Assembly (NCBI RefSeq): GCF_001598915.1 | Contig: NZ_BDAP01000001.1 | Location: forward strand, 1,364,001 to 1,428,000 | Reading direction: 5' to 3' | Length of the DNA stretch: 64,000 nt | Source of the DNA: Williamsia muralis NBRC 105860 | GTDB lineage: Bacteria; Actinomycetota; Actinomycetes; Mycobacteriales; Mycobacteriaceae | Translations under genes and position numbers: made by a program | Shown here: piece by piece, positions 1 to 64,000 of the stretch | Numbering within the stretch: the stretch's first letter is position 1 | How the letters are laid out: each line of letters begins with the position of its first letter | The notes under the pieces: model-generated | The model's database searches: none | The model's input: only the letters and a program-made list of their open reading frames with translations | What the model was told of the DNA's origin: nothing

Positions 1-402
1 TTTGGCAAACATTGTAGATTCCGTAGCGACCGCGAGTCGCGGTTACGACGCCGATCATGGAGGGACCGCAGCGGGTTCAAATTTGCAGCGTTCTCGTAGG
101 ACGAAGCGACAGGTCCAGAACCTCAAACATGCGTTGCGGGGCCAGGTGCAGCGGATCATTCTTATCAGACGCCAGCGTCAGCTTTAGGATCCGAGATTCG
201 AATGGATCTCGGTACAGCCGCCGAACCTGAGCGGAGCCAAGCGCGAGCGGTGGTGTTCTAGGGTCTGAATGTGTGACGAGCACACTAGCAGGTGTGAATT
301 CGCGTCATTGGGCGGCGTATTAGGTCTCGTCGACAGAGTCCAGCTGGCGGATGGCTACTCAGTGCACGGGTCCGTCTGAAGGCTTCACTTGCTGGCACAG
401 AC
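1..402. other. Left edge, no supported gene
   Basis: I see no gene I can support here. Short open frames exist on both strands (plus 2-187 and minus 77-283), but neither has a recognisable domain or a convincing ribosome site. The stretch could be the spacer beyond a gene lying outside the window. The gene to its right is transcribed leftwards into it. Confidence 0.5.
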
Positions 403-1563
403 CTAACTCACCCCGTCTAGCCAGCCCGACAGGACCACGAACCGTAGGGCGACACGCAGGCTCTTTGTGGTTGCTGCCCACGCCTTCTCTTCGTGTTCAC
501 ACGCGGCCGCTTCCTCTTCGTCCTGGCGCTCGAGTGCGTCGTAAATCGAACTCCGCCAGGAGAATCGCTGCTCCTCGCACACCTTGATGTACCGAAGGAT
601 GGCCCCGCGGTCGAAGTCACAGACTGCCGCGATCTCACGGGTTGTCAGCGGACCGACATCGTCGTCATCGAGCTGGAGCAGGCACATGAGTCCTGCTGGG
701 AGACCTTCGTCAGTGTCCTCAACTGGCGGGTGGGCCTCGGCCACAACGGCAGCCACATCGCCGGCGCCCTCAGTCAAGAAGTCGAACCACTTCGTCAGCG
801 TTGACTGCAGAACTGCGTCGGTGAAGACGGTCGCATCCATCCGAGTCGACACCCGGACGTAGGAGTCGACGAGGACGAACTTGATGTCCGGCCAATTGCG
901 AGAGTAGTCCATGATCGCTTCACTGGCGGCAGCCGAGTCATCCACATCGACAGCAAGATTCGTGAACATCTCGATGACGGGATCGTTCACGTCGACGCAC
1001 AGCCACGACGTCTCGTGGTTGACGGTGAAGGTGATGTCGCCGTCGTCATCCTTGCGCGGCGCGCACCCGGTCATGCGTTTGAGCGCAGCATCGACGAGAT
1101 CCTGAAGTTGCGACTGGCCGGCGGGCTGAAATCCCGTGTGCTGAATGGGTTCAGCAGGCTGCTCCTCGGCCGTCAGGAGGAAGCTCGGGTGCAGCACCTG
1201 CCACAGTTCCTGCATCACACCGGCGGCGGCCACGACCACGTGCTCGGCCTCGTCCCGGCAGCGCTCGACTATACACTCATCCTCGGAAATCGAATCCCAC
1301 TCGAGCTCCATGAGCAACGAGAGTTCGTCGTCGGACAGCTCGCGTCCCTGGCCGAGGATCGTGGGGCTGAGGTGGCACCGCAATTCGTCGTCGGCGGTGA
1401 TGGTGAAAATCGCGGCCGGGCCGGCGCCGTCGACCTCGCTGTTCGGGGCGGTCACTCGCACCGATCCGTCGGCATGCGGGCCGGTCAGGCAGGTTGTCAG
1501 CTCGTCACGAAACGCGGCCCATCCATCGGAAACGGAAGCGTCGAAGTCGAAGATATTGGACAT
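403..1563 (-). CDS. TY-Chap-like protein (T3SS chaperone/YbjN-related fold)
   Basis: An acidic soluble protein of 386 aa with no signal peptide or membrane segment. Residues 1-115 show the pattern of the actinobacterial TY-Chap N-terminal domain: Trp15 in W-x2-FR-x-EL and the block LSPTILGQGRELSDDE at 65-80. A middle section (about 150-275) resembles the YbjN-like central domain, and the C-terminus is Glu/Ala-rich and probably helical. Family members are predicted peptide-binding chaperones, often near secretion genes; that role here is inference. ATG at 1563 is preferred over GTG at 1569 because the purine-rich GAGAGAG site sits about 9 bases before it. It is divergent from the small LuxR-type gene at 1781. 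The partner is unknown. Confidence 0.55.
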   Translation of the reverse strand: MSNIFDFDASVSDGWAAFRDELTTCLTGPHADGSVRVTAPNSEVDGAGPAAIFTITADDELRCHLSPTILGQGRELSDDELSLLMELEWDSISEDECIVERCRDEAEHVVVAAAGVMQELWQVLHPSFLLTAEEQPAEPIQHTGFQPAGQSQLQDLVDAALKRMTGCAPRKDDDGDITFTVNHETSWLCVDVNDPVIEMFTNLAVDVDDSAAASEAIMDYSRNWPDIKFVLVDSYVRVSTRMDATVFTDAVLQSTLTKWFDFLTEGAGDVAAVVAEAHPPVEDTDEGLPAGLMCLLQLDDDDVGPLTTREIAAVCDFDRGAILRYIKVCEEQRFSWRSSIYDALERQDEEEAAACEHEEKAWAATTKSLRVALRFVVLSGWLDGVS

Positions 1564-1780
1564 GGTCACCCGCTCTCTCTTGTCCTGTCAAAGGAAGGGT
1601 AACGAGGGGGTCTGACATTTTCGGGGTACTCAAAGTTGCTCGATCATGCGTTCGAAATCACATTGGTGTTTTTCTATATCCGTGTGGCACAACCGAATTC
1701 GTTGTCGTAGGCCACCGCTACCTTTCGGTCCGTTGCAGACAGTCAACTTCCCGGCTGTCGATCAGGGAGAGATCGGATCA

Positions 1781-2044
1781 GTGATGGACACAATGGATGA
1801 TGCGGTAGCCAGGGCCACAGTGCCGGCGTTGACCGCGCGTGAGATCGAGGTTCTGCGGACCTGGTTGATGTGCGACACCAAAGAGGCCGCGGGGCGTTTG
1901 TTGTACGTCTCGGCTGCGACGGTAAACACCCACATTTCGCGGATCCGCGGCAAGTACGAGGCCGTCGGACGACCCGCTGGCACCAAGGCCTCGCTCCTCG
2001 CGCGGGCGCTGCAAGACGGGCTGATCGATGTCGATGCACTCTGA
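1781..2044 (+). CDS. Stand-alone LuxR-type HTH protein
   Basis: 87 aa from GTG 1781 (an ATG follows at 1784). Almost the whole protein is one LuxR/GerE helix-turn-helix: the opening LTAREIEVLRTWL near residues 17-29 and a recognition-helix stretch of the type SAATVNTHISRIRGKY near 45-60. There is no receiver or sensor domain, so it probably binds DNA alone or as a dimer under a signal not visible here. The purine-rich site AGGGAGA at 1764-1770 is 10 bases before the GTG, which decides the start. It is divergent from the TY-Chap-like gene and may control that gene or itself. Direction of control cannot be read from sequence. Confidence 0.7.
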   Translation: MMDTMDDAVARATVPALTAREIEVLRTWLMCDTKEAAGRLLYVSAATVNTHISRIRGKYEAVGRPAGTKASLLARALQDGLIDVDAL

Positions 2045-2262
2045 CTTCTGGGCCGATCAGTTGGCTGTTCTGGCCTGCTGGCCGAGGGACAACGGATCAG
2101 CCATGTCGAGAGCCAACGAGCTGCCGCCGGCCCCTTGGTGGACGGATGATCTCAACCCGTCCGTCGATGTGCCGCGAAACGTCGCGTTCGTTCATCGTGT
2201 TTGCGCCCGGACACGATCGCGATGCTCTCTGGTTGTCTCGGGCGGCCTCGAACTCACGTCAC

Positions 2263-3213
2263 TCAGTGCGCAGCCGCATCCTTCTTCTTCCGCTTCGGAA
2301 CCACATGCATGATCGCCACAATGATCGCACCAACAATCAGACCGATCACCGCAGAAGCAGCGGTACCAAGCACCCACGACAGCACGCCACCAAACCAACC
2401 GTGGATAAGTTCTTCACCCCAGTGTTCGAGGTGGTGGAGTTGATCTGTCGGCCAATGGAAGCCGGCCTCGCCGATGTTGATCAGCAGGATGTGTCCGCCG
2501 ACCCACAGCATCGCGGCGATACCCACGACAGTGAGGATGCTCATCAGCTTGGGCATCGCTGAGACGAGCCCACGACCGACCTTCTGGCTCACCGTGGAGT
2601 TGCGCTTGGCCAGGGCCAGGCCGAGGTCGTCCATCTTCACGATCAGGGCCACCACGCCGTAGACGAGCGCGGTGATGAGGAACGCAACGGCGATCAGCAC
2701 CATCAGGCGGGTGACAAACGGCTCGTCCTCCACCGACGCCAGCGAGATGATCATGATCTCCGCCGACAGGATCAGGTCGGTGCGGATGGCGCCGCTGACC
2801 ATCGTCTTCTCGAAATCGGGACCACGCTCGCTGGGCTCCACCACCTCTTCGTGGTGCCCGGCAAACGCCTCGTAGACCTTCTCGGCCCCCTCGTAGCAGA
2901 GGAACGCGCCGCCGACGATCAGCAGATACGGCAGCGCCCCCGGCAGGAACTGGCTGAGGATCATCGCCACCGGCAGAATGATCAGCAGCTTGTTGCGGAT
3001 CGACCCCAGCGCGATCTTGCGGATGATCGGCAGCTCGCGGTCGGGGGTGAACCCGTGCACGTAGCGGGGAGTCACCGCGGTGTCGTCCACCACCACGCCC
3101 GTCGCCTTCACGCTCGCCTTGCCGGCAGCGGCAGCGACGTCGTCGAGGGTCGCCGCGGCAGCCTTCGTGATCGCAGCGACGTCATCGAGTAGAGCTACGA
3201 GACCACCAGCCAT
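2263..3213 (-). CDS. DUF808 (YedI-like) inner-membrane protein
   Basis: 316 aa, close to the family's usual length. The N-terminus has the hallmark MAGGLVALLDDVAAI followed by a repeated Ala-rich DDVAA segment. Several strongly hydrophobic segments follow in the middle and C-terminal parts, and the tail is Lys-rich (KRKKKD), likely cytoplasmic. DUF808/YedI proteins are integral membrane proteins of unknown biochemical role. The start is well set: the minus strand reads GAGGAGG eight bases before the ATG. It stands alone, with 257 bases of unassigned sequence separating it from the amine oxidase stop. Confidence 0.85.
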   Translation of the reverse strand: MAGGLVALLDDVAAITKAAAATLDDVAAAAGKASVKATGVVVDDTAVTPRYVHGFTPDRELPIIRKIALGSIRNKLLIILPVAMILSQFLPGALPYLLIVGGAFLCYEGAEKVYEAFAGHHEEVVEPSERGPDFEKTMVSGAIRTDLILSAEIMIISLASVEDEPFVTRLMVLIAVAFLITALVYGVVALIVKMDDLGLALAKRNSTVSQKVGRGLVSAMPKLMSILTVVGIAAMLWVGGHILLINIGEAGFHWPTDQLHHLEHWGEELIHGWFGGVLSWVLGTAASAVIGLIVGAIIVAIMHVVPKRKKKDAAAH

Positions 3214-3470
3214 TGCAGACGCCTCCTCAGGTCAACGGTGTAGTTCAGAACAATACGTCGTGGCTGCACATTGTCCGGTCTGAAGATGCGGCGACCTGGC
3301 CGCAACCCGTCAGAACCGTGCCTTCAACCCACACAACTTACGAGTCCGTTCACACGCGACGTCATCGTCCCGATGCCACATGCTGCTGTACCCCGACTCA
3401 CCGAAGCCAAACGGTCCGCGCTTGATCTGCAAATACCGGCGCAACCGTCACCCACCCGTTCTGCCGACGA

Positions 3471-4817
3471 TCAGTCGAGCTCGTTGACAAACTCCCTGAT
3501 CAGCGCCCGCGCGGTGACGATCCCTGACTCGATGGCCCCGTCCACCACCACGCCGTTCCACCCGCGGGCGAAGTCGGCGCCGGCAAATCGCAGCCGGGAA
3601 TCGCTCGACAGGAAGTTGCTCCATCCATCGAAGAACTGTCCCGCCCGCAACGTCGCCCAGGTCTGCCCCGACCACCTGTCGGCCACCCAGTCGTGGCCGC
3701 CGCAGTCCAGCACCCTCAGGTCGTCGCGCCAGACGTTGAGGGCTTTCTGTGCTGAGTCGACGTCCTGGAGGTCAATGGCGTTGTGGTCGGAGCCGAAGCC
3801 CACCAGGATGGTGGCGTCCTCGTCGTCGAGGAAGTACTCGCTGCGCAGTAGGGAGATCGGGTTGTCGCCGGGAGCGCCCGCGATGATCGAGTGCCGTCCG
3901 GCCACCTTGATCCAGATCTTGAACCCGACCGAGTTGGTGCCCTCGGCGATTACCTTCTGCTGACCGGCCGGCAGCGGTGGGTCGAACTCGATGTGCGAGA
4001 GGGCGCCGATGGGTGCGGTGACGATCACCGCGTCGGCATGTTCGGTGGTTCCATCCGCCAGCTTTACCTCCACCGCTGTCGGCGAATGGGTGATGCGCTG
4101 GACGGGGGTGTCGAGCAGGATGTCGCCGCGCACGTCCCCGGCGATGGATTCGTAGAGCCCCCGCATGCCGTCGACGAGCTTGAAGCGCAGCGTTTGCTCA
4201 TCCATCAGCGAGCTCCGATGATCGCTCAGCGCGGCCCAGTGCTTCGCCATCAGCGGCGACGCCGTGGCCGTTGAACCCTGGTAACCGGCGGACCAGTACG
4301 CATCGGCGACGTCGATCTCCGCCTTGGTGAAGTCGCCGTCCCGGAGGCAGTCGAGCACGCTGCCGGTGTCGGCGTGGAGGAATCGCTCCCGGACCGCGGG
4401 GTCGGTGTTGGGATCGTCAAGAATCCCCAGCGGGTCATGAGGATTCGGGAAGAAGTCCCGTGAACCCTCGAAGATCTTGTCCTGCACGCGAGTCAGTGCG
4501 GTGTCGAGGTCGTGTTCAGTGCCGTGATGAACTGTTCCGCCGCTCACCCAGTAGGCGTCGTCGATGTCGGGGCTGGGGTAGATCTTCTGTCCGTATCGCG
4601 TGATCTCGGTCCACACAAACGGCTGCATCCAATGCACCCACGTCGCACCCATCTCCAGGGTGTGCCCGCCCAGGCGTTCGTCAGTCCAGGCGCGCCCACC
4701 GATGCGGTCCCGGGCTTCGAGGATCTTCACGGTATGTCCGGCGGATTCGAGTTCGCGAGCCGCGATCAGACCCGAGAACCCCGCTCCGACGATGAGAATG
4801 GACTTTGTGGTGGACAT
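3471..4817 (-). CDS. Flavin-dependent amine oxidase (monoamine/putrescine oxidase type)
   Basis: 448 aa. The N-terminus holds the FAD dinucleotide-binding GAGFSG at residues 11-16, an acidic LEARDRIGGRAWT stretch typical of flavin amine oxidases, and MGATWVHW, which forms part of the flavin pocket. The C-terminus has RFAGADFARGWNGVVVDGAIESG, shortened here to its conserved core GAIESG, the second FAD contact. It oxidises a primary or secondary amine to an aldehyde with hydrogen peroxide; the exact amine is not determinable. It lies 34 bases downstream of the APC permease on the same strand with its own GGAGGA site, so the pair is probably one operon. The regulon also contains an aldehyde dehydrogenase, which fits import, oxidation to aldehyde, then oxidation to acid. 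Confidence 0.85.
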   Translation of the reverse strand: MSTTKSILIVGAGFSGLIAARELESAGHTVKILEARDRIGGRAWTDERLGGHTLEMGATWVHWMQPFVWTEITRYGQKIYPSPDIDDAYWVSGGTVHHGTEHDLDTALTRVQDKIFEGSRDFFPNPHDPLGILDDPNTDPAVRERFLHADTGSVLDCLRDGDFTKAEIDVADAYWSAGYQGSTATASPLMAKHWAALSDHRSSLMDEQTLRFKLVDGMRGLYESIAGDVRGDILLDTPVQRITHSPTAVEVKLADGTTEHADAVIVTAPIGALSHIEFDPPLPAGQQKVIAEGTNSVGFKIWIKVAGRHSIIAGAPGDNPISLLRSEYFLDDEDATILVGFGSDHNAIDLQDVDSAQKALNVWRDDLRVLDCGGHDWVADRWSGQTWATLRAGQFFDGWSNFLSSDSRLRFAGADFARGWNGVVVDGAIESGIVTARALIREFVNELD

Positions 4818-4851
4818 ACGTCCTCCTGTCGTGTCAGGTGTTGCTCGGAAG

Positions 4852-6297
4852 TTATGGAGTGGTCGGGGTACGGTCGCCGTGGCGGTCCCGCGAGCGAATC
4901 ACGAAGTGCCCGCACACGGTTGCCGCGACGAACGTCACCGCGATGACCGCGAGGAAGACGTTCGCCAAGACTCGCGAGCCGCCGATGAGGGTGGTGAAGT
5001 TCGCGATGACCAGGGCGGTGATGGCGCAGAGCCCCAAGCCGCCGAGAACGGGAGCAATCTTGGTGTGCCACAAGCGGTTGTCGACGTCCGAACGCGCGAA
5101 GAAGGCCACGATCGCGATGCTGGTGAGCACCATGACCACCAGCATCGCCACGGTGGCGACGCCCGCCATCCACGTGAACAGCTCGAGCACGGGGTCGGCG
5201 CCGGCCAGTGCGAAGATTCCGACAAGGACAAATGCGCATGCGGTCTGGACGAGGGAACCGACGTGGGGTGAACCGTGCCGGGTGTGCACTGCCATCAGCC
5301 CTCGAGGAGCAAAACCACTGCGCGAGAGTGCGTGGGTGTACCGCGAGATCGCGTTGTGGAAAGCGAGCAGGGCGGCAAACAGACTCGTCACCAACATGAC
5401 CATCATGACGTCGGAGGTGACGCTGCCGAGGTACTCCGTGGTGGCGATGAAGGTCAGATCAGCGGTGTTCTCCAGCGCGACGGCCTGCACGTTGTCGGAT
5501 CCGAAGGCCAGCACGATCGCCCAGCTGGCCACCGCATACAGAACGCCGATGGTGATCACGGCGACGTACGTGGCAATTGGCACCGTCCGGCGCGGATTCT
5601 TCGTCTCCTCGCCGTAGATGGCTGTCGCCTCGAAGCCGATGAATGAGCCGATGGCGAACATCAACGCGATGCCTGGCGAGCCCTCCATGAAAGTCGAAGG
5701 GCTGAAGGACGATGCGTCGATACCCTCGGCACCGCCCTGCCCGAGAATCGAAGCCGACAACACCACGATGAGCGCAATCTCGGCAATCAGCAGAACGCCG
5801 AGCACCTTTGCGCCCAGGTTGATACTCCGGTAGCCGAGCACGGCGACTAATGCCATCAGAGCGAACGCCCACACCCACCACGGCAGATCGGGACCACCGA
5901 ACCGCTCCATCACCGCGTCCACGGTGGATGCGGCCAGACCGTAGATCGCCGCTTGGATGGTGGTGTAGGCGAGCAATGCGAGCGCTGCCGCGCCGAGCCC
6001 GGGGGAGCGGCCCAACCCCTTGGTGACGTAGGCGTAGAACGCGCCCGTTTCGGTGACCGAGCCACTCATCGTCGCGTAGCCGACGCTGAAGACCAGGAGA
6101 ACCGCGGCGGCGACGATGTAGGTCAGGGGAGCGCCCGCGCCATTCCCCAGCGCGATCATGACAGGCAGTGAGCCCGCCACGGCGGTGAGTGGCGCGGCGG
6201 CCGCGATCACCAGGAAGACGATGCCGGATACCCCGATGGATCCGCGGAGTCTGTGCGTAGGAGCGGAAGCCGATGTCGAGACTGCTTGTTCGACCAT
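4852..6297 (-). CDS. APC-superfamily amino acid/polyamine permease
   Basis: 481 aa, with about 12 hydrophobic segments. The first helix contains GVSGIVFLVIAAAAPLTAV, and a GFEATAIYGEETKNPRR-type motif marks the APC family loop, where Glu and Arg/Lys follow TM6. It imports an amine or amino acid, very likely the substrate of the amine oxidase just downstream. The start at 6297 is chosen over 6339 because AGAAAGG lies 5-6 bases before it. The palindrome at 6358-6375 in its promoter is shared with the aldehyde dehydrogenase, so both are probably controlled by the divergent TetR protein. Confidence 0.85.
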   Translation of the reverse strand: MVEQAVSTSASAPTHRLRGSIGVSGIVFLVIAAAAPLTAVAGSLPVMIALGNGAGAPLTYIVAAAVLLVFSVGYATMSGSVTETGAFYAYVTKGLGRSPGLGAAALALLAYTTIQAAIYGLAASTVDAVMERFGGPDLPWWVWAFALMALVAVLGYRSINLGAKVLGVLLIAEIALIVVLSASILGQGGAEGIDASSFSPSTFMEGSPGIALMFAIGSFIGFEATAIYGEETKNPRRTVPIATYVAVITIGVLYAVASWAIVLAFGSDNVQAVALENTADLTFIATTEYLGSVTSDVMMVMLVTSLFAALLAFHNAISRYTHALSRSGFAPRGLMAVHTRHGSPHVGSLVQTACAFVLVGIFALAGADPVLELFTWMAGVATVAMLVVMVLTSIAIVAFFARSDVDNRLWHTKIAPVLGGLGLCAITALVIANFTTLIGGSRVLANVFLAVIAVTFVAATVCGHFVIRSRDRHGDRTPTTP

Positions 6298-6357
6298 GAT
6301 TGACCTTTCTCTGGGCGCCCCGCGGGATGCTGCTCGCACCGGTGCTGATGGGCTGTG

Positions 6358-6395
6358 ATTCTACGAGCGTAGAATCATGGTGTGACGAACGCTAC
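6358..6395. promoter_or_regulatory. Palindromic TetR operator, copy 1, with downstream conserved box
   Basis: 6358-6375 reads ATTCTACGAGCGTAGAAT, 8-base perfect arms around AG. Both arms supply a TAGAAT -10-like hexamer, one per strand. Four bases further right is GTGTGACGAACGCTAC (6380-6395). The same two boxes recur at 8649-8688 in front of the aldehyde dehydrogenase. Placement between divergent permease and TetR genes fits an operator for the TetR protein encoded at 6516. Confidence 0.75.
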
Positions 6396-6515
6396 ACCGC
6401 GTTCGCGCGATGTGCAGGGGTGTTGGTGTGCAGGAATCTTTACCTCGACGGCAGCGGCGGGCACGTGTTCGTAGAGGTGATTGGTACTGTCGCAACGTCG
6501 AATGAAGGAGTGCGG

Positions 6516-7094
6516 GTGCCGAAGCTGGTGGACCACGTCGAGAGGCGTCGTGCGATCATCGCCGCCGCGTGGCGAATCATCGCTGACCGTGGAATCGACG
6601 GCATCAACATGCGCGACCTCGCCACCGAAGCCGGCTACACGAACGGCGCTCTGAGCCATTACTTTTCGGGCAAAGACGAAATTCTGCGTACGGCCTTCGA
6701 CTTTGTCATCGAGTCCACCAATGAGCGCATCGAACGGTCGATTGACCGGCGGCACGGCCGGAAGGCTCTGCGGCGCATGTGCTTCGAGATCATGCCGCTG
6801 ACGGACGAGGCAAAGCTCGAGGCACGCATCGCGGTATCCCTGTGGCAACGGGCCATCACCGATCCGCAGATGGTCACGGTCAACAACACCGCGGTGGCTG
6901 CCTGGAAGGTGCGCCTTGCGGAATTGTGGCGAGACGCCATTGCCGCCGGTGAGCTGCCGGACCGCGACGTCGAGGTGGGGGTGGAGGCTCTGATGACCAT
7001 GATGATCGGTCTGCAGGTGACTGCTGCCCTCAGTCCGGACGGAATGACGCGCAAGGCGCAACTGGCATTGCTCGACTCTGTCCTCGGCGGCTAG
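6516..7094 (+). CDS. TetR-family regulator, BetI-like
   Basis: 192 aa from GTG 6516. The N-terminal HTH is clear: RRRAIIAAAWRIIADRGIDG at about 9-28, then MRDLATEAGYTNGALSHYF near 31-49, matching the BetI-type pattern in which G-x-LSHYF is the recognition helix. The C-terminal ligand domain is of the TetR_C_6 (BetI) type. A GAAGGAG site at 6504-6510 five bases before the GTG fixes the start; the longer open frame back to 6300 has no such site and overlaps the operator region. It is divergent from the permease and faces the aldehyde dehydrogenase tail to tail. Likely an autorepressor responding to the imported amine or its aldehyde. Confidence 0.85.
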   Translation: MPKLVDHVERRRAIIAAAWRIIADRGIDGINMRDLATEAGYTNGALSHYFSGKDEILRTAFDFVIESTNERIERSIDRRHGRKALRRMCFEIMPLTDEAKLEARIAVSLWQRAITDPQMVTVNNTAVAAWKVRLAELWRDAIAAGELPDRDVEVGVEALMTMMIGLQVTAALSPDGMTRKAQLALLDSVLGG

Positions 7095-7116
7095 TCGGCT
7101 AGGCATCGAGGTGGAA

Positions 7117-7156
7117 TCGCGGTGGTGGCAGTTCTCGCAACCCGCGACCACCGCGA
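7117..7156. terminator. Bidirectional terminator hairpin between convergent genes
   Basis: TCGCGGTGGT at 7117-7126 pairs perfectly with ACCACCGCGA at 7147-7156 across a 20-base loop. It sits in the 65-base gap between the convergent TetR and aldehyde dehydrogenase stops. There is no T-run, as is common in high-G+C actinobacteria. Confidence 0.5.
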
Positions 7157-7159
7157 GGT

Positions 7160-8614
7160 TCACAGGATGATCGTGATCGTCTTGGGCTCGGTGTAGGACA
7201 GGATTCCCTCGTAGCCCAATTCACGGCCCACCCCACTGGCTTTCACCCCACCCCAGGGAAGCTGTGGAGCCAGCGGTGACCAGCCGTTGACGCCGATTGC
7301 ACCGGCCTCGATCTGTGCCGAGATGGTATGCGCGCGAGTGACATCGCTGGTCCACACGGTGGCTGACAAGCCATACTGATTGTCGTTGGCCATCGCGACG
7401 GCCTCGTCGTCGGAATCGAACGGGATAACAACGCCCACTGGCCCGAAGATCTCTTCGCGAGCGACGGACATGTCGTTGCGGCCGGCCATCACTGTGGGGT
7501 TGACGAAGAAGCCCGGCCCATCGGGGGCGGTGCCGCCGGTGATGACGTCGGCGCCTTCGTCCGCGCCCTTGCGCATGTACCCCAGCACCCGGTCGCGCTG
7601 TCGTGCATTGACCAACGGTCCCATGGTGGTGGCGGAATCGAAGGGGTCGCCGATGGTCTGTGCCTCGGCCGCGCCCTTGAGTCCTTCGAGGACCGTCTCG
7701 TACACCTTGCGGTGAGCGATGATTCGTGTGCCCGCGGCGCACACCTCGCCCTGGTTGAAGAACAGGCCCATCGCCGAACCTTGGATCGCAGCTTCGAGAT
7801 TGGCGTCGTCGAATATGATCTGCGGTGCCTTGCCGCCGAGTTCGAGCGCGGCGCGTTTGAAGTTCACTGCTGAGTTCTGCAGGATGCTCCGGCCGACCTC
7901 GGTGGAACCGGTGAAGGAGATCTTCTGGATGCGGGGATGTCGGGCAAGGGCCTCGCCCGCAACCTTGCCTGCGCCGGTGAGTATGTTGACCGTGCCCGGC
8001 GGGAAGCCGGCTTCATCGATGAGTTCGGCCAACCGGAGAATCGACAGCGACGCGTCTTCCGATGGCTTGATGATGACCGCGTTGCCGCAGGCGAGCGCCG
8101 GCGCAAGCTTCCAGCCGAGGATCATCAGGGGGGCGTTCCAGGGCACGATGGCCGCGACCACGCCGAGCGGATCGCGACGTGTGTACGCGTGTGTGGGTAC
8201 CGGCCCACCGAGGTAGCCGTCGTTGGCGACCAGCTCGCCGTTGATCTTGTCGGCCCAACCGGCGTAATAGCGCAGCGTGGCAACGAAGTTGGGAATCATC
8301 AGCGCCGCGCCCATGCCCACTGGCCTGCCCATGTCCAGTGACTCCAGCGCTGCGAGCTGGTCGAGGTTGCGTTCGACCAAGTCGGCCAGCTTGTGCAGCA
8401 TCGCCCCCTTGCGGGAAGGGGCGAGCGTGCCCCAGTCGCCGCGGAAAGCTGAGGTGGCCGCGTCCACCGCAGCGTCGACGTCGTCGGGCCCGGCGGCGGC
8501 GAGTTCTGCCAGCGGTCGCCCGGTTGCGGGATTCAGGGTGGTGAAGGTGTCGCCGGCGTCTCGCCATTCCCCGCCGATGAACAGGCCGGTGTGCAGGTTC
8601 GAGATATCGATCAT
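7160..8614 (-). CDS. NAD(P)-dependent aldehyde dehydrogenase
   Basis: 484 aa, a standard ALDH length. The catalytic pair is visible: Glu258 in ALELGGKAP and Cys292 in FFNQGEVCAAGTR. The cofactor loop FTGSTEVG is at about 234-241, and VPWNAPL, with the substrate-site Asn, is near 158-164. It oxidises an aldehyde to the acid with NAD(P)+. The start at 8614 has CAGGAGC upstream on the minus strand; the open frame runs on to 9064 but that part is a 72-bp repeat. The promoter carries the second copy of the palindromic operator, linking it to the permease/amine-oxidase operon as the probable next catabolic step. Confidence 0.9.
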   Translation of the reverse strand: MIDISNLHTGLFIGGEWRDAGDTFTTLNPATGRPLAELAAAGPDDVDAAVDAATSAFRGDWGTLAPSRKGAMLHKLADLVERNLDQLAALESLDMGRPVGMGAALMIPNFVATLRYYAGWADKINGELVANDGYLGGPVPTHAYTRRDPLGVVAAIVPWNAPLMILGWKLAPALACGNAVIIKPSEDASLSILRLAELIDEAGFPPGTVNILTGAGKVAGEALARHPRIQKISFTGSTEVGRSILQNSAVNFKRAALELGGKAPQIIFDDANLEAAIQGSAMGLFFNQGEVCAAGTRIIAHRKVYETVLEGLKGAAEAQTIGDPFDSATTMGPLVNARQRDRVLGYMRKGADEGADVITGGTAPDGPGFFVNPTVMAGRNDMSVAREEIFGPVGVVIPFDSDDEAVAMANDNQYGLSATVWTSDVTRAHTISAQIEAGAIGVNGWSPLAPQLPWGGVKASGVGRELGYEGILSYTEPKTITIIL

Positions 8615-8648
8615 GGTCGAGGTGCTCCTGAGGCTGAGGGAAGCTGTA

Positions 8649-8688
8649 ATTCTACGTTCGTAGAACCATAGGGTGTGACGTACGCTAC
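8649..8688. promoter_or_regulatory. Palindromic TetR operator, copy 2
   Basis: 8649-8666 reads ATTCTACGTTCGTAGAAC, matching copy 1 except for the two central bases and the last base. It is followed after six bases by GTGTGACGTACGCTAC (8673-8688), one base different from the copy-1 box. The left arm supplies a TAGAAT -10-like hexamer for the leftward aldehyde dehydrogenase promoter, 35 bases before its start codon. Confidence 0.75.
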
Positions 8689-8780
8689 TCCTGCTTGGCT
8701 CGCTCGGGAAGATGTGTGGTGTGAAGGAACCTTTACCTGGGGTGGTGGGGCCGTCGGTGTCGCTCTGGGTTTTGGTCGTT

Positions 8781-9068
8781 GCTCGGTCTGCGGGGCGAGC
8801 GTCTGCGGGTTTCGTGGGCGGGTGAGGTTGGCCGCTCGAGTCTCTGGTGGACGCTCGGTCTGTAGCGCGAGCGGCTCCGAGTTCGGTGAGCTGGGTCCGG
8901 GGGTCGCTCGGGGTTCTGGCGAACGCGCGGTCCGTGGGACGAGCTTCCTCAAGTTTGGCGAGCGCGATGCGGAGGCCGCGCACCGTACTGGCCAACGCTC
9001 GGTCTACGGCGCGAGCAACCTCCAGGACTGCGAGCGAGCTGGAACGCCAGATAGCGTAGCCGCGTCAG
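8781..9068. repeat. Imperfect 72-bp tandem repeat, four units
   Basis: Units begin at 8781, 8853, 8925 and 8997, exactly 72 bases apart. Each opens with a variant of GCTCGGTCTGTAGCGCGAGC and diverges more in its second half. 72 is a multiple of three, and the minus strand stays open through all four units and on into the aldehyde dehydrogenase frame. That reading gives 24-residue units built around A-R-x-x-D-R-A. The plus strand is also open. No ribosome site supports translation of either. It may be a decayed coding repeat or a structural DNA repeat. Confidence 0.7.
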
Positions 9069-9193
9069 CTCGCACATGACCACCCGAAACGCGCTGTCCA
9101 GAAACAAGTTTGCGGCCAGCACTTGCCAACTCCGGCTCCGAGTGTCACTCTGGGAAACATGACTACAGGAAAGGCGGATCCCGCCACCGTCGC

Positions 9194-10405
9194 GTGAGCG
9201 CCGCATTTGGGTCCTCGGTTCTTGACCGCCGAGCGCCGCAAGACCACCATTCTCAGTTTGATCTCGAGCATTCCCGCACCATCGCTGACATTCACGCAGC
9301 GTGGCTTGCGCATGCACTGACCACCGGGCCTAGCGACCGAAGTTCCGCGGAAACCGCTGTGGCACAGCTGTATCGGCTGGCTGACCGTCCGGAACCCGAC
9401 TTCGTCTGGGTACCGTCACCGCCCGCGGGCGCCGACTTGATCATCTCCGAAGGTCTCGCGTCATCGGTGCCGGTCGTCCACGGCATGCGGCAGTCCGCAC
9501 ATTCTGACGTTGCAGCGGTGATTACCAGGTCGAAAGCGCGGATGCTGGCGCGAATCGATCCGCACCGTCGCTCGAATCGCTTCGGATGGTGGCGGGCTCC
9601 GGTTCCGCCGCCGGATCGCAACCCGGGGCCGAGGGTGAGAGTGCGTCGGGAAATACGGGATTCGTTACACACTAGTGTTTCTGATGGTATTGCCGCTGCT
9701 ATACGCGCCCTCACGCCACCGATCGCCGGCTACGTCACCTGGTACGGGCAGCACGAAGCCCCCTGGCTCGCGCACTGCATTGCCGGTCGACAACTCGGGC
9801 TGTCCAGGTATTCGCAGGAAGACACCGAGATCCTCGACATCAACTGCGCGTTGGCGCGAGCGACGGGATGGTGGTGGCCATTTGACGACGTCTGTGTCAT
9901 GGCCGAGCGACCCGCAACTATGCACACCGAACCCACCCCGGACGCGAGGTTCGGCCAACGGCGCCTTCACCATGACGAAGCGCCAGCCATCCAATTCGCC
10001 GATCGGAAAGCACTTTACGTGCTCCATGGCACTGTCGTTCCCGAATGGGTGATGCATGATCCGACCGTTGAACGTATCGCTCGCGAACGCAATGTAGAAG
10101 TCCGTCGGTGCGCGATCGAGCGCCTCGGCTGGGATGTCTACATCTCGGAAGCTGGGATGACACTGATCGATCAGGCCGATGACCCTGGGAACGTCGATGG
10201 CACCTTGGCGCTGTATGCAACTCCACCAAATGTGCGCCGAGGCGGACGAATACTGCTGGTTCTCAATGGTTCCCGGGAACGCGATGGTACCCGCCGACGG
10301 TACGGGCTTCCCGTGCCCGATGGGATGTCCTCTGCACTCGACGCCGCCGGCTGGACCTACGGCGTTAGCGGCGACGACTACTCGCGGCTCGTCCGCCGCA
10401 CCTGA
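9194..10405 (+). CDS. DUF6745-type protein of unknown function
   Basis: About 403 aa from GTG 9194. It has the layout I associate with DUF6745 proteins of actinobacteria: an N-terminal helix (WLAHALTTGPSDR), a YRLADRPEPDFVWVPSPPAG segment shortened here to its EPDFVWVPSP core, a middle FDDVCVMAERP motif, VPEWVMHDPTVERI, NVEVRRCAIERLGWD, and a C-terminal RDGTRRRYGLPVP block. No signal peptide, membrane segment or catalytic motif is evident. The start is uncertain: the frame is open from 9110 and an ATG in another frame at 9159 opens a 12-codon frame that ends right where this one begins. It is followed 43 bases later by another unknown gene on the same strand. Confidence 0.6.
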   Translation: MSAAFGSSVLDRRAPQDHHSQFDLEHSRTIADIHAAWLAHALTTGPSDRSSAETAVAQLYRLADRPEPDFVWVPSPPAGADLIISEGLASSVPVVHGMRQSAHSDVAAVITRSKARMLARIDPHRRSNRFGWWRAPVPPPDRNPGPRVRVRREIRDSLHTSVSDGIAAAIRALTPPIAGYVTWYGQHEAPWLAHCIAGRQLGLSRYSQEDTEILDINCALARATGWWWPFDDVCVMAERPATMHTEPTPDARFGQRRLHHDEAPAIQFADRKALYVLHGTVVPEWVMHDPTVERIARERNVEVRRCAIERLGWDVYISEAGMTLIDQADDPGNVDGTLALYATPPNVRRGGRILLVLNGSRERDGTRRRYGLPVPDGMSSALDAAGWTYGVSGDDYSRLVRRT

Positions 10406-10448
10406 AAACCCTCCAACAGAATCTAAACCACAACCACAAGGTGATCAC

Positions 10449-10937
10449 ATGAACTCCACCATGACCCTGTCCGATCTCACCGCGCTCTCAGGCCTCGAGG
10501 TCTTCGACTACCTCGACACCGAGATGTCGATTCCCGTCGTAGACGGACTCCAAGCGCAGGGCGACCTTCTCGTCACTCCCGCCGACATCTTGCCGATGGT
10601 CACGTCCTACCCGAATACACGTCCCGAACCGGTTTCACGGGCGGGAATTGAACTGCTGCGCAGCGCAGCCGGCGGAAACCCGCACAGCCTTGTCTCCGAA
10701 GCAGGCCACTGTATGTGGATGGCGCACGTAATCGATCCGAGAGGTCTGGCGCTCGGCATCCTCGACACTGACGTGGTCGCGTACCTCATTCATCCCGAGC
10801 ACGGAGCCACGGGGATTGCCCCTGGTCGTTACGTGATCGGGCGACAGCAGGAGTTCGACATGACTGTTCGTCGGACACCGCCGGCCTGGACGACGAGCGA
10901 TTCCCTCTGGGGGAGTGGGCGGCTCGTCGCTGACTGA
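10449..10937 (+). CDS. Conserved-looking hypothetical protein next to DUF6745 gene
   Basis: 162 aa, soluble, not recognised. The start is well set by AAGGTGA eight bases before ATG 10449. It begins with a low-complexity Thr/Leu helix (TMTLSDLTALSGLEVFDYL) and has a single WMAH motif near the centre. It lies 43 bases behind the DUF6745 gene, so the two are probably co-transcribed and may act together. A strong hairpin follows 32 bases after its stop. Confidence 0.6.
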   Translation: MNSTMTLSDLTALSGLEVFDYLDTEMSIPVVDGLQAQGDLLVTPADILPMVTSYPNTRPEPVSRAGIELLRSAAGGNPHSLVSEAGHCMWMAHVIDPRGLALGILDTDVVAYLIHPEHGATGIAPGRYVIGRQQEFDMTVRRTPPAWTTSDSLWGSGRLVAD

Positions 10938-10969
10938 CGCCCGATGCCCGGTGGTGCTAACACCGAATG

Positions 10970-11001
10970 CCGGCCAGCGACAATATGTTGTCGCTGGCCG
11001 G
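10970..11001 (+). terminator. Strong hairpin, likely terminator
   Basis: Perfect 14-bp stem: CCGGCCAGCGACAA (10970-10983) pairs with TTGTCGCTGGCCGG (10988-11001) around a TATG loop. It is 32 bases after the stop of the preceding gene. There is no T-run, so it is either a high-G+C style terminator or a processing/stability hairpin. Confidence 0.6.
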
Positions 11002-11083
11002 TATCGAACGCCTCGTTCCAATGTCGTGCAACTCGATCGCCAGTCCGAGTCTCCTCCGAGTCGGCATGCAAGACTTGGCACTC

Positions 11084-11581
11084 ATGACCCGTCAAAGAAC
11101 GCATGCGCTAGCCCGAATCACTGGTCATGCTGCGTGGTGGGTGTTCGTGGTCGGAACGTTGGTGGCCGGCGGCATCACCTGGCTGGGCATCGATCAGGAC
11201 TACTACCGTCCGTTCATTCCCTCATCGGACGAGTGGACGGCATACACCCCGTTGACGGACGAGACGTTCGTGGGAGCGGACTATGTTGATGTCGCCATGT
11301 TGTATTCGTACGACAGATGGACTAACGGCGAAATGCTCTCTGCTTTGGCCTTTGTGGTGGTCTTGATTGCAGCTGTGGTTGAGGCGGTTTCAGCTGGTCG
11401 ATTGCGGCAAGGTGTCGTCACGGTGCTCGCGCCCTGCGCTGCTCTGGGGCTGCTGGTGATCGCGACCCCCGGCACCATTGACGATTCCGGGCTTGAGTTA
11501 GGCACCGCAGTGTTCTTGATTCTGGCAGCAGTCGCCGTACGCGAGGTGTGGGCCCGCGGTTTCGCCCCTCGGTCCGTCTGA
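11084..11581 (+). CDS. Small multi-pass membrane protein, unknown
   Basis: 165 aa from ATG 11084. It has a first hydrophobic helix WWVFVVGTLVAGGITWLGI near residues 15-35, an external loop of about 50 residues rich in D/T/Y, then three close hydrophobic segments (ALAFVVVLIAAVVEAV, VVTVLAPCAALGLLVIA, AVFLILAAVAVREVW). Four membrane passes with both ends inside are likely. No family recognised. The start is not firmly set: the frame is open from 10967 but begins inside the hairpin, and no clear ribosome site precedes either start. Confidence 0.5.
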   Translation: MTRQRTHALARITGHAAWWVFVVGTLVAGGITWLGIDQDYYRPFIPSSDEWTAYTPLTDETFVGADYVDVAMLYSYDRWTNGEMLSALAFVVVLIAAVVEAVSAGRLRQGVVTVLAPCAALGLLVIATPGTIDDSGLELGTAVFLILAAVAVREVWARGFAPRSV

Positions 11582-11885
11582 GCGCGCAGAACCGCTCGAA
11601 CTACGAACCACTCGAAACCGCGTCTGACTGCCGCCGCAGCGTAGTTTTCGAACTAGCCGATCGGCCGCTTCCTCGAACTCCACAGACCACATAAATGTGG
11701 TGCTGCTCAACAACGCGACAACCACAACCCGCAGTTATCGACACTCCCACAACTAACGCGTTTAAAGGGTCGAGAGCCAACTGCAAGCGCTCGGAATGCT
11801 TCAACCGCGGGTGAGGGTGCCCCGGCTGTCAGTCCATGGAACCGCGGTCTGGCCGTGGGCGTCAGAGAGCCGGGGGGTGGTGCAC
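11582..11885. other. Intergenic stretch with a decayed copy of the OPT-linked small gene
   Basis: No intact gene. Bases 11691-11755 resemble 12225-12290, the 3' part of the small membrane gene at 12219-12407 (shared blocks around GTGGTGCTGCTCAACA and ACCCGCA). On the minus strand this gives VVGV and then, after a one-base shift, VVVALLSSTTF, matching the small protein's tail. It is best read as a broken, frameshifted duplicate. Confidence 0.45.
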
Positions 11886-12146
11886 ATGACCGGTGCAGTC
11901 AGTAAATCGTGGGCGTCTCGCGCCGCGCGGACGGTTGGCGGCGTTGTTGTGGGTGTCGGGGTGTGGATACTGGTGGCGTTGGTCATGTACTTCACGCCCG
12001 TGCTGTGGCTCTTCGGCCCAGCATTGGCCAGCTTGACCTGCGTGTCCGGCGGAGCGTGGGGCTACCGCATCTACGAAAAAGACGATGTTGCCGTTGGATT
12101 CATGCTGGTCGGCATACTGGGCTTCGTGGTGGTCAGCAGTATGTGA
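11886..12146 (+). CDS. Small membrane protein, unknown
   Basis: 86 aa from ATG 11886, with a G-rich run (GGGGGGTGG) a few bases upstream. It has a basic N-terminus (SRAARTVGG) followed by two or three hydrophobic segments: VVVGVGVWILVALVMYF, VLWLFGPALASLTCVSGGAW and VAVGFMLVGILGFVVVSSM. Three passes are likely. No domain or motif points to function. It is convergent with the leftward small gene after the OPT transporter. Confidence 0.5.
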   Translation: MTGAVSKSWASRAARTVGGVVVGVGVWILVALVMYFTPVLWLFGPALASLTCVSGGAWGYRIYEKDDVAVGFMLVGILGFVVVSSM

Positions 12147-12218
12147 CTGCCAAGCCTCCTTTAGTGAAGCAGGATGGCCTGTGCAAGCAGTCCTATCGCG
12201 TCTCCGACTCCGAGGTTC

Positions 12219-12407
12219 TCACGCAAACGTGGTGCTACTCAACACCGCAACAACAACACCCGCAACCACCAACACACCCACAACCGTGGCCATGATCCAG
12301 GCCAGTCGGCGCCGATGTTTGGTGGCAGCGTTGATGCCGACTCCGATGCCGACCAGGATCGCCATCGAATACAACGAGATACCGAGTGTCAGTGCTGCGG
12401 GGGAAAT
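12219..12407 (-). CDS. 62-aa two-pass membrane protein, possible ATT start
   Basis: An open frame just downstream of the OPT transporter that uses none of ATG, GTG or TTG at its best-placed start. Reading from ATT 12407 gives 62 aa: a first helix ALTLGISLYSMAILVGIGVG, a basic loop (KHRRR), and a second helix of the type WIMATVVGVLVVAGVVVAVL. The G-rich site GGTGAGG lies about 5 bases before the ATT and overlaps the OPT stop, as expected for coupled translation. In-frame TTG (12374) and ATG (12365) are alternatives but would cut into the first helix. A frameshifted relic copy at 11691-11755 suggests the sequence was once a real gene elsewhere. Function unknown. Confidence 0.5.
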   Translation of the reverse strand: MSPAALTLGISLYSMAILVGIGVGINAATKHRRRLAWIMATVVGVLVVAGVVVAVLSSTTFA

Positions 12408-12414
12408 GGCGCCC

Positions 12415-14430
12415 TCACCCCTTGTCCAGCTTGACTGATTCGCCCTCGGCCGGCTTCGCCGCGATCTGCTGGGTCTTCTTGTACAGCCACGCGATAACGG
12501 CGACGAAGACGATCACACCGAGGTACTCGGAGATTTTCTCGAATCCGCTGCCGACAATGGCGAGTGGGCTCTCGTCGTCGGTTGCGGCAACGATGCCGGC
12601 GAACACCACACCGAAGAGGCTCTCACCGACGATGAGTCCGGTGGCCAACAGGACGCCCATGCGCTTCTTGCGTTCCACCTCGACGCCGGACTTCTCGGCC
12701 CACTTGTTGTAGAAGGTGCCGAGGATGGCGCCGATCGGGATGACCAGCGTCAGCGAGATGGGGAGGTACATACCCATACCCACGGCCAGCGGCGGCAGAC
12801 GGAACTTGCTGTTGGTCGTCCGGGTCAGCACCTCGTCGACAACGATGATGCCGATACCGATGAGCGCACCGACACCGATCAGGTTCCAGTCCAGGTCGGA
12901 ACCGAACACGCCCTTGGCGAGTGAGGAGATCAGTGCGGCCTGCGGCGCTGCGAGCGCGTCTTCGCCCGCGCCGGGTGCTCCGACGAAACCGAAGGCCGTC
13001 TGCATCAGCTGCAGGATCGGCGGGATCACGGCGGAACCGAACAGCACACCGATCACCAACGCCACCTGCTGCTTCCACGGCGTTGCACCCACGAGCTGGC
13101 CGGTCTTGAGGTCTTGAAGATTGTCGTTAGAGATGGTCGCGACACCGAAGATCACCGCCGTCGTGAACAGCGTGAATGCAATCAATGCGGTGTTCTGGGC
13201 GTCTGTGGCATCGCCGTACACCATCTTGATGAGCAGGGCGGCGATGAGAACAACAAGAATTCCGACGCCGGAAATCGGGCTGTTGGACGACCCGATGAGG
13301 CCGGCCATATAACCACAGACCGCCGCGACCACGAGCCCGATCACGAACACCAAAATGATGCTGACAGCAATGATTCCGGTGGCCGTGCCGTGCAATGCCG
13401 TGTTGTGCACAAAGTCCCAGAGGAGTAGCCCGATCGGGATCAGGGCCACCACGATGACGAGCCCGACGTAGGTGATGGGGATGTCCTGCTCGGTCAGCTC
13501 GACCGACGACCCTTTACGGCGACTGCTGGCCGACACCATCGCTGTCTTGATGCCCTTGATGATCGGGCCGATGATCTTGAGCAAAGTCCAGATCGCGGCG
13601 ACCGCGATGGCTCCGGCGCCCACGAACCGGACGTCGGACGAGAAGATGCTGCTGACCCCGTCGAGCAGAGCCTCGCCCGCGGGCAGGTTTCCGTTGCTCT
13701 GGATGGGCAGGATGATGCCGAACGAGATGACCAGGCCGATGAGCATCGCGATACCGACTGTCAGTCCGACCAGATGGCCCACGCCGATCAGGGCCAGCGA
13801 CAAGCTGGCGCCCCACATCGTCCCGCCCGCACCGACTTTGACCGCGCCGGCCAACGAGTTGCTGATGAGTTTGAGGTTCGCGAGAAGGTTGAACGCAGCG
13901 GCAACCACCGACCCGATCAGAATGATCCGCAGCCCGCCCCTGTTCTCTTCGGCGCCCTGGGTGGTGTCGCCCACCCGCAGAACCTCGGCAGCCGCCACCC
14001 CCTCGGGATAGGGCAGATCAGATCCCGTCACCAACGCTCGGCGCAGCGGGATCGAGTACATGACGCCGAGGATGCCGCCGATGGCGCACACCGCCACCGT
14101 GATCCAGTACGGGAAGCCGGTCCACCAGCCGACCATGATCAAGCCGGGCAGCACAAAGATGATGGCCGAGAGAGTGCCCGCGGCCGATGCAATGGTCTGC
14201 ACGATGTTGTTCTCGACAACGGTGTGGTTCGCGAAATAGCGCAGGATGCTCATCGAGATGACGGCCGCGGGGATCGCCGTGGCAAAGGTAAGACCCACCT
14301 TCAAGCCGAGATACACGTTGGCGGCCGTGAACACGAGGGTGATCAGCCCGCCCAGGATGATCCCCCGGACGGTCAGTTCCCGCAGCCCGGGCGACTTCTT
14401 GTCCGTTGCGGTTGCGTCCTCTGTGGACAT
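12415..14430 (-). CDS. OPT-family oligopeptide (or metal-chelate) transporter
   Basis: 671 aa, typical of prokaryotic OPT proteins. About 15 hydrophobic segments are seen. The N-terminal helix carries the family signature GLKVGLTFATAIPAAVI, and SDLPYPEGVAAAEVLRVG, abbreviated here as the conserved PYPEGVA core, marks the substrate region. It imports oligopeptides or metal-siderophore-type chelates by proton symport; the substrate is not set. The start at 14430 is preferred over 14445 because GAGGGG lies about 6 bases upstream. It is followed by the 62-aa membrane gene, probably in one transcript. Confidence 0.9.
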   Translation of the reverse strand: MSTEDATATDKKSPGLRELTVRGIILGGLITLVFTAANVYLGLKVGLTFATAIPAAVISMSILRYFANHTVVENNIVQTIASAAGTLSAIIFVLPGLIMVGWWTGFPYWITVAVCAIGGILGVMYSIPLRRALVTGSDLPYPEGVAAAEVLRVGDTTQGAEENRGGLRIILIGSVVAAAFNLLANLKLISNSLAGAVKVGAGGTMWGASLSLALIGVGHLVGLTVGIAMLIGLVISFGIILPIQSNGNLPAGEALLDGVSSIFSSDVRFVGAGAIAVAAIWTLLKIIGPIIKGIKTAMVSASSRRKGSSVELTEQDIPITYVGLVIVVALIPIGLLLWDFVHNTALHGTATGIIAVSIILVFVIGLVVAAVCGYMAGLIGSSNSPISGVGILVVLIAALLIKMVYGDATDAQNTALIAFTLFTTAVIFGVATISNDNLQDLKTGQLVGATPWKQQVALVIGVLFGSAVIPPILQLMQTAFGFVGAPGAGEDALAAPQAALISSLAKGVFGSDLDWNLIGVGALIGIGIIVVDEVLTRTTNSKFRLPPLAVGMGMYLPISLTLVIPIGAILGTFYNKWAEKSGVEVERKKRMGVLLATGLIVGESLFGVVFAGIVAATDDESPLAIVGSGFEKISEYLGVIVFVAVIAWLYKKTQQIAAKPAEGESVKLDKG

Positions 14431-14662
14431 GTTGCTACCCCTCATCTTGAACGGGTCTGGTGATCATTAGCCGCCGAAACAAAAGCATCGTTGACCGTGA
14501 CACTGTAATCCCGAACCCGCGGCTGCGAACCACCTGTCGGCGAAAACCCCGCAGGCATCAAGAACGTGCTGGTTGAACGGCCCGGCCCGTGCTCGTCAGA
14601 GATCGGACGCTGCGTCTTTAGAAACGGTCCCGGAGCGTGGTTCTGCTGGTAGTTTCCGCAAG

Positions 14663-15955
14663 ATGGGACCCACCGTCGCACGCCTGGCCCGCCTGTTCCC
14701 GAGCATTCTGCTGGTGGCGGTCCTCGTCGCCGCAGCGGGGTTCTCCGGCGCCGGAGGTGCAGGTGCGGCACCGGGCTTCTATCAGCCACCCGGCGACATC
14801 CCCGACCGCCCTGGGATTGTCTTGCGGACCGAGCCGTCGCCGCTGGCGTTCAGCATCCCCGCAGGCGGCGGCGCGTTCCCAGCTACCGGCACCCGCCTGA
14901 TGTACAGCAGCACCGACCTCAACGGTGCGCCCATCGCTGTGACCGGCACGTACTTCGAGCCGGCCGCTGCGTGGAACAAGCCCGGGCCCCGCCCGATCAT
15001 CAGCATGGCCGTCGGCACCCACGGCCAGGGCGATCAGTGCGCGCCGTCGCGTCTGTTCAACTCCGTCATCTCCTACGGTGGCGGACTCGACGTGATGGTG
15101 CAGTACGAGATCGCCGCGGTATACGCGGCGGTTGCCCAGGGCATCGGCGTGGTCGTCACCGATTACCAGGGTCTGGGCACCCCGGCCGTGCACGGCTACC
15201 TCAACCGGGTGGCGCAAGCGCACGCAGTTCTCGACGCCGCCCGCGCAGCCATCGACCTCAAGTCCCTGCCCGCCGACACCCCGGTCGGCATGTGGGGCTA
15301 TTCGCAGGGCGGGGGAGCGGTGGCCGGTGCCGCCGAGTTCCAGGCTTCTTATGCGCCCGAACTCAACGTTCGCGGCACCTACGCCGGCGCACCACCTGTT
15401 GATCCCCTGAAGACCCTGGGCCTCGCCGAGGGCGGAATCCTCACCGGCGCAGTCGGATACGCTTTAAACGGCGTGTACAACGATTACCCGTCGGCGAGGC
15501 CCGAACTCGATCGACTGATCAACCCGGCAGGCAAGGCGCTGATGCGCGACACGGCAAATCAATGCGTTCCGGAGACGTTGGCGCGCTACGCATTCCAGCG
15601 AACCAGTCAATGGACCACCAGTGGCCGACCACTCGCCGAGGTCGCGACGGACAACCCAGTTCTGAAATCGGTCTTCGATCAACAGCGTATCGGCACGCTC
15701 ACACCCCAGGCGCCCATCCTCATCGTCGCCTCCGACAACGATGACGTGGTTCCGTGGAGCACATCGAGGGACGTCGCTCGCGAGTGGTGCGGCCGCGGCG
15801 CCACCGTCCAGTTCACCACCTTCCCGCTGCCGCCGATTCTTCCCGGTACGGCCGCGGCGCACGGCATTCCAGAGTTCTTCGGCATCCCGACCGCGTTGGG
15901 TTGGATGATCGACAGATTCAACGCAGTGCCGCAGCCACGGTGCGTCATCGCTTGA
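14663..15955 (+). CDS. Secreted lipase, LIP family
   Basis: 430 aa with a clear signal peptide: basic VARLAR, hydrophobic FPSILLVAVLVAAAGF, then a small-residue region ending near GAGAAPGFYQ, where cleavage is likely around residues 35-37. The catalytic triad is visible: Ser214 in GYSQGG, an Asp in ASDNDDVVP (about 358-361) and His400 in AHGIPE. This is the secretory lipase family typified by Candida lipase A, many copies of which occur in mycolata. It should hydrolyse triglycerides or esters outside the cell. ATG 14663 starts exactly at the signal peptide; the open frame back to 14573 is antisense-like filler. It is divergent from OPT across 232 bases. Confidence 0.88.
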   Translation: MGPTVARLARLFPSILLVAVLVAAAGFSGAGGAGAAPGFYQPPGDIPDRPGIVLRTEPSPLAFSIPAGGGAFPATGTRLMYSSTDLNGAPIAVTGTYFEPAAAWNKPGPRPIISMAVGTHGQGDQCAPSRLFNSVISYGGGLDVMVQYEIAAVYAAVAQGIGVVVTDYQGLGTPAVHGYLNRVAQAHAVLDAARAAIDLKSLPADTPVGMWGYSQGGGAVAGAAEFQASYAPELNVRGTYAGAPPVDPLKTLGLAEGGILTGAVGYALNGVYNDYPSARPELDRLINPAGKALMRDTANQCVPETLARYAFQRTSQWTTSGRPLAEVATDNPVLKSVFDQQRIGTLTPQAPILIVASDNDDVVPWSTSRDVAREWCGRGATVQFTTFPLPPILPGTAAAHGIPEFFGIPTALGWMIDRFNAVPQPRCVIA

Positions 15956-16319
15956 TGTTCGTGGAACCGCCGCAGTAAACGAATTGGCCAGGCCAAACCC
16001 ATGTCGTGGATTCGGCAGTCGGTCGGCTGACAAACGACAGATTGTCCAGATTGAGCCGGGTGTGTGACGGCCTATTAGGAGGCCAGTTGTATCGAATTCG
16101 AGGCAACTGGAATCTTATTCCAGGCAACCTGTCACCACCTCTGATCTGGTGTTCTGCGTAGTCAGATGCAGACCCGGACATATCGGATAAAGGTCACAAG
16201 TGTCATTTACCATGATCAATGAATGGTCAATTTTAAGAAATCTCAAGTTGTCCGGATAGTTACTTGATTTTCGTATTGAAAAGACCATGCAATTCATTTG
16301 ATTTTCGTATGGTGGCCTC
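15956..16319. promoter_or_regulatory. AT-richer promoter region of narGHJIK
   Basis: 364 bases without a gene, clearly more AT-rich than its flanks near 16190-16315. It contains a short palindrome TTGGCCAGGCCAA (15984-15996), an inverted repeat CCAGTTG/CAACTGG (16083-16089 and 16104-16110) overlapping TGGAATCTTATTCCA (16108-16122), and two direct copies of TTGATTTTCGTAT (16264-16276 and 16298-16310) ending 9 bases before the narG start. I see no perfect FNR-type TTGAT-N4-ATCAA site. The direct repeats are the best operator candidate. Confidence 0.5.
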
Positions 16320-19300
16320 ATGGCCCGGTCAACGGATAGGAAGCCAAACGGGGTTCAGGGCGAGGCAGCAAAGGCCCTCCTCGACGTCGGCAGGTTCTTC
16401 ACCCGGTGGGATGAGAGCGACGACGGCCGCATGGTGTTCCGGGAGGGCGGCCGTGCGGGTGACGTGTTCTACCGCGACCGATGGAGTCACGACAAGATCG
16501 TCCGATCCACCCACGGCGTGAACTGCACCGGTTCCTGTTCGTGGAAGGTGTATGTCAAAGACGGCATCATCACCTGGGAAACCCAGGAGACCGACTATCC
16601 ATCGGTCGGCCCGGACAGGCCCGAGTACGAGCCGCGTGGGTGCCCCCGAGGTGCCGCGTTCTCCTGGTACACCTATTCGCCCACTCGGGTCCGGCACCCC
16701 TACGCCCGCGGCGTACTCGTGGAGATGTACCGCGCCGCGAAGGCTCGTGTGGGCGACCCGGTGCTCGCCTGGGCCGATGTGGTTGGCGACCCGATGCGTC
16801 GGAGGTCCTACCAACAGGCACGGGGCAAGGGCGGCCTGGTCCGGGTGTCGTGGGACGAGGCCATCGAGATGGCAGCCGCGGCGCACGTCCACACCATCAA
16901 GACCTACGGCCCCGACCGCTGTGCCGGCTTCTCGCCCATCCCGGCGATGTCGATGGTCTCGCACTGTGTGGGCACCCGATTCATCCAGCTCATCGGCGGC
17001 GTGATGACGTCGTTCTACGACTGGTACGCCGACCTCCCGGTCGCCAGCCCGCAGGTGTTCGGCGACCAGACCGATGTGCCCGAATCCGGCGACTGGTGGG
17101 ACGCCACCTATCTGATGATGTGGGGCTCCAACGTTCCGGTCACGCGCACGCCTGATGCGCATTGGATGGCCGAGGTGCGTTATCGCGGAACGAAAGTCGT
17201 CACCGTAAGCCCCGACTACGCCGACAACAGCAAGTTCGCCGACGAATGGCTACCAGCGCAGGCAGGTACGGACGCGGCGCTCGCCATGGCGATGGGTCAC
17301 GTCATCCTCACCGAGTTCTTCGCTCGAGACTCGGTGCCGTTTTTCAACGACTACATCAAGACGTACAGCGACTTGCCGTTCCTCATCCACCTCGACGAGC
17401 ACGACGGCGCGTACGTGCCCGGAAAGTTTGTCACCGCAGACGAACTCGCGACACTGCCCGACGGTGCGGCGCCCGAGGACGAGGTGTGGAAAACGGTTGT
17501 CCTCGACAAGAACACCGGCGAGCCCGTGGTGCCGAATGGGTCGCTCGGCTTCCGGTTCTCGAAGTCGGGAGAGGGTCGGTGGAATCTCGACCTCGGCGAC
17601 ATCGAACCGGTCCTCACGTTGCTCGGACGTGACGGCACCGACGCCGTCGAGATCTTGCTCCCGGCCTTCGACGCCCCGGATGGCTCCGGCACGATCCTGC
17701 GACGGGGTGTTCCGGCGACGAGGGTCAACGGAGCACTGGTGACCACCGTCTTCGACCTGATGTTCGCGCAATACGGCGTTGCTCGCGACGGCTTACCGGG
17801 GGAGTGGCCTGCAGGCTATGACGACGTCAGCACGCCGTACACACCCGCGTGGCAGGCCGAGATCACCGGCGTCCCGGCACAAGCCGCGATCCGGGTGGCC
17901 CGCGAGTTCGCCACCAACTCGATCGATTCGGGTGGGCGCTCGATGATCATCATGGGAGCCGGCATCTGTCAGTGGTTCCACGGGGATGCCACCTACCGCG
18001 CCATCCTGTCGTTGCTGATCCTCACCGGCTGCATGGGCCGCAACGGTGGTGGCTGGGCTCACTATGTGGGGCAGGAGAAGTGCCGACCCATCACCGGATG
18101 GATCTCGCTGGCCAACGCGCTCGACTGGTCGCGGCCGCCGCGCACCATGACCGGAACGTCGTACTGGTACATGCACACCGACCAGTGGCGCAACGACGGT
18201 TACTCCGCGGCGTCGCTCGCTTCACCCTTGTCTCGCGGCACGCTCGACCACGAACACACCGCCGATGCCATTGCGCAGTCGGCCCGTCTCGGCTGGATGC
18301 CGTTTTACCCCCAATTCGACCGCAACCCACTCGACATCGCCGATGAGGCGAATGCTGCGGTGGACGCCGGGACTGCAGACTCAGTCGGTGGCTATGTGGC
18401 CGAGAAGCTTCACGACGGTGGGCTCACCCCGGCCATCACTGATATCGATGCACCGGAGAACTGGCCGCGCACTCTGGTGCTGTGGCGCTCGAACCTGATG
18501 GGTTCGTCAGCCAAGGGCAACGAGTACTTCCTGCGTCACCTGCTCGGGACACACCACAACGTGTTGGGAACCGAGAATCCGGAGACACCCCGGCCACGGG
18601 ACGTGAAGTGGCACGACGAGGCCCCGGAGGGCAAGCTCGACCTGCTGATGTCGGCGGACTTCCGGATGACATCCACAACACTGTTGTCCGACATCGTGTT
18701 TCCGGCCGCCACGTGGTACGAGAAATACGACCTGTCGTCCACCGACATGCATCCGTTTGTACACGCCTTCTCGCCCGCGATCGATCCGCCGTGGGAAGCC
18801 AAGTCCGACTTCGATCTGTTTCACACACTGGCCGAGAAGTTCTCGGCCCTGGCCAAGACCCACCTCGGGGTGCGCCGCGATCTTGTCAGCGTTCCGATGC
18901 AGCACGACACCCCCGGTGAGATCGCGCAGCCGCACGGGCGGGTGATGGATTGGCAGGGCGCCCCGGACCCGGGAACGCCAGGCAAGAACATGCCGAACTT
19001 CACCGTGGTGGAACGTGATTACACCGCCATCGCCGACAAGCTCGCTGCCGTCGGGCCGCTGGTGGACAAGCTGGGCTTCACGGTCAAGAACGTCACCTAC
19101 GACCTGGCCGAGCAGAGCGAACACCTGGCCTCCATCAACGGCGTGATGCTCGGTGGTGCCGCCGACGGTCGCCCCGCCCTCGACGCCGACGTCAAACTCG
19201 CCGAAGCAATCTTGACGTTCTCTGGCACCACCAACGGTGCGGTGGCCGTGGACGGATTCGAAAAGCTGCAAAAACGTGTGGGCAAGCGCCTCGACGACCT

Positions 19301-20048
19301 CGCGGGCGGCTCGGAAGAGAAGCGGATCACGTTCGCCGACACCCAGCGCGCACCGGTCCCGGTGATCACCTCACCGGAATGGTCGGGCTCGGAAACCGGT
19401 GGCCGCCGATATGCGCCGTTCACCGTGAACATCGAGCGGCTCAAGCCTTTCCACACACTCACCGGCCGCATGCACTTCTATCTCGACCACGACTGGATGA
19501 TCGATATGGGCGAGGCACTGCCCATCTACCGGCCCCCACTCGACATGCAACGGCTGTTCGGTGAGCCCCGTTTGGGTCCCGATGGTGCGCAACAGGTGAC
19601 GGTCCGCTACCTCACGCCACATTCCAAGTGGTCCATCCACTCCGAGTACCAGGACAACCTGTTCATGTTGTCGTTGTCGCGGGGTGGCCCGACCGCCTGG
19701 CTCAGTCCTGAGGATGCTGCCGCGATCGACGTGTCCGACAACGACTGGATCGAATGTGTCAACGCCAATGGTGTTCTCGTATGCCGGGCCATCGTGAGTC
19801 ACCGGATGCCGGCAGGAGTGGCGTACGTCTACCACGTGCAGGAGCGCACCATCGACGTTCCGAAGTCCGAGGCGACCGGACGCCGGGGCGGGATCCACAA
19901 TTCGGCCACCCGATTACTCGTGAAACCAACGCACCTGATCGGCGGCTATGCCCAATTGTCGTACGCCTTCAACTATCTCGGGCCGGCAGGTAATCAACGC
20001 GACATGGTGGCCACCATTCGCAAACGCAGCCAGGAGGTGACGTTCTGA
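16320..20048 (+). CDS. narG: Respiratory nitrate reductase, alpha (molybdopterin) subunit
   Basis: 1242 aa, the standard NarG length. It reduces nitrate to nitrite at a bis-MGD molybdenum centre on the cytoplasmic side of the membrane. The FS0 iron-sulfur ligands are all present: His65, Cys69, Cys73 (HGVNCTGSC) and Cys108 (PRGCPRG). The Mo-ligand Asp lies in WYADLPVASPQ, followed by the NarG signature FGDQTDVPESGDWW. There is no twin-arginine signal, as expected for cytoplasmic NarG. ATG 16320 follows GGTGG at 16311. The stop overlaps the narH start by one base, so translation is coupled. It heads narGHJIK; regulation is probably by oxygen or nitrate through the AT-rich region upstream. Confidence 0.97.
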   Translation: MARSTDRKPNGVQGEAAKALLDVGRFFTRWDESDDGRMVFREGGRAGDVFYRDRWSHDKIVRSTHGVNCTGSCSWKVYVKDGIITWETQETDYPSVGPDRPEYEPRGCPRGAAFSWYTYSPTRVRHPYARGVLVEMYRAAKARVGDPVLAWADVVGDPMRRRSYQQARGKGGLVRVSWDEAIEMAAAAHVHTIKTYGPDRCAGFSPIPAMSMVSHCVGTRFIQLIGGVMTSFYDWYADLPVASPQVFGDQTDVPESGDWWDATYLMMWGSNVPVTRTPDAHWMAEVRYRGTKVVTVSPDYADNSKFADEWLPAQAGTDAALAMAMGHVILTEFFARDSVPFFNDYIKTYSDLPFLIHLDEHDGAYVPGKFVTADELATLPDGAAPEDEVWKTVVLDKNTGEPVVPNGSLGFRFSKSGEGRWNLDLGDIEPVLTLLGRDGTDAVEILLPAFDAPDGSGTILRRGVPATRVNGALVTTVFDLMFAQYGVARDGLPGEWPAGYDDVSTPYTPAWQAEITGVPAQAAIRVAREFATNSIDSGGRSMIIMGAGICQWFHGDATYRAILSLLILTGCMGRNGGGWAHYVGQEKCRPITGWISLANALDWSRPPRTMTGTSYWYMHTDQWRNDGYSAASLASPLSRGTLDHEHTADAIAQSARLGWMPFYPQFDRNPLDIADEANAAVDAGTADSVGGYVAEKLHDGGLTPAITDIDAPENWPRTLVLWRSNLMGSSAKGNEYFLRHLLGTHHNVLGTENPETPRPRDVKWHDEAPEGKLDLLMSADFRMTSTTLLSDIVFPAATWYEKYDLSSTDMHPFVHAFSPAIDPPWEAKSDFDLFHTLAEKFSALAKTHLGVRRDLVSVPMQHDTPGEIAQPHGRVMDWQGAPDPGTPGKNMPNFTVVERDYTAIADKLAAVGPLVDKLGFTVKNVTYDLAEQSEHLASINGVMLGGAADGRPALDADVKLAEAILTFSGTTNGAVAVDGFEKLQKRVGKRLDDLAGGSEEKRITFADTQRAPVPVITSPEWSGSETGGRRYAPFTVNIERLKPFHTLTGRMHFYLDHDWMIDMGEALPIYRPPLDMQRLFGEPRLGPDGAQQVTVRYLTPHSKWSIHSEYQDNLFMLSLSRGGPTAWLSPEDAAAIDVSDNDWIECVNANGVLVCRAIVSHRMPAGVAYVYHVQERTIDVPKSEATGRRGGIHNSATRLLVKPTHLIGGYAQLSYAFNYLGPAGNQRDMVATIRKRSQEVTF

Positions 20049-21712
20049 TGCGAGTCATGGCGCAGGTCGGCATGGTGATGAACCTCGACAAGTGCATCGG
20101 ATGCCATACGTGCTCGGTGACGTGTAAACAGGCCTGGACCAATCGCGCCGGCACCGAATACGTCTGGTTCAACAACGTCGAGACGCGTCCCGGTCAGGGT
20201 TACCCGCGGCGGTATGAAGATCAGGAGAAGTGGCGCGGCGGTTGGCATCTGAATGCGAAAGGCAAGCTACGTCTGCGCACCGGCGGGCGATTGCAGAAGC
20301 TGTGGACCCTGTTCGCCAGTCCGGTCCAGCCGACCATCGCCGACTACTACGAGCCGTGGACCTACGACTACCAGACGCTGATCGACGCCCCGCTCGGCGA
20401 CGATTTCCCGGTGGCCCGACCCAAATCGCTGCTCACCGGCGAGGACACGAAGATCTCCTGGTCGGCCAACTGGGACGACAACCTTGGTGGCTCAACCGCA
20501 TACGGGGACCTCGATCCCATCGTCGAAAAGCTGCGTCGCGAGTCCGAAGAAGCGATCAAGTTCAGTTTCGAACAGACCTTCATGTTCTACCTGCCGCGCA
20601 TCTGCGAGCACTGCCTCAATCCGTCGTGCATGGCTTCCTGCCCGAGCGGCGCCATCTACAAACGCAGTGAAGACGGCATCGTCCTGGTCGATCAAGACCA
20701 GTGCCGCGGTTGGCGCCAGTGCATCACCGGATGTCCCTACAAGAAGATGTATTTCAACCACAAGTCGGGCAAGGCCGAGAAGTGCACCCTGTGCTACCCG
20801 CGCATCGAAGTCGGGCAGCCGACGGTGTGTTCGGAGACGTGCGTCGGACGTCTGCGCTACCTCGGAATCTTCCTCTACGACGCCGACGCCGTCACCGATG
20901 CTGCCTCCACCCCGGACGAAAAAGACCTGTACGAAGCACAACTCGATCTCCTTCTCGATCCCGACGACACTGACGTGATTGCCGCTGCCAGACGAGATGG
21001 GATCCCTGACGACTGGCTGGAGGCCGCCCGCCGGTCACCGGTGTACGCGCTGGCCAAGAAGTACCGCGTCGCGTTGCCCCTGCATCCGGAATACCGCACC
21101 ATGCCGATGGTCTGGTACGTCCCGCCGCTCTCGCCGATCGTCGACTTGCTCGCCGACCAAGGGCACGATGCCGAGAGTCCGGGCACGTTGTTCGGTGCGA
21201 TCGACGCCCTGCGCATCCCGGTCGAATACCTCGCTGAACTGTTCACTGCGGGAGACACCGACGTGATCGACAGGGTTCTCAAGCGCTTGGCCGGCATGCG
21301 CGCCTACATGCGCGACGTCACGCTCGGCCGGGAGCCTAATCCTGATATTCCGGCTGCGGTCGGTATGTCCGAGGAAGAGGTGTACGAGATGTACCGCCTG
21401 ATGGCCATCGCCAAATACGAAGACCGCTACGTGATTCCGACCGCCCATCTCGAGCAGGCCGAGCAACTCGACGAGATGGCCTGCGCTCTGGACTACGAAG
21501 AGGGTCCCGGGATGTTCGAATCCGGTGCGTTCGGAGAGGCCAGTGGTCGCCCGGCGCCGGTGTCGGTGGAAACGTTCCACGCTCTCAAGCAACGGCAGAC
21601 CACCAACACTGCGGCGGGGGAGGCGAGCATGGCAGGCCGCGTGAACCTGCTGAACTGGGACGGCAACGGTGTCCCTAACGGCATGTTCCCCGGACCTTCG
21701 GAGCTGCGATGA
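20048..21712 (+). CDS. narH: Respiratory nitrate reductase, beta (iron-sulfur) subunit
   Basis: 554 aa. It carries electrons from NarI to NarG through four iron-sulfur clusters. Four cysteine groups are visible: C16-x2-C19-x2-C22-x3-C26 (CIGCHTCSVTC), CEHCLNPSCMASCP, CRGWRQCITGCP (Trp replaces the first inner Cys of this group, as in the 3Fe-4S cluster of the family) and CTLCYP with a later CSETC. Overlaps narG by one base at the start and narJ by four bases at the end (ATGA). It is somewhat longer at the C-terminus than enterobacterial NarH, as usual for actinobacteria. Confidence 0.97.
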   Translation: MRVMAQVGMVMNLDKCIGCHTCSVTCKQAWTNRAGTEYVWFNNVETRPGQGYPRRYEDQEKWRGGWHLNAKGKLRLRTGGRLQKLWTLFASPVQPTIADYYEPWTYDYQTLIDAPLGDDFPVARPKSLLTGEDTKISWSANWDDNLGGSTAYGDLDPIVEKLRRESEEAIKFSFEQTFMFYLPRICEHCLNPSCMASCPSGAIYKRSEDGIVLVDQDQCRGWRQCITGCPYKKMYFNHKSGKAEKCTLCYPRIEVGQPTVCSETCVGRLRYLGIFLYDADAVTDAASTPDEKDLYEAQLDLLLDPDDTDVIAAARRDGIPDDWLEAARRSPVYALAKKYRVALPLHPEYRTMPMVWYVPPLSPIVDLLADQGHDAESPGTLFGAIDALRIPVEYLAELFTAGDTDVIDRVLKRLAGMRAYMRDVTLGREPNPDIPAAVGMSEEEVYEMYRLMAIAKYEDRYVIPTAHLEQAEQLDEMACALDYEEGPGMFESGAFGEASGRPAPVSVETFHALKQRQTTNTAAGEASMAGRVNLLNWDGNGVPNGMFPGPSELR

Positions 21713-22356
21713 GGTGGCTACGCGGCACGCGCGGTATCGACCACCGGGTGATTTACCAGGTTGCGTCGTGGTGTCTGAGCTATCCGGATGAACAGTTGTT
21801 GTCGAAAGTTGCACTGCTGCAAGCAGCTCTCGACGAGCATCCTGATCGGAACACCGCCACGTCGCTGCATCGTTTCGTCGACTATCTGACCAGTGCTGAC
21901 GCCGAGGCCATCCGCCGCGAGTACGTCGACGTCTTCGACCTGTCGAACAAGCGGACGCTGTACCTGTCGTACTGGACCGATGGGGACACCAGGCGCAGGG
22001 GAGCAGTGTTGGGCGAGTTCAAGCAGATGTACCGCGACAGCGGGTATCTCGTTGATCTGCACGGTGAGTTGCCCGACCATCTGCCCGTGGTGCTCGAATA
22101 CTGCGCGCGCGCTGATCCTGCGGTTGTCCAGGAACTCCTCACCAGGTACCGCGCAGCTCTCGAACTCATCCGGTTCGGCCTCCTCGATACGGGATCGCCT
22201 TATGGCGATGTGTTGACCGCTGTGTGCTCGACAGTGCCAGGCGCCTCGCCGACGGACCGTCAATCCGCAATGGCCATGCGGCCGTCCATCCCGATGGAAA
22301 CGGTTGGCCTCGAACCGTTCGACCCCCGCCTGCTACCCATCGCGGAGACGAGGTGA
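21709..22356 (+). CDS. narJ: Nitrate reductase assembly chaperone
   Basis: 215 aa. NarJ proteins bind apo-NarG and help insert the molybdenum cofactor before membrane attachment; they are not part of the mature enzyme. The helical pattern is typical of the family: VIYQVASWCLSYPDEQLL near the N-terminus and LPDHLPVVLEYCA near residues 122-134. The ATG overlaps the narH stop (ATGA), giving coupled translation. The narI GTG follows 3 bases after its stop. Confidence 0.92.
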   Translation: MRWLRGTRGIDHRVIYQVASWCLSYPDEQLLSKVALLQAALDEHPDRNTATSLHRFVDYLTSADAEAIRREYVDVFDLSNKRTLYLSYWTDGDTRRRGAVLGEFKQMYRDSGYLVDLHGELPDHLPVVLEYCARADPAVVQELLTRYRAALELIRFGLLDTGSPYGDVLTAVCSTVPGASPTDRQSAMAMRPSIPMETVGLEPFDPRLLPIAETR

Positions 22357-22359
22357 GAC

Positions 22360-23106
22360 GTGGACATCTTCCTGTGGGGCGTCGTCCCATACCTGACCCT
22401 GGCCCTTCTCATCGGCGGCACCATCTGGCGCTACCGGTACGACAAGTTCGGCTGGACCACGCGTTCTTCGGAGTTGTACGAATCGCGACTCCTGCGCATC
22501 GGTTCACCCCTCTTCCATTTCGGGATCCTGGTGGTGATCATCGGCCACGCCATCGGCCTGGTGATCCCCGAATCCCTCACTGAGGCAGTGGGTGTTACCG
22601 AAGACCTCTACCATCTGAACTCCGCGTTCTTCGGCATCATCGCGGGGGTTTGCACCTTGGCCGGTCTGGTCATCTTGATCTATCGGCGCCGCACTGTCGG
22701 ACCGGTGTTCATGGCCACCACACGCAACGACAAGGTGATGTATCTGGTTCTCACCGCCGCGTTGCTGCTCGGTCTGTACTGCACATTTCTCGGCGTGGTG
22801 CCTGGGCAAAAGGGTGTCAACTACCGGGAAACAGTCTCGCCGTGGTTCCGTTCCATCTTCTACTTCAACCCCGACGTCGCAGCGATGAACAACGCGCCGT
22901 TGAGGTTTCATATCCACGTTCTCGTCGGAATGCTGGTGTTCGCGATGGTGCCGTTCACCCGGCTGGTGCACATGTTCACCGCACCCGTGCACTATCTGTT
23001 CCGGCCGTACATCGTCTATCGCAGCCGTGACCAGCACTCGTCCCCTGGCAACCAACAGTATCGGCGCGGATGGGCGCCGGTCGGAGTGAAGGACCGCGAA
23101 CGATGA
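22360..23106 (+). CDS. narI: Nitrate reductase, gamma (cytochrome b) subunit
   Basis: 248 aa with five membrane segments. It takes electrons from menaquinol and passes them through two b hemes to NarH. His residues in the expected membrane positions are seen, for example in SPLFHFGILVVIIGHAIG (TM2) and RFHIHVLVGMLVFAMVPFTRLVH (TM5), shortened here to their heme-ligand contexts LFHFG and RLVH. GTG start at 22360 with AGGTGAGA just before it, overlapping the narJ end. The stop overlaps the narK ATG by four bases. Confidence 0.95.
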   Translation: MDIFLWGVVPYLTLALLIGGTIWRYRYDKFGWTTRSSELYESRLLRIGSPLFHFGILVVIIGHAIGLVIPESLTEAVGVTEDLYHLNSAFFGIIAGVCTLAGLVILIYRRRTVGPVFMATTRNDKVMYLVLTAALLLGLYCTFLGVVPGQKGVNYRETVSPWFRSIFYFNPDVAAMNNAPLRFHIHVLVGMLVFAMVPFTRLVHMFTAPVHYLFRPYIVYRSRDQHSSPGNQQYRRGWAPVGVKDRER

Positions 23107-24326
23107 CGATGTCGACAGGGACGGAGGTGCCGGTGGACCGGCGCGCGCAGACACTCAATCTTGTTCTCGCCACCACAGCGTTCACCATCAGCTTCTGGGC
23201 CTGGAACCTGATCGGTCCGTTGGGGGTTCGGTACACCGCCGACATGGACTTGTCGTCGACAGCCAAGTCGGTGCTGGTGGCGATCCCGATCCTGGTGGGC
23301 TCGCTGGGCAGGATCCTCACCGGGGCACTGACCGACCGGCTCGGCGGACGAATCATGTTCCCGGTGTTGCTCCTTGCCTCAGTGCCGTTTGTCATCCTGG
23401 TGGCCATCGGCGGGCACTTCGACAACTACACGATCCTGGTGATCGCGGGCTTCTTCCTCGGTATTGCCGGCACCTCGTTCGCGGTCGGCATCCCATTCGT
23501 GAACGCCTGGTACGACAAGTCACGGCGAGGTTTCGCCACCGGCATCTTCGGCGCGGGAATGGGCGGCACAGCACTGTCGGCGTTCTTCACGCCGCGCTTT
23601 GTTCAGTGGTTCGGATACGTCACCACCCACGTCATCATCGCCGTGGCACTCGTGGTGGTCGCTGCTATCTGCTGGGTGCTGATGCGGGACTCACCCCGGT
23701 GGTCGGCAAATCACGATGCGGTGGTGCCCAAGCTGATCGGTGCTGCCAAACTGCCGATCACCTGGCAGATGGGATTCCTTTACGCCGCGGCGTTCGGTGG
23801 ATTCGTCGCATTCCCGACGTACCTTCCGACCTACTTGAACGATGTGTACGGCTTCGACATCGAGGCAGCCGGAACCCGCACCGCTGGCTTCGCGATCGCC
23901 GCGGTGGTCGCCCGCCCGCTCGGTGGCATCCTCTCTGATCGCTTCGGAGCGCGACTCATCACCGTGATCTCGTGTGCCGGCGCGTCCGTCCTGGCGATCT
24001 GGATGATCACCAAACCGCCCCTGGAGATCCCCGCCGGCCTCGACTTCGTGCTCATGGCGTTGTGCATGGGGCTCGGCTCAGGGTCGGTCTTCAGCTGGGT
24101 GGCCAAGGAGGCGCCGCAGGAGCGAGTCGGATCCGTGACCGGAATCGTTGGTGCTGCAGGCGGACTCGGGGGCTTCTTCCCGCCGCTGCTCATGGGCGCC
24201 ACCTACAACGCCGAAGACCACAGCTACACGGTCGGCCTGACGCTCCTGGTCATCGTGTCCGCACTTGCTGCGGTGTACACGGCGTTCGGTATCCGGCACC
24301 GGAAGTCGGAGAACGCCGCCGTTTGA
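23103..24326 (+). CDS. narK: Nitrate/nitrite transporter, NarK type
   Basis: 407 aa, 12 predicted membrane helices, MFS nitrate porter family. It contains both nitrate-signature-like Gly-rich helices, GIAGTSFAVGIPFVNAWY in TM5 and GLGSGSVFSWVAKEAPQE in TM11. The TM2 Arg that contacts nitrate is in GSLGRILTG, and the MFS loop TDRLGGR follows. It should import nitrate and/or export nitrite. The start is ATG 23103, overlapping the narI stop; the frame extends back to 23070 but without a ribosome site. Its place at the end of narGHJI, with translational coupling, ties transport directly to respiration. Confidence 0.92.
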   Translation: MTMSTGTEVPVDRRAQTLNLVLATTAFTISFWAWNLIGPLGVRYTADMDLSSTAKSVLVAIPILVGSLGRILTGALTDRLGGRIMFPVLLLASVPFVILVAIGGHFDNYTILVIAGFFLGIAGTSFAVGIPFVNAWYDKSRRGFATGIFGAGMGGTALSAFFTPRFVQWFGYVTTHVIIAVALVVVAAICWVLMRDSPRWSANHDAVVPKLIGAAKLPITWQMGFLYAAAFGGFVAFPTYLPTYLNDVYGFDIEAAGTRTAGFAIAAVVARPLGGILSDRFGARLITVISCAGASVLAIWMITKPPLEIPAGLDFVLMALCMGLGSGSVFSWVAKEAPQERVGSVTGIVGAAGGLGGFFPPLLMGATYNAEDHSYTVGLTLLVIVSALAAVYTAFGIRHRKSENAAV

Positions 24327-24410
24327 GCGGCCCCCGTTGTCGTATGCCGGCGCTACTGTCTCCCCACGTGTTGCCCATGGGGATGGGTGACGTCAATCAA
24401 GGGGGAAAGT

Positions 24411-25133
24411 ATGTCGTCAGGGGTGGATGTTCGGATCGACGCGTTGGTAACCGCGTGCGAGCGCGATCTGGGAGACGAGGCTTTGTGGATCAAGCCGAGG
24501 GCGTATCCACAGTCGTTGGCGCTGTGCATCATCGACTCGATCTACTCGACGGGCGCTCAGTACGGTCAGGTGGCCAACATCGTCGAGCGGTACCGCACGT
24601 ATCGATCGGGCCAGGGTGGGGATGCGGACCTCGACGGGCCGGCGGAGTTGCTCGCGACGTTCGACGAGCTGGGTAGCGCGCAGGCGTGGGCGGAACAGAT
24701 CGGCAACCGTAGGCCGACGTCGACGACGCCAGGCGCACCGTTGAAGGCGGAAGCCGTTCGGGACGGTGCGAGCCGCCTTGTCGGACTAGGGATCCGGTCG
24801 GTTGAAGAACTGCGGCTGACGGCAGAGTCCGACGCCATCGATGTGGTCAACAAGTCGTGGCGCGAGGTGCCCGGCCAGCGGTCGGGCGTGACGTGGGCGT
24901 ACGTGCTGATGCTCGCGGGAATACCTGGCGCCAAAGCGAATCGACTGGTGGTCGAGTACGTGGCCGACGTGCTCGAGCTCCCGGTAGGTGAGGTCGACGC
25001 GCGATCGGTCAGCGGGTGGATTCGTGACGTGGCGAAGACGAAGGGATGGAACAGCATTCACACCGAACACGCGATCTGGCGGTTGCAGACCAGACGTCCG
25101 GTGAGTGGGTCGGTGGTTGAAGTGGCCGGGTAG
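24411..25133 (+). CDS. Hypothetical protein with HhH-like C-terminal segment
   Basis: 240 aa, soluble, not firmly recognised. The start at ATG 24411 is supported by GGGGGAAAG directly upstream. The N-terminal half is helical (DALVTACERDLGDEALW, LCIIDSIYSTGAQYG). The C-terminal half has a segment LAGIPGAKANRLVVEYVAD that looks like a helix-hairpin-helix of the DNA-glycosylase (HhH-GPD) superfamily, but I see no catalytic Asp or iron-sulfur cysteines. A nucleic-acid role is only a guess. It ends before a hairpin and a repeat cluster. Confidence 0.65.
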   Translation: MSSGVDVRIDALVTACERDLGDEALWIKPRAYPQSLALCIIDSIYSTGAQYGQVANIVERYRTYRSGQGGDADLDGPAELLATFDELGSAQAWAEQIGNRRPTSTTPGAPLKAEAVRDGASRLVGLGIRSVEELRLTAESDAIDVVNKSWREVPGQRSGVTWAYVLMLAGIPGAKANRLVVEYVADVLELPVGEVDARSVSGWIRDVAKTKGWNSIHTEHAIWRLQTRRPVSGSVVEVAG

Positions 25134-25146
25134 GAGGGTGCTGCAG

Positions 25147-25188
25147 AAGTCGGAGGGAGTGGGGCGTTTGCCGTAGTCCCTCCGACTT
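25147..25188. terminator. Hairpin after the hypothetical gene
   Basis: AAGTCGGAGGGA (25147-25158) pairs perfectly with TCCCTCCGACTT (25177-25188), an 18-base loop between. It lies 13 bases after the stop of the preceding gene and its right arm merges into the 104-bp repeat array, which has further CCTCCGG/CCGGAGG stems. Together they probably stop transcription from both sides. Confidence 0.55.
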
Positions 25189-25440
25189 CGTGTGGTTCCT
25201 CCGGTTGCAGCCGGAGGGTGTGGCTGGTGTCGGAGGGTGTGGGGCCGGGGGAGCGAAGGGGTTGCGGGCGTCGCCCGTGTTTCCTCCGGTTTCGTGTGGT
25301 TCCTCCGGTTGCAGCCGGAGGGTGTGGCTGGTGTCGGAGGGTGTGGGGCCGGGGGAGCGAAGGGGTTGCAGGCGTCGCCCGTGTTTCCTCCGACTTCGTG
25401 TAGCTCCTCCGGTTGTAGTCGGAGGATATGAATGAAACCG
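25187..25440. repeat. 104-bp tandem repeat, two full units and a partial third
   Basis: Units start at 25187, 25291 and 25395, exactly 104 bases apart. The first two are nearly identical through their length; the third breaks off after about 45 bases. Each opens with TTCGTGTGGTTCCTCCGGTT or a variant and contains an internal hairpin in which CCTCCGG pairs with CCGGAGG (25198-25217, 25302-25321, and a weaker copy near 25407-25426). The array fills the gap between two convergent genes. It is not CRISPR: the repeats are contiguous and have no unique spacers. Confidence 0.8.
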
Positions 25441-25528
25441 GAGGGACTGTGCCGATCCGATGCTGACCAAACCGCGGGAGCCCTCGGCACTGCAGCGTCC
25501 GATCTTCAGCTTTGACGAGCTTTGAACC

Positions 25529-26410
25529 TCAAACGGCGGGGACGTGTGTCCACCCCGGGTATGGCGGCAGGGTCGGTAGGTATGCGGGGTCCACTGGATT
25601 GGTCGGGTAGGCGAGGCCCTTGCTGCCGATCACAGCCATCGGGTAGAACTCGGCCGCCCAAGCGTCGCAGCGCGGCTCGATGAAGGGATTTATGGAGAAC
25701 TCTCGTAGTTGCCACCCGGCGAATGCATCGTAATTCGGGTACCGCTTCACGTCGTTCGTGACTTCGGCAGCGGGTGCCGTCTCATCAGTCGGCACTGGCT
25801 GGCCATTGGGTTGCTCGCGGTCGAGCCTGATACGCCACCCTCTGACAAAACTGGGTATGTGGCCCTCCTCGTCGAGCAGTGCCGGCTCGGTGACCTTACT
25901 CAGGTCAACCGGAGCGACGACTGTGCGACTGGCTGCAGGGCTGGGCTGATAAGTACCGAACGATATGTCGCACACACGAGCGTCGACGCTCGTTTCGGTC
26001 ACATGGACGTCGTAGATGCCGTATCGCATCGTCCCGTCGAGCGGAATCGGTTCGGGATACTTGGGGGTGTCTTCGACAGAGATGCTGTTCTTCCCAAGTG
26101 AAGTGCTGGTGCCTTTGTCGAGAAGGCGACCGTATCCGGGGTAGCTAGCGTATCGCCCGACCATGTCCGCGATTGCCTTGGCTTCAACAGCGGCTCGGAC
26201 GACGGCTACGGATGGCGCGTGCAGATTGACTCCGGGGTCGGCAGACCACACATTGGTGTAGCGCCCCAGTCCGGCGGGGAGGATGTACTCGGATTCCCTC
26301 GGTGTCGTTGGGGCAGTAGAGTTCTGGTTTCCGGGACCGTTTGTCGGTGCACATCCGATCACGAGCACGACTGCAATGGCTGCGAGGGCAAGGCCACGGC
26401 CGGCGCTCAT
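25529..26410 (-). CDS. Lipoprotein, paralogue of the next gene
   Basis: 293 aa. A lipoprotein signal is clear: MSAGRGLALAAIAVVLVIGC with Cys20 as lipid site, then a Pro/Ser/Thr/Asn linker. The mature part shares many blocks with the protein at 26505-27404: EYILPA-x-LG-x-YTNVW, VVRA-x-VEAKA, MVGR-x-xSYPGYGR, and the C-terminus AYPTNPVDPxYLPTLxPYPGWTHVPAV (given here as its cores NPVDP and PGWTHVPAV, which are identical). No catalytic motif seen. Its outside location and pairing with a secreted-type TPR-region protein suggest an accessory or immunity-like role, but that is inference. G+C is visibly lower than in the rest of the window. Confidence 0.7.
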   Translation of the reverse strand: MSAGRGLALAAIAVVLVIGCAPTNGPGNQNSTAPTTPRESEYILPAGLGRYTNVWSADPGVNLHAPSVAVVRAAVEAKAIADMVGRYASYPGYGRLLDKGTSTSLGKNSISVEDTPKYPEPIPLDGTMRYGIYDVHVTETSVDARVCDISFGTYQPSPAASRTVVAPVDLSKVTEPALLDEEGHIPSFVRGWRIRLDREQPNGQPVPTDETAPAAEVTNDVKRYPNYDAFAGWQLREFSINPFIEPRCDAWAAEFYPMAVIGSKGLAYPTNPVDPAYLPTLPPYPGWTHVPAV

Positions 26411-26504
26411 TTGTCAATCCATCCTTCGGTTGTCCCTTGCTACCGCTGTCCTTGTAACAGTGGGACACAAAGGAATCGGTTCGCACGGCGGAGGGCAGGA
26501 CGTT

Positions 26505-27404
26505 TTAGACGGCTGGGACGTGTGTCCATCCCGGGTATGGCGCCAGTGTCGGTAGGTATGACGGGTCAACTGGATTGGTCGGGTAGGCGAAGCCTTCGCT
26601 GCCGACGACTGCCATGGGATAAGCGTCTAAAGTCCAGGCGTCGCAACGAGGTTCTGCCGAAACCGAAACCGAGTATCGTTCGAGCGTCCATCCTTCGAAC
26701 ATGTCTTGATTTGGATAGCGTTCGGGATCGGCCTGCTCGAGACCGGTAGTTGTTGTCGGCGCCGCGTGCGGCGGAGCCGCGTTGCTATCCGGTCCGTGAG
26801 TCCGCCTGAGTTCTATCTGCCAGAGGTGGTTATAGGCGGGTATGTGTCCGTCTGTGTCGAGTCTGTCGGAGGCTGTGACCTTCTGTAGGTCGGCTGGGTC
26901 CCAGATGCCTCGCCAGACAGCAGGGTGTTGTTGGTAAATGCCAAAGGTGATGTCACAGATGCTGGCTGCGATGGTGGTCTCTGTCTCGTCTACGTCATAT
27001 ATCCGGTAGTGCCGGGTCCCATTCAGAGCAATTGGTCTCTCGTAGCGGGGCGTGTCTTCAACGTCTATTCGATTCCTCCCTACGGCAGTCTGAGTCGCAT
27101 GGTCGAGAAATCGCCCGTACCCGGGGTAGCTTTCGTGACGGCCGACCATCTCAGCAACGGCCTTCGCTTCTACGGTTGCTCGGACGACCGCTACTGGCTC
27201 GGAGAGCAAATCGATTCCAGGGTCGTCGGCGTCCCAAACCGTTGTGTAGGGCCCGACGACCGCTGGGAGAACGTACTCGGCCGGGCTGCTCTTCGTCATT
27301 GAACCTGACGTAGGAGACGGTCTCTCGTCGCCTTCGCTAGTCGTGCAGGACAACACAAGTGCAACCAGTCCCAATGTCAGGAGACGCCACGGACTACCCC
27401 TCAT
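26505..27404 (-). CDS. Lipoprotein, paralogue of the preceding gene
   Basis: 299 aa. Signal peptide MRGSPWRLLTLGLVALVLSC with the lipid-site Cys at 20, then a Ser/Thr/Pro linker. It is homologous along its whole length to the protein at 25529-26410, so the two arose by tandem duplication. Its start lies inside the end of the TPR-region gene (11-base overlap), which indicates one operon and coupled translation. Hand counts of G/C in the 60-base stretches at 26941 and 27001 give 31 and 35, against 44 at 46321, so this locus may be acquired. Function unknown. Confidence 0.7.
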   Translation of the reverse strand: MRGSPWRLLTLGLVALVLSCTTSEGDERPSPTSGSMTKSSPAEYVLPAVVGPYTTVWDADDPGIDLLSEPVAVVRATVEAKAVAEMVGRHESYPGYGRFLDHATQTAVGRNRIDVEDTPRYERPIALNGTRHYRIYDVDETETTIAASICDITFGIYQQHPAVWRGIWDPADLQKVTASDRLDTDGHIPAYNHLWQIELRRTHGPDSNAAPPHAAPTTTTGLEQADPERYPNQDMFEGWTLERYSVSVSAEPRCDAWTLDAYPMAVVGSEGFAYPTNPVDPSYLPTLAPYPGWTHVPAV

Positions 27405-29781
27405 TGAGCAGCCTGTTTTTGTAGTCTTCGTACGACATCGATTCGGTGACGTCTCCCTCTAATCGTGAGTACTGCGAGTCGTAGGCGCTCGTATCGATGC
27501 CCGCTCCCTCGATGCGTGGCCGCATTGTTCCGACTAGTTGGTCTTCGTAGCCTGGCCCCAACTCTGCCAAAATGTCGGGCAGAGGCCTAAGGCTTCCGTT
27601 CTCAAACAACCGCTCCTCCCCGGGGGCAAGACCATCCGAAGGTACGGGATTTGTCGACGCATACATCTGGTAGTACTGATGTAGCTGCGCATTCTCAACT
27701 GCGTCAGGCACATTCGTAGGAGTTGGCCCCTGATCCGGGGCCTTGACGTCGGCGTCCCACGCCGGAACCCAAGGGGACGCGAGGTCGAGGCCGAACTCAG
27801 CTGTGTTTCCGATGACGGGTAAACCACCAGCCACCTTCTTGATGGTCTCCTCGACGTTCGACGAGATTGCCGCGCGGTCATCGTTACTGAGTCCGCCTGT
27901 GCCAGAACCCAAATGCTCGTCGTGCCAGTCGTCGAGTTCGGCAGCAGTGAGTCCATCAGTGAGAAGGTTCTGGAGTCCGCCGTTTCGCGCGCCCACCTCG
28001 GTCGCATTCGGTACCGCGCTCGCGTCAGGCTCCAAGGTCACCAAATTATGTACGTTGAGGGCTTGCTGTGCCTGAACATCGTGCACCAATCTCGCCGCGG
28101 TCTCCGGGTCGGACGCAGCAAGGGCCATCGCTCGTTGGGACTGATCTCGGAGCGCGTCTGCGTCATTGCCGAAATCGAGATCATCGTGAGTACTGGTGTT
28201 GAACCCGTACATCTCTGGGCTACCGCCGGACATCACATTCAGGTAGGGACGGATCGATTCCTCGATGGCGGCGGCGACTGCTGGGTTGAGATCACCCACA
28301 CTTTTCTCCGATGCGCCGATGTTCATGAGGTTGCCGAACTGGTCACCCGTGGCTGACGTGCTGTCGAGCAGACCCCGGAATGCGCGAGCCGACAGCTCGG
28401 CTCGATGGGCGTCGGTTTGGTCGGCAGCGTAGTCGTCGACCCAATTCACAAGATTGGCCGCGGTCTTGCCGTTGTCCTGCTCCCGCCATTCATGCGCCAG
28501 GACGTTCTGCACGGTCCGATCCCGGTTGTAGTCGCCGTCGAGGGCGGTGCCGTCGCTGTACTGGCCTGACAGGATTGCCGCGGACGCCTCATGGCTACGC
28601 GTTCCGACGGAGAGCAGGTTCTCCATGGTGGTCTCGTAGTTGTTCTGTTGGTCTGACACCTCGGCACCGGGAAACGACCCCGTGATCAACTCGGAATGCT
28701 GTTTCCACGCCATCTCAGTCTCCGACTTACGGATCAACTCGGTGCCCAGCCGTTCGCCAGGTGCGATCCCAGCCCCAGTGTTGGCGAGCATCTTTGCGAT
28801 CTTGTAGTCCTGCGTGGCAATGTTCGTCGGTTTTCCGCCTAGGTTCACGATCCATTCGTCGCGGTCGCGGTGCGTAGACCAGTCACGCATCCATTGAGGC
28901 AAACTGTCGAACCCGCCGTGGACGCTGCCGGCACCGACCTTCTCGTTGGAGAGGATCAGGAGCCCAGATCCCAGTGCCTTTGACCACGCTGCGCCTTCGT
29001 CGGAGCCCAGTTTTTCGAACTCCGACTGCAATCCGAGAGTCTGGTCCATTGACAGATTGTTGTAGAACTGATGAAGGAACTCTTGGGCACCTACCGGAAG
29101 GTCCTCCACGCGTTCGCCACTGAGCAATCGCTGGGCCTGTTCAGGAGTCAACCCGGCGGCTTCCAAACTCTTCCCGACGATTTCGAGTTCTTCGGGAGTC
29201 CACCCGTCCGCCGACATCATTGCCGCCGTTCGGCCATCCGCGGCACTGAGACCGAGCACGGCGGGGGTGAGTTCAGCCAGCGACTGCAGACTTGCCGTCA
29301 CCGTGGCGGCGTACTGCTGACATGTCTGTTCGGCCGTGTCGGCCTTGCCTTTGAGGAACGCGGACCACTCGTGCCTCAGCTGCGCTTTCTTCTCTTCGGA
29401 CGAGTCGTCGTCCCCGGCGGGAACGTAGCGAACCAGCCATTCCGGGTCGTCGCCGCTGATCAAATGGAAGCCTTTGCCGGAAGCGTCGGCGATTGCGTTG
29501 TCTACTGCGGTCAGTGTTCCACCGATACCGGTCGCAGCCTCGCTGAGCGTGGTACCGAGAGTCTCGTAACCAGCAGCAACGCGCTTGCCCCAGGTTGCTT
29601 CTTCGGTTGACCGATTTTCTGCCGCCGTTCGCGACTGACCTTTCCAGTCCGACGTCGGCAGATCGAACTTCCGTTCCGCTTGATCGAGCTTGCCGCGAAG
29701 CAGTTCGGCCATCATCGGGAGCGCAGCAAGAACGAGTTGATCGGGCATCCACTTGTCGAGCTGGTTCTTGGTGGGGGTCAT
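27394..29781 (-). CDS. Large 'TPR repeat region' type protein, putative type VII secretion substrate
   Basis: 795 aa, no classical signal peptide, no long membrane segment. The N-terminal 170 residues are helical and resemble the WXG100-like heads of ESX substrates (ERKFDLPTSDWKGQSRTAAENR, cited here as the core DWKGQSRTAA). A middle section has GWTPEELEIVGKSLEAAGLTPEQAQ-type helices, and the body matches what is annotated in mycobacteria and relatives as TPR-repeat-region proteins. ATG 29781 overlaps the stop of the EspC-like gene by four bases, so both are co-translated, as is normal for type VII partner pairs. No ESX core genes are in the window. The C-terminal 200 residues could be a toxin-like tip, but no motif proves it. 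Confidence 0.6.
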   Translation of the reverse strand: MTPTKNQLDKWMPDQLVLAALPMMAELLRGKLDQAERKFDLPTSDWKGQSRTAAENRSTEEATWGKRVAAGYETLGTTLSEAATGIGGTLTAVDNAIADASGKGFHLISGDDPEWLVRYVPAGDDDSSEEKKAQLRHEWSAFLKGKADTAEQTCQQYAATVTASLQSLAELTPAVLGLSAADGRTAAMMSADGWTPEELEIVGKSLEAAGLTPEQAQRLLSGERVEDLPVGAQEFLHQFYNNLSMDQTLGLQSEFEKLGSDEGAAWSKALGSGLLILSNEKVGAGSVHGGFDSLPQWMRDWSTHRDRDEWIVNLGGKPTNIATQDYKIAKMLANTGAGIAPGERLGTELIRKSETEMAWKQHSELITGSFPGAEVSDQQNNYETTMENLLSVGTRSHEASAAILSGQYSDGTALDGDYNRDRTVQNVLAHEWREQDNGKTAANLVNWVDDYAADQTDAHRAELSARAFRGLLDSTSATGDQFGNLMNIGASEKSVGDLNPAVAAAIEESIRPYLNVMSGGSPEMYGFNTSTHDDLDFGNDADALRDQSQRAMALAASDPETAARLVHDVQAQQALNVHNLVTLEPDASAVPNATEVGARNGGLQNLLTDGLTAAELDDWHDEHLGSGTGGLSNDDRAAISSNVEETIKKVAGGLPVIGNTAEFGLDLASPWVPAWDADVKAPDQGPTPTNVPDAVENAQLHQYYQMYASTNPVPSDGLAPGEERLFENGSLRPLPDILAELGPGYEDQLVGTMRPRIEGAGIDTSAYDSQYSRLEGDVTESMSYEDYKNRLLNEG

Positions 29782-30095
29782 CGCGGGCCGTCACCGGTGG
29801 GCAGCTGGCCCAACCCTCCGAACTTCAGTGCCGAGAGCTCGTCGACTCCACTCAATCCTTGGCGGGTCGCTCGAACTACTGAGGCCATCGATTCCCATTG
29901 GCCCGAGACCACGGTCAACGACCCTCGCAGCGTGTCCGTGGCGGTCGAAGTGGCCGCCACCATCGGTGAATCCGGCATGAAAGCTGCAACGACAGCAGTC
30001 ACATCCGGATGCGCGATCTCTGCGACCTCTGCCGCGATGCCCTCGATATCGCCTGCCAAGACGCCCAATACGGCGTCGTTGATGATGACGTCCAT
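29778..30095 (-). CDS. EspC-like type VII secretion partner
   Basis: 105 aa. A small all-helical protein with DAVLGVLAGDIEGIAAEVAEI at the N-terminus and a second helix GQWESMASVVRATRQGLSGVDE, matching the EspC/DUF2580 family of ESX-secreted helical-hairpin proteins. Such proteins pair with a larger substrate for export. It has a strong GGGGGA site five bases before its ATG and its stop overlaps the TPR-region gene. It therefore heads the operon that continues into the two lipoproteins. Confidence 0.6.
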   Translation of the reverse strand: MDVIINDAVLGVLAGDIEGIAAEVAEIAHPDVTAVVAAFMPDSPMVAATSTATDTLRGSLTVVSGQWESMASVVRATRQGLSGVDELSALKFGGLGQLPTGDGPR

Positions 30096-30311
30096 GATTC
30101 CCCCGAATCAGATAGTGGCGGTGTCGAACGCGTATCGAGCGCTCTGACGTTGCCGTCCCCCGGACCCTCCCACCGAGTCCGGATTCGACAGTAATACATG
30201 CTTGAGACAGGACATGCGTACGCCACAGTGAAACGTCAGCCGAGCTCTGCAGGCCGCTACTCACCCGGTCAATGCACCGATGCCGCCTGTGGATGCCTCA
30301 GACTGGTGGCC

Positions 30312-31625
30312 ATGCCGAACGAACATCTCGAGAAGAAGTCGCCGTCGTTTTTCAGCTGGCAGGTGGCCGGCAGCGGGGACGTGGTGGCACCCCATGAACG
30401 ACTGACCTGGCCCAGGACTGTGGGCATCGGCCTGCAGCACGTGGTGGCGATGTTCGGCGCGACCTTCTTGGTCCCGGTGATCACCGGCTTCCCGCCTGCG
30501 ACGACCCTCCTCTTCTCCGGAATCGGCACCATCCTTTTCCTGCTGATCACGCGCAACCGGCTACCCAGCTACCTAGGTTCCAGCTTCGCGATTATCGCGC
30601 CAGTCCTCGCCGCGACTGCATCCAACGGGGAATCGGCAGCGCTCGGCGGCATCGTGGTGGTCGGTGTATTGCTGATCATCATCGGCGTGGTGGTGCAGTA
30701 CGCGGGCACCGGCTGGATCCAAGCGTTGATGCCCCCTGTGGTGACCGGGACGATTGTCGCTCTGATCGGGCTCAATCTTGCCCCGACAGCTAAGGCGAAC
30801 TATGAGAAAGACGCCATCACGGCGACCGTGGTGCTGGTTCTGCTGATCGCGTCACTGATCCTGTTCCGGGGACTCCTCGGACGCCTCGCCATCTTCACCA
30901 GCGTGGTGCTCGGCTACCTGTTCGCGCTGGCGAGAGACGAGGTGGACACCAGCAAGATCGGTTCGGCAGATTGGGTTGGGCTGCCCGACTTCACGACCCC
31001 GACTTTCCACCTCTCGGTGTTACCGATGTTTCTGCCGGTGGTGCTGGTGCTGGTTGTCGAGAACATCGGGCACGTCAAGTCGATCAACACCATGACCGGT
31101 CTCAACTACGACAACCGCATCGGCCGCGCCCTGGCAGCAGACGGTGTTGCCACGGTGCTCGCCGGCAGCGGTGGCGGTTCGGCGACAACAACTTACGCCG
31201 AGAACATCGGCGTGATGGCCGCGACGAAGGTTTATTCGACGGCGGCATATTGGGTCGCCGGCGTCGCGGCAATCATCCTGGGAATGTCACCGAAGGTCGG
31301 CGCCGTGATCGCGGCGATCCCAGATGGTGTGCTCGGTGGCGTCACCACCGCGCTCTATGGCCTCGTCGGAATTCTTGGTGTGCACATCTGGGTGACCAAC
31401 AAGGTCGACTTCTCCAAGCCCGTCAACCAGTTCACCGCAGCCATAGCCCTGGTGATCGGCATCGCCGACTTCTCCTGGGTCATCGGTGACCTCAGCTTCG
31501 GCGGTATCGCACTGGGCGCCGTTGCAGCCCTGCTGATCTACCACGTGATGCGCGTGGTGGGTGGCTGGCGGGGGACCGTGACGGTGGACCCGTCGACCGA
31601 GAAAACCGGGCCGACACCCAGCTGA
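30312..31625 (+). CDS. Uracil/xanthine permease, NCS2 family (UraA/RutG type)
   Basis: 437 aa, 14 helices expected. The family signatures are present: LQHVVAMFG in TM1, the substrate-binding Glu in VENIGHVKSIN, and GGSATTTYAENIGV in TM10. It should import a nucleobase with protons; the spacing of these motifs is closer to UraA than to xanthine carriers. ATG 30312 is chosen over the long open frame from 30198, whose first 38 residues do not look like NCS2. It stands alone, divergent from the EspC-like gene and convergent with the glycosyltransferase. Confidence 0.88.
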   Translation: MPNEHLEKKSPSFFSWQVAGSGDVVAPHERLTWPRTVGIGLQHVVAMFGATFLVPVITGFPPATTLLFSGIGTILFLLITRNRLPSYLGSSFAIIAPVLAATASNGESAALGGIVVVGVLLIIIGVVVQYAGTGWIQALMPPVVTGTIVALIGLNLAPTAKANYEKDAITATVVLVLLIASLILFRGLLGRLAIFTSVVLGYLFALARDEVDTSKIGSADWVGLPDFTTPTFHLSVLPMFLPVVLVLVVENIGHVKSINTMTGLNYDNRIGRALAADGVATVLAGSGGGSATTTYAENIGVMAATKVYSTAAYWVAGVAAIILGMSPKVGAVIAAIPDGVLGGVTTALYGLVGILGVHIWVTNKVDFSKPVNQFTAAIALVIGIADFSWVIGDLSFGGIALGAVAALLIYHVMRVVGGWRGTVTVDPSTEKTGPTPS

Positions 31626-31643
31626 CCCGCCGGCTCGACTCGG

Positions 31644-33173
31644 TCACCGCACCGACTTCGTCACCTGACTGATGTTGAATTGCCAGCGTTCGACCACATG
31701 AAAGCCCATCCGTGCAGGCACGCGGTAGGCGATGGTGGGGGCCAGACGCGGGCCGGGGTCGAGCGCCGGGCCCGCATCGTGTGCCGACAGGCTCTTGTCC
31801 TTCTCCGAGATGGTCCAAATGACGGTGCACGCACGAATCTGGTCACGGCGTAGATGAGGTGCCGCATTGGTGTCCCAGAGAAGTCCCTCGGGCCGGGCTC
31901 GCTGCCACAACCCGACATCTATCAGGCCCCGATATGCCTCTGGCCGCGCGGCCAGCAGCGGGCGGATGGGGCCGGGCTCCCACGAGACGGTGTCGTCGAG
32001 AAGTAGGCAGTCCCCGGGTGACGCCTGCGCCCCGATGAGGTCTGCGACCTGGCTGTAATCCATCTTGAACTTGGCGTAGTCACCGCGCTGATCGATCCAG
32101 TTGGGCGTCGCGGCGATCGCCATGACGACGAGCACGGCCGCGATGGCCGCGGGCTTCTGCGCGATGGCCACCACACAAGCCCCGATCAGCAGAGCCATCG
32201 CAGGCGCTGTGAACGACAGATACCGATCGACGTAGATGGGTTGCGATATCAACGAATACAACAGCAACCCGGCGGTGGGGACCACGATCCACACGATCGA
32301 GAGGACAACAACCGCGCGCATGCCGCTGGTCGCGACGCGCTCTCGCCGGGCGAAGAACAGCACCACAGCGGCGCCCAACAAGACAAATGCGACCACCGCG
32401 AAGGCGATCGAGAAATCGAAGTACTGAGTCAGCAGGACATTGCCGAACACACGCTCGTCGAGAGGATCGATCCAACTGAGCTGGGTGGACTTGGCGCGCA
32501 TGAAGGCGAGGTAGGGGCTGAGCAGAACCACGGCAAGAACGGTCGACAGAGCCCAGGCACGGAGCTGACTCCGGTTGTTGCCGAGCATGATCAGGGCGAT
32601 GAGATGAACCGGCACCAGCAACAGCAGGTGGATGTTGACAAGAACCGACAACACCACCAGAACCGCATACAGCAGCCACCAGGACGTGACCCCACGCCGA
32701 ATTGCCACGAACAAGACGATGGTCAGCCACGTCGACACCACGATGGCCAGCGCGTAAGGACGAGCCTCGATGCCTGCCAACGTGACCCGAGGCAGGATTG
32801 CGAAGACGATGCCGGCGGTCACGCCGACGGCGCGGCGCGAGAGCAGTTTGCCGAGCACCACCACGCCCGCACCGGCGACAGCGATCGCAACGGCGCTGGG
32901 CAGCCGCGCCCACGCCTCCGATTCTGGGAAGACGGCGAACCAGCCATGCATCAGGACGTAATAGAAGGTGTGGGCCGAGTCGGTGGACGAGACGAGATCG
33001 ATCAGCTCGGAGATCGAGCGGGTGGACGCCGAGATGGTGGCGGCCTCGTCGTACCAGAAGGACGGATTGCCGATGCCGACGAAACTGACCACAAACGCAA
33101 GCACGGCGACGGCGACCGCATCCACGTTCGGGCCGACTCGAAACCTCGACCTGCGCGACTCGGCCGGGGCCAC
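31644..33173 (-). CDS. GT-C glycosyltransferase (GT39/ArnT-like), membrane
   Basis: 509 aa with about 11 hydrophobic segments. The first external loop has the catalytic-type acidic motif FWYDEAAT, as in dolichyl/polyprenyl-phosphate-dependent mannosyltransferases, and an Arg-Pro-Tyr (ARPYAL) later. It should move a sugar from a polyprenyl phosphate to a cell-envelope acceptor. The start is not certain: GTG 33173 has its ribosome site 18 bases away, while a CTG at 33188 lies about six bases behind GAGGAG. The gene is convergent with the NCS2 permease and divergent from the HIHH membrane protein. Confidence 0.75.
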   Translation of the reverse strand: MAPAESRRSRFRVGPNVDAVAVAVLAFVVSFVGIGNPSFWYDEAATISASTRSISELIDLVSSTDSAHTFYYVLMHGWFAVFPESEAWARLPSAVAIAVAGAGVVVLGKLLSRRAVGVTAGIVFAILPRVTLAGIEARPYALAIVVSTWLTIVLFVAIRRGVTSWWLLYAVLVVLSVLVNIHLLLLVPVHLIALIMLGNNRSQLRAWALSTVLAVVLLSPYLAFMRAKSTQLSWIDPLDERVFGNVLLTQYFDFSIAFAVVAFVLLGAAVVLFFARRERVATSGMRAVVVLSIVWIVVPTAGLLLYSLISQPIYVDRYLSFTAPAMALLIGACVVAIAQKPAAIAAVLVVMAIAATPNWIDQRGDYAKFKMDYSQVADLIGAQASPGDCLLLDDTVSWEPGPIRPLLAARPEAYRGLIDVGLWQRARPEGLLWDTNAAPHLRRDQIRACTVIWTISEKDKSLSAHDAGPALDPGPRLAPTIAYRVPARMGFHVVERWQFNISQVTKSVR

Positions 33174-33257
33174 CGTCTGATCGTTCAGCGCTGTCTCCTC
33201 ACCGGGCCTGTTGACGCGGTCGAGCGTATCTCAGCAAGATCGCTGTAGCTTCTATCC

Positions 33258-33971
33258 ATGTCGTTCCTCGAGGGCCTGGTAGACGACACCAGGCTGCCGA
33301 TGTTGCTGCTTTTCGCCTCGTTCATGATCACGTTTGTGGTCACCCGGACCATCACCCGGATGATTCGCTCCGGGCGCGGCCCCTTCCACGACAACGTCGC
33401 CGGCGGCGTGCACATCCATCACGCGGTCCCCGGCATCATCTCCACGATCGGCGGGGGATTCCTATCGGTCGCTGTCCACGGTGACTCACCATGGGCCGAG
33501 GTCAGTGCGGTGATGATCGGGGTCGGATCGTCGCTGGTGCTCGACGAGTTCGCCATGATCCTGCACCTGCAAGACGTCTACTGGTCCGCCGAGGGCCAGC
33601 TGTCGGTGCAGGTGGTCGCCCTGACGGGCTCGCTCCTCGGACTGGTGCTGCTCGGCATCGATCCCGTCGTGTCGAACGTCGGGACGCCCGGCCACTTTGT
33701 CCTGCTCGGCACCATCCCGTTCCACATCCTCGCCCTGTTGTTGTGTGTCGAGAAGGGCAAGTACCAGACGGCTGCGATCGGCGCGTTCATTCCTCCCGTC
33801 GCCTGGATCGGCGCACTTCGCCTCGCCAGGACGAAGTCGAGGTGGGCTCGCAAACGGTATTCCGGCGTCAAGCTCGGTCGCGCGCAGCAGCACGAAAAGA
33901 AGTTCGACGAGACCTTCGGGCGGTGGGGCCTGGACATCGAAGACTTGGTGGCGGGCAAACCGTCGGCGTGA
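33258..33971 (+). CDS. Conserved actinobacterial membrane protein with HIHH motif
   Basis: 237 aa, about six hydrophobic segments. It has two polar motifs inside or beside the membrane: GGVHIHHAVPG at about residues 49-59 and VLDEFAMILHLQDVYW near 95-110. The His cluster and Asp/Glu pair could bind a metal, but no activity is known to me for this family. The C-terminus is soluble and basic (RLARTKSRWARKRY). The ATG is 85 bases from the divergent glycosyltransferase. Confidence 0.65.
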   Translation: MSFLEGLVDDTRLPMLLLFASFMITFVVTRTITRMIRSGRGPFHDNVAGGVHIHHAVPGIISTIGGGFLSVAVHGDSPWAEVSAVMIGVGSSLVLDEFAMILHLQDVYWSAEGQLSVQVVALTGSLLGLVLLGIDPVVSNVGTPGHFVLLGTIPFHILALLLCVEKGKYQTAAIGAFIPPVAWIGALRLARTKSRWARKRYSGVKLGRAQQHEKKFDETFGRWGLDIEDLVAGKPSA

Positions 33972-34110
33972 CGAGTTCCCTTGCAGGTGCCCTGGATCGA
34001 GTGCGATGGGTCGGGGAGTTCAGCAATGCGGCGCAACAGGTCCGTCTGGAACCGTCGAGTTCGACCCGGCGTCCTAACGCCACTGGGTTCGGGCGAGGTT
34101 CGGGGGAACT

Positions 34111-34431
34111 GTGGGGAATCAGTCAAACACTGAGGTCGACACGATCGGCCTTGCGCGGTGGGGCAGGGAAGTGGCGCTTCTGGGCGAAGACCTGGCCGCG
34201 GCCCTGGATCGATCGGGACGACACATTGCGATGTGCGCCAACGGTTTCGGAACCTCGACGCAGACGGAGTTCGTCACCTACGTGACAACGCTCAAGCGGC
34301 GGGCCGGCGAGATGGTGGGTGCGCTGGAAGGGCTCGCAACGGGCCTGGCAGGCGCCGCGGCGTCGTATGGGTCGGTCGATGACTGCGCGGCAGGCACTTT
34401 CGAACAACCCTCGACCGGGCTGCGGCTGTAG
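34111..34431 (+). CDS. EspC-like type VII secretion partner (second locus)
   Basis: 106 aa from GTG 34111, with GGGGGAA just upstream. It is small and helical: LARWGREVALLGEDLAAALD, then TQTEFVTYVTTLKRRAGEMVGALEGLATGLAGAA, with a central FGTSTQTEF turn. It resembles EspC/WXG100-like partners and precedes a DUF1023 hydrolase, a combination frequent in mycolata. The following gene starts 14 bases after its stop. It differs strongly in sequence from the first EspC-like gene at 29778. Confidence 0.55.
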   Translation: MGNQSNTEVDTIGLARWGREVALLGEDLAAALDRSGRHIAMCANGFGTSTQTEFVTYVTTLKRRAGEMVGALEGLATGLAGAAASYGSVDDCAAGTFEQPSTGLRL

Positions 34432-34445
34432 AGGGCGGCGTAGTC

Positions 34446-36181
34446 GTGGATCTCACCGACATCGACAACTGGGACACTGCTGCACTCGACGTGCTGGTCG
34501 CAGAACTGAACGGCCGCTTCACATCTGTGATCGACGCCGACGCAATGCTGCGCAAGGTCGCGGCGACTCCGGGGTGGAAAGGCGAAGGCGCAACCGCGGC
34601 CGGAGGATCGTTCCGATCCGTGTCCATATCGCTCAACGACGAGGGGCAGCTGCCTTGGGCGCGGCGTCGGAGTTGGCCCGACAGACGAGTATCGCCGTCG
34701 GCGAGTTGAAGTCGGCGTTGACGCTTCTTCGCGCCGACGCATCCGATGCAGACATGGTGATTCATCCGCCGCCGGCAGTCGATGATGCGTCGCAGATGGC
34801 CCCGGCGCACTCGCATATGACGGGTGAAGAACGGACAGAACGGGAGAAGACAAAAAGGCACTTGTTGGTCCGTGCACGAGCACTTGTCGTCCAGGCCGAG
34901 GACATCGACAATGACACCGCGACTGTTCTGCGCAAGATCGTCGCCGGCGAGATCGCCTATCCGGAGTTCGGCTCGCTCACAGAGGCCTTCGAGTCGGGCC
35001 GGGCGGGTGCATCTCTGACTGCGCCCACCTGGCCGAACATGGACAAGAAGTCGCCCGAAGAGATCGACGCCTGGTGGCGGGCGCTCCCGGAGGCACAGAA
35101 GCAGCAGATGATCGCGGAGCATCCGGGGTTGATCGGCAACCTCGACGGTGTGGACGCTGCCTCGCGCGACGTCGCCAACCGGATCGCGCTGGCGGCGCAG
35201 ACGCAACGAGTGGAGGCCGAACTCGCCGCGCTCGACAGGGCATACATCGGCGCCCGGGGTCAGTACGCACTCGCCTCAAGGCTGGCAGCAAAGCGCGAAG
35301 AGCTCGACGGCTTGCGCGCTATCAACACGGCACTGGGCGGGGACTACCGCGTTGATCACAACGACACCGGAGCGCAAGCGTTCCTGCTGACCTTTGCGCC
35401 TGACGGGAAAGAGGCAAAAGCCGCTGTGGCGGTGGGGGATCCAGACAAAGCGCGCCATGTCAGCGTGACCGTGCCCGGAGTGAACACCACCGCGAAGTCG
35501 ATCGGCACCATGACAAGCGAGGCGGGTGCCTTGCGTCGCGAGACCCTCGGCATCCTTGCCGCCACCGGCGGCGAGGGAGAAGCTGTCTCGACGGTGGCGT
35601 GGATCGGGTACGACACACCAGACGTAAACGACGGTGCCCCGTGGGAAGCACTAGGAGATGGCAAAGCGAAAGCCGGAGCGGACAGCCTCGCCGACTTCAC
35701 GCGTTCGCTGGGCCTGACCAGCGACCATTCCGAGGACGAGCAGCACCTTGTACTCAACGGGCACTCCTACGGATCAACGACGGCGTCGCTGGCCCTGCAG
35801 GGAGGAGCGCACGAGTACGTGGACGACACCGTGTTCTACGGGAGTCCTGGTGTGTACGCGAATACGTCATCACAATTGGGACTGGAGTACGGGCATGCGT
35901 ATCTGATGAACGACCCCGATGACAAGTGGATCAATCTCGCTGCCAGCGAGGGTGTTCACGGATCCAACCCGTTTGCCTCGGACTTCATCCAGCTGTCCAC
36001 CGAGGAGCGAACGACTGCAGACAACGTGCGCCGCGACGGTGTGGACAGCCACGGTCAGTACTCCCGGGCCCAGGAGGATCAGGGCATTCCGGGCACCCGC
36101 GAGAACCCACTCCGCGTCAGCGGATACAACTTGGCCGCGATTCTCGCGGGCCGGCCAGAACTCGCCGACAGGGCTGAGTGA
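34446..36181 (+). CDS. DUF1023 alpha/beta hydrolase with a one-base frameshift
   Basis: The gene starts at GTG 34446 behind GAGGGCGG. The first 66 codons (helical head, to SLNDE) are in one frame; the continuation ALGAASELARQT is in the next. The break falls at 34641-34646, where a GGGG run fits loss of one G. Read across it, the protein is about 578 aa: helical N-terminus, middle helices with WWRALPEAQKQQMIAEHPG, which is typical of DUF1023 proteins, and an alpha/beta hydrolase end with nucleophile GHSYGS. These proteins accompany type VII secretion partners. Either a pseudogene, a sequence error, or a slippage site; the catalytic part is open and intact for over 500 codons. Confidence 0.75.
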
Positions 36182-36225
36182 TGGACGCTACGCCGAAACG
36201 CCCACCACCCAGAAGCGGCGGGCCG

Positions 36226-39200
36226 TCATACCTTCGCAGGCCACCAGATGCGGTTGCCGATCGCGGCCATCGCGGCCGGTACCAGGATCGACCGAACCAC
36301 CACCACGTCGAGGATGAGCCCGACGCCCACGGTGAAACCGAATTGGAGCAAATTGATCACGGTGGCACTCATGAGGGCAAACATCGTGACAGCGAAAACG
36401 ACACCGGCCGTGGTGATCACACTGCCGGTCGACCCGAAGCCTCGGATGATTCCGCCGATCATCCCGGTCTGGGATTCCTCGCGGATCCTGGATGCAAACA
36501 GCATGCTGTAGTCCGCGCCGACGGCCACAAGCGCCATGAACGCCAACGGTACGACCGACCAATCGAGGTCGATACCCAGTCCGTACTGCCAGAAGAGAAT
36601 CGACAACCCAACGGTCGCCGCAAACGACAGCAGCACAGTCAAAACCAGGAGCAGTGGCGCGAGAATGCTGCGGAGCAACACGACGAGGATCAGGAACACC
36701 GCCAGGATTGCGACCACGGCATACAGTGCGAAGTCTCTGTTGACCTGATCATTCATGTCGGCGGACAACGATGTCAGACCGGTTGAGCTCACCTCCGCAC
36801 CGTCGAGAACCGTTCCGGTGGTTGCCGTCCGGGCAGTGTCCGCGATGTCGTGCACCGTGCGGATCGCTTCATGGCCGTACGGGTTGATGCTGCGCACCAC
36901 AAGCATCCGCGCGGTCTTGCCGTTGGGTGACAGCAAGAGTTTTGTGCCCGCCACAAAACGGGGATCTTCGAGACCCTGTGCGGGAAGGTAGAAACCAGCC
37001 CCCGGGCCCGACGTCGTGTCTCGAGCCATCGTCTGCAGGTAGTCGCCGGCTTCGCCGAGCCCGGCGGTGAGTTGCCCGGTGAGCGAGACGGTTTTGTCGG
37101 TGCCGGCCTTGACCTGGCGAAGCCCTTCGGCCAGCTGTGTCATTCCTGTCGAGAGTTCAGTGATTCCCGCAGTCAGGGCACCCAGCTCAGAACGCAGCTG
37201 CTCCGGCGTTTTTCCTCCGAGCCCATCGAGAAGGATCTTGACCTGACTCAGCCCGGTCTCGATTTCGGGCAGCAAAGCCTGTGCTTTGCCGATGACCTCG
37301 CCCGGCACACCCGACAAGTTGACGGCTTGTTGCAACGTCCGTGAGGCTTTTCCGCCCGTGGCCTTGTCGAACAGGCTGAACGCCGCCCGCGCCGCCAGGC
37401 ACGTGGGGTCGGCCTGGCACTCTGCGTCAGGAACGGTCATGAGCATCGGACCGAACACCTCGTCGAGCTGTTCGGTGGCAGCCAGCGTTTGCGCATTGCT
37501 CGTGGAAACCGCTGTGACCAAAAGACTCAGCGTATCGGCGAGGGTTGCGAGCTCAGTGACTCCCTGGGGAAGAGAGAGGCGGCCATCAGAAGCGATCGCC
37601 ACTATTCGAGACGCGGTGTCCACTGCGTCGAGCACACCACCGGCCAGTCCCACAACCTGATTGGTCCCGTCGACCAAGAGTGGCAACTGCCCTAACGCGC
37701 TGTCGGCGCCGTCGCGAAGTGCTGTCACCCCGGATGCCAGTCGTTGCAACTCCGGTGTGGCCTCGACCATCTGCCGATGAGCATCATCGAGCCGATTGCC
37801 AACCTGGCCCACCTGATATCCGGTGGATGCCTCTGGAATCGGTGAGCCATCGGGTCGAGTGATCGACCGGACATAAGCGATGTCGGGCAACTTCGACACC
37901 GACATCGCCACGAGTTCGAGCGCCGCCAGATCGTTGGTGTTACGCATGTCGTGGTCGGCACGGATGATCAGGTACTCGGGCAGGATCTCGTTGACACCAT
38001 AGTGTTCGAGCACCTTGTCGTAACCGCGCGTGGAGTCGTTGGCGTAGAGCTGAACCGACTCTTCGTCGTAGCTGACGCGCAACAGGGGAACCATTGCTGC
38101 CAACGCGATGAGAACCACCATCGACACCGCCACCAGCGGGCCCGAGTGTCGAATGATCGTCGCACCACGTCGGCGCCATCGCCGCTCGGTCGATGCCTTG
38201 GGCTCGATGTGACCGCGACGCCCGGCGACGGACATCAGCGCGGGTGTGAGGGTCACCGAGATCGCCATCGCCAGCAGCACCCCGATCGCGGTCGGCGGGC
38301 CTGCCGTCTTGAACATCCCGACCTCGGCGAAGATCATGGCACCCGCAGCAGCAGCGATTGTCAGGGCCGAGGCAACCAGAATCGGGGAGACCCGCGCACT
38401 GGCCGTCGCAACAGCAGTGTCCGGGTCTTCACCAGCGCGCCTGGCGTCGTGGTAGCCCGCGATCTGAAAAATCGCGTAGTCGGTTCCGGCGCCCAGTACC
38501 AGCGCCGTCATGATGGCAATCGAGAAGTTCGAGATCGACATCAGGTCATTCGCGCCGAGGTACGAGACGATGGGCCGCACGGCGCCGAGTCCGAAACCGA
38601 TGGTCGCCAACGGGATCAGGGCTGTGATCAGCGAACGATAGGCGATCAGCAGCATCAACGTGATCAGCAGTACCGACACTCCCGTGATGATGAGCAGTGA
38701 CAGATCGATCGAAGAGAAGAGATCGGCAAGGGTGGGCGAGGCGCCCGTGTAATACACCGACAGCCCGTCGGGCTTGGGAATGGAATCGATCGCCGAACGG
38801 ATCGCGACCGTGCTGTGGTGTGCACGCGTGCTGCCGACGTCGCCCTCGGCGACCACCATGACGTTGACGGCCTTGCCGTCCGGACTGATCGCCGCCGCGC
38901 GGGTGGCGGGATTTCCGTACATGTCGAGGACGTAGGCGACGTTTTCGTGATCACCGGACAGAACCTCTACGAGGCGGCGGTAGTAGTCATCATCTGCTGT
39001 GGTGATCCCGCCGTCATCAGCCAGAACCACACTGCCGACAGCAGTCGACGCGGGAGCGCCGAAATCCGTCGACATGTCGCGCAGCGCGTCGACGGACGGC
39101 ATGTGTTCGGGCAGGAACGCGGCCGATTTCTCCGACACGGTCTGCTCTATCTGGGGGACAGCCAGGTTCAGCCCGACCACCAACGCAACCCAGAAGCCGA

Positions 39201-39270
39201 TCACCCACCACCTGTGGCGTGCGCAGAACGCGCCGGTGTTCCGGAAGAAGGCGTTGGGACCGTGTGACAT
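36226..39270 (-). CDS. MmpL-family RND transporter
   Basis: 1014 aa. Two copies of the RND membrane block are present: TM1 plus a first periplasmic loop, TM2-6 with LGAGTDYAIFQIAGYHDARR (the GTDY-x9-R proton-relay pattern), and the second half ending in VGADYSMLFASRIREES. Between them is a long loop (about residues 430-780) with an MmpL-like helical hairpin domain and a C-x5-C pair (ECQADPTC). It exports lipids or siderophores to the cell envelope. The start at 39270 follows AAGAGG; the open frame to 39387 is not supported. No mmpS gene is nearby. It is divergent from a thioesterase and TetR gene that may supply its substrate and control. Confidence 0.88.
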   Translation of the reverse strand: MSHGPNAFFRNTGAFCARHRWWVIGFWVALVVGLNLAVPQIEQTVSEKSAAFLPEHMPSVDALRDMSTDFGAPASTAVGSVVLADDGGITTADDDYYRRLVEVLSGDHENVAYVLDMYGNPATRAAAISPDGKAVNVMVVAEGDVGSTRAHHSTVAIRSAIDSIPKPDGLSVYYTGASPTLADLFSSIDLSLLIITGVSVLLITLMLLIAYRSLITALIPLATIGFGLGAVRPIVSYLGANDLMSISNFSIAIMTALVLGAGTDYAIFQIAGYHDARRAGEDPDTAVATASARVSPILVASALTIAAAAGAMIFAEVGMFKTAGPPTAIGVLLAMAISVTLTPALMSVAGRRGHIEPKASTERRWRRRGATIIRHSGPLVAVSMVVLIALAAMVPLLRVSYDEESVQLYANDSTRGYDKVLEHYGVNEILPEYLIIRADHDMRNTNDLAALELVAMSVSKLPDIAYVRSITRPDGSPIPEASTGYQVGQVGNRLDDAHRQMVEATPELQRLASGVTALRDGADSALGQLPLLVDGTNQVVGLAGGVLDAVDTASRIVAIASDGRLSLPQGVTELATLADTLSLLVTAVSTSNAQTLAATEQLDEVFGPMLMTVPDAECQADPTCLAARAAFSLFDKATGGKASRTLQQAVNLSGVPGEVIGKAQALLPEIETGLSQVKILLDGLGGKTPEQLRSELGALTAGITELSTGMTQLAEGLRQVKAGTDKTVSLTGQLTAGLGEAGDYLQTMARDTTSGPGAGFYLPAQGLEDPRFVAGTKLLLSPNGKTARMLVVRSINPYGHEAIRTVHDIADTARTATTGTVLDGAEVSSTGLTSLSADMNDQVNRDFALYAVVAILAVFLILVVLLRSILAPLLLVLTVLLSFAATVGLSILFWQYGLGIDLDWSVVPLAFMALVAVGADYSMLFASRIREESQTGMIGGIIRGFGSTGSVITTAGVVFAVTMFALMSATVINLLQFGFTVGVGLILDVVVVRSILVPAAMAAIGNRIWWPAKV

Positions 39271-39398
39271 TGCGGGAGACCTCTTAATAAGCCAATGACC
39301 GTTGTTATGTTGTATGGCATAGTAGAGCACGGGGGACGCCGGATCGGAAGTCCTCGTTTGGGCGACCTGCTCGTCGATCAGCGACAAGGGAGAACAAG

Positions 39399-39914
39399 GT
39401 GGCGAACGACAACTTCGCAGAAATGACCGGACTGGAAGTCCTGCAGTGGATCAAAACCGCTGACTTGCAGGACGTTCCATCGATCGGGCGGCTGCTGGGC
39501 ATGAAGTTCACCGACGTAGATCTGGGCAAGGTGACGGTGGAGATCACCACCGCGCCTGACTTCGCCAATCCGCTCGGGAGTGTGCATGGGGGTATCGCGG
39601 CGACCCTGCTCGACTCCGTGATGGGATGTGCCGTGCACACGACTCTGCCGGCGGGGGTCGGGTACACAACCCTGGAGTTGGGCGTGAATTACATTCGCTC
39701 GGTGTCGACAGAGGGCCGCACGCTGACAGCGACCGGCGAGATCATCCACGTGGGCAAAACCGTTGCGACAGCGCAGGGAAAGGTGCACGACGACGAAGGG
39801 CGCCTGGTCGCGCACGCGACCACAACATGTCTGATCCTCAACCCGCGGAAGAACGCCGAAGCGGCGGGAGCAGCTGCGATTGCCACTGCCGGCGCGCCTG
39901 ACGGGCCGTCCTGA
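39399..39914 (+). CDS. PaaI-type hotdog thioesterase
   Basis: 171 aa, single hotdog fold. The active-site motif is HGGIAATLLDSVMG, where the His-Gly-Gly and later Asp are the PaaI pattern. It should hydrolyse an acyl-CoA thioester. GTG 39399 follows AAGGGAGA by seven bases. Divergent from mmpL and followed after 82 bases by a TetR regulator on the same strand, which suggests a lipid-linked function under that regulator. Confidence 0.85.
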   Translation: MANDNFAEMTGLEVLQWIKTADLQDVPSIGRLLGMKFTDVDLGKVTVEITTAPDFANPLGSVHGGIAATLLDSVMGCAVHTTLPAGVGYTTLELGVNYIRSVSTEGRTLTATGEIIHVGKTVATAQGKVHDDEGRLVAHATTTCLILNPRKNAEAAGAAAIATAGAPDGPS

Positions 39915-39996
39915 CCGAACGATCCCGTACTCTGCGCCGCAGCTGTTACGTAGTATTCATTACGACATATGGCTGGCTGCGTCGCGGAGGAGAACA

Positions 39997-40563
39997 GTGG
40001 AGCGTCAGGGCACGCGTGAACGGATGCTGATCGGCGCCGTCGAGGTGATGCGTGAGCGTGGAGCCGCCGGTGTCACGGTGGATGCGGTGCTCGAACGCAG
40101 CGGATCGCCGCGTGGCTCGGTGTACTACCACTTCCCGCAAGGGCGTCAGCAGATCGTCGCCGAAGCGCTCGACTATGCCGGCACCACCATCAACGGCGTC
40201 ATCGAATCGGCTGTGAAGCGCGGCTCCATCGCTGCCATCGACACCTTCGTTCGCTGGTGGACCGATCTGCTCGAGACCAGTGACTTTGCCGCGGGATGCC
40301 CGGTCGCTGGGGCCGCGGTGGGCGCGGGGCCGGCCGACGCTGAACTGGGGGAGGCGGCGGCGCGCTGGTTCAATGCGTGGATGCTCGGGCTCGAGCGGGT
40401 GATCGTCAACGAAGGTGTGTCACGAGCCCGCGCCAAACGTCTCGCCACACTGACACTGTCCGCGCTCGAAGGCGCGGTGATGTTGAGCAAGTCGACCAGA
40501 TCGACAACTCCCCTCAAGCACACGGCAACCGAGTTGAAAGCCCTGCTGAAAACCCTCACCTGA
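39997..40563 (+). CDS. TetR-family regulator, LmrA/YxaF type
   Basis: 188 aa from GTG 39997, behind GGAGGAGA. The N-terminal HTH is VTVDAVLERSGSPRGSVYYHF, cited here as its core SGSPRGSVYYHFP, and the ligand domain carries GCPVAGAAVGAG, a mark of the LmrA/YxaF subgroup that responds to hydrophobic drugs or flavonoids. It probably represses the divergent mmpL/thioesterase region and itself. Its stop is 30 bases from the convergent ferredoxin reductase stop. Confidence 0.85.
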   Translation: MERQGTRERMLIGAVEVMRERGAAGVTVDAVLERSGSPRGSVYYHFPQGRQQIVAEALDYAGTTINGVIESAVKRGSIAAIDTFVRWWTDLLETSDFAAGCPVAGAAVGAGPADAELGEAAARWFNAWMLGLERVIVNEGVSRARAKRLATLTLSALEGAVMLSKSTRSTTPLKHTATELKALLKTLT

Positions 40564-40593
40564 ACTCGAGGTCGCGGCAGGACCGACGCTCAC

Positions 40594-42174
40594 TCAGCGC
40601 TTGCGTAGCCCCGCCGCCTTCACCATGTCGGGTACAGACGTGAACTTCACCCGTGGGCGGTTGAGCTCCTCGCCTCGCCGCCGTTCGGCGCGGTCGATGG
40701 CTCGCACGCCCCGGTAGCCGATCACCGGCGCCTTGCGTTGGCGCAGCAGTGCGTCGAAGTGCTTCTGGCCGTGCGATCGGCCGGACAGCTGGCCCTTTTC
40801 CGCGTCGATCAAGAATTCGTCCACCGTCGCTTCGGCGCACACCTTGTTGGCCCCGATGCCACCGGTCGGCCCGCGTTTTGCCCAGCCGAGCACATAGCTG
40901 CCCGGGATGACGTCGCCGTTCGTGTCGAGTAGGCGGCCATCAACATTGGGGAACACTCCGCGTTGCTGGTCGAACGGCAGGCCGGCGATCGGGGTGGAGC
41001 GGTAGCCGATGGATCGCACCACGAGGTCGGCAGCGATGACGTGGGAAGTGGCGCCGGTACGAACCCGGACGCCGCTCACCCAAGAATCGCCGAGAATCTC
41101 CTCGGGAGCCGAGTGAAAACGGAAAACGATGCGACGAGCGGTCGGGTCGGCCACCCCGCTGTCGTCGGAGATGACGCCGGGATCGTTCTCCACCACCACG
41201 TCGACACCCGGAATGGAGTTCAGCGCTCGGTATTCGGCCGCGGAGTAGGCAGCGCCGGCCTGGTCGCGGCGGCCGAGTAGCACAACCTCGCGCACATTCT
41301 GGCGCCGCAAGACCTCCAACGCCCGGTCGGCGATGTCGGTGGTCGCGAGAAGTTCGGGAGGCGATACGAGGATCCGGGCCACGTCCAGTGCCACGTTGCC
41401 TGTGCCGACAACCACAACGCGTCCGGTGTTGTTGTGGCGCAACACCTGAGCATCGGCGATTGCCGGTGCGGCGTTGTACCAGGCAACCAGATCGGTGGCC
41501 GAGGTGGAGCCGTCCAGGTCCTCACCTGGGATTCCGAGCTGCCTGGAGTCGCTGGCCCCCACCGCGTAGAAGACCGCGTCGAAATGGTCGGCCAGTTCGG
41601 CAGGTGAAATCTGGCCGGCCGCAGTGTCTTCGCCGACCTCCACGTTGGTGACCAGGGTGACCCGCGGGTCGCGGTACAGGATGTCGAATCCTCGCAGCAC
41701 CTTCTTGGTGCCGGGGTGATCAGGTGCCACGCCGGCGCGTACCAGCCCGCCGGGGGTGGGCAACTTGTCGATCACCGTGATGTCAGCGGTGGTGCGGTCC
41801 AGGAGGCTACGCAACGCGTAACCCCCGGAGGGGCCGGTTCCGACCACCGCAATACGTTGACCTGCAGGCAATTTCGGGATGACAGGGTAGGTGATCGGCG
41901 TCCACCCGGAGGTCACGTCGGTGTTGTCGCGGTAGTACGAGGCGTTGATGTCGATGAACACCTTGTCGCGGGTACCCAGCTTGTCGGCGGGGTAGATCGC
42001 GTCCACGGGGCAGGCGTCGGCGCAGGCGCCGCAGTCGATGCAGGCTTCTGGATCGATGTGCAGGATGTCGGAGCTGCCGAACCCGCGTTCCTCCGGTGTC
42101 GGGTGGATGCAGTTGACCGGGCACACGGACACGCATGCTGCGTCGCTGCAGCAGGTCTGGGTGATGACGAACAT
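40594..42174 (-). CDS. fprB: Ferredoxin--NADP reductase with N-terminal ferredoxin (FprB type)
   Basis: 526 aa. Residues 1-60 are a seven-iron or 2[4Fe-4S]-type ferredoxin: Cys9, 14, 18 and 22 in the first group, and Cys45, 48, 51, 55 (CIDCGACADAC) in the second. The rest is an adrenodoxin-reductase-like flavoprotein with VVGTGPSGGYAL (FAD) and VVGTGNVALDVARIL (NADPH). The layout equals mycobacterial FprB. The ATG overlaps the stop of the AurF-like gene by one base (TGATG), so the reductase is likely its electron source. It is followed by the convergent TetR gene. Confidence 0.88.
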   Translation of the reverse strand: MFVITQTCCSDAACVSVCPVNCIHPTPEERGFGSSDILHIDPEACIDCGACADACPVDAIYPADKLGTRDKVFIDINASYYRDNTDVTSGWTPITYPVIPKLPAGQRIAVVGTGPSGGYALRSLLDRTTADITVIDKLPTPGGLVRAGVAPDHPGTKKVLRGFDILYRDPRVTLVTNVEVGEDTAAGQISPAELADHFDAVFYAVGASDSRQLGIPGEDLDGSTSATDLVAWYNAAPAIADAQVLRHNNTGRVVVVGTGNVALDVARILVSPPELLATTDIADRALEVLRRQNVREVVLLGRRDQAGAAYSAAEYRALNSIPGVDVVVENDPGVISDDSGVADPTARRIVFRFHSAPEEILGDSWVSGVRVRTGATSHVIAADLVVRSIGYRSTPIAGLPFDQQRGVFPNVDGRLLDTNGDVIPGSYVLGWAKRGPTGGIGANKVCAEATVDEFLIDAEKGQLSGRSHGQKHFDALLRQRKAPVIGYRGVRAIDRAERRRGEELNRPRVKFTSVPDMVKAAGLRKR

Positions 42175-43114
42175 CAGAGCATGTGGACTTTGCGATAGAC
42201 GCGGGCAGCGGGTTTGGTGAGCAGACCCGCCTCGTCCAGGAAGCTCATCAGGTGTGCGCAGCTGCTTCGGACCATCGAGTGGAAATGTTCGTTGGATCGG
42301 CGGGTGGCAACAGCCCGCTTGGCGTCGAGGCCGGCGTCGGCGTACGCCCGCGGACGGATCATGCTCGTGAAGATGAACGCGGCAGCGATGGACACCACCA
42401 GTGCGCTCCACTGCCGGCGCAACCAGCCGACGCCCTTCATCGCATCCCGGACCTCTTCGCGCGCGAACTTCATGTGCCGCGACTCTTCGAGGACGTGGAT
42501 CTCGTTGACGGTGCGGATGAACGGAAGCACCTTCTCATCACGCATGCAGCCGCGCTGGAAGACGTCGAGGATCTCTTCTGCCACCAGGATTCCGGTGTAC
42601 GCGATTTCGGAACGCGCCGTGCGCATGAAGACCTTGCCCATCCATCCGACGAACTTGGAGGGGTGGTAGGACTTGCCGACCATCTTCTGCGAGGCCTTCG
42701 CGAACATGATCGAATGCCGGCATTCATCGGCAATCTCGGTGAGCGCGAACTGGAACTCCGGGTCGTGGTAGTCGCCCAGGTACTGATCCCGGATCACCAT
42801 CTCCTGCAGGATCTCTCGAACCAGATGCCGATGTTCATGATCGACGCGAACTCGTGGCGGGTCAGTGCCACGCGCTGCGGTTCGGTCAGCTCATCCCAGT
42901 AGTCGGTGCCGTACAGCGACGACCACTCGGGACTGCATCCGTATTTGTCCGGGTCCATCGGCTGGTCCCAATCGATCTCGGTCATCGCGTTGCGCGACAG
43001 TCGAGCCGCCGAGGCGAGCAGACGCTTGGACACCTCGTCGGTGCCCTGATCGTGCATGCTCACCACGTTGTCGTGGGTCGACTGGTGGTGCGCTTGCGCC
43101 GCGTTCACAGACAT
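42174..43114 (-). pseudogene. AurF-like diiron oxygenase (Rv0885-like), one-base frameshift
   Basis: The start at 43114 is behind GGAGG. The first about 99 codons read to MNIGIWFE, then the frame runs into a stop; the continuation EILQEMVIRDQYLGDY is in the next frame. The break is at 42811-42820 on the plus strand, consistent with loss of one base. Joined, the protein is about 313 aa and has the AurF-type diiron ligands: EFASIMNIG, ECRHS (ExxH) and VLEESRHMKFARE. The family oxidises aromatic amines or other substrates; the mycobacterial homologue Rv0885 sits next to fprB as here. Possible pseudogene or sequence error. Confidence 0.75.
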
Positions 43115-43213
43115 CGGAGAACCTCCACAAACTAAGACAACGGACATTGATACGACAATGTGCGTTGTCACGCTAACACGGAGGTGCGTGTCTGGAAAGG
43201 GTCGCGACCGAAA

Positions 43214-45925
43214 TCAGTGCGCGGCGACCACCCGCCGGACTGCGGCGCGCACGTCGGCATCGGTGTCGTCGGCAGCCGCGTCGAGCACCACTCGGACCTC
43301 GGGATCGTCGGACCAGTGGCTGAGTGTGAGGGCGGCGGCCTTTCTCACGTCGTTGTGGGGATCGGTGATCGCGGCCGACAACACTGCGATCGCCGCGGGC
43401 CCCGGCGCCGAGACGAGGCCTCGCGCCGCGCCGACCCGAACCTGCCAGGCGGAGTCCTTGAGCGCTTTGACCAGCAGTGGACCGTCCACGGGAGCTTCTC
43501 CCAGGCGAGCCATCGCTTCGAATGCGGCCGCTCGCACCAGCGGATCGATGTCCTGGGCGAGAACGCGGACCGCCTCGGCGCCCTTGGTCCCGACGGTCGC
43601 GAGCCCCGCGGCAACGGCGATGCGGACCTCTCGGTTGACGTCGCCGACAGACTCGGCGATCAGCGCAGATTCGTCCAGTGAGACCAGTCCGCGAACGGCC
43701 TCGATGCGCACGCGGTGATCGCTGTCGGCGAGCGCGGCGGCGAACGTCTCCGCGGGTGCCGCGCGCAGGGCGCGTAGGAGGTCGAGGACGGTGGCGCGCA
43801 CTGTGGCATCCACCGAGGTGAGCGTCGCGTGGAGGATCGTGATGAACTCATCGGTCGCGTCGAGCACTTCGACCAACTCTTGCAAACCCTGCGCGGCGAA
43901 GCGACGCACCTCGGGGGCCACGTCACTCAGCGCGTGTGCGATTGCGACATCAAAACCCTCCGGGGTGTTCTCGGTGAGGACCGAGATGGCGGTCTTCCGC
44001 ACGGTGGCGTCGTCGTCGGCGAGGTACGACTGGAAATCGTCGATACCGGCCGATCCCATCGCGAGCAGTTCGACGATCCGCGGCGAGGCCGCAGCGACCG
44101 ACTGGCGGTCTTCGACACGCGCGAGCTCACGGACCGGACTCTCCACGCCCGCATGGGCAGGCCCGGTGACCACCTCGGGCTGCTCGATGGCGATGACGGA
44201 ACGATCGGCGGGCGGGATGTGGTCGAGACCGTCGACCGGTACAAAGTAGGGCTCGACCGGCCGGCCCAGGAACTCCATGTCACCCGTGGCGTTCTTCCGG
44301 ACGTTGAGGTGGTAGCCCCACTTGTCATCCTGTCGCTCGGGGATGTCGGCCCGCTCGTGATAGAGACCCCACCGACTTTCGGTGCGTGTCAACGAACTCC
44401 GGGCCGCCAGCTCGGCGCAGTCGCGGATGAACGACACCTCGGCGCAACGCATCAGCTCATGCGGTGTGCGCCCGCCCATCTCGTCGATCTCACCGCGCAT
44501 CCGTTCGAATGACTCGATGGCGATGGCCAGTTTGTTCGCGGACTTCGGAGGTGCGACATAGTCGTTGACAAAGCGACGCAGCTTGTATTCCACCTGGGGC
44601 TGTGGGGGACCGTCGGGGTGCCTCAGCGGCCGGTAGATCAGGTCGTGCGCCTCGGCGAGCTGGTCGAGTGGCAATGCCGTCGGCATCGCGCGGTCCCGTG
44701 CGGTGTCGCTGGCGTGCTGGCCGGTGAGCTCGCCGTACACGAAGGCGCCGATCATGTAGTTGTGCGGTACGCATGCCAGATCGCCAGCCGCGTACAGCCC
44801 GTCGACGGTGGTGCGGCCGTTCTCGTCCACCCACACACCGGACGCGGAATGTCCGCTGCACAAACCGATCTCGGAGATGTGCATCTCGATGTCATGGGTC
44901 CGGTAGTCGTGACCGCGGTTGGCGTGGAACGTGCCACGGGTCGGCCGTTCGGTGGTGTGCAGGATCGATTCGAGTGCATCGAGTGTCTCGTCGGGCAGGT
45001 GGCTGACCTTGAGATAGATCGGCCCGCGGGCTGATTCGATCTCGGTCTTCACCTCCGCCATCATGTCGCCGGACCAGTAGTCGGAGTCGACGAATCGCTC
45101 ACCTTCGGCGTTCACCTGGTAGCCGCCGAACGGGTTGGCCACGTAGGCGCAGGCCGGGCCGTTGTAGTCCTTGATGAGTGGATTGATCTGGAAGCACTCG
45201 ATCCCGCTGAGTTCGGCGCCCGCGTGGTAGGCCATCGAGTACCCGTCGCCCGCGTTGGTCGGGTTCTCGTACGTGCCATAGAGATAGCCGGATGCCGGTA
45301 GCCCGAGTCGTCCGCACGGGCCGGTCGCCAGGATCACTGTCTTGGCGGCAATCTCCACGAATTCACCGGTGCGCGTGTGCAATGCAGCCGCGCCGACGGC
45401 CCGGCCGTTCTCGGTGAGCACGCGCACGGGCATCAGCCGGTTCTCGATGGTGATGTGCTCGCGCATGTCCTTTTTGCGCAGCACTCGGTAGAGGGCCTTC
45501 TTGACGTCCTTGCCCTCGGGCATGGGGAGAACGTACGAACCGGAGCGATGGACTCGGCGTACCGCGTACTCACCGTGTTCGTCCTTCTCGAATTTCACGC
45601 CGTACTTCTCGAGGCGCCCGATCATCGCGAAGCCACGAGTCGCCGTCTGATACACGGTCTTCTGGTTGACGATGCCGTCGTTGGCCCTGGTGATCTCGGC
45701 GACGTATGCCTCCGGCGTTGCCTTGCCGGGGATGACGGCGTTGTTCACGCCATCCATACCCATGGCAAGCGCACCCGAGTGCCGCACGTGCGCCTTGTCC
45801 AGCAGCAACACCGACGCGCCGTTCTCCGCGGCGGTCAGGGCAGCCATCGTCCCGGCGGTACCGCCGCCGATCACCAAGACGTCGCATTCCCGGCGATCGC
45901 GGTCAGCTATGTTCGGGATGTCCAT
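43214..45925 (-). CDS. AprA/FrdA-like flavoprotein fused to C-terminal HEAT repeats
   Basis: 903 aa. Residues 1-~610 are an FAD-binding oxidoreductase of the fumarate reductase/adenylylsulfate reductase alpha group: VIGGGTAG (17-25), RHSGALAMGMDGVNNAV (substrate/flavin loop, like AprA) and a C-terminal capping region with TRTESRWGLYHERAD. Residues 614-903 are HEAT repeats with about eight helical pairs of the type DSDHRVRIEAVRGLVSL and DPLVRAAAFEAMARLGE. HEAT domains usually bind partners. The ATG (45925) follows GAGGG and is 9 bases from the ABC ATPase stop. It probably takes electrons to or from the operon's ferredoxin. The substrate is not known; sulfur compounds are a guess from AprA and transporter type. 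Confidence 0.8.
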   Translation of the reverse strand: MDIPNIADRDRRECDVLVIGGGTAGTMAALTAAENGASVLLLDKAHVRHSGALAMGMDGVNNAVIPGKATPEAYVAEITRANDGIVNQKTVYQTATRGFAMIGRLEKYGVKFEKDEHGEYAVRRVHRSGSYVLPMPEGKDVKKALYRVLRKKDMREHITIENRLMPVRVLTENGRAVGAAALHTRTGEFVEIAAKTVILATGPCGRLGLPASGYLYGTYENPTNAGDGYSMAYHAGAELSGIECFQINPLIKDYNGPACAYVANPFGGYQVNAEGERFVDSDYWSGDMMAEVKTEIESARGPIYLKVSHLPDETLDALESILHTTERPTRGTFHANRGHDYRTHDIEMHISEIGLCSGHSASGVWVDENGRTTVDGLYAAGDLACVPHNYMIGAFVYGELTGQHASDTARDRAMPTALPLDQLAEAHDLIYRPLRHPDGPPQPQVEYKLRRFVNDYVAPPKSANKLAIAIESFERMRGEIDEMGGRTPHELMRCAEVSFIRDCAELAARSSLTRTESRWGLYHERADIPERQDDKWGYHLNVRKNATGDMEFLGRPVEPYFVPVDGLDHIPPADRSVIAIEQPEVVTGPAHAGVESPVRELARVEDRQSVAAASPRIVELLAMGSAGIDDFQSYLADDDATVRKTAISVLTENTPEGFDVAIAHALSDVAPEVRRFAAQGLQELVEVLDATDEFITILHATLTSVDATVRATVLDLLRALRAAPAETFAAALADSDHRVRIEAVRGLVSLDESALIAESVGDVNREVRIAVAAGLATVGTKGAEAVRVLAQDIDPLVRAAAFEAMARLGEAPVDGPLLVKALKDSAWQVRVGAARGLVSAPGPAAIAVLSAAITDPHNDVRKAAALTLSHWSDDPEVRVVLDAAADDTDADVRAAVRRVVAAH

Positions 45926-45933
45926 GTGGTCCC

Positions 45934-46713
45934 TCAGTTCTCGAGTGCGGCGGTGATCCGCGCACGCAGTTGGGCGGTCGCCGTGGCATCCCGGTGGTTG
46001 GGGTCGCGCGGACGCGGCACGTCGACGATGTCGCGGACCGGGCGTCCGGCGCGCCCGAACACCACAACCCGGTCGCCGAGCAGCAGCGCCTCGTCCACGT
46101 CGTGGGTCACGAACACCACGGTCGCGGGATGCGATGCCAGCGTGTCGATCAGCAACGCCTGCATGGTCGACCGGGTCTGGGCGTCGAGCGCGCCGAACGG
46201 CTCGTCCATCAGCACCGCCCTCGGTGCACCGGCCAGTCCGCGGGCGAGTTGGACTCGCTGACGCATACCGCCCGAGAGCGACTTCGGGAGGTAGTCGGCG
46301 AAATCGGCCAGTCCGATCTCGTCCATCCACCGCTCGGCCTGAGCCTTGCGGTCCCGACGCGGTACCCCGCGGAGGGTGAGCGCGAGCATGATGTTGCCGC
46401 GCACGGTGCGCCACGGGTGCAGGGCGTCGTCCTGGAAGACCATGGCCCGATCACGAGAGGTCTTGCGTACGGGCTCCGCGTCGGCGAGCACTCGGCCACC
46501 CGATACGGGCAACAGCCCGGCAATCGCCCGCAGCACAGTGGATTTCCCGCATCCCGACGGCCCTGTGAGCACCAGGATCTCACCCGGTTCGATCGTCAGG
46601 TCGAGTCCGTTCACCACGGCGTCGCCGCCGTAGTCGAGTCGTACATCATCGAGTTCGAGACGAAGACCTGTTGTCGGGATCAGGGCGGTTGTGGAGTTGA
46701 TGGTGCTGGTCAT
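45934..46713 (-). CDS. ABC transporter ATPase (NitT/TauT type)
   Basis: 259 aa. All ATPase motifs are present: Walker A GPSGCGKST, Q-loop VFQDDALHPW, signature LSGGMRQRVQLARGLAG, Walker B VLMDEPFGALD and the switch His in VFVTHDVDEALLL. The NitT/TauT/SsuB subfamily imports nitrate, sulfonates, taurine, bicarbonate or pyrimidine precursors. The start is ATG 46713 behind CAGGAGA, overlapping the permease stop by four bases (ATGA). The same frame is open far upstream to 47913, but that reads through the permease and is not real. It sits in the six-gene operon with the flavoprotein. Confidence 0.9.
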   Translation of the reverse strand: MTSTINSTTALIPTTGLRLELDDVRLDYGGDAVVNGLDLTIEPGEILVLTGPSGCGKSTVLRAIAGLLPVSGGRVLADAEPVRKTSRDRAMVFQDDALHPWRTVRGNIMLALTLRGVPRRDRKAQAERWMDEIGLADFADYLPKSLSGGMRQRVQLARGLAGAPRAVLMDEPFGALDAQTRSTMQALLIDTLASHPATVVFVTHDVDEALLLGDRVVVFGRAGRPVRDIVDVPRPRDPNHRDATATAQLRARITAALEN

Positions 46714-47567
46714 CGGGTCTCCTGAGCTCGGGGAAGCCACCGGGTCAATCGGCGGCCGATCAACTCGATGCCGCCCGAGGTGAGGGCGCCGAGTATCCCG
46801 ATGGTGAGCATGCCGACGAACACCTGCGGGTAGTCCACCACCGTGTACGCCTGCCAGGTGCGGTAGCCCACGCCGAGCCGGCCGGAGATCATCTCGGCCG
46901 AGATGAGGCAGATCCACGCCACGCCGATGCCCACCGACAGTCCACTGAAGACGCCGGGGGCGATGCCGGGCAACACCACTCGCAGGATCACGTCGCGCTT
47001 GCGTCCGCCCATGGTGAGGACGGAATCTTCCCAGATGGTCGGCAGTGCACGCACCGCGTGCCGGGTGGCCACCGAGATCGGGAAGAACGCGGCGACGAAC
47101 GTGATGAACACCATGCCGGCTTCGTCGGTCGGCAGCACCAGGATCGCCACCGGCACCAGGGCGATGGCGGGGATGGGACGCAGGACCTCCGTGAGGGTGC
47201 CAACCGTGTTGGTGGCAATACGAGAGCGGCCCAACAGGATTCCGACCGGAACGCCGACTCCGACGGCGAGTGCGAAACCGGCCCCGATCCGGATCAGCGA
47301 CTGGCCTAGGTCGAGGTAGTACTCCTCGGTGCCCAGACTCGTCCAGAATGCTTGGGCGATGTCGGTGACCGATGGCACCGTGTCGAACCGGGCCCACAGC
47401 ACTACGTCGGCGGTGGTCAGGAACTGCCAGAGTCCTGCGGCGGCAACGAGGACCAGGATGCGAAGTGGCCAGACGGTCAGCCAGTGGCTGCTGCTCCGGG
47501 CAGACTTCGGTGCTGTCACTGAACGTGTCTGGATGTCCAGCGCCGGGGTGACGGTGGCGGTGGCCAT
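46710..47567 (-). CDS. ABC transporter permease (NitT/TauT type)
   Basis: 285 aa with six membrane segments. The cytoplasmic EAA-like loop reads DSVLTMGGRKRDVILRVVLPGIAPGVFSGL, cited here as its core GGRKRDVILRVVLPG, which contacts the ATPase. It closely matches TauC/SsuC-type permeases. The ATG at 47567 overlaps the stop of the substrate-binding gene by one base and its own stop overlaps the ATPase start, so the three transporter genes are coupled. Confidence 0.9.
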   Translation of the reverse strand: MATATVTPALDIQTRSVTAPKSARSSSHWLTVWPLRILVLVAAAGLWQFLTTADVVLWARFDTVPSVTDIAQAFWTSLGTEEYYLDLGQSLIRIGAGFALAVGVGVPVGILLGRSRIATNTVGTLTEVLRPIPAIALVPVAILVLPTDEAGMVFITFVAAFFPISVATRHAVRALPTIWEDSVLTMGGRKRDVILRVVLPGIAPGVFSGLSVGIGVAWICLISAEMISGRLGVGYRTWQAYTVVDYPQVFVGMLTIGILGALTSGGIELIGRRLTRWLPRAQETR

Positions 47568-49006
47568 CAGATGACCTCCGCGACAGCCTGATCGTACGAC
47601 GCCGGCACGGCCCCGGGATGGGTCTTGATGTACTCGTTGGCGCTGTCCTGGGTGGTGAACGGCACGAACTGTGTTCCGTCCCGCAGCCACACCGCCTTGT
47701 CGGCAAACCATCGGGTTCCGAGCAGCGGGTCCGAGATATACGCTGCACGAACAGATTCGCCTTGGGACTGGGCCTGCCGGATTGCTTTGAGCAGGCACGT
47801 CGGTCCGGCCGCCGGCTGCGTGTTGTCGCTGCCGTCGAGCCACAGTTCTGCTGCGTCGGCCGGGTCGACGTCGATGTTGCACACCGGGTCACGGCCACGG
47901 ATCTGCGACGCATTCTGGGTGGATGCCAGTGAGTCTGCGTAGTTCTGACCGGCCGCGGTGAATGCCTGTTCCAGGGGAGCGGTGTTCACAAACGTGTTGA
48001 GGTCGAGCTCGTGTTCGAAGCTGCCGATCGACTTGAGGTAGGGCTGATCGCCCCGAAGCGCCTCCACCAGTTGCGGTTTGACTGCAGGGTTGAAGTCGGT
48101 GCCGCCGGGGCCGTTGTAGAGGTAGACCACCTCGGCGGGCAGGCCGCTGTCCTTGGCGACCAGGTTCGCAGCGGCGAGCGGAGCGTCGATCAGGGACTTG
48201 GTGGAATCCAGTTGTGCCTGCAGGAAGGCGGCCACCACATCCGGGTGCTCGTCGGCGAACGCCGATCGGGCGACAACACCGTGCAGCGTGGGAACGCCGA
48301 GCTGGGCGCCGTCGTACAGGAGCCGCGCCTTGTCCTGGAACACCAGCAGACCCGGCCAGGCGACGAACTGAGCCAGCGCATCGACCTTGTTCGATTCGAG
48401 CGCAGACGCGCCGACCTGAGGCTGCTGATTCTGCACTTTGACGGCGTCGTTGGGGTTGATGCCGATGCGGTCGAGCGCCTGGACCAGTGTTCCGTGTCCA
48501 GCCGAACCGACGCTGGCCGAGACGCTCTTGCCGCGCAGATCAGCGATGGTCTTCGCATCTGAATCGGGTGACACCACAACCATGTTCAGTGAGCCCCTGG
48601 GGCTCGAACCGGTGACCGACAACATCTCGGTGCGTGTTGCGTCATTGGCGTTCGCCCGCGACCCGTTGATGAGCATCGGGTAGTCACCCATCGACCCGAT
48701 GTCGATCTTGCCTGCGATCATCCCGGTGGTGATCGGAGCACCGGTGTCGTAGTCCTGCCATTCGACGCTGTACTTCTGGCCGGTCCGCTCGGTCACCTCG
48801 TCTAAGCGCTTCTCGAAGTTCCCCTCGGCGCGAAGCAAGGTCCCGGCCGTCACGGTGTTGATGGTTTTGGACTGGTACCCGACGACCACGCGAATCGCAT
48901 CGCCGTCACCGGAACTGTCGAGTGAACAAGCTGCTGAAGTCAGCACGATCGCAGCGGCGGTGAACAGCGTGCCCAATCGGGCACGTCGAGACGCGGTTGA
49001 TCTCAT
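47567..49006 (-). CDS. ABC substrate-binding lipoprotein with C-terminal NosL/YHS-like domain
   Basis: 479 aa. The lipoprotein signal is RRARLGTLFTAAAIVLTSAAC with the lipid site near residue 27. The body (to about 370) is a NitT/TauT-type periplasmic-binding fold: VVGYQSKTINTVTAGTLLRAEG near the start, then GSMGDYPMLING and SVGSAGHGTLVQAL. Residues 372-479 are an added domain: RDPVCNIDVDPADAAELWLDG opens like YHS/NosL metal-binding domains, with Cys376 and Cys404 (GPTC), and ends in an FxTQDxANEYIKTHPGAVPASYDQA pattern close to the NosL tail. This extension is not in usual family members and may bind copper or another thiophilic ligand. Start set by AAGGAAA five bases upstream. Confidence 0.8.
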   Translation of the reverse strand: MRSTASRRARLGTLFTAAAIVLTSAACSLDSSGDGDAIRVVVGYQSKTINTVTAGTLLRAEGNFEKRLDEVTERTGQKYSVEWQDYDTGAPITTGMIAGKIDIGSMGDYPMLINGSRANANDATRTEMLSVTGSSPRGSLNMVVVSPDSDAKTIADLRGKSVSASVGSAGHGTLVQALDRIGINPNDAVKVQNQQPQVGASALESNKVDALAQFVAWPGLLVFQDKARLLYDGAQLGVPTLHGVVARSAFADEHPDVVAAFLQAQLDSTKSLIDAPLAAANLVAKDSGLPAEVVYLYNGPGGTDFNPAVKPQLVEALRGDQPYLKSIGSFEHELDLNTFVNTAPLEQAFTAAGQNYADSLASTQNASQIRGRDPVCNIDVDPADAAELWLDGSDNTQPAAGPTCLLKAIRQAQSQGESVRAAYISDPLLGTRWFADKAVWLRDGTQFVPFTTQDSANEYIKTHPGAVPASYDQAVAEVI

Positions 49007-49068
49007 CGAGGTTTCCTTGTGGTGCGAAAGGGTGGGGTGCGAGAGGTGTTGGGCTGGTGGGGAATGAG

Positions 49069-49296
49069 TCAGCGGAGCAGGTACGGCATGTTCACGGTGA
49101 CCGCTCCGGTGGGGCAGCGGACTGCGCACGGGCCGCAGTACCAGCATTCGTCGACGTGCATGAAGGCCTTACCGCTCTCGGGATTGATGGCCAGTGAATC
49201 GAGGGGACACACCTCGACGCAGAGCGTGCAGCCCGTGATGCACAGGGATTCGTCGATGGTGACCGGGACGTCGGCTCGGGCGTTGACTTGGCTCAC
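49069..49296 (-). CDS. Small 2[4Fe-4S]-type ferredoxin (AprB-like)
   Basis: 75 aa from GTG 49296 with AGGAGT eight bases upstream. The first cluster motif is CITGCTLCVEVCP (C-x3-C-x2-C-x3-CP, one residue longer in the first spacing than standard) and the second is CWYCGPCAVRCP. It resembles the ferredoxin-like N-terminal part of adenylylsulfate reductase beta. The operon order (regulator, ferredoxin, binding protein, permease, ATPase, flavoprotein) makes it the likely electron partner of the flavoprotein. Confidence 0.85.
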   Translation of the reverse strand: MSQVNARADVPVTIDESLCITGCTLCVEVCPLDSLAINPESGKAFMHVDECWYCGPCAVRCPTGAVTVNMPYLLR

Positions 49297-49301
49297 TGGT
49301 A

Positions 49302-50054
49302 CTACTCCTGTGTTCGGCGGGCTGTGCTGCGCAGACAGACTCGGTCGCTGCGCATTCGGATGTATTCGAGATCGACGGGTCGGTCTCCGGCTTGTAGGTG
49401 GGTGAGTCTTTCGAGCAGCAACATGGCTGCGCCCGAGGCGATCTCGAGGTGGGCCGCAGAGTGTGGGTCGGCGTTCACTGCTTCGACGGTCATCGTGGCG
49501 CGGCCCAGCCTTTCGCCCGCGATCTGCTCGAGCAGGGCGAAGACGTCGTTGTGTTCCAGATCGTGCTGGATCAGCGGGATGCCCAGGTCGGGAACGAGAT
49601 AGGTGACGTCGAGACTGATCGGTTCGTCATCGAGAAACCGCAGCCGTTCGATGTAGACGGCCTGCTCACCGTCGTCGAGTGCCAATTTGCGTGCCACGGC
49701 GCGGGGAGGGTCCACCAAGGTCGCCACCTTGACGGTGTTGCGGACCTCGCCGTGCATGAGGAACGTCTCCTTGAGTCCTTGCAGGGCGTCCAGACCGTGT
49801 TCGAGTTGTCGCGCCACCACATGGGTGCCGACACGAGGAGAGCGTTCGATGAGTCCTTCGTCGCGCAGGATGGTCAGGGCATCACGGATGGTGTTGCGAG
49901 ATACGCCGAAGTCGGCGATGAGGGTGGGTTCATCAAGCGATCCGGCGACGTCTCCGTCGTGGACCTGGCGCCGCAGAACATCGGCGACCATGCGCGCGTT
50001 GTCGGCACGTAATCGCGTGCCGCCAGGGGGCCTCATCTGCATGAATGGCACCAT
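49302..50054 (-). CDS. GntR-family regulator with UTRA domain
   Basis: About 250 aa. The N-terminal winged HTH has DNARMVADVLRRQVHDG and FGVSRNTIRDALTILRDEGLIERSPRVG; the C-terminal UTRA ligand domain ends with LERLTHLQAGDRPVDLEYIRMRSDRV. It should sense a small molecule and control this operon. Possible starts are ATG at 50054, 50042 or 50036; none has a good ribosome site, so a leaderless message is possible. A perfect palindrome lies five bases upstream of 50054. The stop is five bases from the ferredoxin start, so the regulator is the first gene of the operon. Confidence 0.85.
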   Translation of the reverse strand: MVPFMQMRPPGGTRLRADNARMVADVLRRQVHDGDVAGSLDEPTLIADFGVSRNTIRDALTILRDEGLIERSPRVGTHVVARQLEHGLDALQGLKETFLMHGEVRNTVKVATLVDPPRAVARKLALDDGEQAVYIERLRFLDDEPISLDVTYLVPDLGIPLIQHDLEHNDVFALLEQIAGERLGRATMTVEAVNADPHSAAHLEIASGAAMLLLERLTHLQAGDRPVDLEYIRMRSDRVCLRSTARRTQE

Positions 50055-50058
50055 AACG

Positions 50059-50071
50059 CCCGAATTTCGGG
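50059..50071. promoter_or_regulatory. Palindrome at GntR operon start, candidate operator
   Basis: CCCGAATTTCGGG is a perfect inverted repeat (6-base arms around T), immediately upstream of the first GntR start codon and in front of the whole six-gene operon. Position and symmetry fit autoregulation by the GntR protein. I did not find a second copy in this window by eye. Confidence 0.5.
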
Positions 50072-50211
50072 GTCCGGCCTGGCCGAATGCGCCGCTGCGA
50101 GCGGCAGTTCGGAATGCGCCAGGTGCCGCCCGGTCGACTGCGCCGTGACCTGGGCTGCTGCGGCGCCGAGGGGCCAATTCGCCACCTGGGCGAGCCGGCG
50201 GGGGATTTAAA

Positions 50212-50877
50212 TCAGCGGGGTGTAAACGTTTCGGCGGGAGTGGCCCGCGGGCCGTTCAACCCACTTGAACCCGCCCTGACCTGCGTTCCCCGGCGCCGCA
50301 GATCGATGGCCACCACCAGCGGCCACAGCATCTCGGCGGTGAAATTGATCCTTTCGGCGAGTCCCAGCCGGTCGCCTCCGCCGGTCTCCAGAACTGTCCA
50401 CCCCAGCACTGCGAGCAGGATGATCGAGGCCGTCGCCGCCACGGCCGGGCGAATGGTCGGGGCGGAAGACGGCGCGCGCGAGATCGCCAGCAGAGGCCAC
50501 AGGCAGAACAAGGCCGCTGAACCTCCGGCCGCGAGGAGATGGAACGTGGGTGCGACGTCCACCGGTGACAACGCCACGGCGATCCCACACGCGCCTGCCC
50601 CCGCCAACGCGATCCGCGCCAGTGTCCTGATTCCGGTCAGACCAGCGCTCGTAACGATCTGGCAGACCCCGCTCAGGGCGATCCCGATGGCCATCACCCA
50701 GCCGCCGCCGGAGATCGTGGCCAGGTCGCTGAGCGTCTGTTTCGTGGCGTCGTACTTTTCGGTGATGATCATCGCGGCGATCACCGAGGAGCCGATCAGC
50801 AGGACGGGAGCAGCGGCAGCGCTCACCAGTGCCCAGAGCGGTACGGCCGATCGTGGTACTCGCGGCGGTGCCGGCAA
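50212..50877 (-). CDS. DUF998 membrane protein
   Basis: 221 aa, about six membrane helices. The DUF998 pattern is visible: an opening helix VPLWALVSAAAAPVLLIGSSVIAAMI, followed by the short polar stretch KYDATKQTLSDLAT, where the TLSDL core is usual for the family, and a Gly-rich second helix. Function unknown. The start is TTG 50877, supported by AGGAAGG eight bases upstream. It follows the SDR gene by 65 bases on the same strand, so they may be co-transcribed. Confidence 0.75.
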   Translation of the reverse strand: MPAPPRVPRSAVPLWALVSAAAAPVLLIGSSVIAAMIITEKYDATKQTLSDLATISGGGWVMAIGIALSGVCQIVTSAGLTGIRTLARIALAGAGACGIAVALSPVDVAPTFHLLAAGGSAALFCLWPLLAISRAPSSAPTIRPAVAATASIILLAVLGWTVLETGGGDRLGLAERINFTAEMLWPLVVAIDLRRRGTQVRAGSSGLNGPRATPAETFTPR

Positions 50878-50942
50878 CTGTTCGCCTTCCTGCGATCACA
50901 GGTTCGGGGCTCTCACCTCGCACCCACCAACCCCGACACCGG

Positions 50943-51680
50943 CTACCAGCGTACGGGTCCGGCCGCGTCGATGAAGGTGCCCGACTCGGCATCGTCGGGA
51001 AGCGTTGCCGCACGCAGCACAACGGCTGCTGCCTCCTCTGCGGTCAACGGCGCCTGTGTCCGGTTGCCGGGGGCGAGATCGGTCTGCACATGACCCGGGC
51101 ACACCGACGTGACCTTGACGGTGGTGCCGGCCAGCATCTTCGCCAGCCCGATGGTGATGCTGTTCACCGCCGCCTTGGACGCCTGATAAGCAGGAACGAC
51201 CATCGAATAGTACTGCGACTGAACATCTTTCTGATCCGCCAAGGAGCCCATGGTGCTCGATACATTGACAATGCGGCCGCCGGCACTACGCCAGATGAGC
51301 GGCAGCATCGCCTCGACCACATTGAGGACCCCAAGGGTGTTGACGCTGAAGGTCTTCGCGGCGGCCGACGGGTGACTGAAGTTGATCTCGGCCGGCTGTG
51401 TGGCCTCGGGCAAGACACCGGCGTTGTTCACCAGAACATCCAGCCGATCATGGCGGTTGGCGAGTTCGTGAGCCGCGCATCGAGCACTTTCGAAGGACTC
51501 CACGTCGAGAACCAGGCTTTCCGCGCGCAGGCCCTCCTCGCGTAGATCGGCGGCCAGGGATTCGATCCGCCCGCCGTCGCGGCCACTGATGATGACGGTG
51601 TTCCCTGCGCGGCCCAGTGCCCACGCAGTGGCAAGGCCCAGGCCCCGGCTCGATCCGGTGACCAATGCGACTTTTGACAC
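50943..51680 (-). CDS. Short-chain dehydrogenase/reductase (classical SDR)
   Basis: 245 aa. It has the cofactor motif TGSSRGLG near residues 7-14, the structural NNAG, the active-site Ser in VNVSSTMGS, and Tyr-x3-Lys in YQASKAA. An Arg in SGRDGGR after the second strand favours NADP(H). Substrate unknown. GTG 51680 is chosen over the longer frame to 51716 because TTGGAGTC lies five bases upstream and the SDR fold begins right there. Confidence 0.88.
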   Translation of the reverse strand: MSKVALVTGSSRGLGLATAWALGRAGNTVIISGRDGGRIESLAADLREEGLRAESLVLDVESFESARCAAHELANRHDRLDVLVNNAGVLPEATQPAEINFSHPSAAAKTFSVNTLGVLNVVEAMLPLIWRSAGGRIVNVSSTMGSLADQKDVQSQYYSMVVPAYQASKAAVNSITIGLAKMLAGTTVKVTSVCPGHVQTDLAPGNRTQAPLTAEEAAAVVLRAATLPDDAESGTFIDAAGPVRW

Positions 51681-51839
51681 GATGACTCCAAATCTCTGTG
51701 CGACAACCACTTTCACGCTCCGGTAGAGCGCGACATCAGTTCATCTCACGACAGCTCGGGGGTGCTGGCGGGAATCGGACCTCGCGTCGCGGGGGAGGAG
51801 GACGTTGACGGTGGGCCACCGCGACGGGAAGCTGGGCAG

Positions 51840-52121
51840 ATGGCCCACACGAACGGCGGGGCGCCGGACGGCACCGATGACGTTTCCCTCACGGCGAAGA
51901 TTCGCGACCTGCTGAGCGCGCGGTCGCCGGATTCGAGTATCTGCCCGTCGGATGTAGCGCGAGCAGTTGCCCCTGATGACTGGCGCCCCCTGATGGAACC
52001 GGTGCGTGCGGTCGCGCGCCAGATGATGGCGGACGGCGAAGTCCAGATCACCCAGGGCGGTGACGTGGTCGACGATCCGGCGAACGTCCGAGGTCCCATC
52101 CGCATTCGCTGGACTCGCTGA
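51840..52121 (+). CDS. DUF3253 protein
   Basis: 93 aa from ATG 51840 behind GGGAAG. A compact winged-helix-like small protein with the DUF3253 signature: SSICPSDVARAVAPDDWRPLMEPVR, cited by its core ICPSDVARAV and DDWRPLM, then EVQITQGGDVVDDP and GPIRIRWTR. Function unknown. It is divergent from the SDR gene and is followed by the AhpD-like gene. Confidence 0.85.
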   Translation: MAHTNGGAPDGTDDVSLTAKIRDLLSARSPDSSICPSDVARAVAPDDWRPLMEPVRAVARQMMADGEVQITQGGDVVDDPANVRGPIRIRWTR

Positions 52122-52205
52122 GCGCGCCTGTCACATTGTGCGCTGCTGTGTCGTCCTCCAGATAGGGGCGCACGGTGCGCTCGTCTGAAACAGGAGGTTC
52201 CTCGC

Positions 52206-52793
52206 GTGGCACGTATTCCAGCAGTCAACCCCGCCGACGCCGGTCTGATGGTGAAGGGGGCGTATCGGTACGCGGCCCGCAGGTTCGGCTCGGTGCCCGA
52301 ACCGTTTGCCGTGATTGCCCATCACCGCGGCCTGTTCCTGGCGTCGGCGATACATGAGACGGCCGTGGACAAGGCGTCGACGGTACTGCCATCGAACATC
52401 CGGGAAATCGCTGTGTTCCGTACGGCCTGGACGATCGGGTGCTCGTGGTGCGTCGACTTCGGCACCATTCTCCAGCGTCTCGACGGTCTCGACATCGACC
52501 GTCTGCGCGACATCGCCGACTATCAGAGTTCGCCGCACTACAGCGACGACGAACGGGCGGCGATCGCGTACTCCGATGCGATCACCGCAACGCCGACCAC
52601 GGTTACCGACGAGCAGGTGGCCGATCTGCGTGAGCGTTTCGGCGACGCCGGTGTGGTGGAGCTGACCTATCAGATCGGGCTGGAGAATCAGCGGGCGCGG
52701 ATGTACTCGGCGCTCGGTATCACCGACCAGGGTTTCTCGACCGACTCCTGCCGGGTGCCGTGGGCCGATCCCGACACAGCGGTGGCGGACTGA
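52206..52793 (+). CDS. AhpD/carboxymuconolactone decarboxylase-like protein
   Basis: 195 aa from GTG 52206, with GGAGG nine bases upstream. The central helix has the redox pair in TIGCSWCVDFG (C-x2-C), as in AhpD peroxidase partners, and the helical pattern of the CMD family around it (AVFRTAWTI, AIAYSDAITATP). It probably removes peroxides or organic hydroperoxides. ECF41 sigma factors, one of which is at 62971, often control such genes, but no promoter link can be shown here. Confidence 0.82.
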   Translation: MARIPAVNPADAGLMVKGAYRYAARRFGSVPEPFAVIAHHRGLFLASAIHETAVDKASTVLPSNIREIAVFRTAWTIGCSWCVDFGTILQRLDGLDIDRLRDIADYQSSPHYSDDERAAIAYSDAITATPTTVTDEQVADLRERFGDAGVVELTYQIGLENQRARMYSALGITDQGFSTDSCRVPWADPDTAVAD

Positions 52794-52862
52794 CCGCGTC
52801 GACCGTCTGACCGACCGGGCACACTGGTGCAGGCAGGTGACGCGATCTACGAAGGGACTCAC

Positions 52863-53522
52863 ATGTCGGCCGGATTGTCCGTGGTGATCGCCGACGACGA
52901 TGTGTTGCTTCGGGCAGGCCTGTCGAGTCTGCTGACGCAGGCCGGGCTGGACGTGGTCGGCCAGGCCGGCGACGCCGATGAACTGCTCACGCTCGTGCGG
53001 GCGGAACCGCCACAACTGGCCATCATCGACATCCGGATGCCACCGTCGCACACCTCGGAGGGTCTCGACGCCGCGCTGCAGATCCGCAAAGAGTTCCCCT
53101 CGGTCTCGATGCTCCTGTTGTCGGCACACGTGGAGGTCGACCATGCTCTCGAGTTGCTCGACGGTGGCCGGGGGATCGGCTACCTGCTCAAGAGCCGGGT
53201 CACCGACGTCACCGATTTTGTGGACACCGTGGGTCGAGTTGCGAACGGTGCGTCGGTGATCGACCCCGCTCTGGTGCACGAGCTGGTGGCCGCGCGACGG
53301 CGCGATGATCCGCTCGGCGCCCTCAGCGCACGGGAACGAGATGTGCTGACGTTGATGGCGGAAGGGCTCTCCAACGCCGGCATCGGGCGCAGGCTGTGGA
53401 TCACCGAGGGCACCGTGGAAAAACACGTCCGCAGCATCCTGACCAAGCTCGATCTCGCCGATACAGCCGACGACCACCGGCGGGTCCGGGCAGTGATCAT
53501 GTATCTCGATGCGATGAGCTGA
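52863..53522 (+). CDS. LuxR/NarL-type response regulator
   Basis: 219 aa. The receiver domain has the acidic pocket DDD at 11-13, phospho-acceptor Asp56 (AIIDIRMP) and the Lys of the KSRVTD turn. The output HTH is LSARERDVLTLMAEGLSNAGIGRRLWITEGTVEKHV, cited by its core EGTVEKHVRSIL. ATG 52863 is behind GAAGGGA. It is near a sensor kinase of the matching class (54093) but transcribed with it on the same strand only after an opposing gene, so pairing is probable, not proven. Confidence 0.9.
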   Translation: MSAGLSVVIADDDVLLRAGLSSLLTQAGLDVVGQAGDADELLTLVRAEPPQLAIIDIRMPPSHTSEGLDAALQIRKEFPSVSMLLLSAHVEVDHALELLDGGRGIGYLLKSRVTDVTDFVDTVGRVANGASVIDPALVHELVAARRRDDPLGALSARERDVLTLMAEGLSNAGIGRRLWITEGTVEKHVRSILTKLDLADTADDHRRVRAVIMYLDAMS

Positions 53523-53555
53523 TCACCACGGGCCAGAGGGTTTGCCGACCTGCCG

Positions 53556-53978
53556 TCAGCTCAGAATGCGCATGATCGACTCGGCGGACAGTTCGAACTT
53601 CGGCAGGAACCCGATCGCCGAGCTCGCCTCCACCATGTCGGCGAAATCCTCCTCATCGTGGGTGGAGACGAGGATGACGGCGGGAACCGGGTCCGGCCGG
53701 GTGTCCAGTAGCGCTTCGACCACATCGAAGCCACTCTCACCGCCGAGGTCGATGTCCACCAAGATCAGGTCGGGCCGGGTGCCGGCAGCGGTCTGTACCG
53801 CAGCAGCAAGTGTCGCGGCCGTCCCGACCACCGTCATGCCCGCAGCCTCCAGCAGCCTCTGCGCCGCAGCGCAGAAGGCGACGCTGTCATCGACGATGAG
53901 GCAGCGATGGTCGGAGGGCTTCACCTCTTCGAGGGTGTCAGACGGACGCGCGTGGGGCATTCCCGCTAGCAGGAACAT
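53556..53978 (-). CDS. Single-domain response regulator (receiver only)
   Basis: 140 aa. It has the receiver acidic pair Asp30-Asp31, phospho-acceptor Asp75 (ILVDIDLGG), the Thr/Ser position in VSTHDEE and Lys in FLPKFELS. No output domain follows. Such proteins act by protein contact or as phosphate sinks. It may share the sensor kinase encoded divergently at 54093 with the LuxR-type regulator. The first Met could be 53978 or 53960; a perfect 16-bp inverted repeat begins 3 bases upstream of the first. Confidence 0.85.
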   Translation of the reverse strand: MFLLAGMPHARPSDTLEEVKPSDHRCLIVDDSVAFCAAAQRLLEAAGMTVVGTAATLAAAVQTAAGTRPDLILVDIDLGGESGFDVVEALLDTRPDPVPAVILVSTHDEEDFADMVEASSAIGFLPKFELSAESIMRILS

Positions 53979-53980
53979 CT

Positions 53981-54016
53981 CGCCGCCGAAAGCGGCGCGG
54001 GCCGCTTTCGGCGGCG
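53981..54016. promoter_or_regulatory. Perfect 16-bp inverted repeat between receiver and kinase genes
   Basis: CGCCGCCGAAAGCGGC (53981-53996) is fully complementary to GCCGCTTTCGGCGGCG (54001-54016), with loop GCGG. It lies in the 114-base divergent gap, touching the receiver start. It could be an operator for a shared promoter or an RNA hairpin covering the receiver's ribosome site. Confidence 0.6.
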
Positions 54017-54092
54017 AGCCGCTTGGCCGACAACGGCACTATCATCGCCGTGTGCTCGGACGAACAAGCAGGCCGCACCGCAGGTCTGCACG

Positions 54093-55952
54093 ATGATCTC
54101 TGCGGCTCGGTCAGGAACAGAGTTCAGTACCGATCGCGGTTCTTGGCGCGACAGGCTCGCCACCACGGTGCTTCGGCCCAGCGCTCCACCTCTGGGGTGG
54201 GGCATCGCCATCGCGTGCGGCTTCATCGCCACCGAGATGCTCGTGGTGCATCTGCTCGAACAGATCGCCCCCAATTCCGCGTTCGGCGCGGTCTTCCTGT
54301 TCGGTGTCCTGGTCGTGTCGGCCGGATGGGGTTTCGGCCTCGCGCTTGTCACATCGGTGGCCAGCGCAACGGCCTACGCGTACGTGCATGTTTCGGAGAA
54401 CAGTGAGAGCCTGGTTCCCGCCGTGGTGGTGTTCTCGACGCTGGCAATACTGACCAATGTGCTGGTGGGCCAGTCCCGGCTTCGCGCAGTCGAATCCGAT
54501 CAACGGCGGCGGGAAGCCGACCTGCTGGCCGCGTTTGCACGCACCATGCTCCGTGAGTCGATGTCGCCGGAGATGTTCGAAAAGGCCAGTTCCCGGCTCT
54601 CCGATGTACTCGAGCTGCCGCCGCCACACGCGGTGCTCGGGCCGGCGGACACTGACCCGGCGCCGGACCAGCAGCGGATCCTGTTGCGTGACAATGGTAT
54701 CGATCTCGGCGCGTTGCTGGTGCCCGGCACCCTCGATGCTGCCGACGCACGCCGTGTCCGGCGAATCGTGCCGGCACTCGAAGCCTTGCTGGCCGCCGCC
54801 CGAGATCGGGAACAACTGCATGAACAGACTGCCAGGCTGGCCCGCCAGCAGGCCGCGCTGCGCAGGGTGGCCACCCTGGTTGCCCTGCGTGTGGAGCCCG
54901 ACGACGTATATCCGGCCGTCGCGCGGGAACTCGGATCCGGGCTGGGTGCCGAGCACGTGTCGGTGGTGCGGTTCGAGGACGGGCACGGTGTTGTGCTCGC
55001 GGCCTGGGACGACGAGCGCAACGAGAACCGCCTCACTCCCGGAGAGCGGCTCGAACTGGGTGGGAACAACATCTGCACCCTTGTTCTGACCACCGGGGAA
55101 CCAGCGGCCATCGATTACACGGCAGCGACCGGCCCGATTGCCGATCGCATGCACCAACGGGGACTGGTCTGCGGGCTCGGAGTGCCGATCACCATCGACG
55201 GCGACGTCTGGGGCGCGGTGGTGGTCGCGTCGTCAGACCGTGCACCCGAGCTCGAGATCCAGACCCGGATGACCGATTTCGCCGACCTGGTGGCCACCGC
55301 GGTCTACAACTGCGAGACCCGGGCTCAACTCACCCAGTCGCGTGCACGTGTCATCGCAGCGGCCGACCAGGCGCGTCGGACCATCGAACGCGACCTCCAC
55401 GACGGCGCCCAGCAACGCATCGTCTCCCTGGGCATGGAGTTGAGGGCCGCGCAGGCGGCCGTCCCCACGGACCGGGAGGACCTACGACTTCGGCTGGACC
55501 GCAGCGTCGATGCGCTCACGCACGTACACACCGATCTTCAGGAACTCTCGCGCGGCATCCACCCTGCGATCCTCTCTAGGGGTGGGCTCGGACCGGCACT
55601 CAAGACCCTCGCCCGCCGATCACCGGTACCGGTGTCCCTGTCCATCGACATCCCCTGGAGACTGCCCGACCCGGTGGAAGTCGCTGCCTACTATGTCGTG
55701 GCCGAAGCGTTGACCAACACCGCGAAGTACGCCGACGCCTCCGTGGTCACGATCACTGCGGCGATCACCGATGAAGTTCTCGACCTCACCGTGTGCGACG
55801 ACGGAGACGGTGGGGCAGACACCGGCGCGGGATCAGGTCTGATCGGCCTGCAGGATCGAATCGAAGCCGTCGGAGGAACATTCACCGTGTCGAGTCCGGT
55901 GGGTGAGGGTACGAACCTCACCGTGCGGATACCCGTGGCACGCGACGCCTGA
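54093..55952 (+). CDS. Sensor histidine kinase (HisKA_3/NarL-partner class)
   Basis: 619 aa. Residues about 30-120 hold three or four membrane helices of DUF4118 (KdpD-like) type; a GAF-like sensor follows (about 260-420: ARELGSGLGAEHVSVVRF, GLGVPITIDGDVWGAVVVAS), then the HisKA_3 helix with phospho-acceptor His436 in ERDLHDGAQQR, and an HATPase domain with AEALTNTAKYA (N box), DDGDGGADTGAGSGLIGLQDR (G boxes). It should phosphorylate a LuxR-type regulator; 52863 is the nearest. The start at ATG 54093 has no clear ribosome site. A 24-bp palindrome follows the stop. Confidence 0.9.
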   Translation: MISAARSGTEFSTDRGSWRDRLATTVLRPSAPPLGWGIAIACGFIATEMLVVHLLEQIAPNSAFGAVFLFGVLVVSAGWGFGLALVTSVASATAYAYVHVSENSESLVPAVVVFSTLAILTNVLVGQSRLRAVESDQRRREADLLAAFARTMLRESMSPEMFEKASSRLSDVLELPPPHAVLGPADTDPAPDQQRILLRDNGIDLGALLVPGTLDAADARRVRRIVPALEALLAAARDREQLHEQTARLARQQAALRRVATLVALRVEPDDVYPAVARELGSGLGAEHVSVVRFEDGHGVVLAAWDDERNENRLTPGERLELGGNNICTLVLTTGEPAAIDYTAATGPIADRMHQRGLVCGLGVPITIDGDVWGAVVVASSDRAPELEIQTRMTDFADLVATAVYNCETRAQLTQSRARVIAAADQARRTIERDLHDGAQQRIVSLGMELRAAQAAVPTDREDLRLRLDRSVDALTHVHTDLQELSRGIHPAILSRGGLGPALKTLARRSPVPVSLSIDIPWRLPDPVEVAAYYVVAEALTNTAKYADASVVTITAAITDEVLDLTVCDDGDGGADTGAGSGLIGLQDRIEAVGGTFTVSSPVGEGTNLTVRIPVARDA

Positions 55953-55969
55953 CACCTGAAGCCTCACGC

Positions 55970-55993
55970 CCACTACCGGCTAGCCGGTAGTGG
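55970..55993. terminator. 24-bp perfect palindrome after the kinase gene
   Basis: Both halves are fully complementary: CCACTACCGGCT (55970-55981) and AGCCGGTAGTGG (55982-55993), without an unpaired loop. It starts 18 bases after the kinase stop. It is probably a terminator, or an operator for the hydrolase that begins at 56100. Confidence 0.5.
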
Positions 55994-56099
55994 CACCTCC
56001 CGTCACCATCCCCCGGGTTTGGACGCCAGCAGCGTCGACACAGCTGCCGCGGTGGACGAATGTTGATGTCACCACGTCGAAGCGACCACAGGAGACACC

Positions 56100-56921
56100 A
56101 TGCCGTACATCACCACCACCGACGGAACCGAGATCTACTACACCGAGCAGGGCAGTGGCCAGCCGGTCATCCTGAGCCACGGATGGCCACTGTCGTCGGA
56201 CGCTTGGCAGCTCGAACTCAAGCTCCTCGCCGACGCCGGCTACCGGGCCATCGCCCATGATCGCCGCGGCCACGGTCGGTCGTCGAAGACTTACCAGGGC
56301 AACGACATGGACACCTACGCCAAAGATCTCGCCGAACTCGTCGAGGCACTTGACCTGCGCGACCTGGTCCTGATCGGACACTCCACCGGTGGTGGTGAAG
56401 TGGTCCGCTACGCCGCCCAGCACGGCGGAGATCGGGTCGCCAAGGTGATCACGGCCGGCGCTGTCCCACCGGTCATGCTGAAGTCAGAGTCCAACCCCGA
56501 AGGCACTCCGATCGAGGCTCTCGACGACATCCGCAACGGTGTACTGAACGACCGCTCGCAGTTCTACAAGGACCTGTCCGAGCCCTTCTTCGGTGCGAAC
56601 CGCGACGATGCCAATGTCTCCCAGGGTGCAAAAGACGACTTCTGGCGTCAGGGCATGCTGGTGAACCTCGCCGCCGCCTACGACTGCGTCAAGGCGTTCT
56701 CCGAGACCGACTTCACCGAGGACCTCAAGGCCCTGGACGTGCCCATCTTCATCGCCCATGGCGGCGACGATCAGATCGTGCCGATCGCCGCAGCTGCCGA
56801 GAAGACCATCGACCTCGTCAAGGACGGAACCTTGAAGGTCTACCCAGGCGCCCCGCACGGCATCTACGGGGAGTACCAGAAGGCCCTGGACGCAGACATC
56901 CTCGAGTTCATCGCCAAGTAG
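56100..56921 (+). CDS. Alpha/beta hydrolase, non-heme haloperoxidase type
   Basis: 273 aa. The catalytic triad is visible: Ser95 in GHSTGGGE, an Asp in HGGDDQIVP (about 224) and His253 in APHGIYG. The HGWPLSSDAW oxyanion loop and DRRGHGRSS are typical of the bromo/chloroperoxidase-esterase subgroup, which acts as an esterase or perhydrolase. ATG 56100 follows AGGAGA. It is followed after 43 bases by a second hydrolase, probably co-transcribed. Confidence 0.9.
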   Translation: MPYITTTDGTEIYYTEQGSGQPVILSHGWPLSSDAWQLELKLLADAGYRAIAHDRRGHGRSSKTYQGNDMDTYAKDLAELVEALDLRDLVLIGHSTGGGEVVRYAAQHGGDRVAKVITAGAVPPVMLKSESNPEGTPIEALDDIRNGVLNDRSQFYKDLSEPFFGANRDDANVSQGAKDDFWRQGMLVNLAAAYDCVKAFSETDFTEDLKALDVPIFIAHGGDDQIVPIAAAAEKTIDLVKDGTLKVYPGAPHGIYGEYQKALDADILEFIAK

Positions 56922-56964
56922 CAGCCAGGCCCCCTTTCAGCCCTTTAGACAACGGAGTTCGTTC

Positions 56965-57705
56965 ATGTCCGCAACACCCACCATCGTTCTCATCCACGGT
57001 GCATTTGCCGATGCTGCCAGCTGGACCCCGGTGACCCGCCGTCTGCTCGACAAGGGTCACACCGTTCTTGCGCCCCCGGTGCCCAACCGCAGTCTGCTCG
57101 GCGACTCGGCGTACATCCGCTCGTTCGTCGAGCAGATCGACGGCCCGGTTGTACTCGTCGGCCACTCCTACGGTGGCGCCGTGATCACCGTTGCCGGTGC
57201 CGCCGACAACGTCGTCGGCCTGGTGTATGTCTCCGGGTACGCACTCGAAGAAGGCGAGAGCCTCGGCGAACTGCAGGGCCGGTTCCCGGATTCCGACCTC
57301 GCCGCCAATCTTGTGTACACGCCGTTCCCGATCGAGGGTGCCGAGCCCGGCACCGACGTCTCGGTCAAGATCAGCGCCTTCCCGGCCGTCTTCGCCGCGG
57401 GTATCCCGCAGGAAGACTCAGAGGTGCTTGCCGTCTCGCAACGACCACTGGCCGCCGCGGCCTTCGGTGAAGCAGCACCGGTCGCCGCCTGGAAGACCAA
57501 GCCCGCGTGGGGAATCGTCAGCAGCGACGACCACACGATCAACCCGGACGTCGAGCGTTTCGGGTACGAGCGTGCGGGCCTGAAGAAGGTTGTCGAACTC
57601 GACGCCCCGCACCTGGTGATGCTGGCGAAGCCGGCTGAGGTCGTCTCCCTCATCGAAGAGGCGGTCACTGCGGTGACCGAGGAAAGCGCCGTCGCGAGCG
57701 CTTGA
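56965..57705 (+). CDS. Alpha/beta hydrolase (esterase-like)
   Basis: 246 aa, the plant salicylate-esterase/MenH-like subgroup. Nucleophile Ser68 in GHSYGG, His216 in DAPHLVML, and the oxyanion HGAFADAASW at about 11-20. Substrate unknown. It lies 43 bases after the haloperoxidase-like gene with no hairpin between, so the pair shares a transcript. A G+C-rich imperfect hairpin follows its stop. Confidence 0.85.
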   Translation: MSATPTIVLIHGAFADAASWTPVTRRLLDKGHTVLAPPVPNRSLLGDSAYIRSFVEQIDGPVVLVGHSYGGAVITVAGAADNVVGLVYVSGYALEEGESLGELQGRFPDSDLAANLVYTPFPIEGAEPGTDVSVKISAFPAVFAAGIPQEDSEVLAVSQRPLAAAAFGEAAPVAAWKTKPAWGIVSSDDHTINPDVERFGYERAGLKKVVELDAPHLVMLAKPAEVVSLIEEAVTAVTEESAVASA

Positions 57706-57712
57706 TGTTCCA

Positions 57713-57750
57713 GCGCGCCGCCCCCGGTCGACGTGCCGAGGGCGGTGCGC
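57713..57750 (+). terminator. Imperfect hairpin after the second hydrolase
   Basis: 57713-57727 (GCGCGCCGCCCCCGG) pairs with 57736-57750 (CCGAGGGCGGTGCGC) with two mismatched positions, eight-base loop. It begins seven bases after the stop and precedes the NmrA-type gene, so it likely separates the two operons. Confidence 0.5.
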
Positions 57751-57796
57751 CCACTTGCTTAGACATCCACCATTGACCGACAGAGAGTCCGAGAAG

Positions 57797-58633
57797 ATGA
57801 GCAGCCCCTATGTGGTGATCGGCGCCACCGGCGCGCAAGGTGGCGCCGTGGTGACAGCGCTGCTCGCCAGAGCGCTGCCCGTGCGTGCAGTGGTCCGGCG
57901 CCCGGAGTCGACCCGAGCCCGCCGGCTCGCAGATGCGGGTGCATCACTCGCTGTTGCCGACCTCGGCGACCCGAAGAGCCTCGCCGCGGCGTTCGCGGGA
58001 GTCGCCGGTGTCTTCGCTCTCACCACACCGTTCGAACGTGGACCGGATGAGGAAGTCTCGCAGGGGATCTCGATCATCGAAGCAGCGTCCACCGCCGGTG
58101 TTCCTCATCTGGTCTTCTCCTCGGTGGCCAGTGCTGATCGCCACACCGGGATCCCGCACTTCGAGAGCAAAGCAGTTGTCGAGGCGGCGTTGATGCGGTC
58201 GGGCGTTGCCAGCACGATCGTCGGCCCCACATACTTCTACGACAACCTCCTGGCCGGAATCGACCAGGTGCGTGGGGGAGTACTCGAGCTCGCGATCGGT
58301 GAAAATACTCCATTACAACAGCTTTCACGTCGCGACCTCGGCGAGTTCGTCGCGACGGTCTTCGAGGATCCGGCGCCCCACGTGGGCCGGCGGATCGACA
58401 TCGCGTCCGACGCACCGACACCCGCCCAGATGGCGGAAGCGTTGGGGCAGCAGCTCGGCCGCACCGTTCGTTTGCGGACCGTCGATGCTACCGACATCGG
58501 TTCGGCGGACATGCGGGCGATGTTCGGGTACCTCAACGACACCGGATATGCGGCCGACATCCCCGCTCTGCACACCGCATACCCGGCAGTCGGTTGGCAA
58601 TCGTTCACCGACTGGCTGGACGAAACGCTATGA
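57797..58633 (+). CDS. NmrA-family NAD(P)-binding protein
   Basis: 278 aa from ATG 57797. It has a Rossmann opening VIGATGAQGGAVV (G-x2-G-x2-G), then RRPESTRARRL (NADP-favouring Arg pair). The Tyr-x3-Lys pair of SDR catalysis is not seen, as usual for NmrA-like proteins, which sense or bind dinucleotides or reduce quinones. It overlaps the next gene by four bases (ATGA), starting a four-gene overlapping operon. Confidence 0.85.
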   Translation: MSSPYVVIGATGAQGGAVVTALLARALPVRAVVRRPESTRARRLADAGASLAVADLGDPKSLAAAFAGVAGVFALTTPFERGPDEEVSQGISIIEAASTAGVPHLVFSSVASADRHTGIPHFESKAVVEAALMRSGVASTIVGPTYFYDNLLAGIDQVRGGVLELAIGENTPLQQLSRRDLGEFVATVFEDPAPHVGRRIDIASDAPTPAQMAEALGQQLGRTVRLRTVDATDIGSADMRAMFGYLNDTGYAADIPALHTAYPAVGWQSFTDWLDETL

Positions 58634-60339
58634 CCACCACTGCGGAGTCCGCGCCCCAGGCGTCCGCATGGGCGCCGTTGCGCAACAAGATCTATCGATA
58701 TCTGTTCATCGCCCAGCTCGTCTCGAACATCGGTCTGTGGATGCAGACCGTCGGGGCCCAGTGGTTCCTGGTGGAGCATGGCAGCAGCGCCACCATCGTT
58801 GCGCTCGTCCAGACTGCGAGCCTGCTGCCGACGCTGTTCTTGGCCTTGCCCGCCGGTGGACTCGCCGATCTCCTCGATCGCAGGCGCCTGCTGATCGCGG
58901 TCAGTGTCTACACCGCGGTCGCTGCGGGGGTCACCACATTCCTGGCCTGGACCGATGTGCTGACGCCTGTGATGCTGCTGGCGATGACGTTCCTGCTCGG
59001 ATGCGGCTCGGCACTGTCGGCTCCGGCGTGGCAGGCCATCCAGCCAGAACTCGTTCCACGCGAACAGATCCCAGCGGCTTCCTCGTTGGGCAGTGTCACC
59101 GTGAACGCGGCACGTGCGGTGGGTCCGGCGATTGGCGGAGTGGTGGTGGCCGCGGCCGGGCCGGCCGCGGTGTTCGCGATCAATGCCGTGTCGTTCCTGG
59201 CGATCATCGGTGCGCTGGTGTGGTGGCGGCGACCCGCCGACGCCCCGGGCGTAGACCGTGAGCGGCTGGGACGGTCGCTGGTGACCGGTCTGCACTACGT
59301 GCACGCAGCACCCATCGTTCGCCGGATCATGGTGCGATCGGCGGTCTTCGCCTTCCCGGCATCTGCCCTCTGGGCTCTGCTGCCGCTGGCGTCGAGTGAG
59401 CACCTTCATTTCGGGGCATCGGGTTACGGCCTGGTACTGGGCATGCTCGGTGTCGGGGCGGTGGCCGGCGTCGCGATCTACCCGCGCCTGCGGAAGAAGT
59501 TGTCGCCCAACGCCTTGCTGGCGGCTTCGGCGATCGCGTACGGGGTGGGAGTGGTCGCGGTCGGCGTGTTGCCGGTGTGGGCGGTGCTGCCGCTGCTCCT
59601 TGTGGCCGGAGCTGCCTGGATCGCAACTCTCACCACGCTCAACGCAGCGATCCAGCTGTCGCTGTCGCACTGGGTGCGGGCCCGCGGGATGTCGATCTAC
59701 CTGCTCGTGTTCATGGGATCGCAGGCTCTCGGATCGTTTGTGTGGGGTGTGGTGGCGTCCCACACGAGCTTTGTCACGGCGTTGCTCATCTCGGCGGCCC
59801 TGCTTGTCGCCGCGGCGGCCAGCGTCACGGTGGTACCGCTGCGGCCCGAGACGGGGACACTGCCGCGAGGTGTGTCCACTGCCTGGCCCACTCCGATGGT
59901 GGTGTTCGGACCCGAACCCGATGACGGCCCTGTTGTCGTCTCGGTGACTTATCGCGTGCGGCCCGCAGAGTTGGACCAGTTCGATCAGGCGATGGCCGCC
60001 GTGGGGAAGGCGCGGCGGCGGACCGGCGGATACTCGTGGGGCCTGTACCGCCATGGCGCCGACTCGGACCTGCGGGTGGAACAGTTCACCGTTCCCTCGT
60101 GGAGTGATTACAAGCGGCAGACCACCGAGCGCTGGACGGAGTCGGACCACCAACTGATCACCGCGGCGTTGTCGCACACGGTGACCGGCGCAACCGAAGA
60201 AGAACGTCAACTGTTCGCGGTCGGGCCCCGGACCGGCCGCCATCCGGCGCGGGCTGGGGAGCACATCGGCCAAGTCGGCGAACCGAACGGTACCGCTGAA
60301 CGGGAGGAGTTGCGGCACGGTTCTACAGTCAAGGGATGA
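58630..60339 (+). CDS. MFS exporter, EntS/MFS_3 type, with C-terminal ABM-like domain
   Basis: 569 aa. Residues 1-~420 hold about 12 helices of the DHA3/EntS-like family: NIGLWMQTVGAQWFLVE in TM1 and GGLADLLDRRRLL in the first cytoplasmic loop. The C-terminal 140 residues are a soluble ABM-like fold (VSVTYRVRPAELDQFDQAM, GLYRHGADSDLRVEQF), which is usual in this subfamily. It should export a small molecule or drug. The start at 58630 overlaps the NmrA stop; the stop overlaps the CofH-like start by four bases (ATGA). Confidence 0.85.
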   Translation: MTTTAESAPQASAWAPLRNKIYRYLFIAQLVSNIGLWMQTVGAQWFLVEHGSSATIVALVQTASLLPTLFLALPAGGLADLLDRRRLLIAVSVYTAVAAGVTTFLAWTDVLTPVMLLAMTFLLGCGSALSAPAWQAIQPELVPREQIPAASSLGSVTVNAARAVGPAIGGVVVAAAGPAAVFAINAVSFLAIIGALVWWRRPADAPGVDRERLGRSLVTGLHYVHAAPIVRRIMVRSAVFAFPASALWALLPLASSEHLHFGASGYGLVLGMLGVGAVAGVAIYPRLRKKLSPNALLAASAIAYGVGVVAVGVLPVWAVLPLLLVAGAAWIATLTTLNAAIQLSLSHWVRARGMSIYLLVFMGSQALGSFVWGVVASHTSFVTALLISAALLVAAAASVTVVPLRPETGTLPRGVSTAWPTPMVVFGPEPDDGPVVVSVTYRVRPAELDQFDQAMAAVGKARRRTGGYSWGLYRHGADSDLRVEQFTVPSWSDYKRQTTERWTESDHQLITAALSHTVTGATEEERQLFAVGPRTGRHPARAGEHIGQVGEPNGTAEREELRHGSTVKG

Positions 60340-61460
60340 AGTTGCGATCGTCATGGGCCGCCGACCACCACATGCCGCCGGCCGTGGTGCAACCGGTCCT
60401 GCGACGGTTGGCTCGCGATCCCGGTTCGATCGACGACCTGGAGTGGAGCTATCTCCTGCAGGCCGACGGTCCTGACCTGGACGAACTCTGTGCGTTGGCC
60501 GATGCCGCCCGGCGCGAGACCACTGGTGATGACCTCACCTTTGTCGCCAACCGCAACTTCGAGACGGCAGCCGTGCTGGCCGACGGTGGCGGTGTGAGCC
60601 TGGAAGACCTTGTTGCGGAGGCCTGGGAACTCGGCGCGACCGAGATCTGCCTGCAGGGTCCTGTTCCGGCGACCGAGTCCGCCGCCGAATACCTGGAGCT
60701 GATCAAGCGGATCAAAGCGGTCGCGCCCGAGATCCATCTGCACGCCTACCGCGCAACAGAGGTGTTCGACGCCGCGACCCGACTCGACGTCACCGCCGGA
60801 GAGTTCCTCCGGTCGGCCCGCGAGGCGGGCCTCGACACCGTGCCCGGCACTGCCGCGCAGGTACTCGACGACCACGTGCGCCGCGCCCTCTCGCCCGACG
60901 GCCGCGGACTGTCGGTCGCCGCGTGGGTGGACACGATCATCACCGCCCACCAGATGGGTCTGAAATCGACCGCGACGATGCTCTACGGTCACATCGAGGA
61001 CCCGATTCACCAGGTGGCCCACCTGCGTCTGCTGACCGACATCCAGCACCGCACGTCCGGCTTCAACGAACTCATCCTCATGCCGATGCTTCCCGAGAAC
61101 GCGCCACCCCACGTCCGGGATCAAGCGGTCCAGGGCCCCACGCTCCGCGAGACCCGGGCAGTGCACGCGGTGGCACGTCTGATGATGCTCGGCACCATCG
61201 ACCACGTACAGGCGGCGTGGACCAAACTCGACGCCGACGCGCTGCGTGCCGTGCTCCGCGGTGGTGCTGACGATGTCGGCGGCGTCCTGATGGACGGAAC
61301 GCTACGTCCCGACGCCGGGCCCGAGAGTGGTAGACAGCTCTCGCCCGACGATGTGACGGAGTTGGGCAGAGAACTCGGCCGGACGCCGCGTCAGCGCACG
61401 ACCCTCTACGAGGACCCACCCGCCGAGCGGGTCGAAGTGTTGCGACGGGTCTTCGCGTGA
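60336..61460 (+). CDS. CofH/FbiC-like protein lacking the radical-SAM cysteines
   Basis: 374 aa. It aligns by eye with the CofH half of FO synthase: TFVANRN (68-74), EAWELGATEICLQG, HLHAYRATEV, SAREAGLDTVPGTAAQVLDD, MGLKSTATMLYGHIEDP, RETRAVHAVARLMM and ADDVGGVLMDGT. In true CofH/FbiC the NRN segment leads straight into a C-x3-C-x2-C iron-sulfur loop; here that loop is absent and residues 75-88 run FETAAVLADGGGVS. Only two Cys remain (52 and 105). It therefore cannot bind the radical-SAM cluster and is probably not an FO synthase. It may have become a binding or regulatory protein. Overlaps the MFS and monooxygenase genes. Confidence 0.8.
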   Translation: MKLRSSWAADHHMPPAVVQPVLRRLARDPGSIDDLEWSYLLQADGPDLDELCALADAARRETTGDDLTFVANRNFETAAVLADGGGVSLEDLVAEAWELGATEICLQGPVPATESAAEYLELIKRIKAVAPEIHLHAYRATEVFDAATRLDVTAGEFLRSAREAGLDTVPGTAAQVLDDHVRRALSPDGRGLSVAAWVDTIITAHQMGLKSTATMLYGHIEDPIHQVAHLRLLTDIQHRTSGFNELILMPMLPENAPPHVRDQAVQGPTLRETRAVHAVARLMMLGTIDHVQAAWTKLDADALRAVLRGGADDVGGVLMDGTLRPDAGPESGRQLSPDDVTELGRELGRTPRQRTTLYEDPPAERVEVLRRVFA

Positions 61461-62962
61461 CCTCACCGTCCTCATTGCCACACTGCGTCGATGTGGCGAT
61501 CGTCGGTGCCGGGTTCGCGGGACTCGGCCTGGGTATCCGGCTGGCTCGGGCCGACCGGGAGAGCTTTGTCATCCTCGAGCGCGGCGATTCGGTGGGCGGC
61601 ACGTGGCGGGACAACCACTACCCGGGCGTCGCATGTGACGTACCCGCACATGTCTACTCGTATTCGTTCCGGCCTCCCGGTGACTGGACCTCGCTGTTCG
61701 CGTCGGGGCCGGAGATCCACGAGTATCTGACCCGTGCGGTGGACGAGGAGGGTCTGACGCCGCACCTGCATCTGAACACCGATGTGGCACAGGCGCGATG
61801 GCTTCCGGATCAGCTCTGCTGGCTGGTGGCGACCAACGCGGGCGAGATGCGGGCCCGCGTGCTCGTCGTGGCGGTCGGCCGGTTGGCTGATCCGCTCATG
61901 CCTGAGGTCAGCGGCTCGGAAACATTCTCCGGCAAGGTTTTTCACACCGCCCAGTGGGATGACGAAGCTCCGATCGACGGCGCACGCGTCGGCATCGTCG
62001 GCACCGGGGCATCGGCGGTTCAACTCACGCCACACCTCGCTGAGCGTGCCGGGGAGCTCGTCGTCTTCTCCCGCAGCGCGCCCTATGTGGTGCCGCGAGG
62101 CAATCGGGAATACAGCGAACCCGAGCGTGTGCAACTACAGGTGAAGGCCAACGCAGACCGCCTGAGGGAAGAGCTCTTCACCGAGGCCGACAAAGCATTT
62201 GCGCAGCGCCGGGGGCTCCGACCGGACATCGATGAGATCCGGGCCCGAGCGCTGGGACATCTGACTGCCCAGATCGGCGATCCGGATCTCCGACGGGCCC
62301 TGACGCCGGACTATGAAATCGGTTGCAAGCGAATACTTCTCAGTGACGAGTTCTACCCGGCGCTGACGAGGCCGTCGGTGACACTGGAACCCTCTGCGCT
62401 CGCGGCGTTCGACGGTGCCTCGGTGGTCGCCGCCAGCGGGCGTTCCTACGATCTCGACGTTGTTGTCATGGCCACCGGATTCGAGGCTGCCAGGCCCGCG
62501 TTCGCCGAGAGGGTCGCGGGTGTGGGCGGGGAACTGCTCTCCGACCATTGGGGCGAGGGCATGGTGTCGTACGCGTCCACCGCCGTCAGTGGCTTCCCGA
62601 ACATGTTCGTATTGGACGGCCCCAATGCCGCACTCGGCCACAACTCCGCGATCTACATGATCGAGACGCAGATCGACTACGTCCTGGGCGCCCTGGACCA
62701 CCTGTGGCGCAACAGTGGGCTGGCGCTCGAGGTGTCCGCGGATGCCGAGCGCGACTACACGCGGGAGATCGACGAGCGAAGTGCGTCGACGGTATGGCTC
62801 AGTGGTTGCAGCAGTTGGTATCTCGACCCACAGAGCGGACGGTTGACCTTGCTGTGGCCTGGTACCGGTCGCTCGTTCCGGGAACGCAACGGCACCTTTG
62901 ATCCGCAGCGCTACGAGAAGGTCAGCGCGGTTGGTGTGGGCCAGGAGTGCCGGGTTTCCTGA
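61457..62962 (+). CDS. FAD-containing monooxygenase (Baeyer-Villiger/FMO type)
   Basis: 501 aa from GTG 61457, overlapping the preceding stop (GTGA). FAD motif GAGFAG at 17-22, NADPH motif VGTGASAVQ near 180, GGTWRDNHYPGVACD, and the Baeyer-Villiger fingerprint F-x-G-x3-HT-x2-W (FSGKVFHTAQW, from about 157). It inserts oxygen into ketones or hydroxylates substrates using NADPH; substrate unknown. As the last gene of the overlapping NmrA-MFS-CofH-like-monooxygenase set it probably acts on the compound this operon handles. Confidence 0.88.
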   Translation: MTSPSSLPHCVDVAIVGAGFAGLGLGIRLARADRESFVILERGDSVGGTWRDNHYPGVACDVPAHVYSYSFRPPGDWTSLFASGPEIHEYLTRAVDEEGLTPHLHLNTDVAQARWLPDQLCWLVATNAGEMRARVLVVAVGRLADPLMPEVSGSETFSGKVFHTAQWDDEAPIDGARVGIVGTGASAVQLTPHLAERAGELVVFSRSAPYVVPRGNREYSEPERVQLQVKANADRLREELFTEADKAFAQRRGLRPDIDEIRARALGHLTAQIGDPDLRRALTPDYEIGCKRILLSDEFYPALTRPSVTLEPSALAAFDGASVVAASGRSYDLDVVVMATGFEAARPAFAERVAGVGGELLSDHWGEGMVSYASTAVSGFPNMFVLDGPNAALGHNSAIYMIETQIDYVLGALDHLWRNSGLALEVSADAERDYTREIDERSASTVWLSGCSSWYLDPQSGRLTLLWPGTGRSFRERNGTFDPQRYEKVSAVGVGQECRVS

Positions 62963-62970
62963 CCCTGTGC

Positions 62971-63888
62971 TCACCGGTCAGATGAGCGCACGTCCGGTAC
63001 CGCCTTCAGCTTCGCGGGGTCGGCGATGTCGTAGATGGCTGCCACACGGCCGTCGCGGACCACAAAGCAACTGGCGCGAGCCGGGGATGCGCGACGGTCG
63101 CCGGCAGCGTCCCATCCGGCGCTGTACGCACCGAGTTCGCCGTTGACGAGCACCGGGATCTGTTCGGACAGGAACGACTCGCCGTACCGTCGAACCAGCC
63201 CCAGCAGGAATCGCGCGACGCCGTCCGCACCGTGGATGGGCTTGACCGCTGTGGGGGTGGTGCGGTTCGCATCACCGACGATCATGGCGTCCGGATCCAG
63301 TGCAGCCACAACGGAATCGACGTCTTTCGAGGCCAGCGCAGCAACGAGGCGTTGCACCGCGTCGGCCTGTTCGGTCTCCGGGACCGACGGCGGCACTCCC
63401 GAGACAATTCTCCTGGCACGTGAGGCCATCTGGCGTGCCGAGGCCGCGTTCACACCCAGGAGGCCGCCGATCTCGGCGAACGGCACACCGAAACCGTCAT
63501 GCATCACGAATGCGACGCGCATCGGGGGAGTCAGGGTTTCGAGCACCACCATTGCGGCGTATCGGCTGTCTTCCGCGGCGACCACCGCCTGCAGTGGATC
63601 TTGTGAATCGCCGGACGGGAGCGCGGTGACCACGGGCTCGGGAAGCCATTGGCCTACATACTGTTCTCGTCGAACCGCTGCCGACCGGAGCCGGTCGAGG
63701 CAGATGCGCCCGACCACGGTGGTCAGCCAGGCGCCGAGGTCGTTGATCGAGTCGACATCGACATCGGCCAGACGCAGCCACGATTCCTGCACGGCGTCTT
63801 CGGCGTCCGTGACACTCCCGGTGATTCGATATCCCACCGCGAGCAGGCGAGTGCGTTGATCCTGGAATCGATCCGCGAGACTCGGCAT
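62971..63888 (-). CDS. ECF41-type sigma factor (SigJ-like) with SnoaL-like tail
   Basis: 305 aa, longer than a plain ECF sigma. Region 2 is at about 10-70 (DAEDAVQESWLRL), the linker has the ECF41 motif WLPEP at 81-85, region 4 at about 120-165 (FAEIGGLLGVNAASARQMASRARR), and a SnoaL-like domain of about 110 residues ends in DPAKL, matching the NPDKL motif of the family. The tail regulates sigma activity without a separate anti-sigma. It is convergent with the monooxygenase (8-base gap). ECF41 sigmas often direct genes for carboxymuconolactone-type, oxidoreductase or epimerase-like proteins next to them. Confidence 0.9.
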   Translation of the reverse strand: MPSLADRFQDQRTRLLAVGYRITGSVTDAEDAVQESWLRLADVDVDSINDLGAWLTTVVGRICLDRLRSAAVRREQYVGQWLPEPVVTALPSGDSQDPLQAVVAAEDSRYAAMVVLETLTPPMRVAFVMHDGFGVPFAEIGGLLGVNAASARQMASRARRIVSGVPPSVPETEQADAVQRLVAALASKDVDSVVAALDPDAMIVGDANRTTPTAVKPIHGADGVARFLLGLVRRYGESFLSEQIPVLVNGELGAYSAGWDAAGDRRASPARASCFVVRDGRVAAIYDIADPAKLKAVPDVRSSDR

Positions 63889-63919
63889 GGGGTGATCGTA
63901 GGCGGACGTCGGCAGGTTC

Positions 63920-64000
63920 TCAGCCGATGTTGACCCCGTAGTCGCGTGCGATACCGGCGAGCCCTGAGGCGTATCCCTGGCCCACCGCCCGGAACTTCCA
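63920..64000 (-). CDS. TerD-family protein, C-terminal fragment (cut by window edge)
   Basis: Only the last 26 codons are in the window. They read WKFRAVGQGYASGLAGIARD followed by YGVNIG and a stop, the usual end of TerD/general-stress-16U proteins (tellurium-resistance, calcium-binding family). The rest lies beyond the right edge, so activity and start cannot be judged. It is 31 bases upstream of the sigma gene on the same strand. Confidence 0.75.
   Translation of the reverse strand, partial: WKFRAVGQGYASGLAGIARDYGVNIG

Follow-up and report, generated by a model that had tools for sequence, protein, structure and literature searches.

The locus described here raises the question of which compound is taken up by an importer whose genes stand in one row with those of a flavoprotein and a small ferredoxin, and what this redox pair does with the cargo. 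In the window (the whole stretch of 64,000 nucleotides that was analysed), six genes with the contents and the leftward orientation reported in a first-pass annotation were found, all of them on the minus strand (Table 1).

Table 1. Positions of the genes, protein parts and promoter-region element of the locus in the window
Feature	Position	Strand	Product	Domains and remarks
GntR-family regulator with UTRA ligand-sensing domain	49302..50054	-	250 aa	PF07702 106.8 bits, PF00392 41.7 bits
Dicluster [4Fe-4S] ferredoxin, eight cysteines	49069..49296	-	75 aa, GTG start	PF12838
Substrate-binding protein, lipoprotein-type, TauA/SsuA-like fold	47567..49006	-	479 aa	NMT1
NosL-like C-terminal domain of binding protein	47567..47890	-	residues ~373-479	
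NitT/TauT-type permease	46710..47567	-	285 aa	PF00528 (BPD_transp_1) 64.5 bits
Importer ATPase	45934..46713	-	259 aa	PF00005 (ABC_tran) 110.6 bits
Flavoprotein-HEAT	43214..45925	-	903 aa, ATG start	FAD_binding_2 + Succ_DH_flav_C + HEAT (Pfam)
Flavoprotein part, AprA/PAPS-reductase-like			residues ~1-575 of 903	
HEAT repeats of flavoprotein	43214-44083	-	residues ~615-903	
Promoter-region element, two divergent GGYGGCG-AAT-like copies	50113..50186	-		upstream of regulator gene, placed by eye

Gene order and co-inheritance

The regulator and ferredoxin genes are separated by 5 bases, as the first-pass annotation had it. The binding-protein and permease genes overlap by 1 base and the permease and ATPase genes by 4 bases, while the gap between the ATPase and flavoprotein genes measures 8 bases and not the 9 given there. 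A further gap of 62 bases, between the ferredoxin and binding-protein genes, was absent from that annotation. From this spacing and the conservation of the set, the six genes probably form a single transcript.

Of 80 related loci from actinobacteria, 74 have the same six genes in one order and on one strand. Flavoprotein and ferredoxin occur in the identical 12 of 396 actinobacterial genomes, and in loci from a plasmid collection the ferredoxin gene adjoins that of the flavoprotein in 21 cases out of 21; the best 40 of the 206 flavoprotein records in this collection all fall within the 48 ferredoxin records. The flavoprotein family is strongly conserved and has members from soil actinobacteria, rhizobia, burkholderias, Acinetobacter and cyanobacteria; in the proteobacterial and cyanobacterial versions of the module the HEAT part is a separate gene. 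Because other genera and phyla have the same gene set, it is not a product of chance. An import-and-redox module had been proposed from the window, with flavoproteins lacking a transporter in other genomes named as counter-evidence. The opposite was observed: the importer adjoins the flavoprotein in 12/12 flavoprotein-bearing actinobacterial genomes, and the importer triad lies near it in 19/21 loci of the plasmid collection, so that the parts are inherited together. A role in import and redox is well supported. One scan of viral contigs for a phage link matched 35 stretches, with no relative among them, and antisense ORFs dominated the clustering of the actinobacterial flanking genes, from which no usable clue came.

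The flavoprotein and its electron supply

The flavoprotein-HEAT protein belongs to family NF010374 (PRK13800; 1618.2 bits over residues 1-901, cut-off 1196) and also to NF006131 (PRK08275; 856 bits, cut-off 587). Its fusion architecture is not new, as it already defines NF010374. Both families are named 'fumarate reductase/succinate dehydrogenase flavoprotein subunit', no tested function was found for either, and a search of open-licence papers returned none on the function of NF010374. Neither 'flavoprotein' nor 'fumarate reductase' occurs in the main text of PMC8557817 (Rhodococcus IGTS8 proteome), PMC3826726 has no passage relevant to the family, and PRK13800 appears in a paper on arbuscular mycorrhizal fungi. 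To these families we add the partners of the module and a hypothesis on its substrate class.

In PDB searches, the best match of the flavoprotein was a PAPS reductase (8a8o_A), both by sequence (3.8e-60) and by profile (1.3e-82). According to PMC10322725, this enzyme of the methanogen Methanothermococcus thermolithotrophicus (MtPAPSR) combines a FAD subunit with a dicluster ferredoxin subunit, and its nucleotide and 3'-phosphate loop contains Lys120, Arg121 and Ser122. The window proteins resemble it in pairing a FAD protein of the fumarate-reductase family with such a ferredoxin, and at the position of His346 all 107 aligned sequences have a histidine. They differ from it in the HEAT part, the dedicated importer and three cysteines (244, 259 and 356) which are invariant in the flavoprotein family and specific to it. 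In all 107 sequences, moreover, the column of MtPAPSR Arg237 and AprA Arg265 holds a leucine (Leu250), and in alignments to MtPAPSR the APS/PAPS nucleotide loop, with its 3'-phosphate part, is replaced by VH(R/H)xGxYVLPMP. We take Arg265 to be a catalytic or binding residue of AprA. Because the arginine has given way to an invariant leucine and the loop has been replaced, a sulfo group would need another mode of holding. An AlphaFold2 model of the full flavoprotein was set aside for placing the active site (mean pLDDT 62.7, below 50 in the substrate region).

The ferredoxin matches AprB chains (3gyx_B, 2.6e-8; 1jnr_B, 6.3e-6) and the beta subunit of the PAPS reductase (8a8o_C, 7.6e-8), and its eight cysteines are invariant in 14 of 14 aligned sequences. 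The labels 'AprA' and 'AprB-like' of the first-pass annotation hold as statements of resemblance, but both proteins fall far short of the curated cut-offs, with 125 bits against 641.75 for aprA and 28.9 bits against 135.65 for aprB. Compared with dissimilatory APS reductase (AprBA), the fold families are the same and an electron path from ferredoxin to FAD is expected, whereas, besides Arg265, Trp234 is replaced by Tyr and Leu278 by Ala, Thr or Gly. If the protein were simply an assimilatory APS or PAPS reductase encoded beside a transporter by chance, its nearest solved structure would be accounted for; given the missed cut-offs, the lost arginine and nucleotide loop, and the absence of ATP sulfurylase and APS kinase among the annotated neighbours of the related loci inspected, we regard this as extremely improbable.

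SdhA, FrdA and NadB share the fold family and were all matched in the PDB searches as well. The flavoprotein of the same module might thus act on a carbon skeleton, by C=C reduction or by C-N or C-C oxidation in the manner of fumarate reductase or aspartate oxidase, the sulfo group serving only for recognition by the importer. A QINP motif, which resembles QFHP of SdhA and occupies the same alignment column, would agree with this. However, the SdhA profile match (7.2e-37) is weaker than that of the PAPS reductase, the histidine of SdhA QFHPT aligns with Asn248, and the arginine of the SdhA stretch 'RDVVAR' has no arginine counterpart; we presume this histidine and arginine to be catalytic in SdhA. 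Chemistry on the carbon skeleton is on balance somewhat unlikely, and by its active-site residues the family seems at odds with its fumarate-reductase name.

The 75-aa ferredoxin is the likely electron donor of the flavoprotein. That the module is 'self-contained', as first described, is doubtful, as a NAD(P)H-ferredoxin reductase is not part of it in actinobacteria. Among the 21 plasmid-collection loci, 3 have FdxA and/or reductase genes within the cluster; two of the 21 combine FdxA and ferredoxin-NADP reductase, which fits a reductive direction. Downstream in the window, an AurF gene and a FdxA-reductase fusion were located which have the appearance of an electron supply. As parts of the module both were rejected: in a database of 112 loci the fusion was seen in only two (L059 and L117; L126 gave a FdxA-only match) and AurF in none.

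The importer and its sulfatase-paired relatives

By fold, the substrate-binding protein (AlphaFold2 model, mean pLDDT 86.4) had TauA/SsuA proteins at Foldseek ranks 1-8, and by sequence phmmer ordered its best matches as TauA, SsuA, a nitrate-named SsuA-like chain and SsuA. It reached 137.4 bits with SsuA_fam TIGR01728, under the cut-off of 163.5, and the best NCBIfam match of the ATPase was a taurine ATPase (201 bits), which missed the cut-off of 357. That TauA/SsuA would be the closest folds of this binding protein is, on the predicted model, a new observation. In importer type and binding-protein fold the system is like SsuABC and TauABC; unlike these, it carries a NosL-like C-terminal domain on the binding protein and has the flavoprotein with its ferredoxin in place of an SsuD or TauD oxygenase.

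An importer of this type could instead carry a sulfur-free cargo, another small anion or a heterocycle, on which the redox pair would act. Several NitT/TauT/NMT1 systems speak for this, nitrate, bicarbonate, thiamine-precursor and PQQ binders being among the NMT1-type folds matched by Foldseek, and so do the best NCBIfam matches of the regulator, phosphonate and histidine regulators, all far under cut-off. We consider it unlikely, since sulfonate binders are nearest in both sequence and fold and related importers are paired with sulfatases in two phyla.

These paralogous importers lie together with a sulfatase, its activating formylglycine-generating enzyme and a SulP transporter in five loci, from Actinomycetota and from a betaproteobacterium, and the pairing appears to be a new observation. 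The sulfatases are 71-94% identical to each other and by eye lack an evident signal peptide. In the tree of binding proteins, the betaproteobacterial sulfatase case is placed among the flavoprotein cases (support 0.889 and 0.982), as if the enzyme had been exchanged and the importer retained. A sulfatase beside an importer of the same type hints at the kind of compound imported. Since sulfatases do not cleave C-S bonds, the cargo of the two importer types may differ. Two further paralogue loci have other neighbours: L137 adjoins alpha-galactosidase-like and galactokinase-like ORFs (named by eye), and L138 has only TauE, 1.4 kb away on the opposite strand. Near the 21 flavoprotein loci, TauE/SafE genes were found in four cases and YeiH in three. 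These speak for a sulfo-compound, although they come mainly from three related cyanobacterial loci.

NosL is a copper protein. Pfam NosL (PF05573) was listed for 22 of 31 binding-protein members at E<=10 (best 2.2e-8), with E 0.031 and a score of 15.1, below the gathering score of 24, in the window protein; a profile of the domain matched NosL 7og7 in the PDB at 4.1e-5 and other NosL entries at 0.34-0.91. The NosL-like domain on such a binding protein is seemingly a new observation. It could point to uptake or handling of a metal such as copper, which the redox pair would reduce or load as a cluster, and the three invariant flavoprotein cysteines and the neighbouring Mrp/NBP35 (4/21) and DUF971 (12/21) genes of the plasmid collection are in line with this. 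Against it, the main lobe of the binding protein is TauA/SsuA-like, and the domain seems to lack a conserved metal site, since it bears two cysteines in 48 of 95 sequences and none in 47. A metal cargo is very unlikely.

A proposed route and its regulation

With PAPS reductase as the closest structure, His346 kept, a TauA/SsuA-like binder and sulfatase-paired importers, we propose, at a probability of about one half, that the module serves specifically to take up and reduce a small sulfo-compound, either an organic sulfonate, a sulfate ester or a sulfamate. Sulfo-compounds as the cargo class are moderately supported. With its lipoprotein, the NitT/TauT importer would carry the anion into the cytoplasm, where the small ferredoxin would pass electrons to the flavoprotein's FAD. 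Once reduced, this flavin would attack the sulfo group in the way that has been proposed for APS/PAPS reductases, so that sulfur is removed reductively and probably leaves as sulfite. The HEAT part may be a scaffold for the flavoprotein, the ferredoxin or cluster delivery. Quite tentatively, the flavoprotein might then represent a novel enzyme type, namely a sulfo-group reductase that depends on ferredoxin and converts the sulfur of a sulfate ester, sulfamate or sulfonate, once imported, directly to sulfite. Neither oxygen nor ATP-dependent activation of sulfate would be needed for this, and the enzyme would form a reductive counterpart to the sulfatase found beside the same importer in other bacteria. 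The module would give aerobes an oxygen-independent sulfur supply from organic sulfo-compounds, and the importer shared with the sulfatase module offers a direct handle on the substrate.

For cargo operons on plasmids of Acidithiobacillus caldus, uptake and assimilation of organosulfonates have been predicted (PMC12375680, 2025), and the plasmid pTcM1 of this species is among our loci (L122). The accessible part of that paper does not mention the HEAT part, the NosL-like domain, the sulfatase-paired paralogues or the wider distribution. As a sulfur oxidiser, A. caldus should hardly be in need of an organic sulfur source, which counts against the sulfo-compound reading, as do the replaced arginine and nucleotide loop and the three invariant flavoprotein cysteines, to which this reading gives no part.

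The GntR/UTRA regulator would turn on only this module. Upstream of the regulator gene, GGTGGCGCA is present in 44 of 76 regions of related loci. The window copy of this element is degenerate and fits neither GGTGGCGCA nor the paired GGCGNAAT pattern. In five genomes the element looks specific to the module, apparently a new observation. A riboswitch was considered because of the conservation of the element and rejected, as none of seven loci searched with Rfam had a match that reached the gathering score; over the window, Rfam gave only two chance-like matches. The distance between two copies of GGCGNAAT is 53 or 54 bases in 32 of the 76 regions and 63 or 64 bases in 3, and this constant spacing fits protein-binding DNA better than a riboswitch.

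Gene content and inheritance of the module

The six genes of the module lie on the minus strand with the coordinates and order proposed in the first-pass annotation, and a domain search agreed with the domain content given there for all six. The spacing was also nearly as described, except that the gap between the ATPase and flavoprotein genes is 8 bases and not 9. The 5.5-Mb genome contains a single full-length flavoprotein copy, five further matches being distant relatives (26-29% identity), and a match above the family cut-off was found in two of nine genomes of the genus. Two neighbouring features were recorded (see table). The ferredoxin-oxidoreductase fusion was rejected as a module member because this neighbourhood is not conserved among related loci. 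The AurF-type gene is apparently interrupted by a frameshift near 42800, unless a sequence error accounts for the split.

Features located in this part of the analysis
Feature	Position	Strand	Description
Flavoprotein gene	start 45925	minus	module member
AurF-type N-oxygenase (PF11583)	42174-43171	minus	split over two overlapping open frames, covering profile positions 2-84 and 89-282
Fusion protein	40594-42411	minus	605 aa, joins an FdxA-type ferredoxin part to a subsequent pyridine-nucleotide oxidoreductase part; lies two genes downstream from the flavoprotein gene
LysR-type regulator, Leptolyngbya locus	L018:6307-8343		cyanobacterial, with added NMT1-like domain

Among the best 80 of 587 confirmed stretches from actinobacterial genome contigs, a closely related set, 74 carry all six genes in identical order and strand, two of them (L035 and L039) with extra sequence within the set. 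Five of the six incomplete loci end at a contig border; on a short MAG contig (L098), the ferredoxin gene is followed at once by that of the flavoprotein, with no intervening importer genes. When 396 genomes from Actinomycetota were surveyed, the flavoprotein exceeded its cut-off in 12; these 12 and no others had the ferredoxin, and all of them, plus three more, had the binding protein. In 12 of 12 the binding protein adjoins the flavoprotein, as expected from the earlier proposal that flavoprotein and transporter co-occur. The six-gene set is thus patchy in distribution but inherited as a unit. In three of four matches of one genus (L118, L119 and L120, from genomes G190, G201 and G031), one in-frame stop interrupts the flavoprotein-HEAT match, where the HEAT part is perhaps a separate gene.

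In the plasmid collection, the flavoprotein matched 206 records, many of them just distant paralogues; the best 40 all fall within the 48 records matching the ferredoxin, and at least 46 of these 48 also hold the flavoprotein. The 21 loci fetched (from one actinobacterium, four cyanobacteria and otherwise proteobacteria) all contain the ferredoxin, and HEAT is encoded separately in 20 of them and as part of a fusion in one. The importer triad was present in 19, including L122 (A. caldus plasmid pTcM1), where the binding protein is degraded, and was not found in L019 and L022. Additional genes code for DUF971 proteins (12 of 21), Mrp/NBP35 (4), FdxA (3) and ferredoxin-NADP reductase (2).

Relationships of the flavoprotein and the binding protein

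The window flavoprotein exceeds the cut-offs of the NCBIfam models NF010374 and NF006131 and stays below those of the aprA, sdhA and nadB models. Its best solved match is the alpha subunit of the Methanothermococcus thermolithotrophicus PAPS reductase, MtPAPSR (8a8o_A; 3.8e-60 with the single sequence, 1.3e-82 with a profile), ahead of AprA (about 1e-58) and SdhA (7e-37) in the profile search. Across 107 flavoproteins, mostly from Actinomycetota, identity reaches at least 98% at 218 of the positions that precede residue 580, and His126, Cys244, Leu250, Cys259, Cys356, His359 and His388 are invariant. His359 aligns with MtPAPSR His346, whereas Leu250 takes the place of AprA Arg265 and MtPAPSR Arg237, Cys259 that of AprA Gly274, and a family-specific stretch that of the PAPS-reductase nucleotide-binding loop. 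According to the MtPAPSR report (PMC10322725), that enzyme retains the residues that serve catalysis in dissimilatory APS reductase, and attack of FAD N5 on sulfur is its proposed mechanism. Judged from the alignments, the window's family preserves only part of the APS/PAPS reductase site and has an invariant site of its own, so it should use a substrate different from APS and PAPS.

The binding protein reached 137.4 of the 163.5 bits required by the SsuA-family model. Its best PDB sequence matches are TauA and SsuA proteins, and with the confident structural model (mean pLDDT 86.4), Foldseek ranks 1-8 were TauA and SsuA chains, followed by bicarbonate, nitrate and vitamin binders. An extra C-terminal domain begins after about residue 373. 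At a permissive limit, Pfam NosL matched 22 of 31 members (best 2.2e-8; window member 0.031), and NosL 7og7 was the best PDB match of the domain profile (4.1e-5). A cysteine pair occurs in 48 of 95 of these domains and no cysteine in the other 47.

A related importer beside a sulfatase

A second operon type, found in three actinobacterial genomes, contains an importer of the same family, whose binding protein, permease and ATPase are 44-48%, 51-53% and 49-52% identical to those of the window, and a paralogous GntR/UTRA regulator (43-46%), without the flavoprotein. Its neighbours are a sulfatase with a CxPxR motif, a formylglycine-generating enzyme (FGE) and a SulP transporter. Gordonia amicalis carries the set on a plasmid too, and a Paraburkholderia plasmid has it in the form GntR-importer-sulfatase-FGE-SulP. 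All five loci (L134, L135, L136, L139, L140) hold sulfatase, FGE and SulP, the G. amicalis SulP as several tblastn pieces, and their sulfatases are 71-94% identical to that of L134. In the 112 control loci L017-L128, eleven with just 1.5 kb flanks, none of sulfatase, FGE, SulP and gyrB was found at E<=1e-20. Four of the five sulfatase loci carry a second gyrB, a possible reason being a gyrase inhibitor that is desulfated.

In a FastTree phylogeny of binding proteins, a single clade unites the four actinobacterial sulfatase cases, and the Paraburkholderia case groups with flavoprotein cases of Variovorax and Methylobacterium (supports 0.889 and 0.982). Because of these positions, the enzyme partner was probably swapped at least twice around a single kind of importer. 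What a sulfatase and an APS-reductase-like enzyme have in common is a sulfo group. Some loci fit less well: an importer beside alpha-galactosidase-like and galactokinase-like ORFs (L137), one with just a TauE gene, at a distance of 1.4 kb and in opposite orientation (L138), and two A. caldus plasmids (L141, L142) whose module remnants are just a truncated binding protein, beside a transposase in L141, a GntR gene and a flavoprotein fragment of 154 residues.

Proposed function and regulation

The importer would bring in a molecule on which ferredoxin-dependent redox would then act, and this much is very likely. The cargo is likely a sulfo-compound, from which reduced flavin could plausibly release sulfite; for the entire chain we see about an even chance (0.5). 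Because the sulfate/sulfite couple has a strongly negative potential of about -0.5 V, a low-potential donor would suit an enzyme that reduces an ordinary sulfate ester directly; this is an argument and not a result. If a C-S bond were cut instead, there would be no activation problem, but the chemistry would be new. The proposed substrate class is testable. In a 2025 report (PMC12375680), organosulfonate uptake and assimilation are predicted for A. caldus plasmid operons, and the legend lists a NirT/TauT transporter together with a ferredoxin/APS reductase/GntR module. We found no experimental study of the flavoprotein family in literature that covered few subscription journals.

The element GGTGGCGCA lies upstream of the regulator gene in 44 of 76 loci. 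Two copies of GGCGNAAT are spaced by exactly 53 or 54 bases in 32 of the 76, and by 63 or 64 bases, roughly one helical turn more, in three further loci. A genome-wide pattern search of 13 genomes with the module returned one site in each of five, always about 0.8 kb upstream of the module's ferredoxin gene, and no site in the remaining eight, which include the window's genome; the reversed pattern gave zero sites in the 13. Since sites fall solely upstream of the module, we read the element as a candidate module-specific operator, and we infer that the GntR/UTRA protein would bind it. The regulator type varies by lineage (GntR/UTRA, Crp/Fnr or LysR). The LysR protein of the Leptolyngbya locus is matched by module binding proteins in tblastn and, because its NMT1-like domain resembles them, may sense the transported ligand.
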